NCBI GenBank assembly: GCA_938743325.2
Contig: OW568862.1
Location: 411,501 to 475,500, forward strand
Source: Pycnococcus provasolii
Taxonomy: Eukaryota; Chlorophyta; Pseudoscourfieldiophyceae; Pseudoscourfieldiales; Pycnococcaceae
Length of the DNA stretch: 64,000 nt
Direction of reading: 5' to 3'
The position numbers and the translations under genes were made by a program. The notes beneath the pieces are model-generated. The model saw nothing but the letters and a program-made list of their open reading frames with translations, was not told where the DNA came from and did no database searches. Shown in pieces: positions 1 through 64,000 of the stretch. The stretch's first letter is position 1. Each line of letters opens with the position of its first letter.

Positions 1-547
1 CTGTTCTTCCTTCAAGCAAAAGAGCTCTTCTGTATCCATCCAAAGCTCGAAAGTCGAGATGATCAAGCTCTTCTTCATCAAGCTCTTCTTCATCAAGCTC
101 CTCCCTCCATGAGTCCATGAGTCCATCATGGCTCCCTACCGTACAACTCCATGGATCCATGCCTGGGCAACCTCCTCCTCACTCCTCAATCCTCCCCTGA
201 GGCAGCGAGATCGCCGAGAGGACCCGCGGCGAGATGAGTGAGTGAAATGACCCGCGGCAAGATGAGTGAGATCAATGACCCGCGGCGAGATGAGTGAGTG
301 AGATGACCCGCGGCGACTGGCGAGAACCTACTGAAAAAAGGAAGTGAAAGCAAGGGAAAGCAAGTTAAGAAAACACAAAACCGTGCGGCACCCCAAACCC
401 CTATTTAAAAAACGAGGTAGCTAACCTTTTTAAACCCCGAACCCTTTCTCCGAACTACCTTAAACTTTACCGTAGGGTTTTAGTGTGGGTTTTCCTCCTC
501 CTCCCCATCTGCCCATCTGCCCATAAATCCTCGCTCGCTCAGTTGCG
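1..547. repeat. 5' spacer with 28-bp tandem repeat
   Basis: No convincing gene. At 60-105 there are iterations of a CAAGCTCTTCTTCAT-like unit. A clean 28-bp tandem repeat built on gacccgcggcgagatgagtg starts at 221, 249, 277 and 305 with small changes in each copy. Bases 390-480 contain C-rich and A/T-rich pieces resembling degenerate telomere-type spacer, and act as the upstream region of the next gene. Confidence 0.7.
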
Positions 548-2617
548 ATGTCCCCCACAGCCGCCTCCGCGTCGTTATCTCGGGCGCTGCGTCAGATGTA
601 TCTCAGGGGAGACTCTAGTGCTAGTGCTAGTGCTGTATCTAGTGCTCATGTGTGGCGGTCTTCTCTGTCAGGGTCTTCTTCTTCTTCGCATGTGCCTCTC
701 AGTGTCAGTGTCTTCCAGGGTCTTCTTCCAGGGTCTTCTTCCGGGTTCTCTTCTTCCAGGGCAGCGTCAGCGTCAGCGTCGTCAGGGAACGACAAGGGGG
801 ATGATGATTCCACCACGGGGGGGAAGAAGGAGGAGGGATCACCTCCTTCGGAGCAACCAGCCTCAGTGGGCTCGCCTAAGCCTCCACCAGGGTCGCCACG
901 GGAGAGGAAACCTCTCGTGGGTGTGGGATTTCAAGCAATGCCGCCGCCGCCGCCCTCTTCACCCACGAGGGAAAGAAGTCCGTCTCGAACAGCAAACCAG
1001 AAAAGATCTTCACGCGGTGGTGAAAAACCTTACAAACCTTCAGAGAAAACTTCAACCTCAACAGTCATGTCGGCGCCAATTGACCCTAGCACCATGATGG
1101 AAAGGTCGAGAGGAAGAGGGCAGAGAATCGCGCCGCCGAGAAGACAAGGGTTCCCAACCAGGCCAGGGCCGGGAAGGGGCGGCGGCGGCGGATACGGATA
1201 CGGAGACGGTGACGGAGACCGCGCAAGGAGAAGGCCGACGATGCAAAGGCAGCAGCAACCAAGAGGAGGGATGCAGCAAAAACGAGGCCCGAGAGGCGCT
1301 GGAGACGGAACAAACACAGGATACGCAGCTTCTGTGCTCATGGGCGACGTGTCGATGCAAAGGCAGGGCGCGGACGGGCAGCAGCGTCGACAACGCAGCT
1401 TCCCGCAGCGCGGTGCCGGTGGGCGCGGCGGTGCTGGCGGGCGCGGCGGTGCCGGCGGGCGCGGCGGTGCCGGCGGGCGCGGCGGTGGCCGAGGATTTAG
1501 CCGAGCCGACGACTCCGTCAGAAGGGGGCCTATCGTCGAGCGTGGCCGCCGAGGCGCGCAAGACGGCGACAGAGAAGGTGGCGACGAATGGTCTCGAGAG
1601 ATGCGCCAAGCAGGATCTACGAATGATCGCGGTGCGGGAATCTTTGACAACTACGACGACGATGACCTCATGAACCGTGACGACGTCTGGTGGTGGGAAC
1701 ATCAATTTAATTTCATGAGGAGTCTGCAGCCCGAGCAGAGTGAAGAAGCCTACATGGAAAGAATGGCACTGAATCAGCAAAATATGGCGGTGGACACTGG
1801 CGTTAACTCTACGCTCGCGACGGAGTCTATCGGATCCACCCCAGTTCTATGGGATGAGCTGCGTCCCACGCCAAAGGCTGCTCTTGATCGCTACACGACG
1901 TACGAACGCGGCGAGAAGTTCAGCTGGATCGACTTCATCATGGAGGATGAGGAGTACGAAGAGACGCGCGCATGGCTCGAGTCGAGATTCGAAAAGACGA
2001 AGGCGTTTGTCATCGAGCAGGTGAAGCTTCGCGAGGCTCTCGGCGAAGAAGGCCCCGGCGTGCATGACGGATTTGCCGGCTGCTACAATTGGACCGACGA
2101 TCAGTGGAATATCATGCGCGAGGGTGCGATCGAGTCGGCGATTGGGCAGCTCGAGCACCAGCGAAGGTATCAGAGCAACGACCTGAAGATGAGCCACCTG
2201 CACTGCAAGGATGAGGAGAAGGTGATGGAGATTGTCGCCTTCCACGGCGTACCTGAGGGTACACGTGGCCACGAGCACGTGAGGCAGATGCTCGACGTGC
2301 TGAAGGCGAATCCTAAGTGGCCGTTCAAGGACAAGCTGGCGTATCTACGCACTCAGCGCCGCATGGCGATTCGATTTTTCAACGAGCCGGCAGACGACTC
2401 TAACTACACGAGATTCGTTTGGCCTTTCTTGCAGGGTGTCGAAGCGCTGAAGAAGATTGTCTATCCAGATGGAGACGAGAAGGAGGAATTTTGGGGTTAC
2501 GAGGCGCATCCTTACGTGAAGAACCTCAAGGCTCGTGGCAAGTACGACGACAAGTTTAACGCGCGAAATCAGCCCCAGTTTTTAGAGAGAGGAGGAAAGG
2601 ACGGTGTACACAGGTAG
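548..2617 (+). CDS. RGG-rich conserved hypothetical protein with probable organelle-targeting N-terminus
   Basis: A 689-residue single-exon gene with no family I recognise. Three zones are visible. Residues 1-80 are rich in Ser/Ala/Arg and nearly free of acidic residues, as expected of a mitochondrial or plastid transit peptide. Residues about 180-340 are low-complexity and RGG/GGR-rich, including a perfect GAGGRG iteration near 285-310; such tracts usually bind RNA. Residues about 420-685 are well ordered, acidic and Trp/Tyr-rich and read like a conserved globular domain. The overlapping frames are artefacts of the repeats. A TGTAA motif follows the stop at 2639. A role in organellar RNA metabolism or translation is inference only. 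Confidence 0.75.
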   Translation: MSPTAASASLSRALRQMYLRGDSSASASAVSSAHVWRSSLSGSSSSSHVPLSVSVFQGLLPGSSSGFSSSRAASASASSGNDKGDDDSTTGGKKEEGSPPSEQPASVGSPKPPPGSPRERKPLVGVGFQAMPPPPPSSPTRERSPSRTANQKRSSRGGEKPYKPSEKTSTSTVMSAPIDPSTMMERSRGRGQRIAPPRRQGFPTRPGPGRGGGGGYGYGDGDGDRARRRPTMQRQQQPRGGMQQKRGPRGAGDGTNTGYAASVLMGDVSMQRQGADGQQRRQRSFPQRGAGGRGGAGGRGGAGGRGGAGGRGGGRGFSRADDSVRRGPIVERGRRGAQDGDREGGDEWSREMRQAGSTNDRGAGIFDNYDDDDLMNRDDVWWWEHQFNFMRSLQPEQSEEAYMERMALNQQNMAVDTGVNSTLATESIGSTPVLWDELRPTPKAALDRYTTYERGEKFSWIDFIMEDEEYEETRAWLESRFEKTKAFVIEQVKLREALGEEGPGVHDGFAGCYNWTDDQWNIMREGAIESAIGQLEHQRRYQSNDLKMSHLHCKDEEKVMEIVAFHGVPEGTRGHEHVRQMLDVLKANPKWPFKDKLAYLRTQRRMAIRFFNEPADDSNYTRFVWPFLQGVEALKKIVYPDGDEKEEFWGYEAHPYVKNLKARGKYDDKFNARNQPQFLERGGKDGVHR

Positions 2618-2975
2618 TGGTGAGCTGAGCTGAGACTTTGTAACACAGCAGGACCGTTGGACGAAGTGAAACCTTGTTGAATCAATCAATCACAGATATA
2701 TTTTTGTTACTTGGTATGAGAAAGGATTTTGTTTTTTTTCAGCACGCGAACCGCGTTTCGCAAAGAGAACCCCACAAAAATAGGCTCTCATTTCCGAAAA
2801 TAGTTTCTTTTTGCACGGTCGTCGCGCGCGTCACGTCGTCGCACGTCGGCGGTTGTTCCCAACCGTAGAGTTCCTCGTTGCGCATACCAATCCTTTCTTT
2901 TTTTGTTTTTTTTTCCGCGAGCGGTTTTCCGTTCCTGCCGTCCATCTCCCATAGGAAAGTGACGGCAGCTTACTG

Positions 2976-3578
2976 TCAGCCACCCTTGCTGCAACCGATG
3001 CCTACGTCAGCAGCACGTGTGATCTGCGCACCGTTACCCCCCTTGTGCCACTGGTTCTTGCTATCTTCCGTGACAGCTTCACGCGTCGACGAGCGTTCCT
3101 TGCGGTCCGCCTCGAGCTGAGCCATCATTTTCGCTTTTTCTGGGTCCATTGGTTTTTTCCTCGCCGCGGCGGTGCGTGCGTCGTCCGCGGCTTTCTTCTT
3201 CCTGAATTCGACGGCGTCAAAGATTTCGCGCACGTTTCCTTGGTTGATTTGTTTGTCCGCGGGTAGGGTGAGGAAGGTTTCGTTCGTTTCTTCGCCCGTT
3301 CCAGCTTCGACGGTCCATCCCAGAAAGGTGGTAAGTATTTGCGTCGGTGCTCCATCAAGGAGTGCGGCAACTTTCGGGTTCGTGAGACGAATACGCCTAA
3401 ATTTCAACTCCAACGGTGCCTTGGCAACGTTTGAGCAGATTTTTAACATCGTTTCCAAGGATGCGACGTTACTAATCATTCCAGGGGATCCACCTGTACT
3501 CCGAAGCGCCTTCGACAGGTCAGAAATCTCCGCATAGGCTCCAGAGGACGTGCCAGGCGCATAACCCGCGTACACCAT
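2976..3578 (-). CDS. PUB (PUG) domain protein, p97/Cdc48 cofactor-like
   Basis: A 200-residue protein. I chose the ATG at 3578 (MVYAGYAPGT) over an in-frame ATG at 3686 because the extra N-terminus is not protein-like and lies over an AT-rich TATATATA stretch. Residues about 15-125 resemble a PUB/PUG domain: a helical start, then KFRRIRLTNPKVAALL and a GAPTQILTTFLGW segment followed by a Thr/Glu-rich hairpin. PUB domains bind the C-terminal tail of the AAA ATPase p97/Cdc48 in ER-associated degradation proteins such as PNGase and UBXN6. The C-terminal third is a charged Lys/Arg/Glu helix (KKKAADDARTAAARKKP). No UBX or transglutaminase domain is fused, so the exact orthologue is unclear. Confidence 0.75.
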   Translation of the reverse strand: MVYAGYAPGTSSGAYAEISDLSKALRSTGGSPGMISNVASLETMLKICSNVAKAPLELKFRRIRLTNPKVAALLDGAPTQILTTFLGWTVEAGTGEETNETFLTLPADKQINQGNVREIFDAVEFRKKKAADDARTAAARKKPMDPEKAKMMAQLEADRKERSSTREAVTEDSKNQWHKGGNGAQITRAADVGIGCSKGG

Positions 3579-4711
3579 ACTGACTGATAATATTCGAGAT
3601 ATATATATAAGACTAGAATAAAAATGAAACGAATGACGAGCGGATGTGGATTTATTTGTGGCGCGGATGGGGATGGGAAGGTGCACGCGGAGCCCAGGGG
3701 ACGTCGGGGAGGGCTTCGAAGACGCGAAAAAAATGCCTGCTTTGCCCCCCTTCCCCCCCTGGAAAGCAGACCAGACCCCCCCCGCGGAGAACCAGACAAA
3801 TTGTCATTTCTCGAGTTCTCGGGATTTGACGCGTTCGTTCCTAGGAGTTCGGAAACGGCTCTTTTGGGACAAACCCTAACCCTAGCCCTAACCCTAGCCC
3901 TAACCCTAACCCTAACCCTAACCCTAGCCCGAACCCGAACTCGCTCTCCCAGCCCAACTGCAGCCCAACGAGACCGAAAAGCTCGTTTGTTAAGTCGGAC
4001 CAGCCCTTTACCTGACCCCCCCTGGGGTCTTGCAGTCCGGACCTCTTGCACCCGTGAGTGTTTCTTGCAAACACCCGTGAGTGTTTCTTGCAAACACTCT
4101 TGAGTGTTTCTTGCACGACAAATATTGGCACGGCCGCAGTGCCGCACGACAAGGGCGCACGACAAATGCACGTTTTGTCGCACGACAAAGGCACGTGAAA
4201 AGGCGTGAGCTCATGTCTGCTCATTCATTGGATCTACTTACCGTTGTTAAATTGACGTAGATTAAGGTGGTCAAGATTCAAGAAGACTCAAGAATACTAC
4301 CCGGTGGAATCCTTCCGCGAACCATGAATGGAAGGAAAGAAACACTCTTGCAAGCTCTTGCAAGAAACACTCTTGCAAGAACTCCTCCAAACTCAAAAGC
4401 GGCCGGTGGGCAAGGGTGGGCAAGGGTGGTGGCAAGTGAAGTGGCAAGGGGGTTTACTTAAGGTTAGTTAGGGGTTTACTGGCCGGAGTTTGGTACGACC
4501 TTAACTTACCGTATTTTAAAGGCCACACACAGGGTGCCCAGAGCTCTGCTGGTGTTCGGTCAACCTGGCCATGGCGTCCCATGATGAACGGCGGCGTGTA
4601 TCTGTATCTGTACCTGTACCTGTACCTGTATCTGGCGTTTTCTTAAGACGTCAATATCGCCAACACCTTGTAAGACGTCTTACTTATAAGTCTTACAGGT
4701 TTCATTTCTTC
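3579..4711. repeat. Repeat-rich spacer: interstitial telomere-like tract and 23-bp repeat
   Basis: About 1.1 kb between divergent genes, no supported gene. Bases 3873-3930 are a run of CCCTAA and CCCTAG hexamers (interstitial telomere-like). A 23-bp tandem repeat (cccgtgagtgtttcttgcaa and a few more bases) starts at 4051, 4074 and 4097, followed by several GCACGACAA iterations to 4195. At 4350-4382 ctcttgcaag is repeated. Bases 4597-4635 are a CTGTAC/CTGTAT hexamer microsatellite. The ATG at 4571 is in frame with the next gene but codes this microsatellite, so it was not taken as the start. Confidence 0.75.
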
Positions 4712-7093
4712 ATGCTTAATTTTAAGCTTAGTGTACTTATTATAGCACTTATGGCGTGTTTCCATGGATGTTTGGCAACGGCGCATCCTTCCTCCTCGTC
4801 GTCGTCGGCAGTTGCAGTGGAGTCTTCTTCCTCGCGGCGTGAACAAAGCGACTCATCCTGGGACGCCAGGGTTAACTTTGGGTCAGCGGATGCTGATAAT
4901 GACGTCGATGTCGATCGATCCGACCAAGATCATGTCGACGGCATATTTGGGATACACACGGATCTCACAGAACGACTTGACGCGCTCTCGGACGATAAGA
5001 CGTCAAGGAAACTGTCGCCGGAAGAAAGACTGAAGAGATTCACCGCGTATCGACTCGCCATCAAAAACGGCGTGCAGAAAAGGGAAAGTGGTGCAGCCTC
5101 CGCGTCGCAGCAGGATGCAGCGCCCAGTGCAAACGCAAACGACTGGGAGATACGCGTGTATGGACACGACGTCGGACGAGGCGGATTCCACGAAACCGCA
5201 CTCAAGATCTACGAAAACAGGAGAATAGACGAGGGCGAGATCTTACCATCGGAATTCGAAATGTCCAAGGGTGTGTCGCAGGTGTCACGTCTCGCCACCA
5301 TACGCCAGCAGGGTGCACACCTGCGCCAGTACGGATTTGGCGGGAAAAAGAACGACAAAGCGCCGTACCCAGATGGGAAAGGTGACGCGGAACCGTACAA
5401 CTGGGCCGACGGAGGTGGCGTCGCCAGAAGGAAAAAGGCAACCACCACCGCGCCTTCGTACTACGCTGAGCACGCCGCCAAGCTGGATTCACATAAACGA
5501 AATAAACGTGAAATGGACCTCAGCAAGATCCCGATCATGCCGACGTGCCCGCCGCCGGGTGGCACGACGTCCGACGCCAACGACCGATGCCCAGTGGATA
5601 CCTTAGAGAACCAAGAGTCAGGAGACGCCGATACATACGACGTCGTCGCGGAGGCGAGGAGGCTCGTCAAAGGGATGTGCCTCAGCGCGGAGCCGGTGTA
5701 CGACGCGAACGCGACGATGCCGTTCGCCTCCAGACCGACCGTCGCAAGCATGGAAGATGGCACGCTCGTCGTCGTCTACGAAGAGTCTCCAGGACACGAG
5801 GGCGATCCCATGCAGCGGCTTATGTACACAGTCAGCCGCGACACGGGCGCGACGTGGAGCGTTCCGAAACCGGTCATACCCGATGAGATGCGCACAAAGC
5901 TTCGCATGTCACCCAAGTCAGAGTGGAATCCGGCGCTCGCTCGCGTAAGTGGAGCGCATCAGCTGAACCTCTTCTTCAGCAGATCCGTCAACTGCCGCCA
6001 GGGGAATGGTGTGGTGTCGCACTACGTCCCCGGAGGCGACGTCGTGCTGATGACGGCGCGATTTGACACGGCGTCGGGCGACCTCGAGTGGAACGCGCCA
6101 CGCGTGCTGAAGCGCCAGCGAGATACCAGCCTGCCAACCGTCACGAGCAACCCACCAGCGATACTTCTCCACCGAGATACGGAGGCAATGCGACGGCGTG
6201 CCACGTTCGTCCTGCCCATATGGGAAGAGAAACCGAGCTCAAGTGCGACGTGCAACACGACAAATCCACTCACGGGACTTGAGATGCCCGGAGTGGCGGG
6301 CGTGCTGAGACACTCGACACTAATGAAGCGAGCGCTAACAACATCCCTCGAAGTGCCCGCGTCCGGTTGGTCGAAGACGGGTATGCTGATGAACAACTAC
6401 ACGACGCTCACCGACGGCGCGATCGCGACACTTGATGTGCACAACGGCCACCTCGTGCAGCTGTTCCGCACGCTCGTCGGGCGCGCCTTCATCTCCGTGA
6501 GCCGCGACTTTGGAAAGACGTGGTCGCGTGCGAGGCCAACGGAGCTGATGATGCCCCACACCAAGCTGCATGCCATCACTTTGTCCAATGGCGTACTCGT
6601 CGTCGCGTACAATCCGGCAGTTTCCGCCGATGCGCGCAAAACTCGCGCCGGGGCAATGCTGCGCAACAGCATCCTCGTCGCGGCCAGCGCTGACGGCGGT
6701 ATGAACTGGGCCGTGCTGGCAAGAATTGCGCCGGAAACGTCGTCTCAGTCGCTGCTCAACCCAACGATGATACAGCGCGGCTGCTTTGTCTTTATCGTTC
6801 ACTCCGTCCGCATATCCGACGCAGCGGCGATGTCGATCGCGCGCTCCGGTCGCCACGCAAGTTTTCCCATGCACATTCGCATGGCACGCATACGCATTTC
6901 ACTCTTCACGAATCCCCACGGAAGCGCGGGAGGGTGGGCGCGCGCCAGTGGCGGTCTTCTGGGTGGCGTCGTCCAGGCTTCGAACGAGGAGAATCCGATG
7001 CACGCCATGGAGAGCGCCGAGATTGGCCGCGCTCGTACTGAAGCGCGAATGAAGCGCATCGAAGCGGATGCCTTGAAGCGCGGCCGTACGTGA
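4712..7093 (+). CDS. Secreted sialidase-like (BNR/Asp-box) protein
   Basis: A 793-residue product from the ATG at 4712, which opens with a good signal peptide (MLNFKLSVLIIALMACFHGC). The C-terminal half looks like a six-bladed beta-propeller of the exo-alpha-sialidase/BNR-repeat family. It has the entry motif PFASRPTVASMEDGTLVVVY and three Asp-box motifs: SRDTGATW near residue 375, SRDFGKTW near 597 and SADGGMNW near 659. Family members hydrolyse terminal sialic acids or related sugars; the Asp-boxes are structural, not catalytic. The N-terminal roughly 300 residues are charged and low in hydrophobics, without a recognised domain. Whether the Arg triad and Tyr nucleophile are present could not be settled by eye, so substrate is unknown. 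TGTAA lies at 7149. Confidence 0.78.
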   Translation: MLNFKLSVLIIALMACFHGCLATAHPSSSSSSAVAVESSSSRREQSDSSWDARVNFGSADADNDVDVDRSDQDHVDGIFGIHTDLTERLDALSDDKTSRKLSPEERLKRFTAYRLAIKNGVQKRESGAASASQQDAAPSANANDWEIRVYGHDVGRGGFHETALKIYENRRIDEGEILPSEFEMSKGVSQVSRLATIRQQGAHLRQYGFGGKKNDKAPYPDGKGDAEPYNWADGGGVARRKKATTTAPSYYAEHAAKLDSHKRNKREMDLSKIPIMPTCPPPGGTTSDANDRCPVDTLENQESGDADTYDVVAEARRLVKGMCLSAEPVYDANATMPFASRPTVASMEDGTLVVVYEESPGHEGDPMQRLMYTVSRDTGATWSVPKPVIPDEMRTKLRMSPKSEWNPALARVSGAHQLNLFFSRSVNCRQGNGVVSHYVPGGDVVLMTARFDTASGDLEWNAPRVLKRQRDTSLPTVTSNPPAILLHRDTEAMRRRATFVLPIWEEKPSSSATCNTTNPLTGLEMPGVAGVLRHSTLMKRALTTSLEVPASGWSKTGMLMNNYTTLTDGAIATLDVHNGHLVQLFRTLVGRAFISVSRDFGKTWSRARPTELMMPHTKLHAITLSNGVLVVAYNPAVSADARKTRAGAMLRNSILVAASADGGMNWAVLARIAPETSSQSLLNPTMIQRGCFVFIVHSVRISDAAAMSIARSGRHASFPMHIRMARIRISLFTNPHGSAGGWARASGGLLGGVVQASNEENPMHAMESAEIGRARTEARMKRIEADALKRGRT

Positions 7094-7426
7094 GGACGTA
7101 AAACGTGAAATGCAGCGGCGGCGGCAGGTGACGTGTACACTACACAATTGTAACATACGCATGCATGTTCCCTACGATGCACAGGTCTCTGCGATAGTTA
7201 TGTTACTCGGAGCTTCCCCGGCGCGCGCGCCGTGGGGAGGGGGGAAATCCAGCCTGGCGAAAAACCTTCCCGCGTGTCATCCCTCACCTGAGTCAGGTGT
7301 GAGTCACTCCTTCTTCCCGCTGCGGCGTGCGGCAACGATTACGTGCGTACGCACGTGTTCGAACGGTCACAGGCCTCAAGAGGGCCACAGCTTTTGGGCC
7401 GAGCTTAAGGCTTTAGTTTTCACTGC
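7094..7426. other. Spacer, no gene seen
   Basis: 333 bp between the sialidase-like and glycosyltransferase-like genes. It holds the TGTAA motif at 7149 and a short GC-rich palindromic stretch (ggcgcgcgcgcc) near 7219. No coding or RNA feature was recognised. Confidence 0.6.
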
Positions 7427-8719
7427 ATGCAACGCTTAAGGTGCTCGAAGCCGCGGCGCGTGCCCGCCATTGTCTTGTTGGCGGTGGCTGCGCTCAGTGG
7501 CATCAGCGAAGTGGTGACGCGTGTCGATGCCCAAGCTTCTGTGTCCTCGGGGCGCGAACTGGTGCTGAGTGTGACAGTCGCACAGGCTAGTTGGCGTGAT
7601 AGGCACGTCGCCAAACGTGAATTTTACCGCGAAAGGGAGTTCAGACTGGTGCACGACTGGGCGCGTTCCGCGAGGGCGGCAGAGCCTACCAGCAGACTGG
7701 TTGTGCTCACAGACGAGAAGAGCGAGGCGAACTTCGACAAACTTACCGTGGGCAAGACCTCGTTGGAGATGCGCAGATATGCTAGACAAGGCTTGGCGAT
7801 CGACCAGATACTTCTTTTTCGCTTCCACTCAAGGCGCGACTTTTTGAAGGAAGAGTTAGAGCGCGGCGGCGGCGAGGCTGACATCGTGTTCATGGACTCC
7901 GACATGCTCGTGCTGGCGCCTGTCCATGCTGGCTTCTTTCCGCAAAGTGCAACCTTCGACGTCGGCTTTACGTTCCGGATTCACAAGCGCGTGAGGGATA
8001 CGCCGGTGCAGGGCGGCATTCAGCTCGTGCGAGGCGGGAGGTACGAGCAGGCGATCGCCTTCTACGACAGCATGGCCTCCATGATGGAAGGCACACGTAG
8101 TAAGCAGCTGTGGTACGGCATGGACGACCAGCCAACGCTCGCTACCATCATGTCGCCGCGGCACGGCTTTCCCAGGGGCTTCAAGCCGAGGAAGCAGGAC
8201 CGAAAACCGATCGCCACAGTATTCGTTGCGTCGAAGCACGCGTCTCCCGTGAACGTCTCGCTTTATCCGTGCAGCGAGTGGAATGCGAACGCGAACAGCG
8301 GGTATGGCTGCAGGTGTACGCGAGAGACGCGCATCCTTCACTTCAAGGGTCACTTGAAGTTGGATATGTGGTCGTACTACAAGAGTGCGTGTACGGGCGA
8401 CGACCAGAGTTCTGCTATATGTCGCCGGCCTGACCCCGACATATGCGCGCGCATGACGGCACTCGGCGAGCTTCCTCCGATGCCTCCTCCACCTCCTCCA
8501 CCTCCTACGCCGCCGTCACCCCCTCCTCGACCCCCGCCACCACCGCCTGCACCGCCATCTCCTTTGCGCCCGCCTGAGCCGCCGCCGTCCCCCTCCCTTG
8601 AGACGATGCAGTCTCTCGTGAGGGACGCGACGGAGCGAGCGGAGCGCGCAGAGACGAAGTTGGCGCAGCTCGAGACGCAGTTGGAGACGTTGCGGCGCAA
8701 GGAGTGCGCTCATCATTGA
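7427..8719 (+). CDS. Nucleotide-diphospho-sugar transferase-like protein (DxD) with Pro-rich and coiled-coil tail
   Basis: A 430-residue type II membrane or secreted protein: an N-terminal hydrophobic segment (VPAIVLLAVAALSGI) follows a basic start. Residues about 40-330 form a GT-A-like fold. The DSD motif (D157 and D159 in VFMDSDMLVL) is the expected metal/nucleotide-sugar site, and GGIQLVRGGRYEQ downstream fits the acceptor side of GT77/GT8-like enzymes. Residues about 345-395 are a Pro-rich stretch typical of algal wall-protein linkers. The last 40 residues are a short heptad-like coiled coil. A Golgi role in glycoprotein or cell-wall glycan assembly is likely but inferred. TGTAA is at 8767. 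Confidence 0.75.
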   Translation: MQRLRCSKPRRVPAIVLLAVAALSGISEVVTRVDAQASVSSGRELVLSVTVAQASWRDRHVAKREFYREREFRLVHDWARSARAAEPTSRLVVLTDEKSEANFDKLTVGKTSLEMRRYARQGLAIDQILLFRFHSRRDFLKEELERGGGEADIVFMDSDMLVLAPVHAGFFPQSATFDVGFTFRIHKRVRDTPVQGGIQLVRGGRYEQAIAFYDSMASMMEGTRSKQLWYGMDDQPTLATIMSPRHGFPRGFKPRKQDRKPIATVFVASKHASPVNVSLYPCSEWNANANSGYGCRCTRETRILHFKGHLKLDMWSYYKSACTGDDQSSAICRRPDPDICARMTALGELPPMPPPPPPPPTPPSPPPRPPPPPPAPPSPLRPPEPPPSPSLETMQSLVRDATERAERAETKLAQLETQLETLRRKECAHH

Positions 8720-9501
8720 TCCATCCCATCTAATCTTTTTGATGATAACCTGGCCAGCGCATAAGTTGTAACTACTACTATGTAAAAAAAAACAAATTGT
8801 GCAAAGGACTGAAGCCTTAAGAGCTTATCCATATACCTTTAAAGGTGTGTGTCAATACAGCCTCCAGGGAGGAGGAGAGCGCCCTTGACGTGATTAACTA
8901 CTACGATGATAGCACGGTGCGTGCGTCTACTACTACTAATAAGGATAGATACACACCTTTATAGAAAATAAAAGTAAGTAAGCACTTAAGTTTCAGAGAG
9001 AGTGCCATCACGCGTCATGTGCCAAGGACCACCAAGGACCACCAAGGGCCACCAAGGACCACCAAGGACCGCCAAGGCCATCGATCATCTTGCACCACTG
9101 ATCAGGCGAGCAGGCGAGCACGGAGCACGTACAAGGTACCTACATACTACTACGGTACGGTACGGTACGGTACGGCGCCATTAAAACGTTTCGTGACACC
9201 TCCAACCCCTAGTTCCTAGTTCAACCTTTACGTTCCGGAACCCCTAACCCCTTCTTCCTAACCCCCAGTTTCTTCAGAGGCTTCCCCTTAAGGGAACTAA
9301 TAAATAAGGGAACTAAATAGGTTTGGGGGAACTCCCCAAACCTATCCCAGTTAGTTCGCATGTCACGAGGGTGGTTTTTTAACCGGTGGTTGTGGGGTAT
9401 TGTGTGTGATGTTGCCTCCCCTGGGTTGATCAAGCTCGCAGCAGCAGTGGAGGGATGCCCAACGTGGTGACATTTACTTATCTCTCTTTTAGACTGATGA
9501 G
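8720..9501. repeat. Spacer with 10-bp and 5-bp tandem repeats
   Basis: About 780 bp without a supported gene. Bases 9021-9078 are five to six copies of a 10-bp unit (accaaggacc); 9153-9175 is a GGTAC pentamer run. C-rich, telomere-like pieces (aacccctaacccc and relatives) occur at 9205-9275. The remainder is AT-rich with the poly(A) region of the upstream gene near 8767. Confidence 0.65.
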
Positions 9502-10461
9502 ATGAAGAAGAATGCACTTTGCTCGCATGCAATGACGTCGTGTTGTGTGTTTGTCATCTTGTGGACGATGGTTTTGGCATGTTTGGTTGTGGTGGCATCC
9601 TCATCTGCTGTGGTGGTGATGGCGTATGACTCGTACGATTCGTATGAGTCTCCTGAGCCTTATCCTCAGAAGGGGTATGGATATGGATATGGATACGACG
9701 CCTATCCCAAATTCAGCGTGTGGAAGCCGTGGACGTGGAAGTACAAGAAGTATGACGCGTACGATTATGAAGAATACAAGTATAAGCACCCGAACGTCAA
9801 CAATCTGGTGTTCATGGAGTCTAACGGGCAGTTCCGCGAACTCAATACGGCAACCGGAGAAATCGACCAGGATATTGGAAGCAAGACTATGTGCTTCAAC
9901 GGTGATGACAAATGTACGACACTTAAATTCTTTCAACAAAATGGCAAACTGTTCAACCTTCGTTTCGACTTTGGTGAGAATGCTGGTGATGCAATGATTT
10001 CTTTCAGTTGCACTCTGAATACCTTCGACGGAGCGACAACCCCCCCTACCCCCGCGAACGGAGCGTACTGCGTCCAGTATTTTGGGAATTTCTTCAACCA
10101 GGCTATGAGCCGTCCTGCCACAGCCATCGTGAATTTCGACTATGTCGAAGCCCAACTAAAGGTGAACTTCAACTGGGTCTGGCCCGCCACCGAAAGGCAG
10201 CCAAGCTCACTCGTTTACAGCATTGTATATACGCCTATTGATGCTAGTAGCGTGAGGGATCCCCTCGACAAAAACATCAAACCACGCTGCAGTGAGTTTC
10301 CTGATACGCTTAAGACGTTGACTGACTGTGGCAATGTATGTTGCCCGACAAACACAACAACAACACCGGTTACGACTGCTGCTCCACCAGGTTGCGGTTG
10401 CGGCATTGGAGGTTGCGGCATTGGAGGTTTTTGCCGCAACCGCCGCCGCAACAGCCTGTGA
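9502..10461 (+). CDS. Tyr-rich secreted or cell-surface protein
   Basis: A 319-residue protein with no recognised family. A long hydrophobic N-terminal segment (residues about 12-40) fits a signal peptide or signal anchor. It is followed by a strikingly Tyr-rich stretch (DSYDSYESPEPYPQKGYGYG, then YKKYDAYDYEEYKYKH). Residues about 95-260 look like a beta-rich globular domain with paired Cys. The C-terminus has a Thr/Pro linker and a Cys/Gly cluster (GCGCGIGGCGIGG). Tyr-rich secreted proteins are often cross-linked extracellular matrix components; that role is inference. Confidence 0.7.
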   Translation: MKKNALCSHAMTSCCVFVILWTMVLACLVVVASSSAVVVMAYDSYDSYESPEPYPQKGYGYGYGYDAYPKFSVWKPWTWKYKKYDAYDYEEYKYKHPNVNNLVFMESNGQFRELNTATGEIDQDIGSKTMCFNGDDKCTTLKFFQQNGKLFNLRFDFGENAGDAMISFSCTLNTFDGATTPPTPANGAYCVQYFGNFFNQAMSRPATAIVNFDYVEAQLKVNFNWVWPATERQPSSLVYSIVYTPIDASSVRDPLDKNIKPRCSEFPDTLKTLTDCGNVCCPTNTTTTPVTTAAPPGCGCGIGGCGIGGFCRNRRRNSL

Positions 10462-11684
10462 TCAATTCAGATGCTCTCGCAACACACCATCAGGGTGAGT
10501 GATGGCGGCGATGGCGGAGGAAATCGGAAAAAGGGCGGGAGGAGGTTAGGGGTTGGGTTAGGGGTTACCCGTGAGGTGTGCCATGGCCGACCCCACCTTA
10601 AACTTACCTTTCCGAATCTCGAAAGAGAAATCTTTCATAAACTTACCTTCATGCAACAGACACACACCTACGATAGGGCAGGTTTAGAAAACTGCCGGTT
10701 GCCTCCTCCTCTCCAGTACTGCTCCAGTCTCCACCGGTGAACGACAGCTCGGCTGTGCTACGGCGAACTGGCGAAAGCCAACGCCATGCAACCCATGCTG
10801 TTGCAGGCCGACCCGACCACCTGACCCGACCGGTCAGCATCTTGGTGCAACGAGACACCTCGTCGAGAATTCTCGAGTGAGTCCAGTCCTCAGCACCTGG
10901 CCTCAGCAGTTGGCAACACACAAGACACAAGACCCTAGCCTGTACTCTGTAGGCCGGTAAGGTTCCCTCTTCGTTGATCGGAGACAACTGGGTCGCCGAA
11001 AGAGGTCTCCAAGACTCTCTCTCCAGACAGTCCTGTATCGTAGTTCGTAGTTCGTAGTTCCTCATCACACGCCGCGGAACGGAGAGGAAGAATGAGACAC
11101 ACAAAGAGCTCTGCCAACACGTCTACAGAGAGCCCTGTGAGAGTGTGAGAGTGTGAGGCTCCTTGACGAAGGAACCTCCTAGGGGGAGCAGCTCCTCGAG
11201 GGCGAGTCTCTCTATCGTAGAGGTAAAGGCTTTAAGTTCGAGCCCACCGCCTGTTTCTTCTTGAGAGCTCTCTGAGCTCTCTGAGCCTGAGCCTGAGCTC
11301 CTCGTGGTTTCCTGAGCTCTGTTCTCGGAGACTCTAAAGGACGCTCCGCCTGTGAGGAGACCTCGACCGAGTTCTCCGGAGGAGGAGGAGAGCTCCGGAG
11401 AGGCCAACCTTAAGGGTAGAGAAGTCTCGTACCTTAAGGTAATAAGAAGCGGCAGGCCGGCCAAGAAAGAACTCAATTCTTGTCTCCGGAGGAGCTCAAT
11501 TGAGTTGTTTGGAGTTGTGTGTACACGGTGGTGTTGCGGCCACTTGTTAACAGCGAGTTTGTTGCAAGCTCAAGCTCGTAGCTCCAGAGCAGGTGTTACC
11601 ACGTACAGTGCACCGCTATTTAAGCTCGCTATTTAAGGTGAAACCTGAAAGAAGAAGTACCTTAGGAGCTCAAGACCTGGAAGA
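10462..11684. other. Long spacer, no gene supported
   Basis: About 1.2 kb. It contains a telomere-like piece near 10548-10566 (ttaggggttgggttagggg) and many short direct and inverted repeats built on GAGCTC, such as gagagctctctgagctctct near 11262-11282. Open frames exist on both strands but have the composition of chance frames over simple sequence, with no recognisable domain. Confidence 0.55.
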
Positions 11685-13010
11685 ATGGCGGAGGTGGATG
11701 CGCCTCTCGCTCCCGTAACACAGCCGGAGGTATCAGGTGCTGCTGAAGAAGCACAAGTCTCCGCAGGAACCGAAAAGGCGCCGACAGCATCCGCACCCGC
11801 GGTCGAGCTGAATGACGCGCCCGCACAGCAGCCGGCGCCAGCAGAGGCGGCAGCGCCGGCGCCTACACAGCCGGCGTCGCAGCCGGCTGCGGAATCAGAA
11901 CCGGCCGCTCCCACGCCGTCGACGGAACCCGCGGTGTCCGCGCCGCGCGCTTCAGCCTCGCTGAGGTCCATACCACGAGCGGCGGGCTCCGTCACGTCCG
12001 TGCGAACGGACAGGACCGAGGGAGGAACGCGCCTCTTCGAGATGCAGCGCGCGGCCAAGGCTGCCGAGGAGGATGCGCAGCGGTTGAGCAACCGCGTCAA
12101 GCAGCTCATGATGGAGGAGAAGAAGGCAGAGAAGCGCATCGAGGAGACGCGCAAGCGTGCGGCAGAGGTGATGGAGCTCCGCGAGCGTAACGAGCGGAAG
12201 GTGGAGGAGAAACGGGAGCACTCGCTTAGACTCGTCGCGGAGGTGCAGGCACAGGCAGAAAAGCACCGCCTGATAAAGCTAGAGAACGAGCGACGCAAGG
12301 CGGAGGCGGAGCAGAGCCTCGCGCTGAAGAAGAAGGCGGCTGGCCGCGAGACGAAGGTGGAGGCGGAGGAGCACGAGCGCCGCATTGCTGAGATGAGAGT
12401 GCTGGAGCGCAAGAAGGCTCTCGAATCGAAGGAGGTGATTCGAACGCAGCAGACGATGTTCAAGAAGAAAATGTCAGAGGAAAAGACGGTCATGTCCAGC
12501 AAGTTCAAGGAAGAGTACGAGGAGCGCATCGTGTCGGAGATTCGGAAAAAGGAGAAGCAGGAGAGGGATCTGCAGAAGATGGCGCAGAAGGAGCTCGAGC
12601 TGATTGAGCGGCTCAAGGCGAAGCAGGAGGCGCAGAAGGCGGCGTACCAGGAGCTCGAGAAGGCTCTGGGCGTGAAGGACAAGGCGAGCGCGCGCAGAAG
12701 CGTCGACCGACTGTCAACGCGCGGGCCGAAGCCGCCGGTGGTGCGAGCATCGGCACCAGCTTCGTCCGGCGCGTCCGCGAGCGCACCTCCTGCGGCAAGC
12801 GAGCCGGATGAGAAGGAGATTGAGAGGCAATTCTCCGCGCTCGACACGGATGCTTCGGGCGCCATCAAGCTCAGCTTCCTCGACACGCTGATGCGCCGTC
12901 TCGGCGTGGAGCTGAATCCTGACCAGCTGCACCAGGCGACGAAGCAGCTCGACCGCAACGACACGGGCACCATCACGTTCGGCGAGTTCCTGCTGTGGTG
13001 GCGCGGCTGA
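11685..13010 (+). CDS. Long coiled-coil protein with C-terminal EF-hand pair
   Basis: 441 residues. Residues 1-95 are a low-complexity Ala/Pro/Glu region. Residues about 115-335 are an uninterrupted charged helix (Glu/Lys/Arg-rich, heptad-like), a long coiled coil or single alpha-helix. Residues about 370-441 form an EF-hand pair: the first loop DTDASGAIKLSF lacks the usual acidic residue at position 12, and the second loop DRNDTGTITFGE is complete, so only one strong Ca2+ site is expected. The layout resembles cytoskeletal or flagellar EF-hand proteins, but the orthologue is not recognised. TGTAA at 13101. The antisense frame is a shadow. Confidence 0.8.
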   Translation: MAEVDAPLAPVTQPEVSGAAEEAQVSAGTEKAPTASAPAVELNDAPAQQPAPAEAAAPAPTQPASQPAAESEPAAPTPSTEPAVSAPRASASLRSIPRAAGSVTSVRTDRTEGGTRLFEMQRAAKAAEEDAQRLSNRVKQLMMEEKKAEKRIEETRKRAAEVMELRERNERKVEEKREHSLRLVAEVQAQAEKHRLIKLENERRKAEAEQSLALKKKAAGRETKVEAEEHERRIAEMRVLERKKALESKEVIRTQQTMFKKKMSEEKTVMSSKFKEEYEERIVSEIRKKEKQERDLQKMAQKELELIERLKAKQEAQKAAYQELEKALGVKDKASARRSVDRLSTRGPKPPVVRASAPASSGASASAPPAASEPDEKEIERQFSALDTDASGAIKLSFLDTLMRRLGVELNPDQLHQATKQLDRNDTGTITFGEFLLWWRG

Positions 13011-13557
13011 GTTCAAAGTTGGCTTAAAAATCAAAGAAAGGGAAAATGGGCTCAACTGAAAACGTCTTTTCACGTATACATATACATAACATGATAATGG
13101 TGTAAGGCGCACTCAGTGCCCGTTCTTTTGACCGTTCTTTTTGATGACGCCATTGATTTGATCGTATCGTTGTGGGTGTGGTTTGTTGGGTGTGGGTGTG
13201 GTTTGTGTTTGCGCATTCTTCTTACTCCTCTAATTGCACTCCTCTAGATACTACAGTACTCTAGTGGCAGGTAGAGTAGTACTTGTGACCCTTGAGCCAT
13301 CGTGTTGATGCACGGTTGGTGGCGATGGCAACGACATCAACGAAAACAAGTCGCAACCTGAGCCCTCACTACGCCAACGAAAGCGCCCTGATAGAGTGAT
13401 ACAACCTTCGAAATCACCTGCGCCATGAACAAAAACGCGAAGTGAATGGCACCGGTGAATGGGCTGAATGGTGAAAGTGAATGATGTGAATGGACGACCG
13501 TTGGACAAACTAATGTGCAACTTCATTACTGAATGAGGGATCCCCGCCTGCGCCAGA
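13011..13557. other. Convergent spacer between EF-hand gene and CK2 alpha
   Basis: About 550 bp between two convergent stop codons, containing both 3' regions. A short GTGTGGGTGTGGTTTGT iteration lies at 13168-13208. No gene or RNA feature was recognised. Confidence 0.6.
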
Positions 13558-14958
13558 TCACGCCTCAGCCACCTGTGCATGCGCGCCGGGCTGAGCAGCT
13601 GCCCCTGCTCCACCCGCCGCCGCCGCTGCCGCCGCCGCCGCCTCGCGCACGGGCGCAAAGTACGCCATATCCTGCGCCTCCCGCGCGGTGACGCGATCCT
13701 GGTGATCATACCGAAGCAGAGCGTCGAGAAGCTCGATCGCCTCGGCGCTCACGAGGTGAGCATTTTCGGAAGTTGTGAAGCGCGGCCACGGCTTCTTCGA
13801 GTGCCGTCCGACAAGCGCCTCGAGATGCGGGTCGAGTTCGATGGAGTATTTGGACAGGTAGGCGTAGAGGTCGTCGGTTCCCATCACCTTGGCGATTTTC
13901 ACCAGCTGATCGTAGTTGTCGTGTCCGTAGAAGAATGGCTCCTTGCGGAAGACGATGCCTGCGAGCATGCACCCGAGGCTCCACATGTCGAGGCTGTAGT
14001 CGTAGTCCATGAGGTCTACGAGCAGTTCTGGTCCCTTGAAGTAGCGACTTGCGACGCGCACGTTGTACTCGAACCCTGGGTGGTAGAACTCCGCGAGTCC
14101 CCAGTCGATGAGTCTGAGCTGGCGCCTTTCGTGGTCGATCATGACGTTGTGAGGCTTGACGTCTCGGTGAATGATTCCCTGGCTGTGGCAGTAGTCGAGC
14201 GCCTTGAGGAGTTCGAGGATGTAGAACCGTATGTCAAAGTCACTGAGCGTGGGGTACAGGACGCGGAAGTCGACGTTGTTGATGTACTCGAAGATGAGCG
14301 AAGGCGTTTTACTCTGCGGGTCACGCACGACGTCGAGCAGGCGTATGATATTCGGACCTCCGCACAGGTTTCTGCAAAGACAGACGTTTGTTTGTTTGTT
14401 TGTTTGTTTGTTTGTTAGCTGACTTGGTTCTTTTCCTTTGAAACAAACAAAACAAAAAATAGAGGAAACCAAGGCGCGCATTCACACCTTTGTTTTGTGG
14501 TGAAACGTTACGATGGCAACTACACGAGCCACAATACTTGTCAACCAAACCACAAAAACACACACACAAAAAAATCACACAAAAACACAAAATCACAAAC
14601 ACAAAAACAAACAAACACAAAAATCACAAATCAAATCAAATCAAATCAAAAACAAACAAACGTACTGTAGAATTTTGATTTCTCTTTTAATTTTCTTCTT
14701 CTTGACAGGTTTCAGCACTTTCACAACACACTTCTCACCATTTACAACATTCACACCTTCAAAGACTTCCGAGTACTTCCCTCGTCCTACTTTACGTACG
14801 ACTTCGTAGTCGTCCTGGTCACCCCACGACACCACCAGACTTTCGTAGTCACTGTAGTCCCGAGGACGGTTCACGCAGATGTCTCTGTATATGCGTGACT
14901 TCGACTGAGTGTCAGGCGTCTTCGTGCGAACACTGCGACCTATGCGCTGAGTCGCCAT
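13558..14958 (-). CDS. CKA: Casein kinase 2 catalytic subunit alpha, two exons
   Basis: CK2 alpha, the constitutively active acidophilic Ser/Thr kinase. Exon 1 is 14958-14666 (start [10 protein letters not shown]), the intron is 14665-14372 (294 nt, donor CA|GTACGT, acceptor TTTGCAG|AA), exon 2 is 14371-13558. Splicing restores the signature KILQNLCGG. Other hallmarks: the glycine loop [12 protein letters not shown], the basic cluster [12 protein letters not shown] that selects acidic substrates, catalytic [12 protein letters not shown], the CK2-specific DWG metal motif ([11 protein letters not shown]) instead of DFG, and [21 protein letters not shown]. The tail is an odd Ala/Gly/Pro-rich extension. 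The intron is full of TTTG repeats at both ends. The call is very secure. Confidence 0.97.
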
Positions 14959-15050
14959 AGATACCTGCACGCGGAACGAAGCAGGAGAATGGACGAACCA
15001 ACAACAGCCCCCAGGGGGAGGGGAAAGACTTCTAAAACGCGTCAACCTCA

Positions 15051-15335
15051 GAACCCTAACCCTACCGCACCCATTTCAATCATTTATCGTAGGGGTTTCT
15101 TGTACCGGGAACCCTAACCCCTAAACTAACCCCCCAGTCGACGAACCCTAACCCTACCGCACCCATTTCAATCATTTATCGTAGGGGTTTCTTGTACCGG
15201 GAACCCTAACCCCTAAACTAACCCCCCAGTCGACGAACCCTAACCCTACCGCACCCATTCCAATCATTTATCGTAGGGGTTTCTTGTACCGGGAACCCTA
15301 ACCCCTAAACTAACCCCTAAACCCCTACCCCCGAT
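15051..15335. repeat. 92-bp satellite with telomere-like core, left of element A
   Basis: Three near-identical units start at 15051, 15143 and 15235, an exact 92-bp period. Each unit begins gaaccctaaccctaccgcac, contains ttatcgtaggggtttcttgt and ends in CCCTAACCCCTAAACTAACC. Related degenerate units continue at 19580-19860 beyond element A, so the transposon landed inside this array. Confidence 0.9.
15327..15335. repeat. Target-site duplication of element A, left copy
   Basis: The 9-mer acccccgat immediately precedes the terminal GAGGGGGGG of the left inverted repeat and recurs exactly at 19568-19576 after the right repeat. A 9-bp duplication is typical of Mutator-like elements. Confidence 0.85.
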
Positions 15336-15682
15336 GAGGGGGGGATAATGGCGGAATGATCACAGTGGTAGTGGTGCAAGACCAACACCGGGTCCCCAGA
15401 ATAACGGGAAAATTACTACCGAAAATTTACTGGTGCATTTACTGGTGCAGACTAAATCGCCCGTTATATCAGGAGAGTATTTCTAGGAAGCACGACCTGA
15501 GTGCCCGTACTCTCGTACCGGTTTGGTGGAGGGCCGACCTATCGCCCCGTTGTTCCCCGCCGACCTAACGCCCCGTTGTGGAGAGGTCCTCCTGGTTTTT
15601 TCGCTACCTCCAGGAGCCTCCTGGAGGTAGCGAAAAAACGGCCATCTCCGCCATCGCCCCATCACCACTCACCGCCCTTCAA
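15336..15682 (+). repeat. Left terminal inverted repeat of element A
   Basis: 347 bp, starting GAGGGGGGGATAATGG. It contains a perfect 21-bp-arm hairpin with a one-base loop at 15596-15638 (arm ttttttcgctacctccagga plus g). TIRs of Mutator elements hold both transposase binding sites and promoters. Short open frames inside are ignored. Confidence 0.93.
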
Positions 15683-15800
15683 CTTTACAATGTTCGATGT
15701 GTGAGAGTGGCTCAACGGTGCATCGTCCCGAACGACCAAAAACTCTGCAACCGCCATCACCACCGGCCATCGCTCTCACAAGTGACATACGGGACCGGCC

Positions 15801-16695
15801 ATGGGGTGCGGGGCGTCGACGGCAACATCAACGGCGCGCAAGGAAGAACTCTGGCCGACGACAGTGCTGACAGTCAAGCCAACGAGGCAAGACGTCGATG
15901 ATGGGAAGACTCAGGCCGAATATTCGTCCGAGTCGCCCGTGAGCCGCGCGGTGTCGCTCGCTTGGCTTGCAGAGTTTGTTAAGGCGCACGCCGGAACGAC
16001 GCACAGCTGGGAGGTTAACAAGGAGTTCATGGCTGAGGAGGTTGGTGGTGGAAAGGATACGAGCTTGATCGTGACGTCTGACAACATAGAGATGCACCGC
16101 GACAAGCGACGCGCGGCTGAAAAGTTAATGAGTGGCAAGCCGGTTCCGGTGCAGTACCGCGAGATCCCGTTCGAGCAGATGTACACGACGGATATCGTCG
16201 AGTGCTTCGTGCGTTCGCTTGCACGCAAAGAGCACATGAGCTACGCGCAAGCCGAGAATCTTCCTGTTGGCGCGCCGACGTACTTCATTTCGCACGCGTG
16301 GGGAAGCACTTTTGTCGACCTCGTGGAAAGTGTGAAAGGGGCACTCGCAGGCGCTGCTCAAAACGATACGTGTGGCTTGACATTTTCGCCATCAACCAGG
16401 ACGATACGGGTGGCGTATCTTCAGCCAGGAAAGAGCTCGACGACGGCCGCACGCTCGCTGGTACGATAGCGACGTTTCGCGCAACACTCGTCGTGCTGGA
16501 TAAAGATCGCGTCATTCCGTTGACGAGGTTGTGGTGCCTGTACGAGATCGGGTCGACACCACCGAAAAGCTTCAACTCGTCACGCACGGCTTCTCGGAAA
16601 AGGACGTGTCGCAGCACATTCGTAATATCGACGCGGAGACGGCGTTGTGCTTTTCGGATAGACAAAACACTGTTTGGGATGCATTGATTAGGTAA
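15801..16695 (+). pseudogene. Frameshifted HAWG / WLDIFAINQ family gene carried by element A
   Basis: The reading frame starts at 15801 with MGCGAS, a potential N-myristoylation/palmitoylation site, and runs to YFISHAWGSTFVDLVESVKG. Coding similarity then continues in a second frame from about 16365 (YVWLDIFAINQDDTGG, then VIPLTRLWCLYEIG) and in a third from about 16551 (VDTTEKLQLVTHGFSEKDVS) to a stop at 16693. The HAWG, WLDIFAINQ and RLWCLYEI blocks together mark a protein family I associate with microalgae and other protists and whose function is unknown. As read, two frame changes break it; small introns or assembly errors are less likely because no GT-AG pair sits at the joins. Probably a captured cellular gene now decaying. 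Confidence 0.7.
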
Positions 16696-16762
16696 ATCTG
16701 TAATATTGAATGTAACGTGTGCACTATCAAAATTTAGTTTAGCAACACAGATTAGTCATTTC

Positions 16763-17367
16763 TTACGGCGGCGTGACGCTCGCCCACACTGCGTCGGTCC
16801 TCTCCACGACGTCCCACCTGCCGGTCCACCCATCAGCAAGCACGACGGTGTCGCCGGCACAATTGCGCCGTGCAGACCCGTCTTCGTTCGTCAGAAATAC
16901 CGTTCCGCAAATAATGTGCACGCACTCCGCGGTCTTGCCCTTACCTCCCGGGAAGCTCCCAGGCGCGCACGACGAGAATCCGGCACGCGTACGCCCGTTG
17001 TCAAGAAACGTACGTGCGAGGCGCTCGGGCGATGTGCCTGCGCGTTCGAGCATGTGCGGCGCAAAACTAGCGAGCGACGCCACCACAGGCGTCGTGGACG
17101 CGCCAGGAAGATCGTCGTGCGCGTCGTTGATCCATACATTGTGAATCTGCTCGGTGATGTCCCAACGTCCGTACCAACCCTTTGACAGCACGACGACGTC
17201 GCCCGCCCGGAAGTCGTGCCTCGTGCCGTCCGGGTCGGTCACCGCGCGCGCACCACTGAGCACGACGAACCACTCGGTGGTTTTTTTGTGGTTGGGGCTG
17301 TCCCAGCCTCCCTGCGTGCACACCCACGATCCGCACGAGAACGACGCGTCCGACGCGAGGTCAATCT

Positions 17368-17398
<31 letters not shown>

Positions 17399-17437
17399 AA
17401 TCTGCTCCGCCGCCTCCTCCGGGTCAAGCAGCGTCAA
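16763..17437 (-). CDS. Tandem cupin (Cupin_3/DUF861-like) protein, transposon cargo
   Basis: 224 residues, uninterrupted. Two cupin halves are visible. The first has EWFVVLSGARAVTDPDGTRH followed by FRAGDVVVLSKGWYGRWDI; the second has CVHIICGTVFLTNEDGSARR then CAGDTVVLADGWTGRWDV. The pattern GD-V-V-L-x-x-GW-x-G-RWD is characteristic of Cupin_3 (EutQ / ureidoglycine aminohydrolase-like) proteins. Canonical metal His residues appear sparse, so catalytic activity is doubtful. The N-terminus has an Ala run flanked by two EQID repeats encoded by a GCC microsatellite. Transcribed opposite to the flanking cargo genes. It is the best-preserved cargo of element A; origin (host or bacterial) is unresolved. 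Confidence 0.7.
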
Positions 17438-17516
17438 TCTGCTCCGCCTCCTCCTCCGCCGCTGCCGCGTTCCCTTGCACAGCCGTCTCCACCTCTTCCG
17501 CCACCTTCACCGACGA

Positions 17517-18454
17517 TGCCGGATATGACGTGGCAGTACAACGACGCAATGGCGCGTCTTCTCGGCGAGCCGGTTGCCCCGCGCGCACCTGCCCCGGCAC
17601 AAGCGCTGCCGCCTCACGATGCACCCAGCATCTTGGGCGCGTGCGCCGCCCAAGCGCGTCAGCGGCGTGCGGCAGCGTGACAGCGTCTGCGCCCGAGCGG
17701 CGTCGCGCCCGCCGAGGTGGCGGAGCTCGTCGCGCTCTCCGGCCGCTGCGCGTCCGCGCGCGACGTGCGCGAGACGTGCCGCGTGATAGAGTGCGTCGTG
17801 TACGAGGACGAGGCGCGCGAAACGTCCGTGCTCGACGCCGTGCACACCATGCGCCGCCTCAAGCGCGGCGGGGTGCTGACGCCGACGGCCATGTGGTCGG
17901 TGTGCCGCGATCAGACCAAGGTGTACGTCATGATGGACGCCGTGACGGTGCGGCGGGTCGTGTTTCACTTTGCGGCGAAACGCGACGAGGCCGACGTTTC
18001 GGCCGAGCTCTTTGCCAAGCGTCTGACGGACTTGCGGTGGGAGGACGTCGTGAAGACGCTGGCGCCGCTATGGAAGACGAACGTCGGCCACTTCGAGCCG
18101 GAGAGGGAGACGTCGATGGCGGCGCTGGCCGAGATGCAGCGAGCGTGCGCAAACGGCGTCGGCGACGGCGCCGAGCGAGAGGTGGTTCTCAGGCGCGCCC
18201 TGGGCGCCGCAAAGGGCGCGCGCGTCTCGCCGCGCAACGCAGAGTTTGCGCGCAAGGCGCCCACCGGCGCGGCGGCGGTCGCGCGCTGGTGGGCCGCGCG
18301 CGAGAAGGACGAAAAAGAGTGCGAAACGACGCTCGACCTCATGCGCTCGCCATATTCGAGCTGTCTGGAGGTGGACACGACCGACTGCCCGCTCTGGACG
18401 GCCACGCCCGATATGCTCAACACGCTCGCCATGACGGGCGCGCTCGCCGTGTGA
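17517..18454 (+). pseudogene. Hypothetical cargo gene interrupted by one in-frame TGA
   Basis: From MPDMTWQYNDAMARLLGEPV at 17517 the frame stays open to a TGA at 17678-17680, then continues in the same frame (alternative start MAELVALSGR at 17717) to a stop at 18454. The downstream 245 residues are protein-like and mostly helical (for example GGVLTPTAMWSVCRDQTKVY and RDEADVSAELFAKRLTDL), with no family I recognise. Either a single nonsense change split an older gene or the 245-residue part is a functional shorter gene with its own start. TGTAA follows at 18480. Bases 18520-18650 contain a duplicated 77-bp-scale segment (cgcgccgccgccgtcgcgct occurs twice). Confidence 0.5.
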
Positions 18455-18567
18455 GTGCGTCGCTCGCGGCGCGCGCTGTTGTAACATGAGTATTTCTTAT
18501 CATAAAACCGCGTACACGACTTCGCGCCGCCGCCGTCGCGCTGCCAGCGCGCCAAAGACACACACGC

Positions 18568-18930
18568 TCAGTCCCGCCCACGCACAACTTCGCGCCGCCG
18601 CCGTCGCGCTGCCAGCGCGCCAAAGACGCACACGCTCAGTCCCGCCCACGCGAGCACCACGACGGCGAACCACGTCCAGAACGGCTCGAGGCTCGAGCTC
18701 CGACGAGCGCGCGCGGCGCCCGATGATGCGACGAGCAGCGGCGGAGGCGGCGGAGGCGGGGGTGACGGAGCGGGGGAGGGAGGAGGGGGCGACGACGGCG
18801 TCGGCGTCGCGCACGTCGCGCTCGTCCACACGCCGCCGTCGACGACGGTGGTGAAGGCGTTGGGGCTGATCAGACCGACGCTTGGGTCGTTCCCGCGCAG
18901 CGCGCCGAGTCGTCTGATGCCGACACGCAC
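18568..18930 (-). CDS. Putative Pro-rich single-span membrane protein fragment, element A cargo
   Basis: A 120-residue frame; a real start may lie further upstream or be missing. A Pro-rich linker near residues 48-66 is followed by SLEPFWTWFAVVVLAWAGLS, a convincing transmembrane segment, and a basic stop-transfer RRRRREVV. The N-terminal side (GLISPNAFTTVVDGGVWTSA) looks like the end of an extracellular domain. The adjoining upstream sequence codes plausibly in another frame, suggesting further decay. Function unknown; chance open frame in GC-rich DNA cannot be excluded. Confidence 0.35.
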   Translation of the reverse strand: MRVGIRRLGALRGNDPSVGLISPNAFTTVVDGGVWTSATCATPTPSSPPPPSPAPSPPPPPPPPLLVASSGAARARRSSSLEPFWTWFAVVVLAWAGLSVCVFGALAARRRRREVVRGRD

Positions 18931-19220
18931 ACGAAGCCCGCGCCCACGGCGAGGCGCGAGACGGTCACCGACGGAGACATCGGGGGGATGGAGACCGCCG
19001 CCGAGGGGTACACCGTCGTCGTGCCTCGTCTTGCTTCACCGCCCTCATCACCACGTCATCGCGCTGAGCTATCGGCAAGGGCACGCGACCTCCTTGCTGA
19101 CCTGAGCGACGACGACGGCGACGACGACGACGACATGGCCGCGGCCGCGGCTCTTGCCCGTTTGATTGTGCAAGAGGGTGTTGCCCCAGGTGCCTGTCAG
19201 ACAAGCGAAGGAGGGGAGTA

Positions 19221-19567
19221 TTGAAGGGCGGTGAGTGGTGATGGGGCGATGGCGGAGATGGCCGTTTTTTCGCTACCTCCAGGAGGCTCCTGGAGGTAGC
19301 GAAAAAACCAGGAGGACCTCTCCACAACGGGGCGTTAGGTCGGCGGGGAACAACGGGGCGATAGGTCGGCCCTCCACCAAACCGGTACGAGAGTACGGGC
19401 ACTCAGGTCGTGCTTCCTAGAAATACTCTCCTGATATAACGGGCGATTTAGTCTGCACCAGTAAATGCACCAGTAAATTTTCGGTAGTAATTTTCCCGTT
19501 ATTCTGGGGACCCGGTGTTGGTCTTGCACCACTACCACTGTGATCATTCCGCCATTATCCCCCTCTC
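19221..19567 (-). repeat. Right terminal inverted repeat of element A
   Basis: 347 bp, the inverse complement of the left repeat with a single difference near the tip. The same 21-bp-arm hairpin is at 19265-19307. Confidence 0.93.
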
Positions 19568-19576
19568 ACCCCCGAT
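19568..19576. repeat. Target-site duplication of element A, right copy
   Basis: Exact copy of the acccccgat 9-mer found at 15327-15335, immediately outside the right inverted repeat. Confidence 0.85.
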
Positions 19577-20378
19577 CCCTTACTCATAAACCCTACCGCA
19601 CCCATTTAGGGCTTTCTTGTACCGGGAACCCTAACCCCCTTTTTTAAAACCCCTAAACCCCAGTGGTACTCCCGATCCCTTACTCCCTTACTCATAAACC
19701 CTACCGCACCCATTTCAATAGGGTTTTACCCCGGGGGGAACCCTAACCCCTAAGATTTAACTAACCCCTAAACTAACCCCCTACTTTCCTACCGCACCCA
19801 TTTAGGGTTTTCTTGTACCGGGAACCCTAACCCCTAAACTAACCCCTAAACTAATTCCCTACTTCCCTCAACAGAGGGACCTCAACAGTACTGTACAGTA
19901 CAGTACAGTATGTACCCTAACCAGTTCCCCTACACCGCTACACGGATTAAAATATGCCCTTGTCCCCTAACCCCTAAACTAACCCCTAAACTAACCCCTA
20001 CTTTCCTCCCCCCTTTAAAGATCCCTTCAAGGTTTACTCATAGGGTCGGTCGAACTCCTCCCCCCCCCCCCTTGAAAGTTCCACCAACGCTCCCCCCTAC
20101 CTCCTAGGTGGCCGCGCATCGCATCGCCATCTTCATCATTCTCCAACTCGTCGACGGACAAATCACAGTTGCATAAGGCTTGCTCCCTATTCCTATTCCA
20201 TATATAAAATAAAATAAGTCTCTATAAGTCTTGTACTCGAAGCATCATTGAGGAATCATCTCCTGTAAGTGTCTTTTGAAAGTCTTGGTGGTGTACTCCT
20301 CTATCGTAAGTCTTGTTACTTCCGGCTTGGTCTCGAGAGTACAGTAATAGGAATATTTCAGGTACCCTATTTATCATC
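19577..20378. repeat. Degenerate satellite and 5' region of the UBC6 gene
   Basis: Bases 19580-20000 hold shortened, diverged units of the satellite seen left of element A (accctaccgcacccatttag, then tcttgtaccgggaaccctaa), plus an ACTGT/ACAGT run at 19888-19908. Bases 20100-20378 are the probable promoter and leader of the next gene; a GTAAGTG at 20265 and TTTCAG at 20355 would suit a 5'-UTR intron of about 95 nt, which is inference. Confidence 0.65.
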
Positions 20379-21285
20379 ATGCCTTCTGCATCTGCATCTG
20401 GTCATTCGTTTGCGGACAAATCTTGCATCAATCGTTTGCAGAAAGAATATAGGGCACTTCTGCGTGACCCCGTTCCTGATATTATTGCACACCCTTGTGA
20501 GAAGTCGATTTTAGAATGGCACTATGTACTCAAAGGTTCACCGGAATCGCCATACGAAGGGGGTGTCTACCACGGAAAAGTCGTGTTTCCAAGTGAATAT
20601 CCGTACGTCATTTTACTGTTTTTTGCTTTTTTTTTTGCTTGTTGGGTTGTGTCTTGGTTTTTTGTATGGCGCTATTCCTAAACTTCGATCCTTTTGTGCT
20701 CCTTTGCTCAACTCACTTCTCCCCTTCCTCTATCCAATCCTTCACCCCGCCATATTTCCTTATGATGTATCAAATTACAGGTACAAGCCGCCCGCCATCT
20801 ACGTGCTCACGCCCAACGGGAGATTCGCGACGTCCACGCGCTTGTGCCTCTCCATGAGCGACTTTCACCCAGAAACGTGGAACCCCATGTGGTCCGTCGC
20901 ATCCATCTTAAACGGACTCAGGAGCTTCATGTACGAGGAAGCACCCACCGCAGGATCCATCACCGCGTCCACAGCAGAACGACGACGACTCGCGGCCAAG
21001 TCACTGCGACACAACGTCGCTAACGCGACGTTCCGCAAACTCTTCCCCGAGTGGGTCGAGGAACAACAGCGAAGGGACGAACAGGCCAAGGCGGCGGCGG
21101 AGGCGAACGCGCAGAACGGTGGCGCACAAGGAGCCGTGAACAGTGACGCACGAGAGCAAGTGGGGCCAAATGCAGTCGCGGTTGCACTCGGAGATGCACT
21201 GCAGCACAACAGCCTAGTGAGGATGGCGGTATTCGTCGCGCTGCTTGCGGTGCTCCTCGTGCCGCTCATTGTCGGTGATGTGTGA
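20379..21285 (+). CDS. UBC6: Tail-anchored ubiquitin-conjugating enzyme E2, UBC6/UBE2J type, two exons
   Basis: 242 residues. Exon 1 is 20379-20602, the intron is 20603-20780 (178 nt, donor CC|GTACGT, acceptor ATTACAG|G), exon 2 is 20781-21285. Splicing gives FPSEYPYKPPAIYVLTPNGR, the UBC6 signature. The catalytic Cys is C97 in TRLCLSMSDFHPETWNPMWS. The last 20 residues (RMAVFVALLAVLLVPLIVG) form a C-terminal membrane anchor, as in ER-resident UBC6/UBE2J2, which acts with ERAD ligases on misfolded membrane proteins. The linker (residues about 175-220) is Ala/Gln-rich. TGTAA at 21291. Confidence 0.95.
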
Positions 21286-21344
21286 ATCCATGTAAGTACA
21301 ATAATAAAATTTACTCGCTAGACTAGCGCCGTCGTCAGTGTGCA

Positions 21345-22196
21345 TCACGTCGTGCACTGTCGCTGCAAAGGCCATGGACGCCAACGCGCGAGATGGGCGA
21401 GTGGTGCGAACGTCGCCCGCTCAGCTTGCTGCTTAGGATTCTGAGACGCAACGCGTGCAGGCTTGTCCACGTGCATGTCGAGCCGATCGAAAAGCAGCGT
21501 GACAACCGGCCTTCCGTGCATAAATTCAGGATGCAGAGAGGCATCCTTCTTGCTCAGCTGGCGCGTTTCCGCGTGCATTTCGCGGTGGTGTGGAAGAATG
21601 TGCACCTTCGCCTTGAGCTGCAGCGCATATTTGAGCAAGTCCGGACAGTGCGGTGTGCAACCTGAAAAGCTCGGCATGGCGAGGCGTATGGGCGGCGCGG
21701 GCTTTTTGTGCGCATCCTTTAGTGCAGGAACGACGATGTGCGCCTTGTGCCCTCTATCTGGCCCTTCACGAGACGTGACACGCAGAACGCCGGGCGTCTT
21801 TGCATCCCACCACGCGGTGGTTTTCTCTTCGTGGCTGTGCTCGAACTTTGCCCGTCCCGACGGAAGGCCGCACGTGCGCTTGCCGTGCTTGTACGCCTCC
21901 GTGCTATTGACGAGCACGCGCTTCGCCCATGCGCAGCTCAGCGGCCCGTCCCATACGAGTCCTGCCATGACGACGAGTTCGTCGAACGCCCCCGCGGGGC
22001 TATCATCGTAGTGCGCGAGGTAGTACCCACCGAGCGTGACGTTTCCTGGGAACACGACGAGTTGGTTTTGAAGGTGCTTGGGTATGTGACTGCGTGCGGT
22101 GTCAGCGTGTATTAATGAGAGGTGGTAGAGCGCGCGGCCTTGAAAACGCCAGCTTTGCGAGGACCCGCTTTTGTATCCGACCGCAGAAGAAGACAT
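21345..22196 (-). CDS. NXD1: NEOXANTHIN-DEFICIENT 1 (NXD1) homologue
   Basis: 283 residues. The ordered region reads WRFQGRALYHLSLIHADTAR, NVTLGGYYLAHYDDSPAGAF, DELVVMAGLVW and SCAWAKRVLVNSTEAYKHGK, the strongly conserved blocks of plant NXD1, an acetoacetate-decarboxylase-fold protein required for neoxanthin accumulation. NXD1 is needed together with ABA4 in plants; its biochemical activity is not established. The start at 22196 is close to the first conserved block, so there is no obvious long plastid transit peptide. Convergent with the UBC6 gene (60 bp between stops). This gene is a useful marker that the host belongs to the green lineage. Confidence 0.88.
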   Translation of the reverse strand: MSSSAVGYKSGSSQSWRFQGRALYHLSLIHADTARSHIPKHLQNQLVVFPGNVTLGGYYLAHYDDSPAGAFDELVVMAGLVWDGPLSCAWAKRVLVNSTEAYKHGKRTCGLPSGRAKFEHSHEEKTTAWWDAKTPGVLRVTSREGPDRGHKAHIVVPALKDAHKKPAPPIRLAMPSFSGCTPHCPDLLKYALQLKAKVHILPHHREMHAETRQLSKKDASLHPEFMHGRPVVTLLFDRLDMHVDKPARVASQNPKQQAERATFAPLAHLARWRPWPLQRQCTT

Positions 22197-22802
22197 ATTT
22201 TTATAAATATTTATTCGAGATGTGATATAGCTGTGAGAAGTATGACAACGTACTTCGACTTCGACTTCGAGTGTGTGTGTGGTGGTTGTTATCCGAAAAA
22301 AGATTTTTTTGTTTCCAGTCGGGGATTTGCGTGGACCAATTCAACCTTTGTCGAACAGAACAGTAGTCGGGGTAACTTGTCGGGGTTTAGTTCAGGGGTT
22401 GAGGTTCCGTTTGGGGGTTTGGGGATCTGGTTTGGGGTTTGGTTTGGGGATCTGGTTTGGGGGTTTGGATCCTTGGAAATTTCCCATCACTTGAGGAGCC
22501 TCCATCAAGAGCAATCAAGGCATCAAGGGCATATTATTGTGCCTTGATCAAGTTCGCGGCCCATCAATCAGTACTTCCTAGACTATGGCATCACGGTGAT
22601 TTAGGAGCTTGGGCAATGAGCTGACTTGCATAGACTAGGTAGGCTACTTGCCAGGCCCTTGCATCACGTTACCCTCCCCGAGTTCACGGCAAGCATCACG
22701 TGACACGCGCGTTTTCTCCGCCCACGGCCCACCTCGGTTCTTCTGTCAACGTCAGGGATTGCACTCTCGTGACTCTACACTAAAGTACATACATACGGAT
22801 CC
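22197..22802. other. Divergent promoter-type spacer
   Basis: About 600 bp between divergent genes. It includes an unusual G/T-rich tract at 22375-22475 with GGGGTTTGG and GGGATCTGGTTTGG iterations, which could form G-rich secondary structure, and a CATCAAGGCA/CAAGAGCAATCAAGG duplication near 22500-22545. No gene was recognised. Confidence 0.55.
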
Positions 22803-23720
22803 ATGGCCAACGTAGTGCGCACCCCCCTCTCCGCGGCAGCCTTAAGGAGGCCGGCGTCGTATGTAGGAGCACGTCCTTCAGCGCGAAGTGTGAGCAGACA
22901 GTGCGCGGTGCGCGCCAGCACTGGTGGACTCGTGGGAAAACCGACCATTCACATGGTCTGGCGTGTACCTGCGGAAGACGAAGCAACCATCGACAAATAC
23001 TGGAAGGCGCACGAGGAGTTCATGAAGAAAACGCACGTCGTTGGCGAGTTTGGCGAAGCGAGTGCAGCGCCAAGGGCTCTCGAGTTCTACATCGCGAAGG
23101 GCAAGGAGCTGAACGACCCGATGGACCCGGAGAAAGGCGAGAGTGGAAACTTGCTCTACATCATGAGTGAGATATACGTCGCGCCGGAGGACGTCGCTGG
23201 CCACATGAAGGTTGCCGGAGAAGAGTGGGAAGGCATGGCGCAGATGGGTGACTACATGGCCAAGTACAACGTTGCGGCGCAGATTGGAACGTGCGGCGTG
23301 TTCACGTGCCTTACCGACGAATCCAAGGCGTTCGATATCAAACGCGGCGAACCCACCATTCAGGTCATCTGGCGCGTGCCGGCGAGCGACGAGAAGGAAG
23401 TCGACGCCTTCTGGAAGAGCCACGAGGCGTTCATGCGCAAGACGCACGTGATGGGTAAGGACGGCGCCGATAAGGTGCACCTGACAAGCTTCTCCATCAA
23501 CAAGGGCAAGGAGCTGAACGACCCGATGGACCCGGAGCAGGGCGAGACGGGCAACTTCCTTTACGTCATGTCGGAATCGTACGTCGCGCCGGAGGACGTC
23601 GCGGGTCACATGGCGACGGCTGAGTCGACGTGGTCTGAGTTCTCGAAGTTCCCAGACTTTATGGAGAAGTACGCCATCTTCGCGCAGGTGGGTGCCGCCA
23701 GCGTGTTCACGACGTTCTAA
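22803..23720 (+). CDS. Plastid-targeted protein with two tandem ferredoxin-like (ABM-like) domains
   Basis: 305 residues. The first 40 residues (Ser/Arg/Ala-rich, ending VSRQCAVRAS) resemble a chloroplast transit peptide. The rest is an internal duplication: domain 1 (about 45-170) and domain 2 (about 185-305) share the blocks W-R-V-P-A-x-D-E, FW/YWK-x-HE-x-FM-x-KTHV, KGKELNDPMDPE-x-GE-x-GN, L/FLYxMSExYVAPEDVAGHM. Length and pattern suggest an antibiotic-biosynthesis-monooxygenase-like dimeric alpha/beta barrel formed within one chain, possibly binding a small molecule. No function can be assigned. The start is supported by the transit peptide and by a nearby ACTCGTGACTC leader. Confidence 0.8.
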   Translation: MANVVRTPLSAAALRRPASYVGARPSARSVSRQCAVRASTGGLVGKPTIHMVWRVPAEDEATIDKYWKAHEEFMKKTHVVGEFGEASAAPRALEFYIAKGKELNDPMDPEKGESGNLLYIMSEIYVAPEDVAGHMKVAGEEWEGMAQMGDYMAKYNVAAQIGTCGVFTCLTDESKAFDIKRGEPTIQVIWRVPASDEKEVDAFWKSHEAFMRKTHVMGKDGADKVHLTSFSINKGKELNDPMDPEQGETGNFLYVMSESYVAPEDVAGHMATAESTWSEFSKFPDFMEKYAIFAQVGAASVFTTF

Positions 23721-23848
23721 ATCTAAAAACGAAAAATGGACGGATATCAGACCATATATAGGCATGTGACTGACGTGAGCCAACCATATGACCCCGAAGC
23801 AAAAAACCCGAATGGAAAACCCGAATCCCTGCGAACCCCTAATCCGAA

Positions 23849-23857
23849 CCCCTAACC
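23849..23857. repeat. Target-site duplication of element B, left copy
   Basis: cccctaacc, matched exactly at 32995-33003. Because both lie in telomere-like sequence the match is slightly less decisive than for element A, but it abuts the TIR tips on both sides. Confidence 0.75.
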
Positions 23858-24182
23858 GAGGGGGGGATAATGGTCAGATGATCACAGTGGTAGTGGTGCA
23901 AGACCAACACCGGGTCCCCAGAATAACGGGAAAATTACTACCGAAAATTTACTGGTGCATTTACTGGTGCAGACTAAATTCACGGTACAAGAGTTGGGTT
24001 TTTCTGGGAAGCACGACCTGAGTGCCCGTACTCTCGTACCGGTTTGGGTGAAGGGCCGACCTATCGCCCCGTTGTTCCCCGCCGACCTAACGCCCCGTTG
24101 TGGAGGGTTCAGGGTTCCTCCTGGAGGCGGCGAAAAAACGATCGTCTTAAGCAAGGCCATCTCAGATCATCGCCATCACCAC
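23858..24182 (+). repeat. Left terminal inverted repeat of element B
   Basis: Starts GAGGGGGGGATAATGG. The first 248 bp (to 24105) equal the right end exactly; 24106-24182 still align but with substitutions and indels (cctcctggaggcggcgaaaa against ...ggtggcgaaaa). The tract from about 23970 to 24005 differs from element A while both flanks match it. Confidence 0.92.
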
Positions 24183-24193
24183 CGCGGCGGTCA

Positions 24194-24512
24194 GGCCAGC
24201 CTTAAGGCGCGGCCAGCAGGACGAGCAGCAGCAGCAGGGCAGCAGGAGCAACTGCAGGGACGCAGTGTCAAGGCCAGCCTTAAGGCGCGGCCAGCAGCAC
24301 GAGCAGCAGCAGCAGGGCAGCAGGAGCAACTGCAGGGACGCAGTGTCAAGGCCAGCCTTAAGGCGCGGCCAGCAGGACGAGCAGCAGCAGCAGGGCAGCA
24401 GGGTCAAGGCCAGCCTTAAGGCGCGGCCAGCAGGACGAGCAGCAGCAGCAGGGCAGCAGGGTCAAGGCCAGCCTTAAGGCGCGGCCAGCAGGACGAGCAG
24501 CAGCAGGGCAGG
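24194..24512. repeat. GC-rich minisatellite upstream of the transposase
   Basis: Five tandem units start at 24194, 24272, 24350, 24408 and 24466. The first two are 78 bp, the next two 58 bp (lacking a 20-bp internal block), the last is cut off at the transposase start. Each has ggccagccttaaggcgcggc and an AGC/GCA run. It lies between the TIR and the ATG, so it may be leader or regulatory sequence. Confidence 0.85.
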
Positions 24513-27500
24513 ATGGCAGGGTTCCCATGTCACGGGCTACGCGCCCTTAGCACGGTGCTCGCGTCGGCGGATACGCACGCCGCCCTAGAGAAGAAAGCGG
24601 GAAGCCTGATGGTCAGCCTCACGGGAAGGCGAGACGCGAAACGCCTTCAAGCGATCGTCGCAAACTTGTACGTCAGAGATGGCGTCGTCTACGCCCGCTC
24701 TGACGTACAAGTTCATGAGCAACTCGTCGTGCCTAAGGAGGTGTCGTTGTTCGTTGTGTGTATGGCTGCTGTAACTATCACAGTAAACACACTTAAAAAG
24801 ACGACACGCACGAAACACAACGCCCTGTTCAGCTCCCAGGCCGTTGTGCAACTCCTTGCCAAGCACGGCTTCTACGCCGGCGTGAAGAAGTCCGGCAATC
24901 TTGGCGTAGAGCAAGTCTCCCCCCTCATAGATGCTTTCCAAGACAGAATCGACGACTTGCTCGACGCCACAGTTGTGGCGCACAAGGCGTTGCCCACTGG
25001 CAATGACGTGTGTGCCCAAGTTAAGGCCGTCTATGACGTGCTCACTAGCATTGGTTGGCGTGATTTGCCTACCAATCCTGATGTAACACGTGCCTTTTTA
25101 AAATCTGAGCGTGACGTCCTCTTCGGTCCGCCCGGCGATGCTGGACGACGTTTCGTGTTCAGCATCGCCGGTGAGCAGCACGTCTGTTGGACACGGTTTC
25201 GACACATTGCCGTCGCGGCGGCATCAAAGGCACGTGGAATACACGTATATTATTGCCACCGCTGGCGTGAGCCGAGACACACGTCCACGCATCCTTCCGG
25301 CACACCCGGAATGTCTCAGGCACACGAGGAGAAAGAGAAGGAGAAAGAGAAGGAGACGTCGGACTCTAACGTCAACGGCGTCGACGTCGACGACAACTCA
25401 AACAGCCTGAGTGCACCGGCTGATGTTTCATCGAGTCGTGCCTTCGTCGACGACATGGCCCCTCACGAGAGCATCATCGCAGCCGTGTTACCATTCGACG
25501 AAGCGGTGCATGATGGCTCTGACAGTGACAGTGAAGACGACGGAGATGAAGGAGACGGCTCGCACGGCATAGATGTTGCTGAGGATAGTGGAGTAACTCA
25601 ACAACTTTCCACAATCCCAAAACATTTATTGCCTCCCAGTTTTCCTGAATTACGCGGCGCTCCGGACGTTCCCGTTCCTCCACCGCCTCCCGCTACCGAT
25701 CCTCCACGACCCGCTCCTTCACGAACAGCGCGTGAAAGACGCTCACTGAACACCCACAAGGGTTGTTCTTGTCGTGCGAAATTGGTCGTGATTGAGGGAA
25801 AGGAGGCTATAGCCCTTGTGGCATGCCACGACCACACCGGTCATACTGTTGGATCCGTGGAGGATAGGAAGCACCTACCTGTACATCCTGCTGTGGAACG
25901 AATGATCGCTGATCAAGCGAGCAAGCGTTGCACTCTCCTCAGTCGAGGAGAGGTCGCCAAGTACGCGAGCTCTTGCCGCCTCACATATGTGAAGCACCGA
26001 CGACGTGTTCTCTTCGAGAATGAGACGCGTTCGGCCTCCTTGCCGGGGTACGCACCGGGAACGTCGGCAGCGTCTCCTGCGTTCGAAGTTCGAAAACGAG
26101 GAGATCTTTTACAAAGTGTAACTGAGCATAGGAAAGCGTTTTGTTTGTGCAACTCGTTCCTTCCCCCCTCAGAGCATGGTGCCGTTCCCGTAGTCACGTG
26201 CATGACATGTTGTGACGTCTACCACGTGTCGTGCGTTTCCAACGCCCTGTGGTACGATCATGGTGTTGACCACGACACGTGGCGATGCCAGCCGTGCGTC
26301 AAAAACGGCACCGCGCGCATGTCTGACGCGCTCAACATGTGCGCCGAATCCGGTCTTCCCTTCAACATCAGCGACTTCAGGCCGTGGGTCACGAAGGAGG
26401 ATTTCAAGAATAGTAGGAAGGCCGTGAATGCGAGCTCCCGTTCGTACCGCTCAAGCGTGGACGACGACATTCGCGTTCTTCAGCAGTATCACGAAAGTGT
26501 TGCATTTCCCTCCACGTACATAAGAACGTGTGAGATGGCGAACACCACCAAGCTCCAAGAACTCGAGTTCATGGTGATTAGTCCCAAGATGTTGGCATTT
26601 GCAAAAAAAAACCGAGGAGTTCTTTCTGTATTACATATTGACTTCACACACAACACGACCACGTCTTCGGTCCAGTTGGGTTCAATTGTTGGCGCGAACG
26701 CCGACACCCGGGGCACGGGAATACCCCTTGGACACATGTTCTACCTCCCAGGTAGCGTACAAACCCAATACAACGACAAGACCTCAGCCTTGTACAACGT
26801 GTACAACGCGTGGTCTGAGGCCATCGATGCTGGCATCGATGGTTATCGTGTCACCCGATGCCATATGATGGACAAGGATGTCGCGTCGTTGAACGCAACC
26901 CTGATGTTGATGAAGAAGCGCTTGAGGAGCGCCCTTCACAGGAACAAGGATGTGTTGGACGCTGAGATCCACACACTCTCTAGCATGCCGTGCATGTCGG
27001 ACGATGGCACGGCCAAGGCCGTCGTTGAACAACTTAAGACCTTGAAAACGCCTGTCACGACCACACCACATGCCCATACAAAAAAAAAGGCAGAAACGCA
27101 CGGACTTCTCGCACCGCACGTGTCCGAGCTTTTCGATGCAGGCGTTGTCCATGGCCTCGCACATCTTCTTGTAGCAGAGTTTCATGCGGCAAGTGCGAAG
27201 CTCATTTCCGCCGATTCGTGTGGCAAGTGGAATAACGCTGCGTCGGAGTTGTGGTGGTGCCTTAGCATCTTGAACAAAGACTGTACTTTGTATCACATTG
27301 TAAACACGTTCATGTGTACCTTTGTGTTTCTTTGTTCATGGCACGCCCACACTGCGATCGCTAGAGAGATCCAGGCCTACAACATGGTTGTCAGGGACTA
27401 CGTTGATGAAGTTTTGACATCAATCAAAGCCATCTTCAGAGGTGATATGTGCTTGGACGACTTCGTCAGCACGCACCGTGATGTGCTTTCGGTAGTAGGT

Positions 27501-30500
27501 GAACCACCTCTCAAAAAGAGAAAAGTAGTTCAAGGAGTCACGAGGAGTAAACATGAATATCAACTAGTTCGTTACCTCAACAATGATTGGTTGTGCGACA
27601 CGTACGCGCCCCTCATTCTCCAGTCGTACCGTGCCCCAATCCCGCGGTACGAGATAGATACTAACAATCAGGCTGAAATATCGTTCAACGTGTTGAAGCA
27701 CAATATCGCACGTTCGATAGCTTCACCAACAGTTAGGAATCTCCTTCAGGTTTTGGTGGGCACGCCCACGGCCCCAGACCCACTGAATTCCGTCATTGGC
27801 GTGAAGCTTCAAGACGTTGATCACATGAGACTTGGTGTCTCATGTGAGAGTAAAAATTACAAGGCGACACGTCTCACCGCCAAGATTGACGTGCTACGAC
27901 TCCGTTTGCACAACGATGACGGGTACGTGGAAGATGTGTCCCCCGGCGGTTATGTTGTAAGGGTTGGTCGGGGGAGTAAACGGGGGAGTAAACCTCTTCT
28001 ACCCTCTGAACATGACGTGAGCCCCTCAAGCCACATAGCTGACGGCGACATACAAGTCAGCCGCGCGGCCCACTTCTCCGCGAAGTCCACTGCTTCTGAT
28101 GAGAAGGAAAGAGTGATACAACTCAAGGGAATCGTTGGAGCTATAGTGCCCCATCACGCGATGGGACTATTCGAGCATAGCACTGATGTGTTGCGTATCG
28201 CGGACGCGGTACACAAGTCAGCGTTTGTAAAGCACTTTAGTGCATTACACAGGATTTCAAAGTATAGAATAGCCGACGCCATGCGTCACGCGCCCACAAG
28301 ATTGCATGAGCGCGTAGCTACTATTCTTGCCAAGCCACCGGCGACTCGAACTCACGAACACTTGCGCCAGGCGTTCTACCACTTGGGCATGCCAGTGGTG
28401 GAAAAGTGGCATGGCATGCCGCGGGTAGGTGCTTGTTATGTGGTCATGGTAGTCATGGCACCACAGGTCCTAGTAGGCGCTGTAGACTTCGCTAAAGAAC
28501 AACCAGAAGCCCTCGCGCTTGACGTGTTGTCGGTGTTGTTTAGCGCATTTGACTACGTTCAGGCCCGGCCTAAAGCCCAGGCTCTTGAAAACGTTACGTT
28601 ATTCTACGTAGGTCGAGAGCTCCGCAATGTCCACGCCCTCAAGCGCGTGTTGGACCATGGAACCAAGTCAGGTTCGCCTATATTGCACCACTTCGTTGGT
28701 GCATCGAAGGGCTGGGTCACCGAACCCTTCGGCGCTGTCGCAGTGGAAAGGCGTTTCGTGGCTTTCACACCACCATCCACACAGATGCTCGACATAGCTG
28801 AGGCCGCATGGCACGTGGTCTTGCTCGAGTGCGCCATGCCTTGCGTAGCCAACACGTCACCAGGGGGTGATCCACATGGCCACCGGTTTCTGCACGACAC
28901 GCACGTGGCAACGTCAGGGATTATGAGGATGGGTCACGACCGACTCAGGGATCATGGTGTGAAGGCAATTTCAGAGATGAAGTTGTCCTCCGAACAGAAC
29001 CCGTTCATGAAACGAGCGCTTGTCGCCTCCTCCCGTACACTTCGCCTCACGCGTGGACGCGGTGAAGCTGACGCGGACGTGGGCGAAGACCTGTGGTGGG
29101 ATGCGTGGTGCAATGCCGTAGATGGCAATCAAGAAGAGCACACTGTACACTTGTGGTGTAACATATGCTCTTGCGGAAATACCTTTTGCGCACACCTCAT
29201 GTTAGCCCGGAAACGCCACGAAGACATGTTTCACAGGGTTCAGGTGTGGGATGACGACATGTTGTCCTTGTACAAGGGACAAGCACACAGGGATGGTGGT
29301 GCTGACACATGGACGGAACTCGACGAGGCCGGGTTCGAATATGGTCCATGTAACTCTCCAAGCGAGGAACCCCTTGCACCATTCCAAAGCCATGTGCCCG
29401 CTTCACCCGACATGCGTCAGTCCTTAGAGGAAGCGTCCATGTGCGCGTACGCGGTGTCGCTCTCTTTGGCCAAGATGGCGAACGGAGAGTGTGACACTGT
29501 CACGCCGAAGGCAGCGGCGGATTACCGAGATAGGTTGTTTGCTATGTTGTCATCCATACGAAACGTCGAACGTGGCGTCGTAGGAGTCCGAGCCCAGTCA
29601 GAGCACTGGATGACTCGGAGCGTCACGGCGTCCGAAGTGCAAATGTCGAACGCCGCAGCACGTGACGTGCACTCGTCTGATTTTCACGAAATCATGCGAA
29701 GTGCTTTGAGCTCCGGCGCGCATGCTCGGTTGTTCACATTCATGAAAGGAGTTGTAGGGCCCACGGCGACGCCGTCGGCGACGCAAACTCAGGCGTCACC
29801 GTGTCAGAACTTGGTCAACGCAGCAATGCAAGCCATCGCCGAGTTGCCGTCTGAAACGGTGACGCCGAGTCCACCTGTGGCGGCGAGGCGGGCGAGCAAA
29901 GGCAAGGAGAAGGCCTTGTCTCAGACGGAGGAGCACGTGTTGCCATCTCAGGTCTTGCCGTCTCCAACGGAGACGGGAAGTCAACCCGCGACGAGGAAGT
30001 CCTTGCACGTGACATTCACGCAAGAGTCGGACGTGCACATCGCACCCACACCGGAAGAGTGTAAACGCCATTTCCTTGCGGTTCTTCGCAGAGATGCTTT
30101 CGACGAGCTTGTGTATGTAACTGAAGAGGAATTTAACAAGTTCTCGGTGCATACGAAGGAGTGGTACGACACCCAGGTGTTGAAAGCGAACATTTTGGAA
30201 TGTGGAATTAAGGACATCGTAAGTGGACACCACCTGTGGACCCTCAAGCCTGGAGGATGGCTTAAGGATAGCATTGTAACGTATATGTTATATTGCGTTC
30301 TTGCAAGCGTGAAAGTCCCACACGAGCGTGATGAGAAGGGTGTGTTTAGGCCCAACACACTCGTCCACATGCACTGTGCTTTATTGTCCGACACGAACCA
30401 GTCTTTCGACAATAAAAAAAAACTTAAGGACAAGATGAACAAGGCGAAACGGTGGCTATGTGTTGTATGTAACGATGTGCACTATAGTCTAGTTTCCGTT

Positions 30501-31628
30501 AACTGTGAGAGTGGTGCTATTCAGCACTATGACAGTTGCCCTGGTCTGCACACAAGTGAAACGGTGCTTACATTTTGTAAGACAATGTTCGGACGTCGAT
30601 TCCGAGACATGTCTTATGAAGTAGTAGAGTGTCCGAAACAAAACAATGGCTTCGACTGCGCGTTATACACTGCGTTGAACGTTGAAGCGGTTCTACTCGA
30701 CGTTAGCCCTAATGTTGTCACGCAGCGTCGAGTGAACGAGTTGAGGAAAAGCACACGAGTGAAGCTCAAAGATTGTTTCCTAGGTCAAGAGCAAGACTGG
30801 TGGGTAGAGGAGGAAGACGACGATGAAGTTGCCGCGAAAATTGAGGAACTTCACACAGTTGGACACGTCCTCGTGCATGTCATGAGCGACGCCGACGCGT
30901 GGAAAATCCACCACGCGTTGGTGACAACACTCGCGAACAACACGTTGGTGGCGTGGGATGGAATCTTCGACAACGTTGTTGCGCAAGATGCGCAAGATGG
31001 GCAAGAAACCTTTGAGCGTGACATGATAAACGTGAATGACGCTTTCACAAATCATGTATCAGGAGGCGAAGATCTATTACAACGTATCGAAAGTTACCAC
31101 AATCGTGTAGATAGGTACATGGGTGGTAGGACGTGCCCAGAAGGAGCCGTGCTCTTGCGGTCGTGTCCCGAGCGCGCAGGAAATAATGCGCGTACGGGCT
31201 TGCCCAACTTCAAGAAAGGTCCATGTCAAGCCCCGCACGTGGACTACACGGACGTATATGAAGACGTAGCGGACGACGATGTTCCGCTTGTCGTCATCAT
31301 AGCGATACAAGAAGGCACCAAGGTGAGGATCTGGCCAGAGTCAACGAAGGGGAAAGGCATATGGATTGCGAAAAAAAAAAAGAATGAGAACCTAACAAAA
31401 GGACTGTTGGACTACGTGGACGTGCACATTCCCGTCGGGTACGCATTCATCATGCGCGGGGACCTCGTGCACGCCGGCGTAGGATACGACATCGTGCAGC
31501 TCAGGTTGCACAAGGAGTACAAGCACCACAGTAAGAAAAAAGGGGTATGTAAGAAGTACAACCCACAAACTGCGTTATGGCATCCCGAATTGTTCAAGGA
31601 GCTATACAAATCCGGCAAGATAACGTGA
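24513..31628 (+). CDS. Multi-domain MULE transposase: zinc N-terminus, PHD, DDE, SWIM, Ulp1 protease, 2OG-Fe(II) oxygenase-like
   Basis: 2371 residues in one exon. Domains in order: a possible zinc-binding DNA-recognition module (C418, C420, C438, H439/H441/H444) after an acidic and Pro-rich region; a PHD finger at 544-595 (CLC ... CMTC ... H ... WRCQPC); a MULE-type DDE core with D710 (LHIDFTHNT), D787 (MMDKD), the C941-x2-H944 motif (CSWHAH) and E1055 (TNNQAEISFNVLKH); a SWIM finger (C1552, C1554, C1559, H1561); a C48 Ulp1 protease with the full set H1990, D2007, Q2043 and C2049 (CPKQNNGFDC); and a C-terminal double-stranded beta-helix-like region with H2242-x-D2244, H2320 and R2331, the metal and 2-oxoglutarate pattern of Fe(II) dioxygenases. 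MULE transposases fused to Ulp1 are known in plants; the oxygenase-like end is unusual. A KKRK nuclear signal lies near 1004. All recognised catalytic residues are present. Confidence 0.9.
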   Translation: MAGFPCHGLRALSTVLASADTHAALEKKAGSLMVSLTGRRDAKRLQAIVANLYVRDGVVYARSDVQVHEQLVVPKEVSLFVVCMAAVTITVNTLKKTTRTKHNALFSSQAVVQLLAKHGFYAGVKKSGNLGVEQVSPLIDAFQDRIDDLLDATVVAHKALPTGNDVCAQVKAVYDVLTSIGWRDLPTNPDVTRAFLKSERDVLFGPPGDAGRRFVFSIAGEQHVCWTRFRHIAVAAASKARGIHVYYCHRWREPRHTSTHPSGTPGMSQAHEEKEKEKEKETSDSNVNGVDVDDNSNSLSAPADVSSSRAFVDDMAPHESIIAAVLPFDEAVHDGSDSDSEDDGDEGDGSHGIDVAEDSGVTQQLSTIPKHLLPPSFPELRGAPDVPVPPPPPATDPPRPAPSRTARERRSLNTHKGCSCRAKLVVIEGKEAIALVACHDHTGHTVGSVEDRKHLPVHPAVERMIADQASKRCTLLSRGEVAKYASSCRLTYVKHRRRVLFENETRSASLPGYAPGTSAASPAFEVRKRGDLLQSVTEHRKAFCLCNSFLPPSEHGAVPVVTCMTCCDVYHVSCVSNALWYDHGVDHDTWRCQPCVKNGTARMSDALNMCAESGLPFNISDFRPWVTKEDFKNSRKAVNASSRSYRSSVDDDIRVLQQYHESVAFPSTYIRTCEMANTTKLQELEFMVISPKMLAFAKKNRGVLSVLHIDFTHNTTTSSVQLGSIVGANADTRGTGIPLGHMFYLPGSVQTQYNDKTSALYNVYNAWSEAIDAGIDGYRVTRCHMMDKDVASLNATLMLMKKRLRSALHRNKDVLDAEIHTLSSMPCMSDDGTAKAVVEQLKTLKTPVTTTPHAHTKKKAETHGLLAPHVSELFDAGVVHGLAHLLVAEFHAASAKLISADSCGKWNNAASELWWCLSILNKDCTLYHIVNTFMCTFVFLCSWHAHTAIAREIQAYNMVVRDYVDEVLTSIKAIFRGDMCLDDFVSTHRDVLSVVGEPPLKKRKVVQGVTRSKHEYQLVRYLNNDWLCDTYAPLILQSYRAPIPRYEIDTNNQAEISFNVLKHNIARSIASPTVRNLLQVLVGTPTAPDPLNSVIGVKLQDVDHMRLGVSCESKNYKATRLTAKIDVLRLRLHNDDGYVEDVSPGGYVVRVGRGSKRGSKPLLPSEHDVSPSSHIADGDIQVSRAAHFSAKSTASDEKERVIQLKGIVGAIVPHHAMGLFEHSTDVLRIADAVHKSAFVKHFSALHRISKYRIADAMRHAPTRLHERVATILAKPPATRTHEHLRQAFYHLGMPVVEKWHGMPRVGACYVVMVVMAPQVLVGAVDFAKEQPEALALDVLSVLFSAFDYVQARPKAQALENVTLFYVGRELRNVHALKRVLDHGTKSGSPILHHFVGASKGWVTEPFGAVAVERRFVAFTPPSTQMLDIAEAAWHVVLLECAMPCVANTSPGGDPHGHRFLHDTHVATSGIMRMGHDRLRDHGVKAISEMKLSSEQNPFMKRALVASSRTLRLTRGRGEADADVGEDLWWDAWCNAVDGNQEEHTVHLWCNICSCGNTFCAHLMLARKRHEDMFHRVQVWDDDMLSLYKGQAHRDGGADTWTELDEAGFEYGPCNSPSEEPLAPFQSHVPASPDMRQSLEEASMCAYAVSLSLAKMANGECDTVTPKAAADYRDRLFAMLSSIRNVERGVVGVRAQSEHWMTRSVTASEVQMSNAAARDVHSSDFHEIMRSALSSGAHARLFTFMKGVVGPTATPSATQTQASPCQNLVNAAMQAIAELPSETVTPSPPVAARRASKGKEKALSQTEEHVLPSQVLPSPTETGSQPATRKSLHVTFTQESDVHIAPTPEECKRHFLAVLRRDAFDELVYVTEEEFNKFSVHTKEWYDTQVLKANILECGIKDIVSGHHLWTLKPGGWLKDSIVTYMLYCVLASVKVPHERDEKGVFRPNTLVHMHCALLSDTNQSFDNKKKLKDKMNKAKRWLCVVCNDVHYSLVSVNCESGAIQHYDSCPGLHTSETVLTFCKTMFGRRFRDMSYEVVECPKQNNGFDCALYTALNVEAVLLDVSPNVVTQRRVNELRKSTRVKLKDCFLGQEQDWWVEEEDDDEVAAKIEELHTVGHVLVHVMSDADAWKIHHALVTTLANNTLVAWDGIFDNVVAQDAQDGQETFERDMINVNDAFTNHVSGGEDLLQRIESYHNRVDRYMGGRTCPEGAVLLRSCPERAGNNARTGLPNFKKGPCQAPHVDYTDVYEDVADDDVPLVVIIAIQEGTKVRIWPESTKGKGIWIAKKKKNENLTKGLLDYVDVHIPVGYAFIMRGDLVHAGVGYDIVQLRLHKEYKHHSKKKGVCKKYNPQTALWHPELFKELYKSGKIT

Positions 31629-31732
31629 GAAACTGTGAGGGAGAGGGGGCAGGTGAAAAGGGAAGGGGGTGTTAATCAAAAGAAAATTGAAAACCAAGGC
31701 AAATCATTTAAAATCATCATTTAAACCAACTC

Positions 31733-32207
31733 CTACACCCCACCGTGTTGCCCACCCTGCTGCTGGCGGCGACGCCGCATCTTCCGGCTTTGGTTCCGCC
31801 GTTGCTTCTCTTCTGGTGTGCGCCCGTTGTCGTTGACGTTGACATTCACGCTGAGGTTGTTTGTGTTATGGTAGCGGTCGCGGTCGCGGTCGCGGTCGCG
31901 GTCGCGGTCGCGGTCGCCGTCGCCGTCGCGGTAGCGGTCGCGGTCGCGACCGCGGTCGCGGTCGCCGTCGCCGTCGCGGTAGCGGTCGCGGTCACGGTAG
32001 CGGTCGCGGTAGCGGTCACGGTCGCGGTCGCCGTCGCGGTAGCGGTCGCGGTCGCGGCTGGGCAGTGGCGAGAGCGGCGGGAGCGGCTGAGCGCCACCGT
32101 CGTCGTCCTCGTCTCCGTAAAAGAAGAACGGCGGCGCTTCCGCAGCCGCCTCCACATCCAGTTCCGCCATGTCCGCCTCCCTCCTCGCCTCTGCTTCCGC
32201 CCGAGTC

Positions 32208-32242
<35 letters not shown>

Positions 32243-32668
32243 TTCCTTGGCGGCGGCTTGCCCCTGCTGGGTGAGCTCGTGCTCGAAAACACGGCCCACC
32301 CATAGTTTTTTGCACGTACGGCATCGTGGTTTAGTATAAAAGTTCATCGTACCGCAGGATCCCCACACACAACCAAAGAAGGGTTGCGGCTCGGTGCCGT
32401 CCCTTAGGCGGCCGCAACGCCACTGCTCGGAGTCCCTTGCGGCTTTGGCGGCGTCCCTTGCGGCGGCGGCGGCTTTGGCGGCGACGGCGGCGGCCTCGGC
32501 CTCGGCCCTGCCGGCGACGAGGAGTCCGGTCACGGACTCCCCCACCTTAGCCTTGTGCGGTATACGGAACGGTTTCTCCTGCACCTCCGACGACTTGCGT
32601 TGCTCGGCGTTGCTTGCCGAGTCGTCGGAGCCAGGGCTCGAGCTCCGACACCGGTCCTTGCCCTTCAT
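31733..32668 (-). CDS. Second gene of element B: zinc-ribbon protein with RD/RY repeats (mudrB-like position)
   Basis: 311 residues from the ATG at 32668 (MKGKDRCRSS); an in-frame ATG at 32752 lies inside the TIR and was not preferred. An Ala-rich helix (about 55-80) leads to a candidate zinc site, C85, C100, C105, C116 and C119 (FFGCVWGSCG then RCRTCKKLW). Another Ala-rich helix follows, then an acidic patch and a long Arg/Asp/Tyr/Gly repeat (about 195-285) encoded by a GGTCGC hexamer array at 31872-32060. The end is basic (KMRRRRQQQGGQHGGV). RD/RE repeats are known in splicing and nucleic-acid-binding proteins. The convergent position recalls mudrB of MuDR, with no sequence similarity claimed. 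Confidence 0.65.
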
Positions 32669-32677
32669 CTGTTCCTG

Positions 32678-32994
32678 CTGGTGATGGCGATGGCGGAGAT
32701 GGCCTTGCTTGAGGCAGTCGTTTTTTCGCCACCTCCAGGAGGACCTCTCCACAACGGGGCGTTAGGTCGGCGGGGAACAACGGGGCGATAGGTCGGCCCT
32801 TCACCCAAACCGGTACGAGAGTACGGGCACTCAGGTCGTGCTTCCCAGAAAAACCCAACTCTTGTACCGTGAATTTAGTCTGCACCAGTAAATGCACCAG
32901 TAAATTTTCGGTAGTAATTTTCCCGTTATTCTGGGGACCCGGTGTTGGTCTTGCACCACTACCACTGTGATCATCTGACCATTATCCCCCCCTC
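32678..32994 (-). repeat. Right terminal inverted repeat of element B
   Basis: Inverse of the left TIR; bases 32747-32994 match it exactly over 248 bp. Probably contains the promoter of the minus-strand gene. Confidence 0.92.
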
Positions 32995-33137
32995 CCCCTA
33001 ACCCTAATCCCTAACCCGAACCCCTAACCCCTAACCCCGAACCCCGAATCAACACCTCCAAAAAAAAACAAGGCCTGCTCCGCCCTTAAACCTTTAGGGG
33101 AGTTTCCCCCTCCCATTTGCAAATCACGCCAAGTGCC
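32995..33137. repeat. Right TSD of element B and telomere-like spacer
   Basis: The 9-mer cccctaacc (32995-33003) is the right target-site duplication. It runs into ccctaatccctaacccgaac and further CCCCTAACC-type sequence to about 33050, then an A-run and the start of the next gene. Confidence 0.75.
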
Positions 33138-36100
33138 ATGGCGGTCTTGTCGTCCGACTCTCCTCGTGGCAGTGGCAGTGGCAATGCCGCCCAACCCCAA
33201 CCAACTTCACATCAGGCTCACCACGATCATGGGTTCCATAATAATGGGGAGAACGGCGCACACGTTCACTCTCAGGGACACTCGCCTGCGCATGCACCTT
33301 CCCATTCACATGCACATGCACATGATTCACTCGGAGCTCCAGGCGGCTCAGGCTCAGGGTCCGCAACACCATCAGCGATCCCCCCCTTTCCCAATCTCGC
33401 CAACTTCTCTCCTTATTGGGCTCTTCATCCTCCTACCAATACTGCGATGTCTGCCACTATGTCCATGCAGCAGCTTCTTCCACAACATGGTCTTCCTGGG
33501 CACTCCTTATTAGGAGCAATCACAAACGACGAAGCGCCGCTCATCGCGCTCATACAAGGCAGTCTGCTCGTAGGAGGAGGAGGTGGTGGTGGAGGTGGTG
33601 GTGGTGGTGGAAGCAATGCCGGAAACGCACTCGCGGAAATCGCGCGAATAAGACAAGAGGCCAAGTACTGGAGCCTCGCTCTCAAGATGGCGTCGCAAAG
33701 GAACGGGGAGATGAACGAAGCTACCGCCGAGGCTACCATCAGACTCGGTGCGGCGTGTGCACGTGCGCTGGCTGTTGAACGCGCAGACGAGCTACCGCCT
33801 AGTTCTGTGGCCTTGGCAGCCAGCGCCGGAAGGGACGCGATGTTGCGCGCACAGAGGAACGAACCCCCTGGAAGAAAAGTGTGGGAGGCGGCAGCGCACG
33901 ACTGCTTCGTTGCCGCCGCGGCTGTGGCGTTGAGGGAACATGCCATCCGGGGAGACGGCTCTAGCGCAAGTGCGACGAACACCTTTCGAGCGACAGTCAT
34001 CCCAGAAAATACTGCTATGGCGTATTCCATCTTTACCGAGGCGTGCCGGCTTCTATACGAGAGAGGCTCGTTAATCCATGTCAACGGCGTGTTGTGGGCT
34101 GTCGAGAACCTGGTACAATGCACCCAATACATCGCGCACATCTCTCGTGCGCCTGTATCGGATGACACTATGATATTCCTTCACACAACTGCGACGTGGC
34201 TAAGTTTCGTTGCCGAATGCAATGCGCAGGACCTTACGCCGATTGCGCCTCACTTGCACCAGCTTGCTTACCAAATATTTGAAATGCTCGTCACGCACTC
34301 GAGTAGTATCAAACCACTGGTATCATACGACTGGTCATTGATGCGACGATTCGCAAACGCCGCCGGCGAGTGTCTTGCGGAGCTGATGGAGCTGACCGCC
34401 AGAATACCTCTCAGTGTTGTTCCGCCTGGTGCGCTCTGGATCGCCAATAATTTGACACAGACGCTGAAAATGCTCTCGAACATTGCAAACAAGGTGGCTA
34501 TGGACATTCACACAATGCTAACTTCCGCGATGAACACCCCCTTCTCATCCATCGAGGATGCCGTTTCGGTGTGTTCGGTGCTGCGGCGCACATTTATTGC
34601 CGTACTTACGTCGGGTCGGTGCTGCAGCGTGGAGGCGATGTTATGTCTGGTGAACGTTGGGATGTGCGGAAGATATATCGAGTCTGGACCCACTACCGAT
34701 CAGCTGACGTTGATGCGCGCCGCCAGCGGCGAGGGAACCGAGAACATGCTTAAGTACGTAACCACCGCAAATATCCTCGATGAAGATGGTGCACTTGCCG
34801 AGGGATGGGCTGCGATTTCTGAGTCCATCGCAGAAGACGGCGTGCATGTTGACGATGGGATGGCGAAATTAGCAGCAAAAGCGGCAGTAAGTGCCGCGAT
34901 GCAAATGGCGACGACGTTGGTTGCGGCACTTGCGGTAGATCCCACAGGCCACGGAGATGCGCTCATGCGCTTCGAGGATGTGTCCGACGCATATGCTCGG
35001 CTGTTTGTTCGTACCGCGGAGGTGGCTGGCATCGGCGTCGTCGCAGGAGCGTTTCATGAGCTTGTCAATGCAAATTGTCAGGGCAACGAGGATGTGCTAC
35101 GGGGTTGCGCCGCGGCGTTTGCGTGCACTCGCGCGCTTTCGGAAGCGCTCGACTCGCCATCTGTGGTGGCGACAAGTTCGCACTGCGCCCTTTCCGCGAA
35201 TTCTGTCATTGCTATTATTGGGAAGTCGTTGGCATTTGTTCCATTTCTTGAGGGATGCCAACCCGTCGCTCAGTCGATGGCAATGAGTTTGCTGTCGTGC
35301 GTCGAGCGTGGCGGTGCCTTCGCTGCACTGGCATCAACGGATTCCGGCTTGATTAACTTCTGTGGGAGCATGATTGCTTCTAATGCGACGGTGTCGCTAG
35401 CGTCGGCAACCGGTCTGCGTGCCGCCATGCGAAGCGCGCTTGCACTCGCCTTGCATTTACCGCCCATTACGCCGGAGAATGCAGCGACATCCACTGCGCA
35501 TCGACATTTGCTGATGGCACAGATTAGGGACTCGATAGCCTCTCGCATTTCTCCGCCGGTCGAAGGCGCGGCATCGCAGTCTCCCTCGATGATTCGACTG
35601 TACGCGAAGCATGACCTAACTTCGCTCGCAGCCCTGTATGCGTTGGGGCGCAGCATTCGCGGTGAAGCCATGTCGCCTCTTGACCCGGTGGCTACCTATC
35701 AGCCACTCTTGCGTGTGGTATCGGACGCACTCGCCCCGGCTGTCGTTGCACTTCGCCAGCACCATAATGCCAGCGATGCCGGCTTCTCTTCCGTGATCTC
35801 ACTCTCACGCATTTCTGCGGTAGCACAGCTGGCGTTGCGGGGCCCGTGGTTCGTGGATGTCGACCCAGAGGTTGGGTATAGCGGCAATGGCGATGCGCAT
35901 GAGAAAGCCTTTGTCCTCAGTTGGCACATTTTGTGCGTGGGATCGGCATATGCACTGACCCAGTGCTGGGAGTCATTGTTCCTCGTGGCGCAGAATCCGC
36001 ATGGGCATCAAAAGGCGGCACCGCACGCGCATTATGCGAACCCTGCTTGGTGTCGCATGCTTAACCCTGCGCTCGCAGCCGCGACGGCGAGCTGTTTGCG

Positions 36101-37277
36101 CGCCTGCACTTGGACTTCTAGTGCACGTGCTGCGTTGGAGTCACTGTCAGCGGAAGACGCGCAGAAGGCTGAAAAGGTGCACGAAATGTTGCAGGCGTAC
36201 GGCATGTCTGGTGCAATGCAGTGCTGGTATTCGTCGCCATGCTACTGCGATTGTCTGAGCGCTTCAGTGGATGCGCTCGAAAATTCTGCATCTGCGTGGT
36301 CTGAGGAACGCCGATCGAAGTGGCACGCGACGACAATGAGCGCGTACGTCGCTGTGCTCGACATCGCGGCATGGCATGCTAGCTCTGCAACGTCATGGCA
36401 AGAGAAAGAGGGAGAACTGTTGCCAGATTGCTGGATGGACTGGGGCACGGAACGAAGTGTTCTCGGCACGCCGCAGATCAGCATGACTGGTAGCCTGTCC
36501 GAGTCTCTTCCGCCGATTCTCGATGCAAGCACGCGCCTTGCGAGATACCTTTCGTTCGACTGGCGGGCGGCGACCCTTCATCGCAGCACGATCAGCTTGC
36601 TCGATGAACAGGCTGCGGTGGTGGCGACGTCGACGTTGAAGATTGTCTGCGCGCTGCTCTCGAAGTATGGCGATTATGCCGTTTGTGGAGCGGCAGCGTT
36701 GGCAGGAGGCGGGGACGGCGCGGAAGCGCGCCTTGCGTCGTACGAGCGTCGCGCAAAATCTGCCGTGGGCGCCGCCCGCGCGTGGCTTGAGGTGTGCGAA
36801 TGTGCTGTCCTTGCTTCGGAGCTTGGGAAGTGTGAGCAGCTTCCTCCGGCAGCGTCTGCGGTGCTGACGTGCCTGAAGGATCTTCTCATGGCATCGCTGC
36901 GAGCTGCGGCGACGAGCACGCACGCAAGCCGCGCCGGCGAGGCTGCTTCTCTCTCGGCTCGCTGCGCAGCGCTGCGTGGGGTTGCTTCGCAGGCGCGCAT
37001 GACGCGAGAGTTGTCGGACACGACGGCCATGCGCAACAATTTGTTTGTGGATTCGATCCGAGAGGTGCTCGGCACGAGTGCAGTCAGCGACGCGTGGGTT
37101 TCCGCGGCGACGAAAGCTGCGGACGATGCCGCTGGCGCAGCCGCGGCTCAGCTTGCTCACAGCAGGGCTCGGTGCGGCGGCGACGTGACTCCGCCAAAGC
37201 CTTCCGCTGCACCGGAGCACACGCCTGGTGGGAGAGAGCTTCGCATGTTGGCGAAAAAAGGCTGTATTGTACTGTAA
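33138..37277 (+). CDS. Large helical protein with C-terminal CaaX (CIVL) prenylation motif
   Basis: 1379 residues from MAVLSSDSPRG at 33138; an ATG at 33117 adds seven residues. The N-terminal 170 residues are low complexity (His/Gly/Ser-rich, a Gly run at about 147-160). The remainder is Ala/Leu-rich and almost all helical, suggesting a HEAT/ARM-like solenoid, though I recognise no family. The last four residues, C-I-V-L, preceded by KKG, form a CaaX box; a terminal Leu favours geranylgeranylation by GGTase-I, implying membrane attachment. TGTAA overlaps the stop codon (37273-37277). Codon use is uniform along the gene, so the frame is real. Confidence 0.8.
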   Translation: MAVLSSDSPRGSGSGNAAQPQPTSHQAHHDHGFHNNGENGAHVHSQGHSPAHAPSHSHAHAHDSLGAPGGSGSGSATPSAIPPFPNLANFSPYWALHPPTNTAMSATMSMQQLLPQHGLPGHSLLGAITNDEAPLIALIQGSLLVGGGGGGGGGGGGGSNAGNALAEIARIRQEAKYWSLALKMASQRNGEMNEATAEATIRLGAACARALAVERADELPPSSVALAASAGRDAMLRAQRNEPPGRKVWEAAAHDCFVAAAAVALREHAIRGDGSSASATNTFRATVIPENTAMAYSIFTEACRLLYERGSLIHVNGVLWAVENLVQCTQYIAHISRAPVSDDTMIFLHTTATWLSFVAECNAQDLTPIAPHLHQLAYQIFEMLVTHSSSIKPLVSYDWSLMRRFANAAGECLAELMELTARIPLSVVPPGALWIANNLTQTLKMLSNIANKVAMDIHTMLTSAMNTPFSSIEDAVSVCSVLRRTFIAVLTSGRCCSVEAMLCLVNVGMCGRYIESGPTTDQLTLMRAASGEGTENMLKYVTTANILDEDGALAEGWAAISESIAEDGVHVDDGMAKLAAKAAVSAAMQMATTLVAALAVDPTGHGDALMRFEDVSDAYARLFVRTAEVAGIGVVAGAFHELVNANCQGNEDVLRGCAAAFACTRALSEALDSPSVVATSSHCALSANSVIAIIGKSLAFVPFLEGCQPVAQSMAMSLLSCVERGGAFAALASTDSGLINFCGSMIASNATVSLASATGLRAAMRSALALALHLPPITPENAATSTAHRHLLMAQIRDSIASRISPPVEGAASQSPSMIRLYAKHDLTSLAALYALGRSIRGEAMSPLDPVATYQPLLRVVSDALAPAVVALRQHHNASDAGFSSVISLSRISAVAQLALRGPWFVDVDPEVGYSGNGDAHEKAFVLSWHILCVGSAYALTQCWESLFLVAQNPHGHQKAAPHAHYANPAWCRMLNPALAAATASCLRACTWTSSARAALESLSAEDAQKAEKVHEMLQAYGMSGAMQCWYSSPCYCDCLSASVDALENSASAWSEERRSKWHATTMSAYVAVLDIAAWHASSATSWQEKEGELLPDCWMDWGTERSVLGTPQISMTGSLSESLPPILDASTRLARYLSFDWRAATLHRSTISLLDEQAAVVATSTLKIVCALLSKYGDYAVCGAAALAGGGDGAEARLASYERRAKSAVGAARAWLEVCECAVLASELGKCEQLPPAASAVLTCLKDLLMASLRAAATSTHASRAGEAASLSARCAALRGVASQARMTRELSDTTAMRNNLFVDSIREVLGTSAVSDAWVSAATKAADDAAGAAAAQLAHSRARCGGDVTPPKPSAAPEHTPGGRELRMLAKKGCIVL

Positions 37278-37378
37278 CAACAAGGAGTTTACTTTTGCTT
37301 TGTGCTTTGTGGGCTCACACCAGTGGTTGGGGGGGAGGTTGGGCTTGCGTGGAATTAAACAAAAGACAGATGACTGTT

Positions 37379-38221
37379 TTACTTCTTCTTGTCCGCCTTG
37401 GCGGCGAGCTTCTGAACCTTTTTCACAATCTTCGCCTCCTCCGTCAAGAAGGCGCGAACGACGCGGTCGCGAACGACGCCGTGCGAAAGGCATCCGCCGT
37501 ACGCACGGTGCACCGTCTTTTCCTTCTTATTCATGCGGTTCTTTGACATCTCCCAAGGGCGCACGTGCTTCACACCGTGGATGACCTGTCCCGACTTGGC
37601 GCATTTTGGTCCCGAAACACGCTTTTTCGTGTACTGGATCTGAAGCTGTCCGCCTGTTATTATTAATTATTGTGTGTAAGTTAGTAAGTAAGTAAGAGAG
37701 AGAGTGTGTATTTTTCTTTTGGGTGTCTGAATGTACGAGAGAGGACAACGACAACGACAACTATCCTCCCCATCCCATCGGCGATATCTCGTCGTCGTCG
37801 TCGTCGTCGTCGTCATGTGCTTGCCGCTACGAAGAAGGGTCGTCGATGCTGTACATGTATATATATGTATATCAAAGCTGACTTGTTCCAGAGTGACTGA
37901 GCGACACCATCATCACCATCGTCATACTGAGTGTATCCAGCGCTGACCTCATCGACGAACAAAAAGCCAGCTACCAAAAAGCGTGCTACCGTCGCAACAA
38001 GCCAAGCGCGCGAAGCTCTCGACCAGCACCGCTAAAAAAAGACGACCAAATCACCAAAAAAAGAAACCAAACCACCCAAACCACCACCCAAATCACCAGA
38101 ACCACCAGAAGCACCAAAAGCACCAAAAGCACCACAACGTACCAGGCGTTCGCAGGACACGTGTTTTGTTCGATCGCGTCGCGTACGACTTGCGACGGCG
38201 GTACGTCAGGCGCTGCACCAT
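37379..38221 (-). CDS. RPL34: 60S ribosomal protein eL34, two exons
   Basis: 117 residues. Exon 1 is 38221-38143 ([20 protein letters not shown]), the intron is 38142-37654 (489 nt, donor TG|GTACGT, acceptor AACAG|GC), exon 2 is 37653-37379. Splicing yields [20 protein letters not shown], followed by [20 protein letters not shown] and a Lys-rich end, a full-length match to eL34 of the large cytosolic subunit. The intron carries a GTC-triplet run at about 37790-37814 and a CACCAAAAG repeat near its 5' splice site. Confidence 0.96.
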
Positions 38222-39385
38222 CGTTGTGTTGGATACAGAGTTGTGGAAATGTCTGCCGGAGGGGGGGAGCTCCGACGACGACGGCGGCGGCCGAACCACC
38301 TCCCGGGGGATACCGGTTCAGGCGCGCAGATTCGTGGGGACCGGTTTTTTCGGGGTTAAGGAAAAACCGAAAAAGACTGGGCCCCAGTTCCATCTCCCTG
38401 TTCCTCCTCCCCTCCCCCACCTGGAGCTCACCTACGATAGGTGGAGACCAGGACCCCGGGAATACGATTTGTCGATTTTAGGTTCGGGTGCTAACCCTAA
38501 CCCTAATCATTCAACGCCGAGATCAAGTTGTTGGCCCAACAAGTCCATCTAGGAATACCCCGATCCATCTCCAAGGGGGCCCCTCCTTTCAGGTCCTCCT
38601 TTCTCCCAAACCAACCAACGAAACCAACCAACACTAACACTGCCCTCCTCGCAAGCTGGTACAGTAGGGATAGTACTACCAGGACGGCAGGACGAGGACG
38701 ACCGTACCCCTGGGGGCTGTTTCTCCCTAAACTTTATGTCATCCATCTGTTCTCAAAGGAAAGCCACCGCTGAAAGGTCCTGGGGCCCCGGGCCCGGAAA
38801 TCCGCACCTCCAGATCTGCCAACAAGCAACAGGGTCGCAACAAGGGAAGGGGTTCCCCTGTTTTTGTTTGTTTCCTCGCCTACTTCCTAGTCTGTGGTAG
38901 CCCTTCTCCCCCCCCCCGGCCCTGGCACCTGGGACCCGCCGGCTGCTGGCACCGCCGGCCGCCGCTTTCATCCCATTCAGGGCATCCGACATTTATTATT
39001 CCGGACCCTATCTCATCTTCCTTTCTGCAAACTGTGTACGGTAAGTTTCTTGCATAAGGACATACTTGTAAAAGTGTACACGCCTGACACACTCTCTACC
39101 TTTAGGTTTCGTTACCGCTCGTGTGTGTGATTCATTCGTGTTTTGCGTGGTTTCATTCATTCAGTTACATACCCCTTTGGTTTGGTATTCGTGTTCATTG
39201 GGATTCGTGTTTCTTCATTCATAAGTTAGCTACAGGCGTGTGTTAATTCATCACCTGCGTTCATCCATCTCGTTCATCGGAATATACCAAATACATCAGC
39301 ACAGACACACACATATATATACCCCCTTGGATATATCAACCACGGGTTACTTACTGGCTATTAGTCTATCTACGCATCACCAATC
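38222..39385. other. Long spacer between eL34 and the acidic coiled-coil gene
   Basis: About 1.16 kb between divergent genes, with no supported gene. Noted: a telomere-like aaccctaaccctaa piece at 38492-38506, the palindrome ggggccccgggcccgg near 38782-38798, CCAACCAACGAAACCAACCA iterations at 38611-38632, and an AT-rich, ACACAC/TATATA-bearing stretch at 39300-39322 just upstream of the next ATG, a possible core promoter. Confidence 0.55.
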
Positions 39386-40252
39386 ATGCCAACAACAAAT
39401 TGGGCGGACGACTCGGACGACGGGGAGGATGACTTCTACAAGGGAACCACGCAAGCACCGCCGCCGTCCGCAGAACCTGCTGCTGCCGTATCAGACGCAG
39501 CAGCAGCACCTGCGACGACAAAAGCTGCAGCTGCAACAGCCCCGGTGACTTCAGGACTACCCACGTCGTGGGGAGACCTAGACGACGAAGAGGATGACGA
39601 CTTCCAACCTGAACCTCAAAAAGAACGCGCTTCGGACGTCAGAAAGAGGGAAAAGGAAGCACGCCGACTGGAACAAATACGACTACGGGAGGAGGAACTT
39701 CACCGGCTCGCGGGCGTGGATGACATGATGGGAGGAGACGACGACAACGAAGACGAAGACGACGAAGACGACGAGGAGGAGGAGGAGCGGAACGAAGAGA
39801 CGTCGGCGGCGTCCGGGGCAGCACCACAACAGCAGCAGCAGAAAAAACTTTCCAAAGAGGAACAGAAGCAGAAGGAGATGGAGGAACTTGAGGCTGCCCT
39901 CGCGGAGTTTGGACTCGACAACGGAGGTGGCAACGACGCTGACCATAAGGGTGAGTCGAAAAGTGCCGCACGACGCAGGAAGAAGCGCGAGGCTGAAAAA
40001 ACCGCATCAAACGGAAATTCTGCAAAGGTGGAGGATGCCGGTGCGCCAGCGGCTGAGCCGGAAGTCGAGGAGGATAACAAGGAGGCGATCTCCGTCGAGG
40101 AGGCAAAAGCACGCATCGCCGCAAGGGCGAAGGGGTCGGGCAAAAAGGGTGGCGCGAGTGCACTCGAGGCTGCGAAAAAGGAGGCGAAGGAGGCGGCGAA
40201 AAAGAAAAAGTCGAAAGACAAGGCCAGTTACAGCCAGATGCCACGAGGCTGA
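39386..40252 (+). CDS. Acidic/lysine-rich coiled-coil protein
   Basis: 288 residues. It starts MPTTNWADDSDDGEDDFY, has an Ala-rich low-complexity segment, then WGDLDDEEDDDFQPEPQKER and a charged helix (about 80-110), an Asp/Glu tract (118-135), a poly-Gln stretch and a second Lys/Ala-rich helix, ending KKKKSKDKASYSQMPRG. The acidic-Trp N-terminus and charged helices are loosely like eIF3j, and a SAARRRKKREAEK plus Tyr-containing tail is reminiscent of an uncharacterised conserved plant coiled-coil protein. Neither assignment is firm. Confidence 0.7.
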   Translation: MPTTNWADDSDDGEDDFYKGTTQAPPPSAEPAAAVSDAAAAPATTKAAAATAPVTSGLPTSWGDLDDEEDDDFQPEPQKERASDVRKREKEARRLEQIRLREEELHRLAGVDDMMGGDDDNEDEDDEDDEEEEERNEETSAASGAAPQQQQQKKLSKEEQKQKEMEELEAALAEFGLDNGGGNDADHKGESKSAARRRKKREAEKTASNGNSAKVEDAGAPAAEPEVEEDNKEAISVEEAKARIAARAKGSGKKGGASALEAAKKEAKEAAKKKKSKDKASYSQMPRG

Positions 40253-40670
40253 TTGACGGAATAAACAACGACATCATTTAGATCGATGGACATGATGAGA
40301 AAATAAAATATGAACGAGAAAAAAAAACGCACACAGCGTGAGAATGTGTTTGTTTTTCTTCGTTGCCTTGTTTTTACAACTACAAAGAAGACATATGAAA
40401 AGATGTAAGGAAAAAGATGCTTTTTCGTTACAGGCAAACTTCTTTCAAACACACATCAACGCACACACAAAAAAAAGAAAAGAAAGAAAGAACGAGAATA
40501 TCAGCACGTTGCAGCATTTCTCTCAACAACTCAACTTCATCACGTTTGCCTCAGCAAAATTATCAACACACATACACACCACCCAACACACAAGCCAAAC
40601 AGAAAAACTAAGTCGCATCTTGTTTTTTTCCCCAACGCACGCACCAACAAACACAAAGCAAGATCTAGTG
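40253..40670. other. Convergent spacer
   Basis: About 420 bp between convergent stop codons. It is A-rich with ACACAC and AAAGAAAG simple sequence (40445-40495). No gene recognised. Confidence 0.6.
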
Positions 40671-42011
40671 CTACTTCTTCAAACTAGCCCTCTTCGCCGC
40701 GCTGTACGCGAAGACACCAGCGAGTGCAATTCCTGTACCAGCCAAGTTAAGCGGGTTAACAGGCGTACGGAAGAACATGATGCTAGACACAATCACGACG
40801 ACACGCTTCAGGCAGTTGCCCACGGAGTGCGTGACGGGAGTGACGCGGCTCAGCACCATGAACGACAGCTGCTGGTATCCATGAAAGCACACCGCCGCGA
40901 CCATCGCTTTCTGCACGATGGCTGGCGCCGCACCGCCGACACTCTGGAATGCCGCGGTGGGTGTCCACGACGCGAGGCGCATACCCTCGGCGAGCAACGT
41001 CACGGGCAAGCACAGGAGTGCCGAGTAGATGGTGATGATGCCAAACAGGTTGATGGCGTCGATGCCCTTCAGCTTCTCGCCCACAACCTTTTTGGTTAGC
41101 ACGTTGCGGCTCTGGAACGTCACGTTGGCGCCTAGAGCGGAGAATAGGCCGGCCCAGTTGAACGTCGGCTCCGTGAAGGAAGCGAGTATGACACCAAGGA
41201 CGATCGGCACGAGCGAAAGTAGCACGATAGGCGGTGTGCTTTCTCCGAGGAAGATGCTGCTGAGCACAACGGAGAAGAACGGCTCCATCGCCTTGACGGT
41301 GTGCGTGAAGCTGACCGCCACCTTGCCGAGCGACACGTTCGTCATGACGTTCCCGAGCGTGTGTACGACGGCGAGTGGGAAGATGGCGGCGATTTGTGCG
41401 CGCGTTACTGTCGGCGGCAGCGGGTGCAGTCGGAACGTCCAGAGCACGGCGGCGACGCACGAGCCGACGACGAATTGCAGGTTTGTGATGGTGACTGGGA
41501 ACGGAAACATGTTCAGCACCTGCTTGTTGTATATGTTGTACCAGATGTTGAATCCGTACCAGAGAGCGAACAGCATACCGAGCACGAGGGTTGCCTGTGC
41601 CGATCGCTCGACGACACCACCACCTCCTGCGCTGGAGCCGCCGCTGTCTGCTGCCGCCGCCGACACAGACTGAGAAGCGCGGCATACGACTCGTGATGCG
41701 GATAAGCCATCAGAGTCCTCCTCCAGGGTTGCGTGCCTACTCCCATCGTTGTGTCGAGCCCTTCGTGAGAGAAGCCCTTTTCTTCGCGTACAACCCCCGC
41801 CAACGGCAGACAAAGACTGCGATATCTTTGACCTAGGAGATACAGGACAAGAAGAGACAGCCGAAACCGAAACCGAAGATGACGACGACGACGACGACGA
41901 CAAACAAGACCATTGATGCCGTCTCCGCACACTACCAACCCCACCAACCCCACTTGCACACCGACCCACACCAACAACCCCACGTGAAAACATTGCCACG
42001 GATGACACCAT
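40671..42011 (-). CDS. Plastid triose-phosphate/phosphate translocator family (TPT/PPT type)
   Basis: 446 residues from the ATG at 42011 ([15 protein letters not shown]); an upstream in-frame ATG at 42152 gives an implausible extension. Residues 1-135 are a Ser/Arg-rich transit peptide region. The DMT-fold membrane domain begins at [20 protein letters not shown], with signature blocks [46 protein letters not shown], and the C-terminal [20 protein letters not shown]. This family exchanges triose phosphate, 3-PGA or PEP for Pi across the inner plastid envelope. Sub-family (TPT, PPT or GPT) is not resolved by eye. Confidence 0.92.
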
Positions 42012-43091
42012 GAAAACCTTGAATAAGCAGAAAGAGCACAAGCCCTCGAGGTCAAATAGAATAAACGAAAAATGAAAAATGAAACGCACTCCGGTTCCAG
42101 CTGTCCGTTGGAGAGGGGAGTGCGTCGGCGGAGGATGGGCGACACGATACAAACTCCCCTTTCTTTCGTCTGTCAGGGGGGGGGGGGGGGGGGTGACTTG
42201 GCATCCTCCCCTGCAGGAAAAGATTAGGATAAGAATCTCCTAGCTAGAAAAAGCCTCCGAACCTAACCCTAACCCTAACCCTAACCCTAACCCTTTCTTA
42301 GTAGGACTCCTTCCTAGTCCTAAGGACTACGATAGCTCTACCTTTAGCTACGTCTTAGGTCCCAATGGTTTGGTTTGGTTAGGTTCCTGCTGTGCTGTGT
42401 GCTGGGGAAGTCTACAAGGCTTTTTTGGCGTGGCGTGGCCGCCGTGGCGTGGTGATAGAGATGATGCAAGGCCGGAGATGTCACCTACCCGTACCCATGC
42501 ACTCATGCAGGAAAGGTAAGGCTTAGGTGGTCAAGCTGGGCGCAAGACGGAGATGCAAGAACCAGCGAGTCCGAGCCGAATCTTCGGAGAATTGGAGAGG
42601 CCGAAGAACAAGCCATGATAACCTTACTTAGTACTATGGAGCTCCGTGCGAGTTGGTTACAGTAACTGGCCGTTAGTGCAAGGTTCCCACGCCGTTTACA
42701 TATTACGACAGTGGACCACCACCACCATTGCCATTACCGGGTAGTCCATTACCACCTCTGCCAGTCTGAGCTCACCGGTGCTCCGGCCTCCGCGCCAACA
42801 ACAGGACAACCCACGATCACTGTAATACTGTAATTTTCATACCGCACGCCACAGGGTTACATAATTGATAATTTTAACACAGGGTTTCGTTTCCACTTTC
42901 CACTCCGTTCGGTGGTCTCCGTGTTCTTTTCCGCCATCAATCACACGTCCGTCTCGTCTCTCGAGCTCCATCACTCGTTCCCTTAAGGCTTCCCTCTTAA
43001 GGCTCACGCTTTTACAACTTTAGTTCTCATCGAAGCTTGTACTTTCGATAGTTAGCACATATCCCCCTTTTTCATTTTCTTATCAAAGAGT
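42012..43091. repeat. Long divergent spacer with G18 homopolymer and telomere-like tract
   Basis: Bases 42176-42193 are an uninterrupted run of 18 G. Bases 42261-42294 are about five CCTAAC/CCCTAA repeats (interstitial telomere-like). TGGTTTGGTTTGGTTAGG lies near 42366-42383 and a GTGGCGTGG duplication near 42431-42452. The AT-poor remainder to 43091 shows no credible gene. Confidence 0.65.
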
Positions 43092-43655
43092 ATGGCGGAG
43101 TGCTACAGAGTCTCAACGGCCGAACGACCTCCTCCCGTCGTGCCGCCGCCAGGACCGCGCGACTCCGTGCACGACTTCACGCTCGTCGACGGAACCGGTG
43201 ACAGGGACACCTTAAGGCCTATGCTGGGATTTCGACCAGAGAGAGACACGCCAGGATATGGAGTCAAGAGACTTCTGCTCGACGAACACATGATGACGGG
43301 ACGAAGGGTTGACATCCAGCTCGTCATCAAAGGTGTGCTTAGCGTGCTTCTCAGAGACTTGCCGAAGGACCCGCTGATGTACGCCGTCAACTGGCTCAAG
43401 TCCCACTCGCTCACCGAGGCGGTGGAGGAGACGCTCACCTTCCACTTCCCTAAGAACCACGAAGACTGGAGGCGCAGGCAGACGTACAACGCCTACCTGC
43501 ACCAGCACAACCTGCAGGTAGTGTTCCAGGAAATGCTGCAGGAGGTGTTCGAATTCAAGCCGTATTCGCCGTTGGAGTTCGCCATCGACTTTATCAGTCG
43601 CAAGATCGACGAGGCGAAAGAAGCAGAATTGGACAAGAAATTAAATTACAAGTGA
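43092..43655 (+). CDS. Protein with two RIIa/Dpy-30-like dimerisation-docking motifs
   Basis: 187 residues. After a Pro-rich N-terminus, two helical segments have the docking-and-dimerisation pattern with a central P-x-(D/S)P motif: LVIKGVLSVLLRDLPKDPLM then YAVNWLKSH (about 78-108), and LQVVFQEMLQEVFEFKPYSP then LEFAIDFISRKI (about 140-172). Such RIIa/Dpy-30 domains occur in PKA regulatory subunits, COMPASS Dpy-30 and radial-spoke/axonemal proteins, where they bind amphipathic helices of AKAP-like partners. A ciliary role is plausible but not shown. Its stop lies 34 bp from the convergent CTNNBL1 stop. Confidence 0.75.
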   Translation: MAECYRVSTAERPPPVVPPPGPRDSVHDFTLVDGTGDRDTLRPMLGFRPERDTPGYGVKRLLLDEHMMTGRRVDIQLVIKGVLSVLLRDLPKDPLMYAVNWLKSHSLTEAVEETLTFHFPKNHEDWRRRQTYNAYLHQHNLQVVFQEMLQEVFEFKPYSPLEFAIDFISRKIDEAKEAELDKKLNYK

Positions 43656-43689
43656 CAAAACAAAGTTTGATTTCTTCCACCCGTCAACT

Positions 43690-45609
43690 TTAAGACGAAG
43701 GCTTGCTCTCCATCTGCGCAATGCAAGCCAGCAGAAGTCGCACGCGAGCCTCCACAACCAAGGACGACGACGCGCCGCTCGTTCGCATACTAGCCATCAG
43801 CTCGGTTGCCCACTCCGCCACCACAGCCACCACGTCGCCCATCGCTGGGCTGCTGCTGCCGTCGCCGCCAAGGCGCGTGACGATGCGACCAATCAAACGG
43901 TCATCTCCGGTGCAGTACGCATGCGACAGCACAGATGCACATGCACGAAGCGCATCCAGTCCAGCGTCGAAGCGGCGCATCAGCAGAACCTCGTCGCCTT
44001 CGCCCGCGCCTGGAAGATGCGCCTCAGCCGCACGAACGGAGGAGTGGTAACGCGCAAAGATGTCCAGCACGCGGTCGAGCTTCGCGCAGTTTCCCTCCAG
44101 CAGTTTTCCGAGCACGCGCTCCTTGCAAGCCAGCTGCGCTTCGCGCGCCGCCGCCGCGGCGCCGTCGTCACCGGAAGTCAGCGCGAGAGATAGGCCCTCG
44201 AGCAGTGCCGCGATAACGCTCACGCATCGCTCTGCACACTCCTTCTCCGCACGGCGTTGCGCACCTGGCTTGGTACGCGCTGCAGTCGAGGGACTGAGCA
44301 GAGGAAGTTTGCCCATCAGCATGTTAAACAACGGCTTAAGACCCGCCGATTCCACGAAGCGGCTGCACGCATCAGAAGGATTTGTGAGCGCGGAAAGGAT
44401 GAATGTGATCGCCCGCAAGCTCACAAGACGCAGATCAGGCTCCGCCTTGAGCACCGACACGAGCAGCTCGAGTGCCTCCAGCTCCGATACGAGATGCGCG
44501 GCGTGCGTGGGCTCCATCGCGAGCGTGCACAGGCTTTCGAGAGCACAGCGCGCCGTCTCCAGCGCGTCGCCGTTCGCCACCTCGCCGAGCACGTTTGCAG
44601 CGGACGGATGCATGAAAGGCGCGAGGAACGAGAGTAGAGCATCGAGCCGACTGTGGAATGTGCGCTGCGTCAATTTCGCCAGCTTGGACACCGCCGCACC
44701 ACCCTCGGCACTGTGCCAAAGTCCCGCATTGCCGCGGGCGGACGTGCTCGCGACGAGCAGCTGGCTTAGTAGGTCCGCTGCTGCCACAGCATTTGGCTCC
44801 GCAATGCTGGCGGCTGCGTGCTCAGCCTCCTCCGCTCGTGCCGATTCCGGGTCGTCGCGTGCCTTGGATGCCGCGAGAGCCGCCTCGACGGCCGACCTGC
44901 CCTGCGCGGCGCGTTTTGCCGCTTGCTCCCCGCCGTGCAGCTTACTCAGCAGGAACGTTGCCAGTGCACCACTGCGTTCGAGCATGCACGCATTTGCGGC
45001 AGCAGCCCCACGCAGCTCGACGAGCGCCTCGACCGCGCCTAGCGTGTCACTGACTGCCTGCTTTTCGACATCCTCGTTTTCGTCCCAGCGGAGCAAGCTT
45101 CTGCACAGGTCCTCTGCTAAGTTGGCGACAACGGCGTCTGCGAGGCTCATAGCCGCCTTAGTCGCCTCCTCGACTTCGTTGTCGGGCACTCCTGCAAGCG
45201 GGTCGTCGAGCCATTCGCGCAGCACTGCGACAGCCTGCGCCGCGACATCGCTGTTTTCGTGTGCGAGCAACGTCGCGATGGTCGCGACAGCGTTCTCTTC
45301 GACGAGCACGTGGTAGTACGTGACGTGTGCCGCGATAACTTTCGCCTGTTCCAACACATCGTTAAGCGCGAGTTCGCTCTCCAGGAATTTGGATGGCTCC
45401 GAGCCGAACTTGGATCGCATCAGCGTGTTGTGATCCAAAGCCTTGGTGAGAAGACTGAGAAGACGACGGACATCACGAGGGGAGGAGATGGACGAAAACT
45501 CACCAGCAGCACCACCACCAGCACCACCCTCTTCGTCTCCGTCGTCGACTTCTTCTGAGTTCGAGGGGCGAGTGCGCTTGCCTAGCAACGCATGAGAAGA
45601 GTGCGCCAT
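43690..45609 (-). CDS. CTNNBL1: Beta-catenin-like protein 1 (CTNNBL1), armadillo spliceosomal factor
   Basis: 639 residues from MAHSSHALLGKRTRPSNSEE at 45609. An acidic N-terminus with a basic KRTRPS nuclear-signal-like segment precedes armadillo repeats. Diagnostic CTNNBL1 blocks are SKFLESELALNDVLEQAKVI, VLVEENAVATIATLLAHENS, DVAAQAVAVLREWLDD and LIGRIVTRLGGD near the C-terminus. The protein associates with the PRP19/CDC5L complex and binds nuclear localisation signals of splicing factors. An Ala/Glu-rich insertion occurs at about 255-290. The frame on the other strand covering most of the gene is a composition shadow. Confidence 0.92.
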   Translation of the reverse strand: MAHSSHALLGKRTRPSNSEEVDDGDEEGGAGGGAAGEFSSISSPRDVRRLLSLLTKALDHNTLMRSKFGSEPSKFLESELALNDVLEQAKVIAAHVTYYHVLVEENAVATIATLLAHENSDVAAQAVAVLREWLDDPLAGVPDNEVEEATKAAMSLADAVVANLAEDLCRSLLRWDENEDVEKQAVSDTLGAVEALVELRGAAAANACMLERSGALATFLLSKLHGGEQAAKRAAQGRSAVEAALAASKARDDPESARAEEAEHAAASIAEPNAVAAADLLSQLLVASTSARGNAGLWHSAEGGAAVSKLAKLTQRTFHSRLDALLSFLAPFMHPSAANVLGEVANGDALETARCALESLCTLAMEPTHAAHLVSELEALELLVSVLKAEPDLRLVSLRAITFILSALTNPSDACSRFVESAGLKPLFNMLMGKLPLLSPSTAARTKPGAQRRAEKECAERCVSVIAALLEGLSLALTSGDDGAAAAAREAQLACKERVLGKLLEGNCAKLDRVLDIFARYHSSVRAAEAHLPGAGEGDEVLLMRRFDAGLDALRACASVLSHAYCTGDDRLIGRIVTRLGGDGSSSPAMGDVVAVVAEWATELMASMRTSGASSSLVVEARVRLLLACIAQMESKPSS

Positions 45610-45828
45610 GGAGGGAAGAATCCAAAAAACGGTAAAACGCGACAAAAGCGGCGGCGGCAAAAAAAGCGGAAAAATCAAAAACCCCAATCCAAGGCAAACC
45701 CCGAAAGGAGAGTCAAAGGAGAGTTATCGGGTTTGGTACAATGAAGGATTACGAATACGATACGGCCACTGCGACTTCTCACATTATTGACGATTGAAAG
45801 ATATGTTACATGTACAGTAATTGTGGCG

Positions 45829-47553
45829 CTAAAGCGGAAGAAACCGGTTCCTCTGCGACGCAGACACGCTCGAGCGCGAACGACCGACGCCAATCGCGCC
45901 ACCTCGACGCGAGCGACCGCATCGAAGTAAAGCGATAAATGCAAGAAGCGCGACGGTCGCATACACCACCATGAGACGTGTCAAAAGTGGAACGCGATCC
46001 GCGATAGCAAGGTTCGGTGGGCTTTTCTGGGTGTCGAAGACTTTAACCACGGCGGCAGGTACTGGCGGCGGCGGCGGCGGCGGGGGAGACATGTCCGGCG
46101 GCGGGGGAGACATGTCCACTGGCGGATCAAGCGGTCTTTCGTTCGACGTCTCCGAGCGCCGAAGTGCGATCTTAACGTTGTTCAGCGCCGCGTTGGATGG
46201 GATAGCCACGTGCATGTCCAGAGACTCGTACCCCTCGGCGGTGACGTGCAAGCTCGCGCGCTCGCCATTCGCCATCGCGAGGTGGAAGCCTCCAAAGGCA
46301 TCCACCTTGGTGCCGCGGAGCAGCTCAGGTCGGCCAACGAGGCGCACGCTGGCTCCCAGGATAGGCTGGCCCGTGGTCCCGTCCTTGACGACGCCATGCA
46401 AGCCGGAGTCGACGAGCGCGGCGATCGGGTGGCCGAAGAATGCGCCCTTCGATTCGTCCCATAGCCTGTGCAACTCCGGTGCCGACGGCCATTTCCGGTC
46501 GTTGAGCTCGATCGTCAGCTCAAGGCACCCACCCTGCAGATAAGCGTAGTCCTGCATGCCACCCCACAGTGGGTACCACTGAGCGCCGTTGGTAATGCCC
46601 TCCTTGAATTCACGGGACGCGCGCATCTTCGGATGCAGACTTGCGTACGAGCGAGCGAGGCTGCGGAATGTCGCGTCATCGCCTGGAACGCCGTTGTACC
46701 CACCGCTGCCGTGTGCCGTTCCGTCCCACGGGTAGTTGGCGACGAGCGCACCTTCGTGGAAGTTGGCTCCCGCGGCGAAGCTGTGCCTCTTGTGAAAGCT
46801 CATGGCTGCGAGCGTCTCCGGCTGCTCGCCGCCTCGTCCGTGCTCCATTGCGTTTGCGCCGTGCCTGAACTGGTCGGGAAAGTCTCTATTCAAGTCCACG
46901 CCTTTCGAGTTCTCGCGGCGGTGCGCAGTGAAGCCGTCCGGATTAATGAATGGCACGACGGCTACGCGAACAGACTGCAGGAGTTTTTGTGCGGTATTGA
47001 GTTCAGGCTTTCGGTCAAGCATCCACTGCCTCTGCCTTCCCCCCGATATGGTCGCGCTATCGAGCTGCTGGTATGCCTCACACATCACTTCGAGGAAGTA
47101 GATGAGAAGCTGTCTGCCTAGTGGTTCGTTGCCGTGCATATTCCCCAAGAAGACGTACTCGGGTGCCGACCGTGTATTTAAGTCCGGGTGCGCGACCCAT
47201 ATAGCGTTCATGGGAGTGCCTTGCACGCTCGATCCTAGATTTTCCACGGACATGGCGGCGTTGCATCCAGACTCCGCCGACGTGATCCAAGCCAGGTAGT
47301 TGTTAATTTCGTCGTTGGACATGTAGCGTTGTGCCGCGAGTGCGCCGCCAAGCTTGTGCATGACGCCCGATGACCCTCTCAAAAGACCCGCCGCGGAGGC
47401 TGCGGAACCTGCTCCTGTATGCACATGCGCAGAAGCCATTTGAATTTCAAAGGAAAACAAAAACAAAATGCAAAAAATCAATTCCAAAACCACCGAAGCG
47501 CCATGGATGCCTTTGTTCATCATCACCATCACCATGAAGTTGTGATCGAACAC
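45829..47553 (-). CDS. Metallocarboxypeptidase, M14 (carboxypeptidase N/E/D type), membrane-anchored
   Basis: 574 residues from 47553; several in-frame ATGs follow within 12 codons. A hydrophobic signal segment (VLELIFCILFLFSF) is present. Zinc ligands are H140 and E143 in NMHGNEPLGR and H266 in ANFHEGALVANYP; VDLNRDFPDQF and the catalytic E349 in LELTIELNDRKWP complete the regulatory (N/E) subfamily pattern. A transthyretin-like beta domain follows (about 385-475, GVVKDGTTGQPILGASVRLV), as in carboxypeptidase D. A Pro-rich linker and one C-terminal transmembrane segment (LMVVYATVALLAFIALL) suggest a cell-surface or Golgi enzyme removing C-terminal Arg/Lys. TTACA on the plus strand at 45804 is its TGTAA. 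Confidence 0.93.
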   Translation of the reverse strand: MFDHNFMVMVMMNKGIHGASVVLELIFCILFLFSFEIQMASAHVHTGAGSAASAAGLLRGSSGVMHKLGGALAAQRYMSNDEINNYLAWITSAESGCNAAMSVENLGSSVQGTPMNAIWVAHPDLNTRSAPEYVFLGNMHGNEPLGRQLLIYFLEVMCEAYQQLDSATISGGRQRQWMLDRKPELNTAQKLLQSVRVAVVPFINPDGFTAHRRENSKGVDLNRDFPDQFRHGANAMEHGRGGEQPETLAAMSFHKRHSFAAGANFHEGALVANYPWDGTAHGSGGYNGVPGDDATFRSLARSYASLHPKMRASREFKEGITNGAQWYPLWGGMQDYAYLQGGCLELTIELNDRKWPSAPELHRLWDESKGAFFGHPIAALVDSGLHGVVKDGTTGQPILGASVRLVGRPELLRGTKVDAFGGFHLAMANGERASLHVTAEGYESLDMHVAIPSNAALNNVKIALRRSETSNERPLDPPVDMSPPPPDMSPPPPPPPPVPAAVVKVFDTQKSPPNLAIADRVPLLTRLMVVYATVALLAFIALLRCGRSRRGGAIGVGRSRSSVSASQRNRFLPL

Positions 47554-47635
47554 GGCAGGGAAGGAAACAAGACCCGAACCCTAACCCTAACGGCGGACGT
47601 TTTGTTTGTGTTATTTTTTTTTCATAACCGGTGTC

Positions 47636-49398
47636 ATGCCGTCCTCTGCGCAACGCAAATATGCTACGTTTGACTTCTTCGCGTCTTTGAAGCGTGCAAT
47701 ACGTGAGCGTGGGGCCACTGTACGCAGCCTCTTCAACGAATACGACAAGGACAAAAACGGATGCCTCACCTTAGACGAATACACCGCGCTGTTCCAAGAC
47801 CTCGTGCCGGGATGCACAAAGGCGGATATCGAGTACTTCGTCGCCATGATTGACACCGGAGGACGAACAGCCAACCTCGACAGACTTAAAGATAGAAGAG
47901 ACTCTGTGGGAACGCGAAAAAGAGTGCGCAACGCCGCGGGAAACGCGAAACTTGAGGTAAGCGAAACAGGTGGCGACATATCTGCAAGACGGTGTACACG
48001 CGCGTTCGGCCGCAAGCTCGTCGGTAGGCCGAACAAACCAACCGCTTACACGCACACAAAACAAACACACACACACAAAAAAAAAAAAAAAAACGTACGC
48101 AGTATGATGAACTCAACGCCGCTGTTATGGTGTGCTATCAGTACGGCGACGCCGTCCGAAAGCACGCGCCCGCCGCAACTCTCGCACACGAGAGACTCGC
48201 CAAGGCAATACGCAAGGCGGGCTCCAAGGCGGTGTTTGATACGTTCGACGTCGATAAAAGCGGTCAGCTCGACCTCGTCGAGCTCGTTCACATGATACGT
48301 ATGCTCGTCCCAGACATGACGCTCTCCGAGATGAGATACAGCATTGCCAAGTTGCGCGAGGGGATGGACACAGACGGCGACGGGCTAGTCTCGTATGAAG
48401 AGCTCGTGAAGAAGTTCTGTCCGCAGAGCCCGTCACCTAACAAGGCTCCGCCGACACCAGCACCATCGCCGGCACCAGAGGTTAAGCCTACGCCGCCGCC
48501 CCCGCAGCCGCAGCTGTCAGTTCGCACGCAACCCAAAAAGCGGAGAAAGGGACCCACTGTGACAATCGTGTCGAGTGCTCCGCCGACGGCATTCGCGACG
48601 ACTTGGCCTGTGGCAAGCGGTGGCCTGAGTGAAACCTGCACGATAAGTAGCCCGGGTAAAATACCACCGCCCGTGCCGCCGGACGAGCTCGGTGCGCATG
48701 CGGTCACTCTTGTGCCTCCGACAACACCACGCCAAGGAGCATATGCATCCACCCCGTCCTCCTCATCCTCATCCTCGAGACGTGAGCTGACGATACGCAT
48801 CCCGCCGGGCTACGGCGTTCGGCGCATTTCCGTGGCGGCGCGCGCAGCAGTTTGCGATGTCTTTGCCGACGTGGGCGTGTCGCCTCGCGCAGACAGCACG
48901 GGCATTTACGTGTGTTCAGTGTCCACCACCGCGGCCGATAGCGGAACCTACGCTAGCAACGACCTCTTCTCGCGCCGCGGTGGCATGGAGATGGAGACGG
49001 ACGCGGATGTGGGGCAAGCGATAGAGAACCGGGTGGTGTGGGATCGACCGGCTCCGGAACCCGTCAAGGAGCTCGTGCTGAACGTGGGTGGCGACCACGC
49101 GCCTTCCATTGACGGTGTCGAGATTGTCGTCGAGCCTCTCATCGGCGACACGAATCTTTTCGAAACCGGCGCATCACGCACCGTTCGTCTTGCGGAGAGC
49201 GTATCTGCTGGTGAGGGCGTCGGAAGCGCGGCATCGCGGTCTGTGCTCGCTTCTCTGGCCTCCCGCCTTGAACGCATGGAGCGCATGATTCGCGGCACAA
49301 CAGCTGCACCACCAGCAAGTTCCCATGAGCCAACAACAACTGAGTACTCTGGCTATGGGTATGATTCTTACTACCGCGGCGTGGGAATTTTCTGGTAA
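47636..49398 (+). CDS. Three-EF-hand protein with long Pro/Ser-rich C-terminal region, two exons
   Basis: 538 residues. Exon 1 is 47636-47956 (MPSSAQRKYATFDFF), the intron is 47957-48102 (donor GAG|GTAAGC, acceptor CGCAG|TAT), exon 2 is 48103-49398, reading KLEYDELNAAVMVCYQYGDA across the join. EF loops: DKDKNGCLTLDE (about 42), DVDKSGQLDLVE (about 155) and DTDGDGLVSYEE (about 195), all with acidic position 12. The rest is a Pro-rich linker, a basic KKRRK patch, and a Ser/Glu-rich region ending in a short coiled coil and YSGYGYDSYY. The intron is odd in having a run of 16 or more A before its acceptor where pyrimidines would be expected. Function unknown beyond Ca2+ sensing. Confidence 0.82.
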
Positions 49399-49627
49399 AG
49401 AAAATTCCACCATAGATAAAAAGAACCTATATAGGTGGGTGGGTGCCAGTGCCAGGTTGGATCCCACCTTCACCTGACATTTCTCTGTCCTCCCCTCCCC
49501 GGGTTAGGGTTTTGGGCTAGGGTTATGCGCCGCCACCACCCCGTGTTCTTTCCCCTCCCCCTCCCCCTCTGTTCTGTTCTGTTCTTCCGTTCACTCTTGC
49601 CTTGCGTCGTCGTATCCTATCCTATCA

Positions 49628-52543
49628 ATGATCCGCCTGCACCGCGCGCGCATGGTGCCCTGGTGCCCCGCGCCTGTGACTTCGAGCTGCGCCTCCTCCG
49701 ACGGCTCGCTCGTCGCAGTCGCGCGCGAGTCAGGCGCGGTCGAGCTCTACGAAACGAGCTCTTGGGCGCTCCTCGCCGAATCACACGTCGCCGCCTCTCT
49801 GTCATCAGGCCTCCTGTCGCTCGCGTTCGTGGAAGGGCGCATATTCGTTGGCACGGTCGCCGCGCGCATATTCGAGCTGCGACAAGGACGCGCAGCCAGG
49901 CCGACGGACAGCCGAGGAGGCGCAGTGTGGGGCATGGCGGCGGAACCCATGGCGGCGACCACGGGCGCGCAGAGGGTGGCGGCGGCGTGCGACGACGGAA
50001 GGTGCCGCGTGTGGGCGCTCGCCGAGGATGACGACGTGCAAGGCGATAGCCCGGCACTTGAACTTGCCATGGCGTGCGACCCGCCAGCCACGGGACGTGC
50101 GCTGTGCGTCGCTTGGTCAGGCGATGGAACCATGCTCGCTGTCGGCACGAGCCACGGGACGGCGCACGTGTACGCATCCACGAACGGCAGAGAGGCGGTG
50201 CGCGTCGTCGTCACCACACGCGGTGACGGCGAAACTGCCGGCGCGGCGATGACGCCGACACGAGACGCCAAGTTCGGCTCGAAGTTGACGCTTGAACAGC
50301 GTGCCGCCGCGGCGCGCGCCGCGGTGAAGCGCGACTTGCCCGTAGGACGCGACGCCGTCGTTGCCGACGAAATCGCCGCCTACGAGTCGCGAACGTGCGT
50401 GTGGTGCGTCGCCTTTACGCGCGACGGAAAGCTTGCCGCCGGCGATCAGGGTGGTTCCGTGACACTCTGGGACGTTGCCTCCGCCATGCGCCGCGGCCAC
50501 GGCGCCTCCGCCGCGGCCATCGCCGCGTTTCACGTGCACCAGGGCCCAGTGCTGTGCATCGCAGCGTCGCGAACGCTTGACGCGGTGTTCGCGAGTGGCA
50601 CCGATAGCCGCGTCGCACTCTTCCAGAAGGTGGGCGACGATCACTCGGCCAAGTGGGTGCTGAATGGACTGAAGCGACCGCACAGCCGCGACGTGCGCGC
50701 TCTCGTGTGCGTGCCGCCACGACGCGGCGGTGGCGACGAGGAGTGGCTTTTGAGTGGCGGTGATGACCTCCGACTCGTCATTGCGCACTGTCCAACATTT
50801 CTGCAGCGACGCAGCGCGTTTGTCAGTCGCGCACCCGCTCCGACAAAATGTGCGGTGGTGCGAACTGCAGCTTCGTCTGAAGGACAGCTTTCGGTGCCGC
50901 CGCTGATGCTGTCGCACGACGCGGAGAGCGGGCAGGTGAACCTGTTCCGCCTAGGCGCGGTGGTAAACGAAAATGCTGTACCGGAATCCATGCGTGCCAC
51001 AGAGGCTGGCATGGAAGTGGTACTGGCTCGTCCCCCAAGACATCTTCTCGCAATCAATACGACGAAGCGACGGTGCGACGTGGCGGCGATGAGCGATATC
51101 TCCGCCGATGGCAAGGCGACGCTTGCGCTCAGCAGCCACGAGGTGGGAACACGAGTGCTGACGTTGCACTATGATGCCAACACAGATACCGCCGAGGTGA
51201 GGCCCGTCTCTCTCGAGGCACGGCTGCCCTCAACTGGCGCCGTGTGCGTGACTTCGGACGGTTCCCGCCTCGTAGCTGTCGAGGCATCGAGTGGCGTGAT
51301 TCGAATCGTCGATGTGTCGACCGGAGAGACCGTCGGCTCCTTCTTCGACTTTGCCGCCGCGCACGTGCGTCCGGTGCCCGAGAATGACGAAGCTGGCATG
51401 GTGCCCCGTGCGTCGGTGCGGCGCGTCGTGCAGAGCTTGAATCGCGCAACTTTGATGAGCCGGCGTGAGCGCTTACGGAATCATCGTAATGCGCGCAAGC
51501 GGCATCGCTCTGCAGCCAAGGCAGTATCGACGGGCTCGGGCGGATCCGTCTCCGGTGGTGGCTCTGGTGACGAACGGTACACCAGCCTGAGTGGCGGCGG
51601 GAGCGGTGGCGAGAGTGACGGCACTGGCGGTGCCAGCGATCTCACCGGTGACTCACGCGGCGCCGTGTGGGACACCTTCACGGCGACGTCCTCGGCGGGT
51701 TTGCACGGCACGTCAGTATCTCGCGTCGCGGTGAGTACTGACGGCAGGTGGCTGGCGTGTGCGGGGGGTGGAGGCTTAAAATTCGGTCCACTTGCCGCAG
51801 CACGCGCGGTGGTGATATACGACCTGAAACGCATGGCCCTGCACGGCGTGCTTCCTCTGCTCGGCGGTGCAGGACGCGGCGGTGACGCGACGGTCACGGA
51901 CGTGGCATTTGGCACGAGTGCCCTCCTTCGCGCACCTGCCACGGAGGACGAGCCGGAGCATGCTGCGACTCTGGTGTGCGTGGCTCGTGCGTCCAACGCT
52001 GTGCACGTCTACATTGCGGAGACGCTCGCAGCTCACCCGTGGTGCAAGCACCGCCCCACACCGCGAGGACTTGCAGAGATGCCCGGAGTGGTGTCTGCCG
52101 TGAGCTTTCGGCCGCTGTCTACGGCGGCACCTTCCTCGTCGAAGTCGAAGTCAAAGTCAAAATCAAAGCTGGTGGAGGCTGAGCCTTCGCCTGAAACATG
52201 TGACACGCTTCTTGTCGTCTCGCCAGCGGCGTTGTGCCACGTGAAGTTGCATCCGCGAGGACGTGTGACACGAGACGCGGGAGAGGACGACGACGACGAC
52301 GACGACGACGATCGCGACAATGGCACCGTCGTCCATCCGAAAGGTGCCGGTTCTCGGCGACGTCGTCGCGCCGAGAAGTCGCGTGACAGCGACGGAGTTC
52401 ACGTTGTTCCCCTTGACGAACCATGCCTCTTCGGAAGCTTCATCGGTTGCAACGACGCGTTGCTCGTGGAAGCGAATTTTGAGGCTGCCGTTGCAGCGAG
52501 TGGTGCCGCGGCACCGGCGACTCGCAAGCGCTTTGGTGAGTAA
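49628..52543 (+). CDS. UTP4: WD40 protein, UTP4/Cirhin-like small-subunit processome component
   Basis: 971 residues. The start MIRLHRARMVPWCPAPVTSS followed by LVAVARESGAVELYE matches the opening of UTP4/Cirhin (H-R-x-R-F-V-x-W-x-P-x-x-I then L-A-V-x-R-x-x-G-x-I-E-I). WD-like blades recur throughout (WCVAFTRDGKLAAGDQGGSV, VLCIAASRTLDAVFASGTDS). Linkers are unusual: a basic RRERLRNHRNARKRHR stretch near 610-628, a Gly/Ser linker, and an Asp run near 880. UTP4 belongs to the t-UTP complex acting in early 18S pre-rRNA processing in the nucleolus. Telomere-like ttagggttttgggctagggt lies just upstream (49504-49523). Confidence 0.85.
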   Translation: MIRLHRARMVPWCPAPVTSSCASSDGSLVAVARESGAVELYETSSWALLAESHVAASLSSGLLSLAFVEGRIFVGTVAARIFELRQGRAARPTDSRGGAVWGMAAEPMAATTGAQRVAAACDDGRCRVWALAEDDDVQGDSPALELAMACDPPATGRALCVAWSGDGTMLAVGTSHGTAHVYASTNGREAVRVVVTTRGDGETAGAAMTPTRDAKFGSKLTLEQRAAAARAAVKRDLPVGRDAVVADEIAAYESRTCVWCVAFTRDGKLAAGDQGGSVTLWDVASAMRRGHGASAAAIAAFHVHQGPVLCIAASRTLDAVFASGTDSRVALFQKVGDDHSAKWVLNGLKRPHSRDVRALVCVPPRRGGGDEEWLLSGGDDLRLVIAHCPTFLQRRSAFVSRAPAPTKCAVVRTAASSEGQLSVPPLMLSHDAESGQVNLFRLGAVVNENAVPESMRATEAGMEVVLARPPRHLLAINTTKRRCDVAAMSDISADGKATLALSSHEVGTRVLTLHYDANTDTAEVRPVSLEARLPSTGAVCVTSDGSRLVAVEASSGVIRIVDVSTGETVGSFFDFAAAHVRPVPENDEAGMVPRASVRRVVQSLNRATLMSRRERLRNHRNARKRHRSAAKAVSTGSGGSVSGGGSGDERYTSLSGGGSGGESDGTGGASDLTGDSRGAVWDTFTATSSAGLHGTSVSRVAVSTDGRWLACAGGGGLKFGPLAAARAVVIYDLKRMALHGVLPLLGGAGRGGDATVTDVAFGTSALLRAPATEDEPEHAATLVCVARASNAVHVYIAETLAAHPWCKHRPTPRGLAEMPGVVSAVSFRPLSTAAPSSSKSKSKSKSKLVEAEPSPETCDTLLVVSPAALCHVKLHPRGRVTRDAGEDDDDDDDDDRDNGTVVHPKGAGSRRRRRAEKSRDSDGVHVVPLDEPCLFGSFIGCNDALLVEANFEAAVAASGAAAPATRKRFGE

Positions 52544-52633
52544 GTAAAATACCAAAATTAGAACAAAAATCAATTATGGAACCGAGTGATTTCCACTACA
52601 AAAGTTATTATGGTACATCAAATGAGAAGCAAT

Positions 52634-53442
52634 TCACACCAACTCGATGATGTCGCCGGCAATTTTGAATGTTTCCGGATGAGCGATTGCGAATGGCTTG
52701 AGCTTAGGCACGCCTCCAGGTCTCTTGACGTGTCCGGCAAGTGCTGCCATATGACTTTTGCCTCCGTCCTTTTCAAGGAACGCGACAAGAGCTTTTCTGT
52801 AAACTTCCGACGGCCCAGTCGCGGCAGCTTCCTTTGCTCGCTTAGGTGCTGGTTCTGCTGATGGCGTTTTTGCGTCTGCGGTACGCTTTTTAGCAAGCTC
52901 CTGAGAAGACGCCGTTGGCGTCTTTTTCAGTGGCTTTTGGGGAGCCTCTTCTTCTTCCTCATCTTCTTCGCTGTCGCTGTCGTCGTCATCACTGTCGTCG
53001 TCGTCGTCGTCGTCACTGTCGTCCGCAATTTCCAAGTCACTGTCGTCGTCGTCGTCGTCGTCGTCGCTAGGTCCAAGTTCGTCGTCCGAGAGTTCCGCGA
53101 GCACCTCATCATCGTCCGCCGCGTCGAATTCGTCCTCGTATCCTACACTCTTCACGCCGGTGACGTGCACGTCCGCGTCTCCGTCGTTGGTGAGCACATA
53201 CGTCGCCGGTGCGCTTTCCATAACTTTGATGACGAGGTCCAAATCACACTGGAAGTTGCCTCGCTTCGAGTCCAGACGTCCAATGACAAACCCCTTAGAA
53301 CCTCCCCCAACTGTCTTTGAAGCTTCTGCATCTTTCGATGACTTCTTCGAGCTCGTCTTCGTGGCTGACGATGGCATGGGCGAACCCACACCTGACGTCC
53401 TCAGAAGACGCAAGGTCGCGTGTCCTTCCGAACGCCGCTCTG

Positions 53443-53480
<38 letters not shown>

Positions 53481-53731
53481 GGGAGGACGAGACACGCTCG
53501 GTGTAGGTGCGTGGCGTGGTTGACACCACCTCCACCTCCACCACCACCACCGACAAAACTCCGAGCAGATGCAGAGCTCACACCCACTTCGATAGGGCTA
53601 GAAGCATTCGCCTTAATAACTATGCCGTAGAACTCCATATCCGCCAACACAGCATACGTCGAACGAGCAGAAGCAGAAGCAGAAGCAGAAGCAGGAGCAG
53701 GAGCAGATGAGCCTAGAGGTCCAGGGGACAT
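52634..53731 (-). CDS. Nucleoplasmin-like/HD2-type nuclear protein with acidic tracts
   Basis: 365 residues from 53731 (MSPGPLGSS); the internal ATG at 53638 (MEFYGIVIKA) would place the FWGVEV-like motif at the very N-terminus, as in plant HD2 proteins, and is a realistic alternative. The nucleoplasmin-fold region is split by a Gly run and an Asp run, then GFVIGRLDSKRGNFQCDLDL and TYVLTNDGDADVHVTGVKSV. Long Asp/Glu/Ser tracts follow, then a Lys-rich nuclear-signal-like region, and a compact C-terminal domain (SEVYRKALVAFLEKDGGKSH, LKPFAIAHPETFKIAGDIIE) not typical of HD2. Histone chaperone or chromatin function is likely; deacetylase activity should not be assumed. Simple GAT/GTC repeats encode the acidic runs. 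Confidence 0.78.
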
Positions 53732-54112
53732 CACCACAATAAGGCGTTTGGGAATGGTCCCCCGGGGGAAAACAATGTCGGCGCCGCCACTGACCACCCC
53801 GGGGGGGGGAGGGGCAAAAATCCCGATAAAAGCTCCCCTAATAAAATCAAAAATTCGTCGTCTAGGAACGGATCCCCAAATACACATCTATGAGTACTCG
53901 TAGTCGGAGGGACTGTACACTTGTCATGGCCATGGCTCCTTCATGGCGTGTTTCTTGTACCTTATGTGTGCTATGTCTTGTGCCCTAGGGTACCTTTTTT
54001 TTAATGAATAAGTAAGATAGTGGCTTTCTTAGACCCACTTTACATTGGCATATAAGTAAGCGTGGCCGTGGATTTCGCGGTTCCTTGGTGCCCAGAGAAC
54101 ATGTATGTATGT
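53732..54112. other. Spacer upstream of the HD2-like gene
   Basis: About 380 bp. It includes ccccggggggggaggggc near 53798-53815, an 8-T run at 53995-54002 and TTACA at 54041, the likely TGTAA signal of the minus-strand coiled-coil gene. Confidence 0.6.
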
Positions 54113-54892
54113 CTACCAGTCCTCCTCGCTCCACCCGCTCTTGTCGTCGTCAGGATTAGCAGTCGCGCCGGTGGGGTGCCCTGCTTGCAACGCCTGCACG
54201 AGGTTCTGCACCGCGCCGCTCAGCTTCAGCCACGCCGCATCCCGTGCGCCCTCCGCACTCGCGCGGTCGCTCTGTGTCGCCTTCAAGCGCTGCTTCAACG
54301 CGTCCATGTCGGTGCGCTTCATCTCAAACACCTCGCGCGCCTCCTCCGCGCGACGCGAGAGAGACTCCGCCTCAGTGCTAGCGGCGCTCGCGCGCGCCTG
54401 TGCCTCCTCCACCATCTTCGCACGCACGGTCGCGAGCTCGTCCTGCGACGCCTTCAGCTTCGCCTCGAGTTCCGCCACACGCGCGACCAGCGCCTCCTTC
54501 TCCGCGTCACCATTGCTATCGTTTGCTGCACCACCACTTGCACTTGCACTTGTCGCAATCACGGGCGCCGGCGTCGACAAACCTGATGCGTCCAAAGATG
54601 AGGAAGAAGAGGCACGAGGCAAGGAGGCATTTTCATCGCGAGCTTCCAAAGGAGGAGGCGTGGGAACCGAAGCGGCATCGGCATCGGCATCGGCGGGACC
54701 GACTTGAGCGTGAGCCTCCGTGAGAGGTTCCACGGAGACCTCAGAGGAGGGAGGGTGTTCCTTTTCTGCATCATCTGAGACAGAAACAGAAACAGGAGCC
54801 TGTAAGGGCGGCTGCTGCTGCTGCTGCTGCTGCTGTGCCTGCTGTGCCTGCTGCTGTGCTGCTGCTGCAGACTTGTTCTTCTTCTTTCCCAT
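54113..54892 (-). CDS. Small coiled-coil protein with poly-Gln N-terminus
   Basis: 259 residues. Starts MGKKKNKSAAAA, followed by a Gln-rich run encoded by CTG/GCT triplets, a Ser/Pro/Ala-rich acidic segment, then a continuous coiled coil at about 130-235 (KEALVARVAELEAKLKASQD and EMKRTDMDALKQRLKATQSD). It ends DDDKSGWSEEDW, a terminal acidic-Trp motif. The coiled coil and Trp/acid tail could suit a vesicle-tether or adaptor role, but no family is recognised. Confidence 0.7.
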   Translation of the reverse strand: MGKKKNKSAAAAQQQAQQAQQQQQQQQPPLQAPVSVSVSDDAEKEHPPSSEVSVEPLTEAHAQVGPADADADAASVPTPPPLEARDENASLPRASSSSSLDASGLSTPAPVIATSASASGGAANDSNGDAEKEALVARVAELEAKLKASQDELATVRAKMVEEAQARASAASTEAESLSRRAEEAREVFEMKRTDMDALKQRLKATQSDRASAEGARDAAWLKLSGAVQNLVQALQAGHPTGATANPDDDKSGWSEEDW

Positions 54893-55287
54893 GACAACAA
54901 ACTACTACAAAAATGTTAAAAAATGATTCGACAAACGAATGATTCGGGAGGGTTGGCCAAATGGGAGGGACAAAAAGAAGTCCAAACCCTAATAAAGGAA
55001 CTGTTTCATTCCAAACCCCAAACCCCAAACCCCAAACCCTAAACAAGATCAAAGGAAACCCAAACCCGAATCGCCTAAACTTACCTCGCCCTTTCAAGAG
55101 GTATCCCCTAACCCATTTATGCAAACTTGATTCAAGCCACACACACCTCAATATTAATTATTTTCATTATCAACTTTCATTTTCATCTCCTCTGGGTTTT
55201 CCGTGGCGTGTTTCTTCGAAGGGTGTCGTGTGCATTGCGTGCGTTGCTCCGTTCCCTGTCTTGTGTAGATACCTCTAGGGTACCTCA
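54893..55287. repeat. Divergent spacer with telomere-like AAACCCC repeats
   Basis: About 395 bp. Bases 55013-55044 are four AAACCCC/AAACCCT heptamers (a TTTAGGG-type variant). The remainder is AT-rich leader sequence for AlaRS. No gene seen. Confidence 0.65.
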
Positions 55288-58200
55288 ATGAGCTTTATCA
55301 AAAACAATATGGCAATGTCTTCGATGTCAGGATCTATGATGTCATCCTCGAAAATGATGGTGAGGTCAACTCACAGGGTAGGTGGTGCGGGGTATCATCC
55401 ATCGCAGTATAGGTGTCGTGGTAATAATAATATCATGGTAGCAGCATCTACTTGGAGTCGTATGATGGCTCATGTGGCATCCACATCCACATCCACATCC
55501 GCGTCGACATCCACATCCGCGTCGACATCGCCTACACCAACACCTGCCACACAATCGGCAACGTCGCATTCACAGAGCTCGGCGTCGTTCATGAGTGGTG
55601 CGGCCATACGTCAGGCGTTCTTGGACTTCTACGCGTCTCACCCCGAACTCAACCACACGCTCCTGCCTTCGTCGTCGCTGGTGCCCGAAGATCCCACCGT
55701 TCTACTCACAATCGCCGGCATGCTGCAGTTCAAGCCTATTTTTCTTGGGCAAATATCCGCGCAGGAAACCATCAACACCACACGCGCAACCACCTCGCAG
55801 AAGTGCGTGCGAACGAACGATATCGAGAACGTTGGCGTCACAGCGCGGCACCACACGTTCTTCGAAATGCTCGGAAACTTCTCGTTCGGCGACTACTTCA
55901 AGGAGCAGGCGTGCTTCATGGCGTGGCAACTTTCCACGGAAGTCTACAACATCCCGCCGAGCAGAATACACGTCAGCGTGTTTGAGACAGACGACGAGGC
56001 GTACGCCATATGGACCGAAAAAGTTGGAGTCGACAAAAGACACGTGCACCGCCTCGGCGCAGACGACAACTTCTGGGCCGCGGGTCCCACGGGACCTTGC
56101 GGGCCGTGCACGGAGCTCTACTACGACTTTGCACCAGAGAACGGGTATGACGCCATCGACCTCGCCAACGACGACGACAGGTTCCTCGAGTTCTACAACC
56201 TCGTCTTCATGGAGATGAATCGCGCCGCGGACGGAAGCACCACGCCGCTGGAGAGGAAGTGCATCGACACGGGAATGGGACTCGAGCGTATGGCACAGGT
56301 GCTGCAGGGCGTTGACAACAACTACGAGACGGATCTGCTCTTCCCCATCATCGAAACCATGGTCCAACTGATGCCGTCCTCCTCCGGCGACGACATGCGC
56401 GCGGTTTACACCACTCTCGACGAAACGACGCAGAGATACCTCAAGGTGATCGCAGATCACACGCGCGCTTCCATCAACTTGCTGTCAGACGGCGTACTTC
56501 CGTCAAACGTCGGGCGCGGGTACGTGCTTCGCCGGCTCATCCGGCGCACCGTGCGATGCTGCCGCCTGATCGGAGTCGACGCGTCCAAAGCAGTCGAGGC
56601 GGCGGCGGAAACCGCATTCTCTCTCACGGGAGCAGCGCCAGGTCTTGAGATTCCCGATCCGAAGAAGGTGCAAAAGGAGCTGGGCAAGGAGGTGGCTCGT
56701 TTCCTCGAAACGCTCGACCGAGGTGAAACGCTGCTGATGGATGTGATTGCGAAAGCAAAGGCGGACGGTGCCGACAAAATATCGGGCAACGATGCCTTTG
56801 TACTCTACGACACATTTGGATTCCCCGTTGACATCACGAGCGAGGTGGCGGCGGAGCATGGACTTACGGTGGACATGGCTGGATTCGAGGAGGAGATGGA
56901 GGCGCAGAAAAGTCGAAGCCGAAAGGCTGTGAGTGCCGTGGACGTCACGGCAGCCGGCGCATTCGGGGCGGTGCTAGAGTCCAATGGATCGACGGATTTT
57001 GTTGGCTACGAGGAGGTGGAGGCTGCGGGCGCGACGGTCGTTGGTGTCTTCGAGGTGGCAGAAGAGGATCAGGAGGCAATGAAGGCCAACCTGAAGGGGG
57101 CCAAAAAGGAGAAGAAGCAGAAAGCAGCTAAGGAGGAGAAGGAGGATTCCAAGCAGAAGGCGGCAACGGGCCCTCCTACGAAATTCAAGGTTGTGCTCGA
57201 CCGAACACCCTTCTACGCCGAGAGTGGCGGGCAAGTTGGAGACCGAGGCCTTCTAATGATAAACAACGCAAGATGGCGCGTTCTCGACTGCCAGAAGGCG
57301 GCTAGTGGCCAGCTCCACGTGCACGACGTCACGTTCGACGGTCTCTTGGGCGAACCGTCCGTCGAAAAGCCAACACCACCACCGGCGAGTGCTCAGCTCG
57401 AAGTGGGAATGGTTGTAGATGCCGCGGCGGTGGATGCCACGGCACGCCGGCGCATCACCGCGCACCACAGCGCCACGCACCTTCTGCAGAGTGCACTTAA
57501 GAGCGTTCTCGGCGACGAACTGAAGCAAGCTGGGTCTTACTGCGATGCATCGCGACTGCGTTTCGATTTCTCAGGACCGTCAGTCGATGGCCCGCTCACA
57601 CCAGAGCAGCTGGCCGAGGTGGAGGCGCTTGTAAACAGCTGGACAACAGGGTCAGCGCTCCCGCGCACGGCGCGTGAGATGCCTATCAAGGAGGCGTCGG
57701 AGATGGGTGCTACGATGGCGTTTGGCGAGAAATACGGCGATGTCGTTCGTGTCGTGGACTTTGGTCAGGGCGTGAGCGTTGAGCTGTGTGGCGGATGTCA
57801 CGTCGAGAACACTGCGCAGATCGGGCTGTTCCGCATCGTCGCTGAAACGGGCATTGCCGCGGGCGTCCGTCGCATCGAGGCGGTGGTTGGCGAGAGCGCT
57901 TATGAGTATCTCAGCACACGCGACAACACATTCTCGCAGGTGTGCGGCATGCTTGCAGCACAGCCGGACGAGGTTGTATCGCGCGTTGGATCGATGCAGA
58001 AGGACAGCGTGTCGCTCAACAAGGAGCTCGCAGCGCTGAAGGAGAAGATGGCGGAGCTTGAGGCGTCGCGAATCCTGAGCGAGTCCGTCACGGAAGCGGG
58101 CAATGGTGCCTATGTTGCCGCGTCAATGGACGGAACTCCCGCCGCGGCGCTGCAGACTGCGGCGAAGTTCCTGCTCGAGAGTGTGGAGGCGAAGCTCGGC

Positions 58201-58479
58201 GGCGGCGACGACGACGAGCCGAAGCCGGTTTGCATTCTGCTCTCCAGCGTTCTTGCGGCGGAGGAGAAGCTTGCGTTTGCTTGCGCTGCGAATGACGCGG
58301 CGGTGAAGGATCGCGGCTTGAATGCTGGCAAGCTCGTTGGCGCGGTGGCGAAGGTGGCTGGTGGTGGAGGAGGAGGAAAGCCAAACCTCGCACAGGCTGG
58401 TGGACGGGACATCACCAAGGCGGGTGAGGCGTTGGAGAAGGCAAGGGAGGAGCTGGCGGCGGCTTTTGATGACCAATAG
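55288..58479 (+). CDS. ALARS: Alanyl-tRNA synthetase, probable organellar form
   Basis: 1063 residues. The N-terminal 105 residues are Ser/Met/Thr-rich (with a repeated STSAS segment) and serve as a plausible plastid and/or mitochondrial transit peptide; several ATGs occur early, so the exact start is uncertain. The class II core begins [20 protein letters not shown] and contains [30 protein letters not shown] and [18 protein letters not shown]. The editing domain has H727-SAT-H731 ([12 protein letters not shown]) and C834-GGCH838 ([11 protein letters not shown]). The C-Ala region follows. A Lys/Glu-rich insertion (about 600-628, [19 protein letters not shown]) sits between the tRNA-binding and editing domains. 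Gly is usual where this protein has Ala in HVENTAQIG, and Cys replaces the common Thr in CGGTH. Confidence 0.95.
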   Translation: [1063 protein letters not shown]

Positions 58480-58562
58480 TCTTCCATGAAGTGAAAACAA
58501 AAAATCTTGTTCTTTTTTTTATCTACTTATGCTGAAAAATCCAATCTCTTCTTTCGAAGGAA

Positions 58563-60317
58563 TCAAGCCGCGATCAGTCGCTTTTCGCGCGCCACCTCGA
58601 GTTCCGATGCTCGGTTCACATGGGCTGCACTCACCTCCGCGTCGCCGTAGCTGATGGCGAGCAGTCGCGCAAGAGTCAGTGCATGGTGAAGGTGCTCCTG
58701 CGTAACGTCAACTCCAGCCTGCGCCAGTGCGTTCTTGTGGCTGACAACCGCCGTTTCGAGTGCTAAGGCTGCCGCTTCCGACGCGGGGATCGAGGCGTCG
58801 CCGCACGTTCTCGCCTTAAGCACGGCCAAGCGCAGCGCATCCACCGCCCCTGCGACCGCCGCCGAAACAACCGACGCGGCGGCGGCGGCGGCGGCGGCAT
58901 CTGGTTGCACGGGTACGGCGGCGTCGAACGTGTCTCGCAGAAGGCTTTTGCCTCGGCTCACGGAGATTACGGAAACGTCAAGAGGGCATGCCGTTTCGTA
59001 GAATGTGAAGTCAATCGGCAAGCTCGCCTTGGTCGCCACGGCTTGCAGTGCTGACAAGTTCTTGACACCCACCTCGCCAAACTGCATGCCCTCGACAACG
59101 TCCGTCTCGTCGATCACAAGCACACTTGAGGCTGGCAGCTGCAGAGCTCCTCTCATAAGTCGTTCGGTTTCGTAGTCCTTCTTTGGCACGAGAGATGGCG
59201 CATCCGCCGCGGCGAGCTGGGTGAGCCGCACACCCCCCGCGTACGCGCACAATCCCGATACGCACGTCACGATGGATGACGCGGTGATTTCGGTGCAACG
59301 CGTGAAGTTCAAGCTCAATTTTCCGAGCGGTCGGTCACCGACGCGCGCGTACACGCGACTGAGCAGCTGCAGGAGCATGTACTCCGCGGCGAGTGCATCT
59401 CCCGCGAATGCCTCAGACGTGAGCGAGGCGAGAAGCAGGCTGCGCACGTCCTGAACGGGTGCTTCTACGACACTGCGTGAAATGCGCTGCACGGGTTCGA
59501 GCGTCCTGTAGTGCAGCACCTGCAAGCGCGGAAGCTGGCTCGGCGGTGGGTACGCCGGCGAGGCGCTCGCGAACGACGGGTCGTCGAGCATGTTCGTGAA
59601 GTCCGCGGGCGTGTGGGTGACGACGCCAATCACCTCGACGACGTCGTGCAGCTTGGGCAGCGGTGCACCATTGGCTGGGTAGAACTTCGCGAGAACACTG
59701 CCAGCTTCTGAGATTTGCTGAAGTTGTGCCGTGGGTAGAGGCGGCGGTGTCGGAGCTGCTGGCTGTTCCCTGAGTGAAGGGGCGGCCGTTTGTTCAGCAG
59801 AGTCCACCATGGTGGTTGACGAGATGGGTCGCTTTCGGTTTGCACCATTGTTTGTTTGTGGTGGTGCAGCAGGCGAGTCGACTTCACGTGTCGGCGTCGC
59901 GGGCGGCATGACTCCGAAGTCATCTTGCACCCACGACGCTTCGTTGGGGATTGGGACTAAGAGCATCGGTCGCCGTTCCCAGATGACATTTTGTGCATCA
60001 TCTTGTGTATTCTGCGGCGTTTCCCTGTACGCGTTACTGGCACCTCCGACGAACATCTCCGGGTTCGGGACGTCTTGAACAAGCATAATCATACGCACAC
60101 ACGTCGCACCGAACGTTTCCACGTGTGTGCCAAGACGATGAGGAGGAGTCAAGCTTACCACTGATGAGCCCCCAGAGGAACCATGGTTCCCAGAGGAACC
60201 ACCAGAGAAGTGCTGAAACACACAGGTGTAGAGGTCACTTTGAGAAGATGGTGACGAAGGTGACGACGAGGAGGAAGCCAATGAAGAAATCGCGGCGAAG
60301 ACATCAAAAGAAGACAT
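58563..60317 (-). CDS. MCMBP: MCM complex-binding protein (MCMBP/ETG1)
   Basis: 584 residues from MSSFDVFAAISSL at 60317. Recognised blocks include FVGGASNAYRETPQ near residue 85, LPKLHDVVEVIGVVTHTPAD, RLQVLHYRTL, AEYMLLQLLSRVYARVGDRP, LGKLSLNFTRC and VLVIDETDVVEGMQFGEVGV, then the C-terminal region with INRASELEVAREKRLI-like sequence. MCMBP/ETG1 binds MCM2-7 and helps assemble and unload the replicative helicase; in plants ETG1 loss triggers a G2 checkpoint. Low-complexity insertions (Ser/Gly near 30-55, Ala near 470-490) are species-specific. Confidence 0.9.
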   Translation of the reverse strand: MSSFDVFAAISSLASSSSSPSSPSSQSDLYTCVFQHFSGGSSGNHGSSGGSSVVSLTPPHRLGTHVETFGATCVRMIMLVQDVPNPEMFVGGASNAYRETPQNTQDDAQNVIWERRPMLLVPIPNEASWVQDDFGVMPPATPTREVDSPAAPPQTNNGANRKRPISSTTMVDSAEQTAAPSLREQPAAPTPPPLPTAQLQQISEAGSVLAKFYPANGAPLPKLHDVVEVIGVVTHTPADFTNMLDDPSFASASPAYPPPSQLPRLQVLHYRTLEPVQRISRSVVEAPVQDVRSLLLASLTSEAFAGDALAAEYMLLQLLSRVYARVGDRPLGKLSLNFTRCTEITASSIVTCVSGLCAYAGGVRLTQLAAADAPSLVPKKDYETERLMRGALQLPASSVLVIDETDVVEGMQFGEVGVKNLSALQAVATKASLPIDFTFYETACPLDVSVISVSRGKSLLRDTFDAAVPVQPDAAAAAAAASVVSAAVAGAVDALRLAVLKARTCGDASIPASEAAALALETAVVSHKNALAQAGVDVTQEHLHHALTLARLLAISYGDAEVSAAHVNRASELEVAREKRLIAA

Positions 60318-60696
60318 GATGAGGTTAAAGGGAGGGAGGGATCACACACTGATCACGAGTGATGGCGGGAGTGATGGGAAGTGATGGCGGGGCAGGTGGT
60401 CGGTTCGTTCCCCCGGTTTGGTTGCGTCCTGTTTTACAATCCCCCGTTCGACGAAGGCGGGGTCCGACCGGGTTGGACCTGGGAGGGAGGGGTTGTTTGC
60501 GCGGGAAATCCGCCCTCCTCCGAGTGTCATTCCCCTTGGGGATCCCGGTCCTCCTGAAGACCTGTGTGGGTTGCGCTGTTCAATGTCCATGTCATGGTGG
60601 GAAGGATAGCGCCGATAGCGCCAGCGTGCGGTCCTCGACTCTGTCCACAGGGGACCATCGAGCTTGCCTCCCGAATCCCCGGATTAGGATCACATG
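60318..60696. other. Spacer upstream of MCMBP
   Basis: About 380 bp. Contains G-rich stretches (gatggcgggagtgatgggaa near 60360, gggttggacctgggagggag near 60470) and no gene I can support. Confidence 0.5.
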
Positions 60697-61110
60697 TGAC
60701 CAATCTTCATCATCGTCCTCAACAGGAAGCAGAAGAACCAGCTCCTCAGCAACGATTGCGGCACGCTAACAGCCGTGACGACGGGCGACGCCGTGGCGAC
60801 GGCCAATTACAGCTACGGTGCGGTGGGACGTCGAACCCGGCAAGCGGGAGCTGATTTGTGCCGTCAGCATGGACGACCCCAAGAACTCGCCCCTCGTGCG
60901 CTACACGCAGAAGCAGAAGCAGCGCCTTCGCGACCTTCGCAGCCGCCAATACGCCGACGAGGCGAGGCGAGACAAATCCAAACTCGCGAACCTTGAAGAG
61001 AAACAAAAGGCGCGGGAGGCAAAGGAAACTCGTGCATGCTCAGCCGTTGCCGCAAGAAATCAAGCCTTTCATCGTATGGCTTCACGGCGACGACATGCGC
61101 ACGTTCAGTG
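60697..61110 (+). pseudogene. Broken gene remnant with coding-like sequence in two or three frames
   Basis: After a TGA at 60697 one frame reads PIFIIVLNRKQKNQLLSNDC then GTLTAVTTGDAVATANYSYG. From about 60818 another frame continues plausibly as RWDVEPGKRELICAVSMDDP and KNSPLVRYTQKQKQRLRDLR, a charged helix to KAREAKETR near 61035. A third frame (LPQEIKPFIVWLHGDDMRTF) ends by 61110. The sequences look like protein but no single frame holds them and no start is seen, which suggests decay of an unrecognised gene. No family is assigned. Confidence 0.4.
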
Positions 61111-61315
61111 ATCAAAAGCACGAGCATGAATGGTTCATGCAAGCCATCAATGAGCATATCTCAACTGCGCTAGTTGCGTCTCCTACAATAGTCCATCAGG
61201 GGTTTATCTTACCGTATAGTAATACGCCTAATTTTGATTTTGATACACACTTTATTCTTATTCAGTTTAATGTTACTATACTTACTATTGTACTCTCAGA
61301 ACGACGGACTACGAT

Positions 61316-63019
61316 TTACTTCTTGCTCTCGAGATCCGCGGGAATGAACGTGCACACCCACAGCGCCACACAAGCCAAGAAGGCGTACATGCTGAACGGA
61401 AGAAACTGGGCCAAGCCAGGAAGAGCCGTTTGTAAGCGAATCGCGAGACTCCAACTCAACCCAGCCATCGCGGGGCCGATCGCACGGGCGAGAGAAGCAG
61501 CGCTCTGACCCACGCCATTCACCGTCGCGAGATGGCCAGGAGGGGCGGAGTTGTTGCATATGATGGCACTCGACGTGAAGGCTGTAACGCCAGCGGCATT
61601 CTTCATCGTCATCAAAACGATCATGATAGGCCAAAACACGCCGGAGGGCACGTGGTGAAGCTCGCCGTCGCCTGAAAAATGGCCCACAAAAAGTGTCGGC
61701 ATCGGAAAGCACGCCGACGTCAAAGCTGTCAAGGCGAGACCCCACCTGAAAATCCGTAGTCTCCCAAATGCGCGAACGAGCGCGGGGTACGCGAAAAATG
61801 TGAAAGCGAGCGTCGAAACTGCGCCTGTCGCGAGGATCGCGCCGACGACTTTGCTTTGAATCTTCAGCCCGCCGTTCTCTAACTCGGCGGCAGCCATCAG
61901 TGGAAATGACTCGTCAAGTAGCGTAAAACCCAATGCAAGAAGGCCGTACGTCACAATAGGTGCCCAAATGCGCCTTGTCTGCCATGGAATGCCTGACGAC
62001 ACCGGAGTATGGCGATCGTCGTCGTCGTCGTCGTCGTCGCTGTCTGGTGATGGTGGTGGTATGATGAGACCGCGACTGCTCACGGGATAGAGGCGTTTCG
62101 GCAACCTTTCCTCTTCAGTGGAGTCTTCCGACGTCGACTCTGGTTCAGGCGCACTCGCCTTCACGAGAGGTGCGAGTTCGATATCCCTGTCGTCTTCCTC
62201 ATCGTCGTCGTCTTGTTCGTCGCCGTGGCCGCCGCCGCCGCCGTCGCTGCTACTGCTGTGAGAAACGAGCATTCCCTTCGTTTCAGGCAGAAACGCCACT
62301 TGGCAGGCCAATGCGATGACGTTCCACAGTGCCATGAAGAGAAACGGGAACAGAAACGGCCTTTCACGCACAAACGCGTGCGAGCAAAGCAATCCTGTCG
62401 TGGTTTCGTGCCCTTTCGTGCCGCACGGAAACGCGAGAACGCCCCCGCTCGACGGTCCAATAATCATGCCAAGATTAAACGATAATGAGAGGAGGCTCAT
62501 GAGTCGCGCTGTGTGTTTTTTTTCCGGGTCGATTTCCGCGATGACTGTTTTGACGGTGAGCGTGATGGGGTTAAGAAACCCGCTTATCAGTCGCACGGCG
62601 CACGTGAGCCAGTACGACGTCGAGATTCCAATAAGTACCGCCGCAACGATCGACGACACGTTTCCGACGAGCAGGCACGGCCGCCGTCCGATGCGTTCAC
62701 TGACTCGTCCCCAGACCGGGTTCGAGATTGCCATTCCGATGAAGTAGAGCGCGGCAAGAAACCCGGCTTTTTCGGAGACTTCCGAGTCGTGGACACCATC
62801 CCCAAGGTAGAAGCGCGTCATGTAGGCGAGTACGCTGAATATGAGGTTCACGGCGATTGCCTGCGCGAACTGCGTGACAAGTATGGCTAATAGTAATAGT
62901 GGCGGGATATCAACCAGCACAGCTTGCGTGAACATAAGCCGCCACATATTAAAATAGGCCCCAGGAGGCCTATTTGTGCTATTTCTTCCCAGTGCCAGTG
63001 CCAGGGAGGGTGGCGCCAT
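61316..63019 (-). CDS. Major facilitator superfamily transporter, ZIFL/TetA-like
   Basis: 567 residues, start at 63019 (MAPPSLALALG). About 12 transmembrane segments. The loop 2-3 motif is NPVWGRVSERIGRRPCLLVG (the G-x3-D/S-R-x-GRR MFS signature), followed by RLISGFLNPITLTVKTVIAE and SFNLGMIIGPSSGGVLAFPC, a pattern seen in plant zinc-induced-facilitator-like and fungal MFS proteins. The central cytosolic loop (about 265-335) is acidic and low complexity, with Asp runs encoded by GTC repeats. Substrate could be a metal chelate, organic anion or drug and cannot be told from sequence. Stop precedes a region of AT-rich sequence with no clear TGTAA. Confidence 0.88.
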   Translation of the reverse strand: MAPPSLALALGRNSTNRPPGAYFNMWRLMFTQAVLVDIPPLLLLAILVTQFAQAIAVNLIFSVLAYMTRFYLGDGVHDSEVSEKAGFLAALYFIGMAISNPVWGRVSERIGRRPCLLVGNVSSIVAAVLIGISTSYWLTCAVRLISGFLNPITLTVKTVIAEIDPEKKHTARLMSLLSLSFNLGMIIGPSSGGVLAFPCGTKGHETTTGLLCSHAFVRERPFLFPFLFMALWNVIALACQVAFLPETKGMLVSHSSSSDGGGGGHGDEQDDDDEEDDRDIELAPLVKASAPEPESTSEDSTEEERLPKRLYPVSSRGLIIPPPSPDSDDDDDDDDRHTPVSSGIPWQTRRIWAPIVTYGLLALGFTLLDESFPLMAAAELENGGLKIQSKVVGAILATGAVSTLAFTFFAYPALVRAFGRLRIFRWGLALTALTSACFPMPTLFVGHFSGDGELHHVPSGVFWPIMIVLMTMKNAAGVTAFTSSAIICNNSAPPGHLATVNGVGQSAASLARAIGPAMAGLSWSLAIRLQTALPGLAQFLPFSMYAFLACVALWVCTFIPADLESKK

Positions 63020-63446
63020 GGCACAAGGTAGTTAGGATATAATATGGCGTCGAGACCCAACCTAATAACCAATCTCGTCCACACAAATCCAAAAAGTGAA
63101 AAAGGTAACCCAAATCACCCGAAACCCTAACACCCTAACCCCTAACACCCTAAACCCCTAACCCGGCGTGAGTTCACGGCCTTAACTTCTGGCCTTAACC
63201 CCTTAACCAGGGCATTTCCCTCCCGCCTCCCTTTCCTTCGAAGTTCCCTCCCTTTCCTTTCCTTCGGGACCCAACCACCTGAGGGATCCCAACCTCAGCT
63301 GAAACTGGTGCTCAAGGTGTCCTACTTAGGTGTCCATTGAAGCAGTGGAAAGCGTCATACTTGAAATAACTTGCACTTGCTCGCTCGATTCCTTACCTAC
63401 CTACCGTAGCTGGTTTTGTCTTTGTGATTGTATTTCATTTCATTGC
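63020..63446. repeat. Divergent spacer with telomere-like variants
   Basis: About 430 bp. Bases 63122-63165 carry CACCCTAACCCCTAA-type repeats. ccctttccttcgaagttccc near 63228-63255 repeats CCCTTTCCTT twice. ACCTACCTACC precedes the next gene. Confidence 0.65.
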
Positions 63447-64000
63447 ATGGGAAGTGGTCTCTCCAGTGGCCTTAAGCTCAGCACTTCGACTTGGAAGCCG
63501 CTCTCACCATCCATGCGTAGCATTCATGTCAATGTGCGAAGAGGAGGACATCAATCAAAATCATCCTCGACACACACGCGCATACTTGCTATCGCTACTA
63601 TCGCCATATGCGTATGCTACGTGACGTTCGCTGTACGTGCGCTGGGAAGGAGAAGGCAAGAGCGAGACGAGACGGACTTGGCCGTCGCCATTGATGGAAA
63701 ACGGGAAGCGGCGAATCTTGCGACGACGTGGGACGATACGGAGGGGGAGAACGACGCAAACTCTGCCGCTGCTTTGCCGACGAAATACGAGGAGGCGGTA
63801 CTCCGCGTCGAGCCCACAGAAATACACGCCGATATCGACGCCGAAGTCGACGACACGCAACCAAGCGCGGCGCCAACCACCACCACCACCACCACCACCA
63901 CTACCGCCGCCACCACCACCACCACGGCAACCGGCAGCCATAAGAGGAATAAGATGGCTCGCGCCGCAGCTGCGCCCGCAGATCGTAAAGCAAGCATGCA
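63447..64000 (+). CDS. Partial type II membrane protein running off the window
   Basis: An open frame from the ATG at 63447 (MGSGLSSGLKLSTSTWKPLS) with no stop before the window edge, at least 184 residues. A basic cytosolic N-terminus is followed by one transmembrane segment near 51-71 (ILAIATIAICVCYVTFAVRA) and RRRQERDE. Then comes a hydrophilic stem-like region (GKREAANLATTWDDTEGEND) and a Thr run at about 149-168 encoded by ACC triplets. This is the plan of Golgi type II enzymes such as glycosyltransferases, whose catalytic domain would lie beyond the edge. MGSGLS could also be myristoylated. Identity unknown. Confidence 0.65.
   Translation, partial: MGSGLSSGLKLSTSTWKPLSPSMRSIHVNVRRGGHQSKSSSTHTRILAIATIAICVCYVTFAVRALGRRRQERDETDLAVAIDGKREAANLATTWDDTEGENDANSAAALPTKYEEAVLRVEPTEIHADIDAEVDDTQPSAAPTTTTTTTTTTAATTTTTATGSHKRNKMARAAAAPADRKASM

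Follow-up and report, generated by a model that had tools for sequence, protein, structure and literature searches.

A young, autonomous-looking and probably Mutator-type transposon with an in-frame Ulp1 domain in Pycnococcus provasolii

Results

In the window (the whole stretch of Pycnococcus provasolii DNA that was analysed, 64 kb), a complete-looking and recent element of MULE type was found at positions 23858-32994. This description is well supported by the anatomy of its terminal inverted repeats (TIRs) and target-site duplications (TSDs), by a near-identical copy, by deletion derivatives and by Pack-like passengers. The element is real. It is probably a young, autonomous-looking cut-and-paste transposon and, in a broad sense that includes Rehavkus-type elements, a member of the Mutator (MULE) superfamily; on the best reading it is highly divergent and Mutator/Rehavkus-like. 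The protein was found to match no MULE profile; its assignment to the MULEs is therefore based on the order of its motifs and on the anatomy of the element instead of profile homology, and the element is classed as anatomically MULE-like, short of proven membership. The Mutator-like identity proposed in the initial annotation was thus upheld by anatomy, copies and passengers and was not upheld by the profiles.

Ends and layout of the element

Bounded by TIRs and flanked by an exact 9-bp TSD, the element was found to contain a single frame of 2371 codons. The TIR arms were 253 nt long at 99% identity, and direct comparison of both arms confirmed the 248 identical outer bp claimed earlier. The left TSD copy (23849-23857, 9 bp, CCCCTAACC) was followed by the left TIR (23858-24105, plus strand, 248 bp identical to the right TIR, with an imperfect extension to about 24163), by an adjoining 58/78-bp minisatellite (24193-24506) and by the transposase-like ORF P0001 (24513-31628, plus strand, 2371 aa). 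This ATG frame was stop-free, as the initial annotation had it. An antisense ORF (31733-32668, minus strand, 311 aa), low-complexity, putatively coding and convergent with the transposase-like ORF, was found to contain a 6-bp tandem array (31870-32057) and a finger-like CxxxxCxxxNx6CxxC motif, followed by the right TIR (32747-32994, minus strand, 248 bp) and the right TSD copy (32995-33003, 9 bp). The right TSD copy matched the left exactly, in agreement with the flanking duplication noted before. Taken alone, the TSD CCCCTAACC is weak evidence because it sits in a CCCTAA-like repeat; ten other elements were found to contain exact 9-bp TSDs of sequences differing from it. The 58/78-bp array lies at the 5′ end, and the arrays found near the 3′ end were confined to short units such as 6 bp. 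An Rfam search of the window gave no match. The antisense ORF, the minisatellite (placed inside the 5′ TIR), the other copies and a second element at 15336-19567 had been overlooked in the initial annotation.

Copies and TIR-sharing relatives

A second full-length copy (C3), broken by a 2.7-kb insertion, was found to differ at 2 of 9137 positions outside the insertion (99.98% identity), with none of the 6990 compared ORF positions changed. The copy C31 is a deletion derivative in which residues ~219-1473 are gone, and the copy C15 is a 1980-bp deletion derivative. The transposase-like ORF was found, whole or partial, inside such TIRs in four elements (C2, C3, C31 and C15). The antisense frame was intact in C3, intact with an altered end in C31 and cut to 151 aa in C15. 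Among the copies, too few differences were present for selection tests to be informative. Each of the 11 elements for which both ends were mapped was found to have an exact 9-bp TSD, a count obtained from 16 sequences after exclusions and merging: L047, L049 and L050 (TIR relatives at 82%, their true ends being situated farther outward) and L048 (a lone TIR plus 82% relatives) were left out, and L037 and L038, the halves of one copy, were merged. Of 56 TIR candidates 40 were scored, and on other contigs the two-ended matches were those taken further. The initial annotation had named the lack of a second copy genome-wide and an assembly artefact behind the TIR pair as possible grounds against the element; both checks favour the element, since further copies were found and the published assembly was made from HiFi and Hi-C data.

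Seven two-ended elements were found to be related through their TIRs only (91.6-97.7% identity) and to harbour fragments of a STAND-NTPase/WD40 gene family in Pack-MULE fashion. The non-autonomous Pack-MULE-like element at 15336-19567 was found to contain TIRs 92-93% identical to those of the main element, the TSD ACCCCCGAT and an interior of STAND-NTPase/WD40 gene fragments, only the TIRs being common to both elements. The features by which Pack-MULEs are recognised were present in this element and its relatives, namely a TSD, no transposase, and gene fragments with longer relatives elsewhere in the genome. The label presupposes that the ends are those of a MULE, and the longer relatives are putative donor genes.

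Domains of the 2371-aa protein

The Ulp1 domain was the sole domain of the protein to pass a curated profile cut-off, Peptidase_C48 matching the whole chain with E 4.7e-9. This Ulp1/SENP-type cysteine protease domain (30234-30764, plus strand, residues 1908-2084) was found to contain H1990, D2007, Q2043 and C2049, all spanned by the alignments to yeast Ulp1 (1euv) and SENP8 (2bkq), and the four catalytic residues reported earlier are present. A PHD finger is probable at 26142-26297 (plus strand, residues 544-595), with 18.8 bits and E 0.0017 on a cut-out piece and 11.9 bits on the whole chain against the Pfam cut-off of 24; the PHD finger of the initial annotation was thus retained as a sub-threshold match. 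The SWIM finger claimed there was found to exist as a SWIM-like CxCx4CxH motif (29157-29195, plus strand, residues 1549-1561), the usual SWIM spacing being longer. The SWIM profile matched neither the whole protein nor the cut-out pieces, and in the SWIM control CxC(4-25)CxH was found anywhere in 191 of 5000 whole-protein shuffles. A finger-like CxCxA...HDH motif (25764-25844, plus strand, residues 418-444; motif only) resembles N-terminal fingers of other MULEs in the P. provasolii genome, with a block-profile score not above that of shuffles.

The C-terminal domain was found to contain an HxD...H...R motif (31236-31505, plus strand, residues 2242-2331; motif only), formerly read as an oxygenase-like end. 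A Pfam search of the C-terminal piece gave no match and no oxygenase, a PDB search of this end gave nothing significant, and the protein was absent among the matches of the 2OG-FeII_Oxy_3 profile. The oxygenase reading was not adopted because HxD...H...R appeared in 4218 of 20000 shuffles (21%) of residues 2120-2371, and with neither a profile match nor a significant PDB match a 2OG-Fe(II) oxygenase identity was not supported. A scan for RGDLVHAG-type motifs returned one viral and two bacterial stretches, none of which looked like a convincing relative on inspection. The structure prediction suggested earlier for each domain was run on the core and the C-terminus, and AlphaFold2 from single sequences was uninformative for both (pLDDT 33.9 and 34, respectively). 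In total, the Ulp1 domain is certain, the PHD finger is probable, the DDE core and the SWIM-like finger stand at motif level and the oxygenase is undemonstrated, by which the earlier "seven-part" transposase was overstated.

Putative catalytic core

The putative DDE core (26610-27722, plus strand, residues ~700-1070) was recognised by motif order, with D710, D787, C941xxH944 (CSWH, 941-944) and E1055 present at the positions previously given. The order D.T-D-CxxH-[AL]E..N-CxC..CxH, a post hoc pattern, was found in 3 of 8 other resident MULE families and in 9 of 20000 protein shuffles. The DDE motif alone, whose search pattern was fixed only after the protein had been inspected, was matched by 193 of 20000 sequences when its own region was shuffled and by 1724 of 20000 when the whole protein was. 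A stricter core pattern containing N[NQ]..AE (0 of 20000 shuffles) was given no weight because it was written around the protein's own letters. Transposase profiles (MULE, Transposase_mut, KDZ and others) matched neither the whole protein nor the cut-out pieces, the MULE and Transposase_mut searches reaching E 1 for the whole chain, 10 for the pieces and 1 for the genome; an absence of MULE/DDE profile hits had been named beforehand as counting against the element, and its MULE-profile part came true. Homologues of residues 530-1130 and 1860-2371 were three proteins only, named Pseudoscourfieldia marina and Pycnococcus provasolii, a wider homologue search with a resident-MULE alignment gave one protein, and viral contigs searched with the DDE and C-terminal pieces gave no relative.

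Discussion

The MULE traits of the element were long TIRs and a TSD of 9 bp, the length typical of MULEs and within their range of 8-11 bp (PMC6446971). Rehavkus is described as having a 9-bp TSD, TIRs of 26-400 bp, a single transposase ORF encoding a PHD finger and a minisatellite before the 3′ TIR (PMC6446971). That the element is of Rehavkus type proper, a MULE sister group and not Mutator, is a narrower form of the main explanation and rather unlikely, though the TSD, the TIR length and the single main ORF agree with it, and the probable PHD finger and the presence of a minisatellite may be counted in its favour. The likeness is drawn from the description of Rehavkus and not from its sequence, the PHD match is sub-threshold, and the strong 58/78-bp minisatellite adjoins the 5′ TIR, whereas that of Rehavkus precedes the 3′ TIR. 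The hosts given in PMC6446971 are arthropods and annelids only, and Ulp1 is not among the features given there.

Membership in a further DDE superfamily, distinct from both Mutator and Rehavkus and perhaps not yet described, with 9-bp duplications and long TIRs by chance, is unlikely. In favour of this, the MULE profile misses the protein though it matches 19 other places in the genome, 13 of them over the cut-off, and 154 residues separate D787 from CSWH. Credible similarity to the resident MULEs was likewise lacking: BLASTP did not support DDE homology, hhalign of the core gave at most 1.8% probability, against 6.6% for a decoy stretch of the same protein, and in each of the 5 blocks profiled from 8 resident MULEs the score of the protein fell short of the top-scoring shuffles. 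However, the duplications measure 9 bp in every two-ended element, derivatives carrying gene fragments share the same long ends, the motif order is MULE-like and the TNNQAE motif is close to the DNQAE of the resident MULE L030.

A passenger ORF, with the TIRs moved by another resident MULE transposase, is quite improbable. The core cannot be proved by profile, and open frames, 733-934 aa long and belonging to about eight families, are present at 16 of the 19 MULE-profile places; however, each of the 19 is more than 50 kb away from every one of the 40 TIR matches scored among 56 candidates, and the ORF recurs wholly or partly inside these TIRs in the four elements named above. Therefore the 2371-aa ORF is the only transposase candidate seen inside the TIRs. 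Least probable of all is a dead remnant or a multi-exon gene whose spliced product lacks the catalytic E, since, though all three NCBI gene models omit CSWH and E1055 and two share identical cuts (residues 934-1019 and 1045-1074), the remaining cuts mostly disagree between near-identical sequences, the omitted stretches all read through in one 2371-codon frame, and the C3 copy is nearly unchanged.

KDZ elements have Ulp1 and oxygenase precedents and were considered because of these; they were set aside as hmmscan of the protein gave no KDZ match and the TSD is 9 bp, that of Zisupton being 8 bp. A genome-wide search with KDZ PF18758 gave no match, its search controls being likewise matchless. 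MuDR of maize has a 9-bp TSD and convergent mudrA and mudrB genes, and mudrA is not known to contain an Ulp1 or PHD domain. The present element resembles MuDR in its long TIRs, second ORF and non-autonomous relatives, which for MuDR include plant Pack-MULEs (PMC6446971).

Ulp1 (C48) is described in plant MULEs with 9-bp TSDs, namely Kaonashi (KI-MULEs), VANDAL/KIU and those of melon, rice and grapevine (PMC2528002, PMC13317346), and both the domain and the TSD length are common to these and the present element. In the accounts given there, the KI-MULE protease domain is reverse to the mudrA gene, KIU is one of three coding genes, and in melon and rice Ulp1 occurs in both orientations (PMC2528002, PMC13317346); unlike in KI-MULEs, Ulp1 here follows the putative catalytic core within one continuous frame. 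Ginger1-9_HM of hydra is described with a DDE core, Ulp1 and PHD in one transposase, and differs in its Gypsy-integrase-like core, 4-bp CCGG/CCGT TSD and C-terminal PHD (PMC2836005). Ginger1 was rejected on TSD length (9 bp vs 4 bp) and on the absence of an integrase profile match. The novelty earlier seen in joining PHD, Ulp1 and DDE is reduced because of this precedent, the PHD finger of Rehavkus (PMC6446971) and the Ulp1 of plant MULEs. Fungal DNA transposons carrying TET/JBP are reported to illustrate the idea that a 2OG oxygenase borne by a transposon counters silencing (PMC12730594), but these belong to other superfamilies, and homology to oxygenases could not be demonstrated for the C-terminal domain of the present element.

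As a Mutator-type element, it would move by binding of the 2371-aa protein to the 248-bp TIRs, cutting by the DDE (RNase H-like) core D710/D787/E1055 and insertion at 9-bp staggered sites. The protein may work in trans on the short derivatives and the Pack-MULE-like elements, which would have picked up the STAND/WD40 gene fragments. The PHD finger may read histone tails, and the Ulp1 domain may remove SUMO (or a related modifier), with chromatin proteins, repair proteins or the transposase itself as substrates, which could ease silencing or integration; the C-terminal 150 residues may form an orphan domain. A doubtful extension would join in one chain a DDE transposase, a PHD histone reader, a SUMO protease and, at the C-terminus, an eraser of oxygenase type, as a self-contained anti-silencing transposase of a deep, unrecognised branch lying between Mutator and Rehavkus in the green lineage.

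Annotated proteomes hide the element, as all three NCBI gene models omit part of the putative catalytic core. MULE-type ends are found here to carry gene fragments (STAND/WD40, immune-receptor-like) outside land plants. The precise function of Ulp1 in such elements is called unknown in PMC13317346, and the element may provide a test bed for the roles of transposon-borne Ulp1 and PHD modules. With its 99.98% copy, intact TSDs and short same-ended passengers, the element appears young enough for its movement to be catchable, and if caught, it would provide a naturally occurring system of Mutator type in a green alga of the picoplankton.

Structure and copies of the element

The Mutator-like element at 23858-32994 was found to be bounded by terminal inverted repeats (TIRs) identical over 248 bp (23858-24105 and 32747-32994), which run on imperfectly for another 53 bp, and to be flanked on both sides by the 9-bp target-site duplication (TSD) CCCCTAACC. 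The plus-strand frame at 24513-31628 was found to contain 2371 codons and no stop. The coordinates, repeats, duplication, open frame and individual residues of the initial annotation were all confirmed. An assembly artefact as the source of the TIR pair is unlikely, because the assembly of P. provasolii CCAP 190/2, described as 32.2 Mb in 44 chromosomes with a chromosome 2 of 1.45 Mb, was built with 444-fold HiFi reads and Hi-C (PMC11130579); the genome searched here, of 32.33 Mb over 46 contigs, fits this assembly in size and probably corresponds to it, the contig that contains the window being 1.45 Mb long. A 58/78-bp minisatellite at the 5′ TIR (24193-24506) contained the palindrome GCCTTAAGGC in every unit and is a possible transposase-binding array.

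A genome search with P0001, the 2371-aa product of this frame, gave nine matches, among which the window copy alone contained the uninterrupted full-length frame. The copy on contig C3 was of full length and differed at 2 of 9137 positions (insertion left out), its frame being broken near residue 2333, where a 2698-bp insertion with a 7-bp repeat is located. Residues 1-218 and 1474-2371 were retained in the copy on C31 (5367 bp), and the C15 copy measured 1980 bp. The further copies with the same TIR, for which a search had been proposed, were thus found. The insertion in the C3 copy (L037 to L038) contained a 631-aa minus-strand open reading frame (ORF) that looks Copia-like, as judged by eye.

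Exact 9-bp duplications were found in all 11 elements with both ends mapped (CCCCTAACC, ACCTATGTA, GGGGCCAAT, GGTTTCATA, GTTTAGATT, CCAAGCAAG, GCTACTGTT, CCTCCCCCA, CATACTGCA, CGCCCAACG and ACCCCCGAT), and no common target motif was evident among them on inspection by eye. The window element is real and young. A separate family (L047-L050, on C31, C7 and C5) was found to contain an inner TIR 82% alike, with conserved ends lying further out than the window-element TIRs and about 4.1 kb between the outer edges of the inner matches.

Passenger elements

Seven of the 11 two-ended elements had only the TIRs in common with the window element (91.6-97.7% identity), six being of 4.2 kb and one, on C33, of 6.3 kb. 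One of the former lies in the window at 15336-19567 (TSD ACCCCCGAT; TIRs 92-93% identical to those of the window element); the five other complete 4.2-kb copies, 98.2-99.1% alike to it, and the 6.3-kb copy were found outside the window. The C33 interior encoded a product of 911 aa in which NPHP3_N and a single WD40 repeat scored above their cut-offs and NACHT below threshold, and fragments of this STAND-NTPase/WD40 gene were retained in the 4.2-kb elements. Elsewhere in the genome, at least 11 long relatives (81-93% identity, open frames of 1431-1593 aa) were found among the best 50 of 199 candidates. The 4.2-kb and C33 elements have Pack-MULE anatomy, and their TIRs, common to the window element, suggest mobilisation in trans by a transposase recognising such ends.

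Relatives of the captured gene at L062 (C23:430000-439800) were found as convergent copies within an inverted repeat of 2843 nt at 99.75%, running to the edge of the stretch examined, together with 126-bp-spaced repeats that match the C33 gene at its WD40 end. Similar convergent pairs, judged by position among the best 50 of 199 candidates, were C23:394064/397447 and C3:1026173/1028738. The L062 arrangement is reminiscent of those fungal NLR genes in which variability is repeat-driven.

Domains of P0001

Peptidase_C48 was found above its Pfam cut-off (E 4.7e-9 on the whole chain, 1.8e-10 on pieces), and the Ulp1 catalytic residues H1990, D2007, Q2043 and C2049 were covered in alignments to yeast Ulp1 (1euv), SENP8 (2bkq) and a Ulp1-like protease (6dg4), in agreement with the initial annotation. 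The PHD finger was matched weakly (E 0.24 on the whole chain, 0.0017 on a piece), under its cut-off.

The putative DDE core was matched by no transposase profile in Pfam searches of the whole chain and pieces; genome-wide, the MULE profile matched 19 other places, 13 above cut-off, the P0001 ORF not being among them. P0001 was likewise unrecognised by BLASTP, hhalign and five block profiles from eight resident MULE families of the same genome. The order of motifs, N-terminal CxCxA...HDH, D.T, D, CxxH, NNQAE..N and CxC..CxH, was collinear with that in resident MULEs, which speaks for a MULE-type core. The full pattern was found in 3/8 resident families and 1/5000 shuffles, the pattern minus its N-terminal part in 3/8 and 9/20000 whole-protein shuffles, and the core-only pattern in 6/8 and 1724/20000 (193/20000 within residues 600-1130), figures that are lenient because the patterns were composed post hoc with P0001 already seen. 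AlphaFold2, run without alignment, gave pLDDT 34 for core and C-terminus alike.

At the C-terminus, H2242, D2244, H2320 and R2331 have a spacing plausible for an oxygenase motif. Such a motif arose in 4218/20000 shuffles, Pfam gave no match there and PDB none that was significant, and the 2OG-FeII_Oxy_3 profile matched 33 other genome places and not this end; the suggested oxygenase identity was therefore dropped, and the C-terminus is treated as an orphan domain.

Gene models and antisense ORF

The putative catalytic region of P0001 was found in three database proteins only. All are annotated as 'hypothetical proteins' and come from Pseudoscourfieldia marina and Pycnococcus provasolii, green algae of the class Pseudoscourfieldiophyceae. 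These (P0002, P0003 and P0004) are near-identical to P0001, their NCBI gene models omitting stretches of it that are for the most part in frame and in many cases, as judged by eye, have GT...AG-like borders; the P0004 model contained one frame shift and an early end. A real intron over E1055, common to the models and allowing splicing control, is possible, since CSWH and E1055 were omitted in all three and the two cuts around them were identical in P0003 and P0004; most other cuts, however, differed between models, and the omitted stretches are read, from the sequences, as probable predictor artefacts.

A candidate second gene of 311 aa was found on the minus strand at 32668-31733, starting just within the right TIR and running toward the P0001 ORF, a convergent layout as in mudrA/mudrB. 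It was retained in the C3 copy and, at 318 aa with an altered end, in the C31 copy, and was shorter in C15. The predicted product was of low complexity, gave nothing credible in Pfam and contained the motif C-x4-C-x3-N-x6-C-x2-C, which we take to be RanBP2-finger-like; its RD-rich tail was coded by a 6/12-bp array.

Classification and proposed mechanism

By anatomy, the window element probably belongs to the MULE superfamily in the broad sense, an assignment unproven by sequence; an affinity to Rehavkus is possible. Of the 19 MULE-profile places (L018-L036), 16 contained open frames of 733-934 aa; these fall into some eight families, and several have identical copies. The host genome looks rich in young MULEs. 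Ulp1 in MULEs is already known (PMC2528002), PHD and Ulp1 occur in one DDE transposase in Ginger1-9_HM (PMC2836005), and PHD, a minisatellite and 9-bp TSDs are described for Rehavkus (PMC6446971). The mainly open literature searched, Repbase aside, gave no precedent for this combination in one 2371-aa chain from a prasinophyte whose core lies out of reach of profiles, which is no proof of novelty.

A 9-bp duplication on insertion, recent spread, deletion derivatives and TIR-only passengers were observed for this family. P0001 would act by DDE cut-and-paste, its PHD finger would contact chromatin and its Ulp1 domain would remove SUMO-like modifiers. The precise role of Ulp1 in plant MULEs is described as unknown, Ulp1-bearing VANC (KIU) genes being members of an anti-silencing family (PMC13317346); Bao et al. 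proposed a possible role for such proteases in activating repair factors, either during transposition or after it (PMC2836005).
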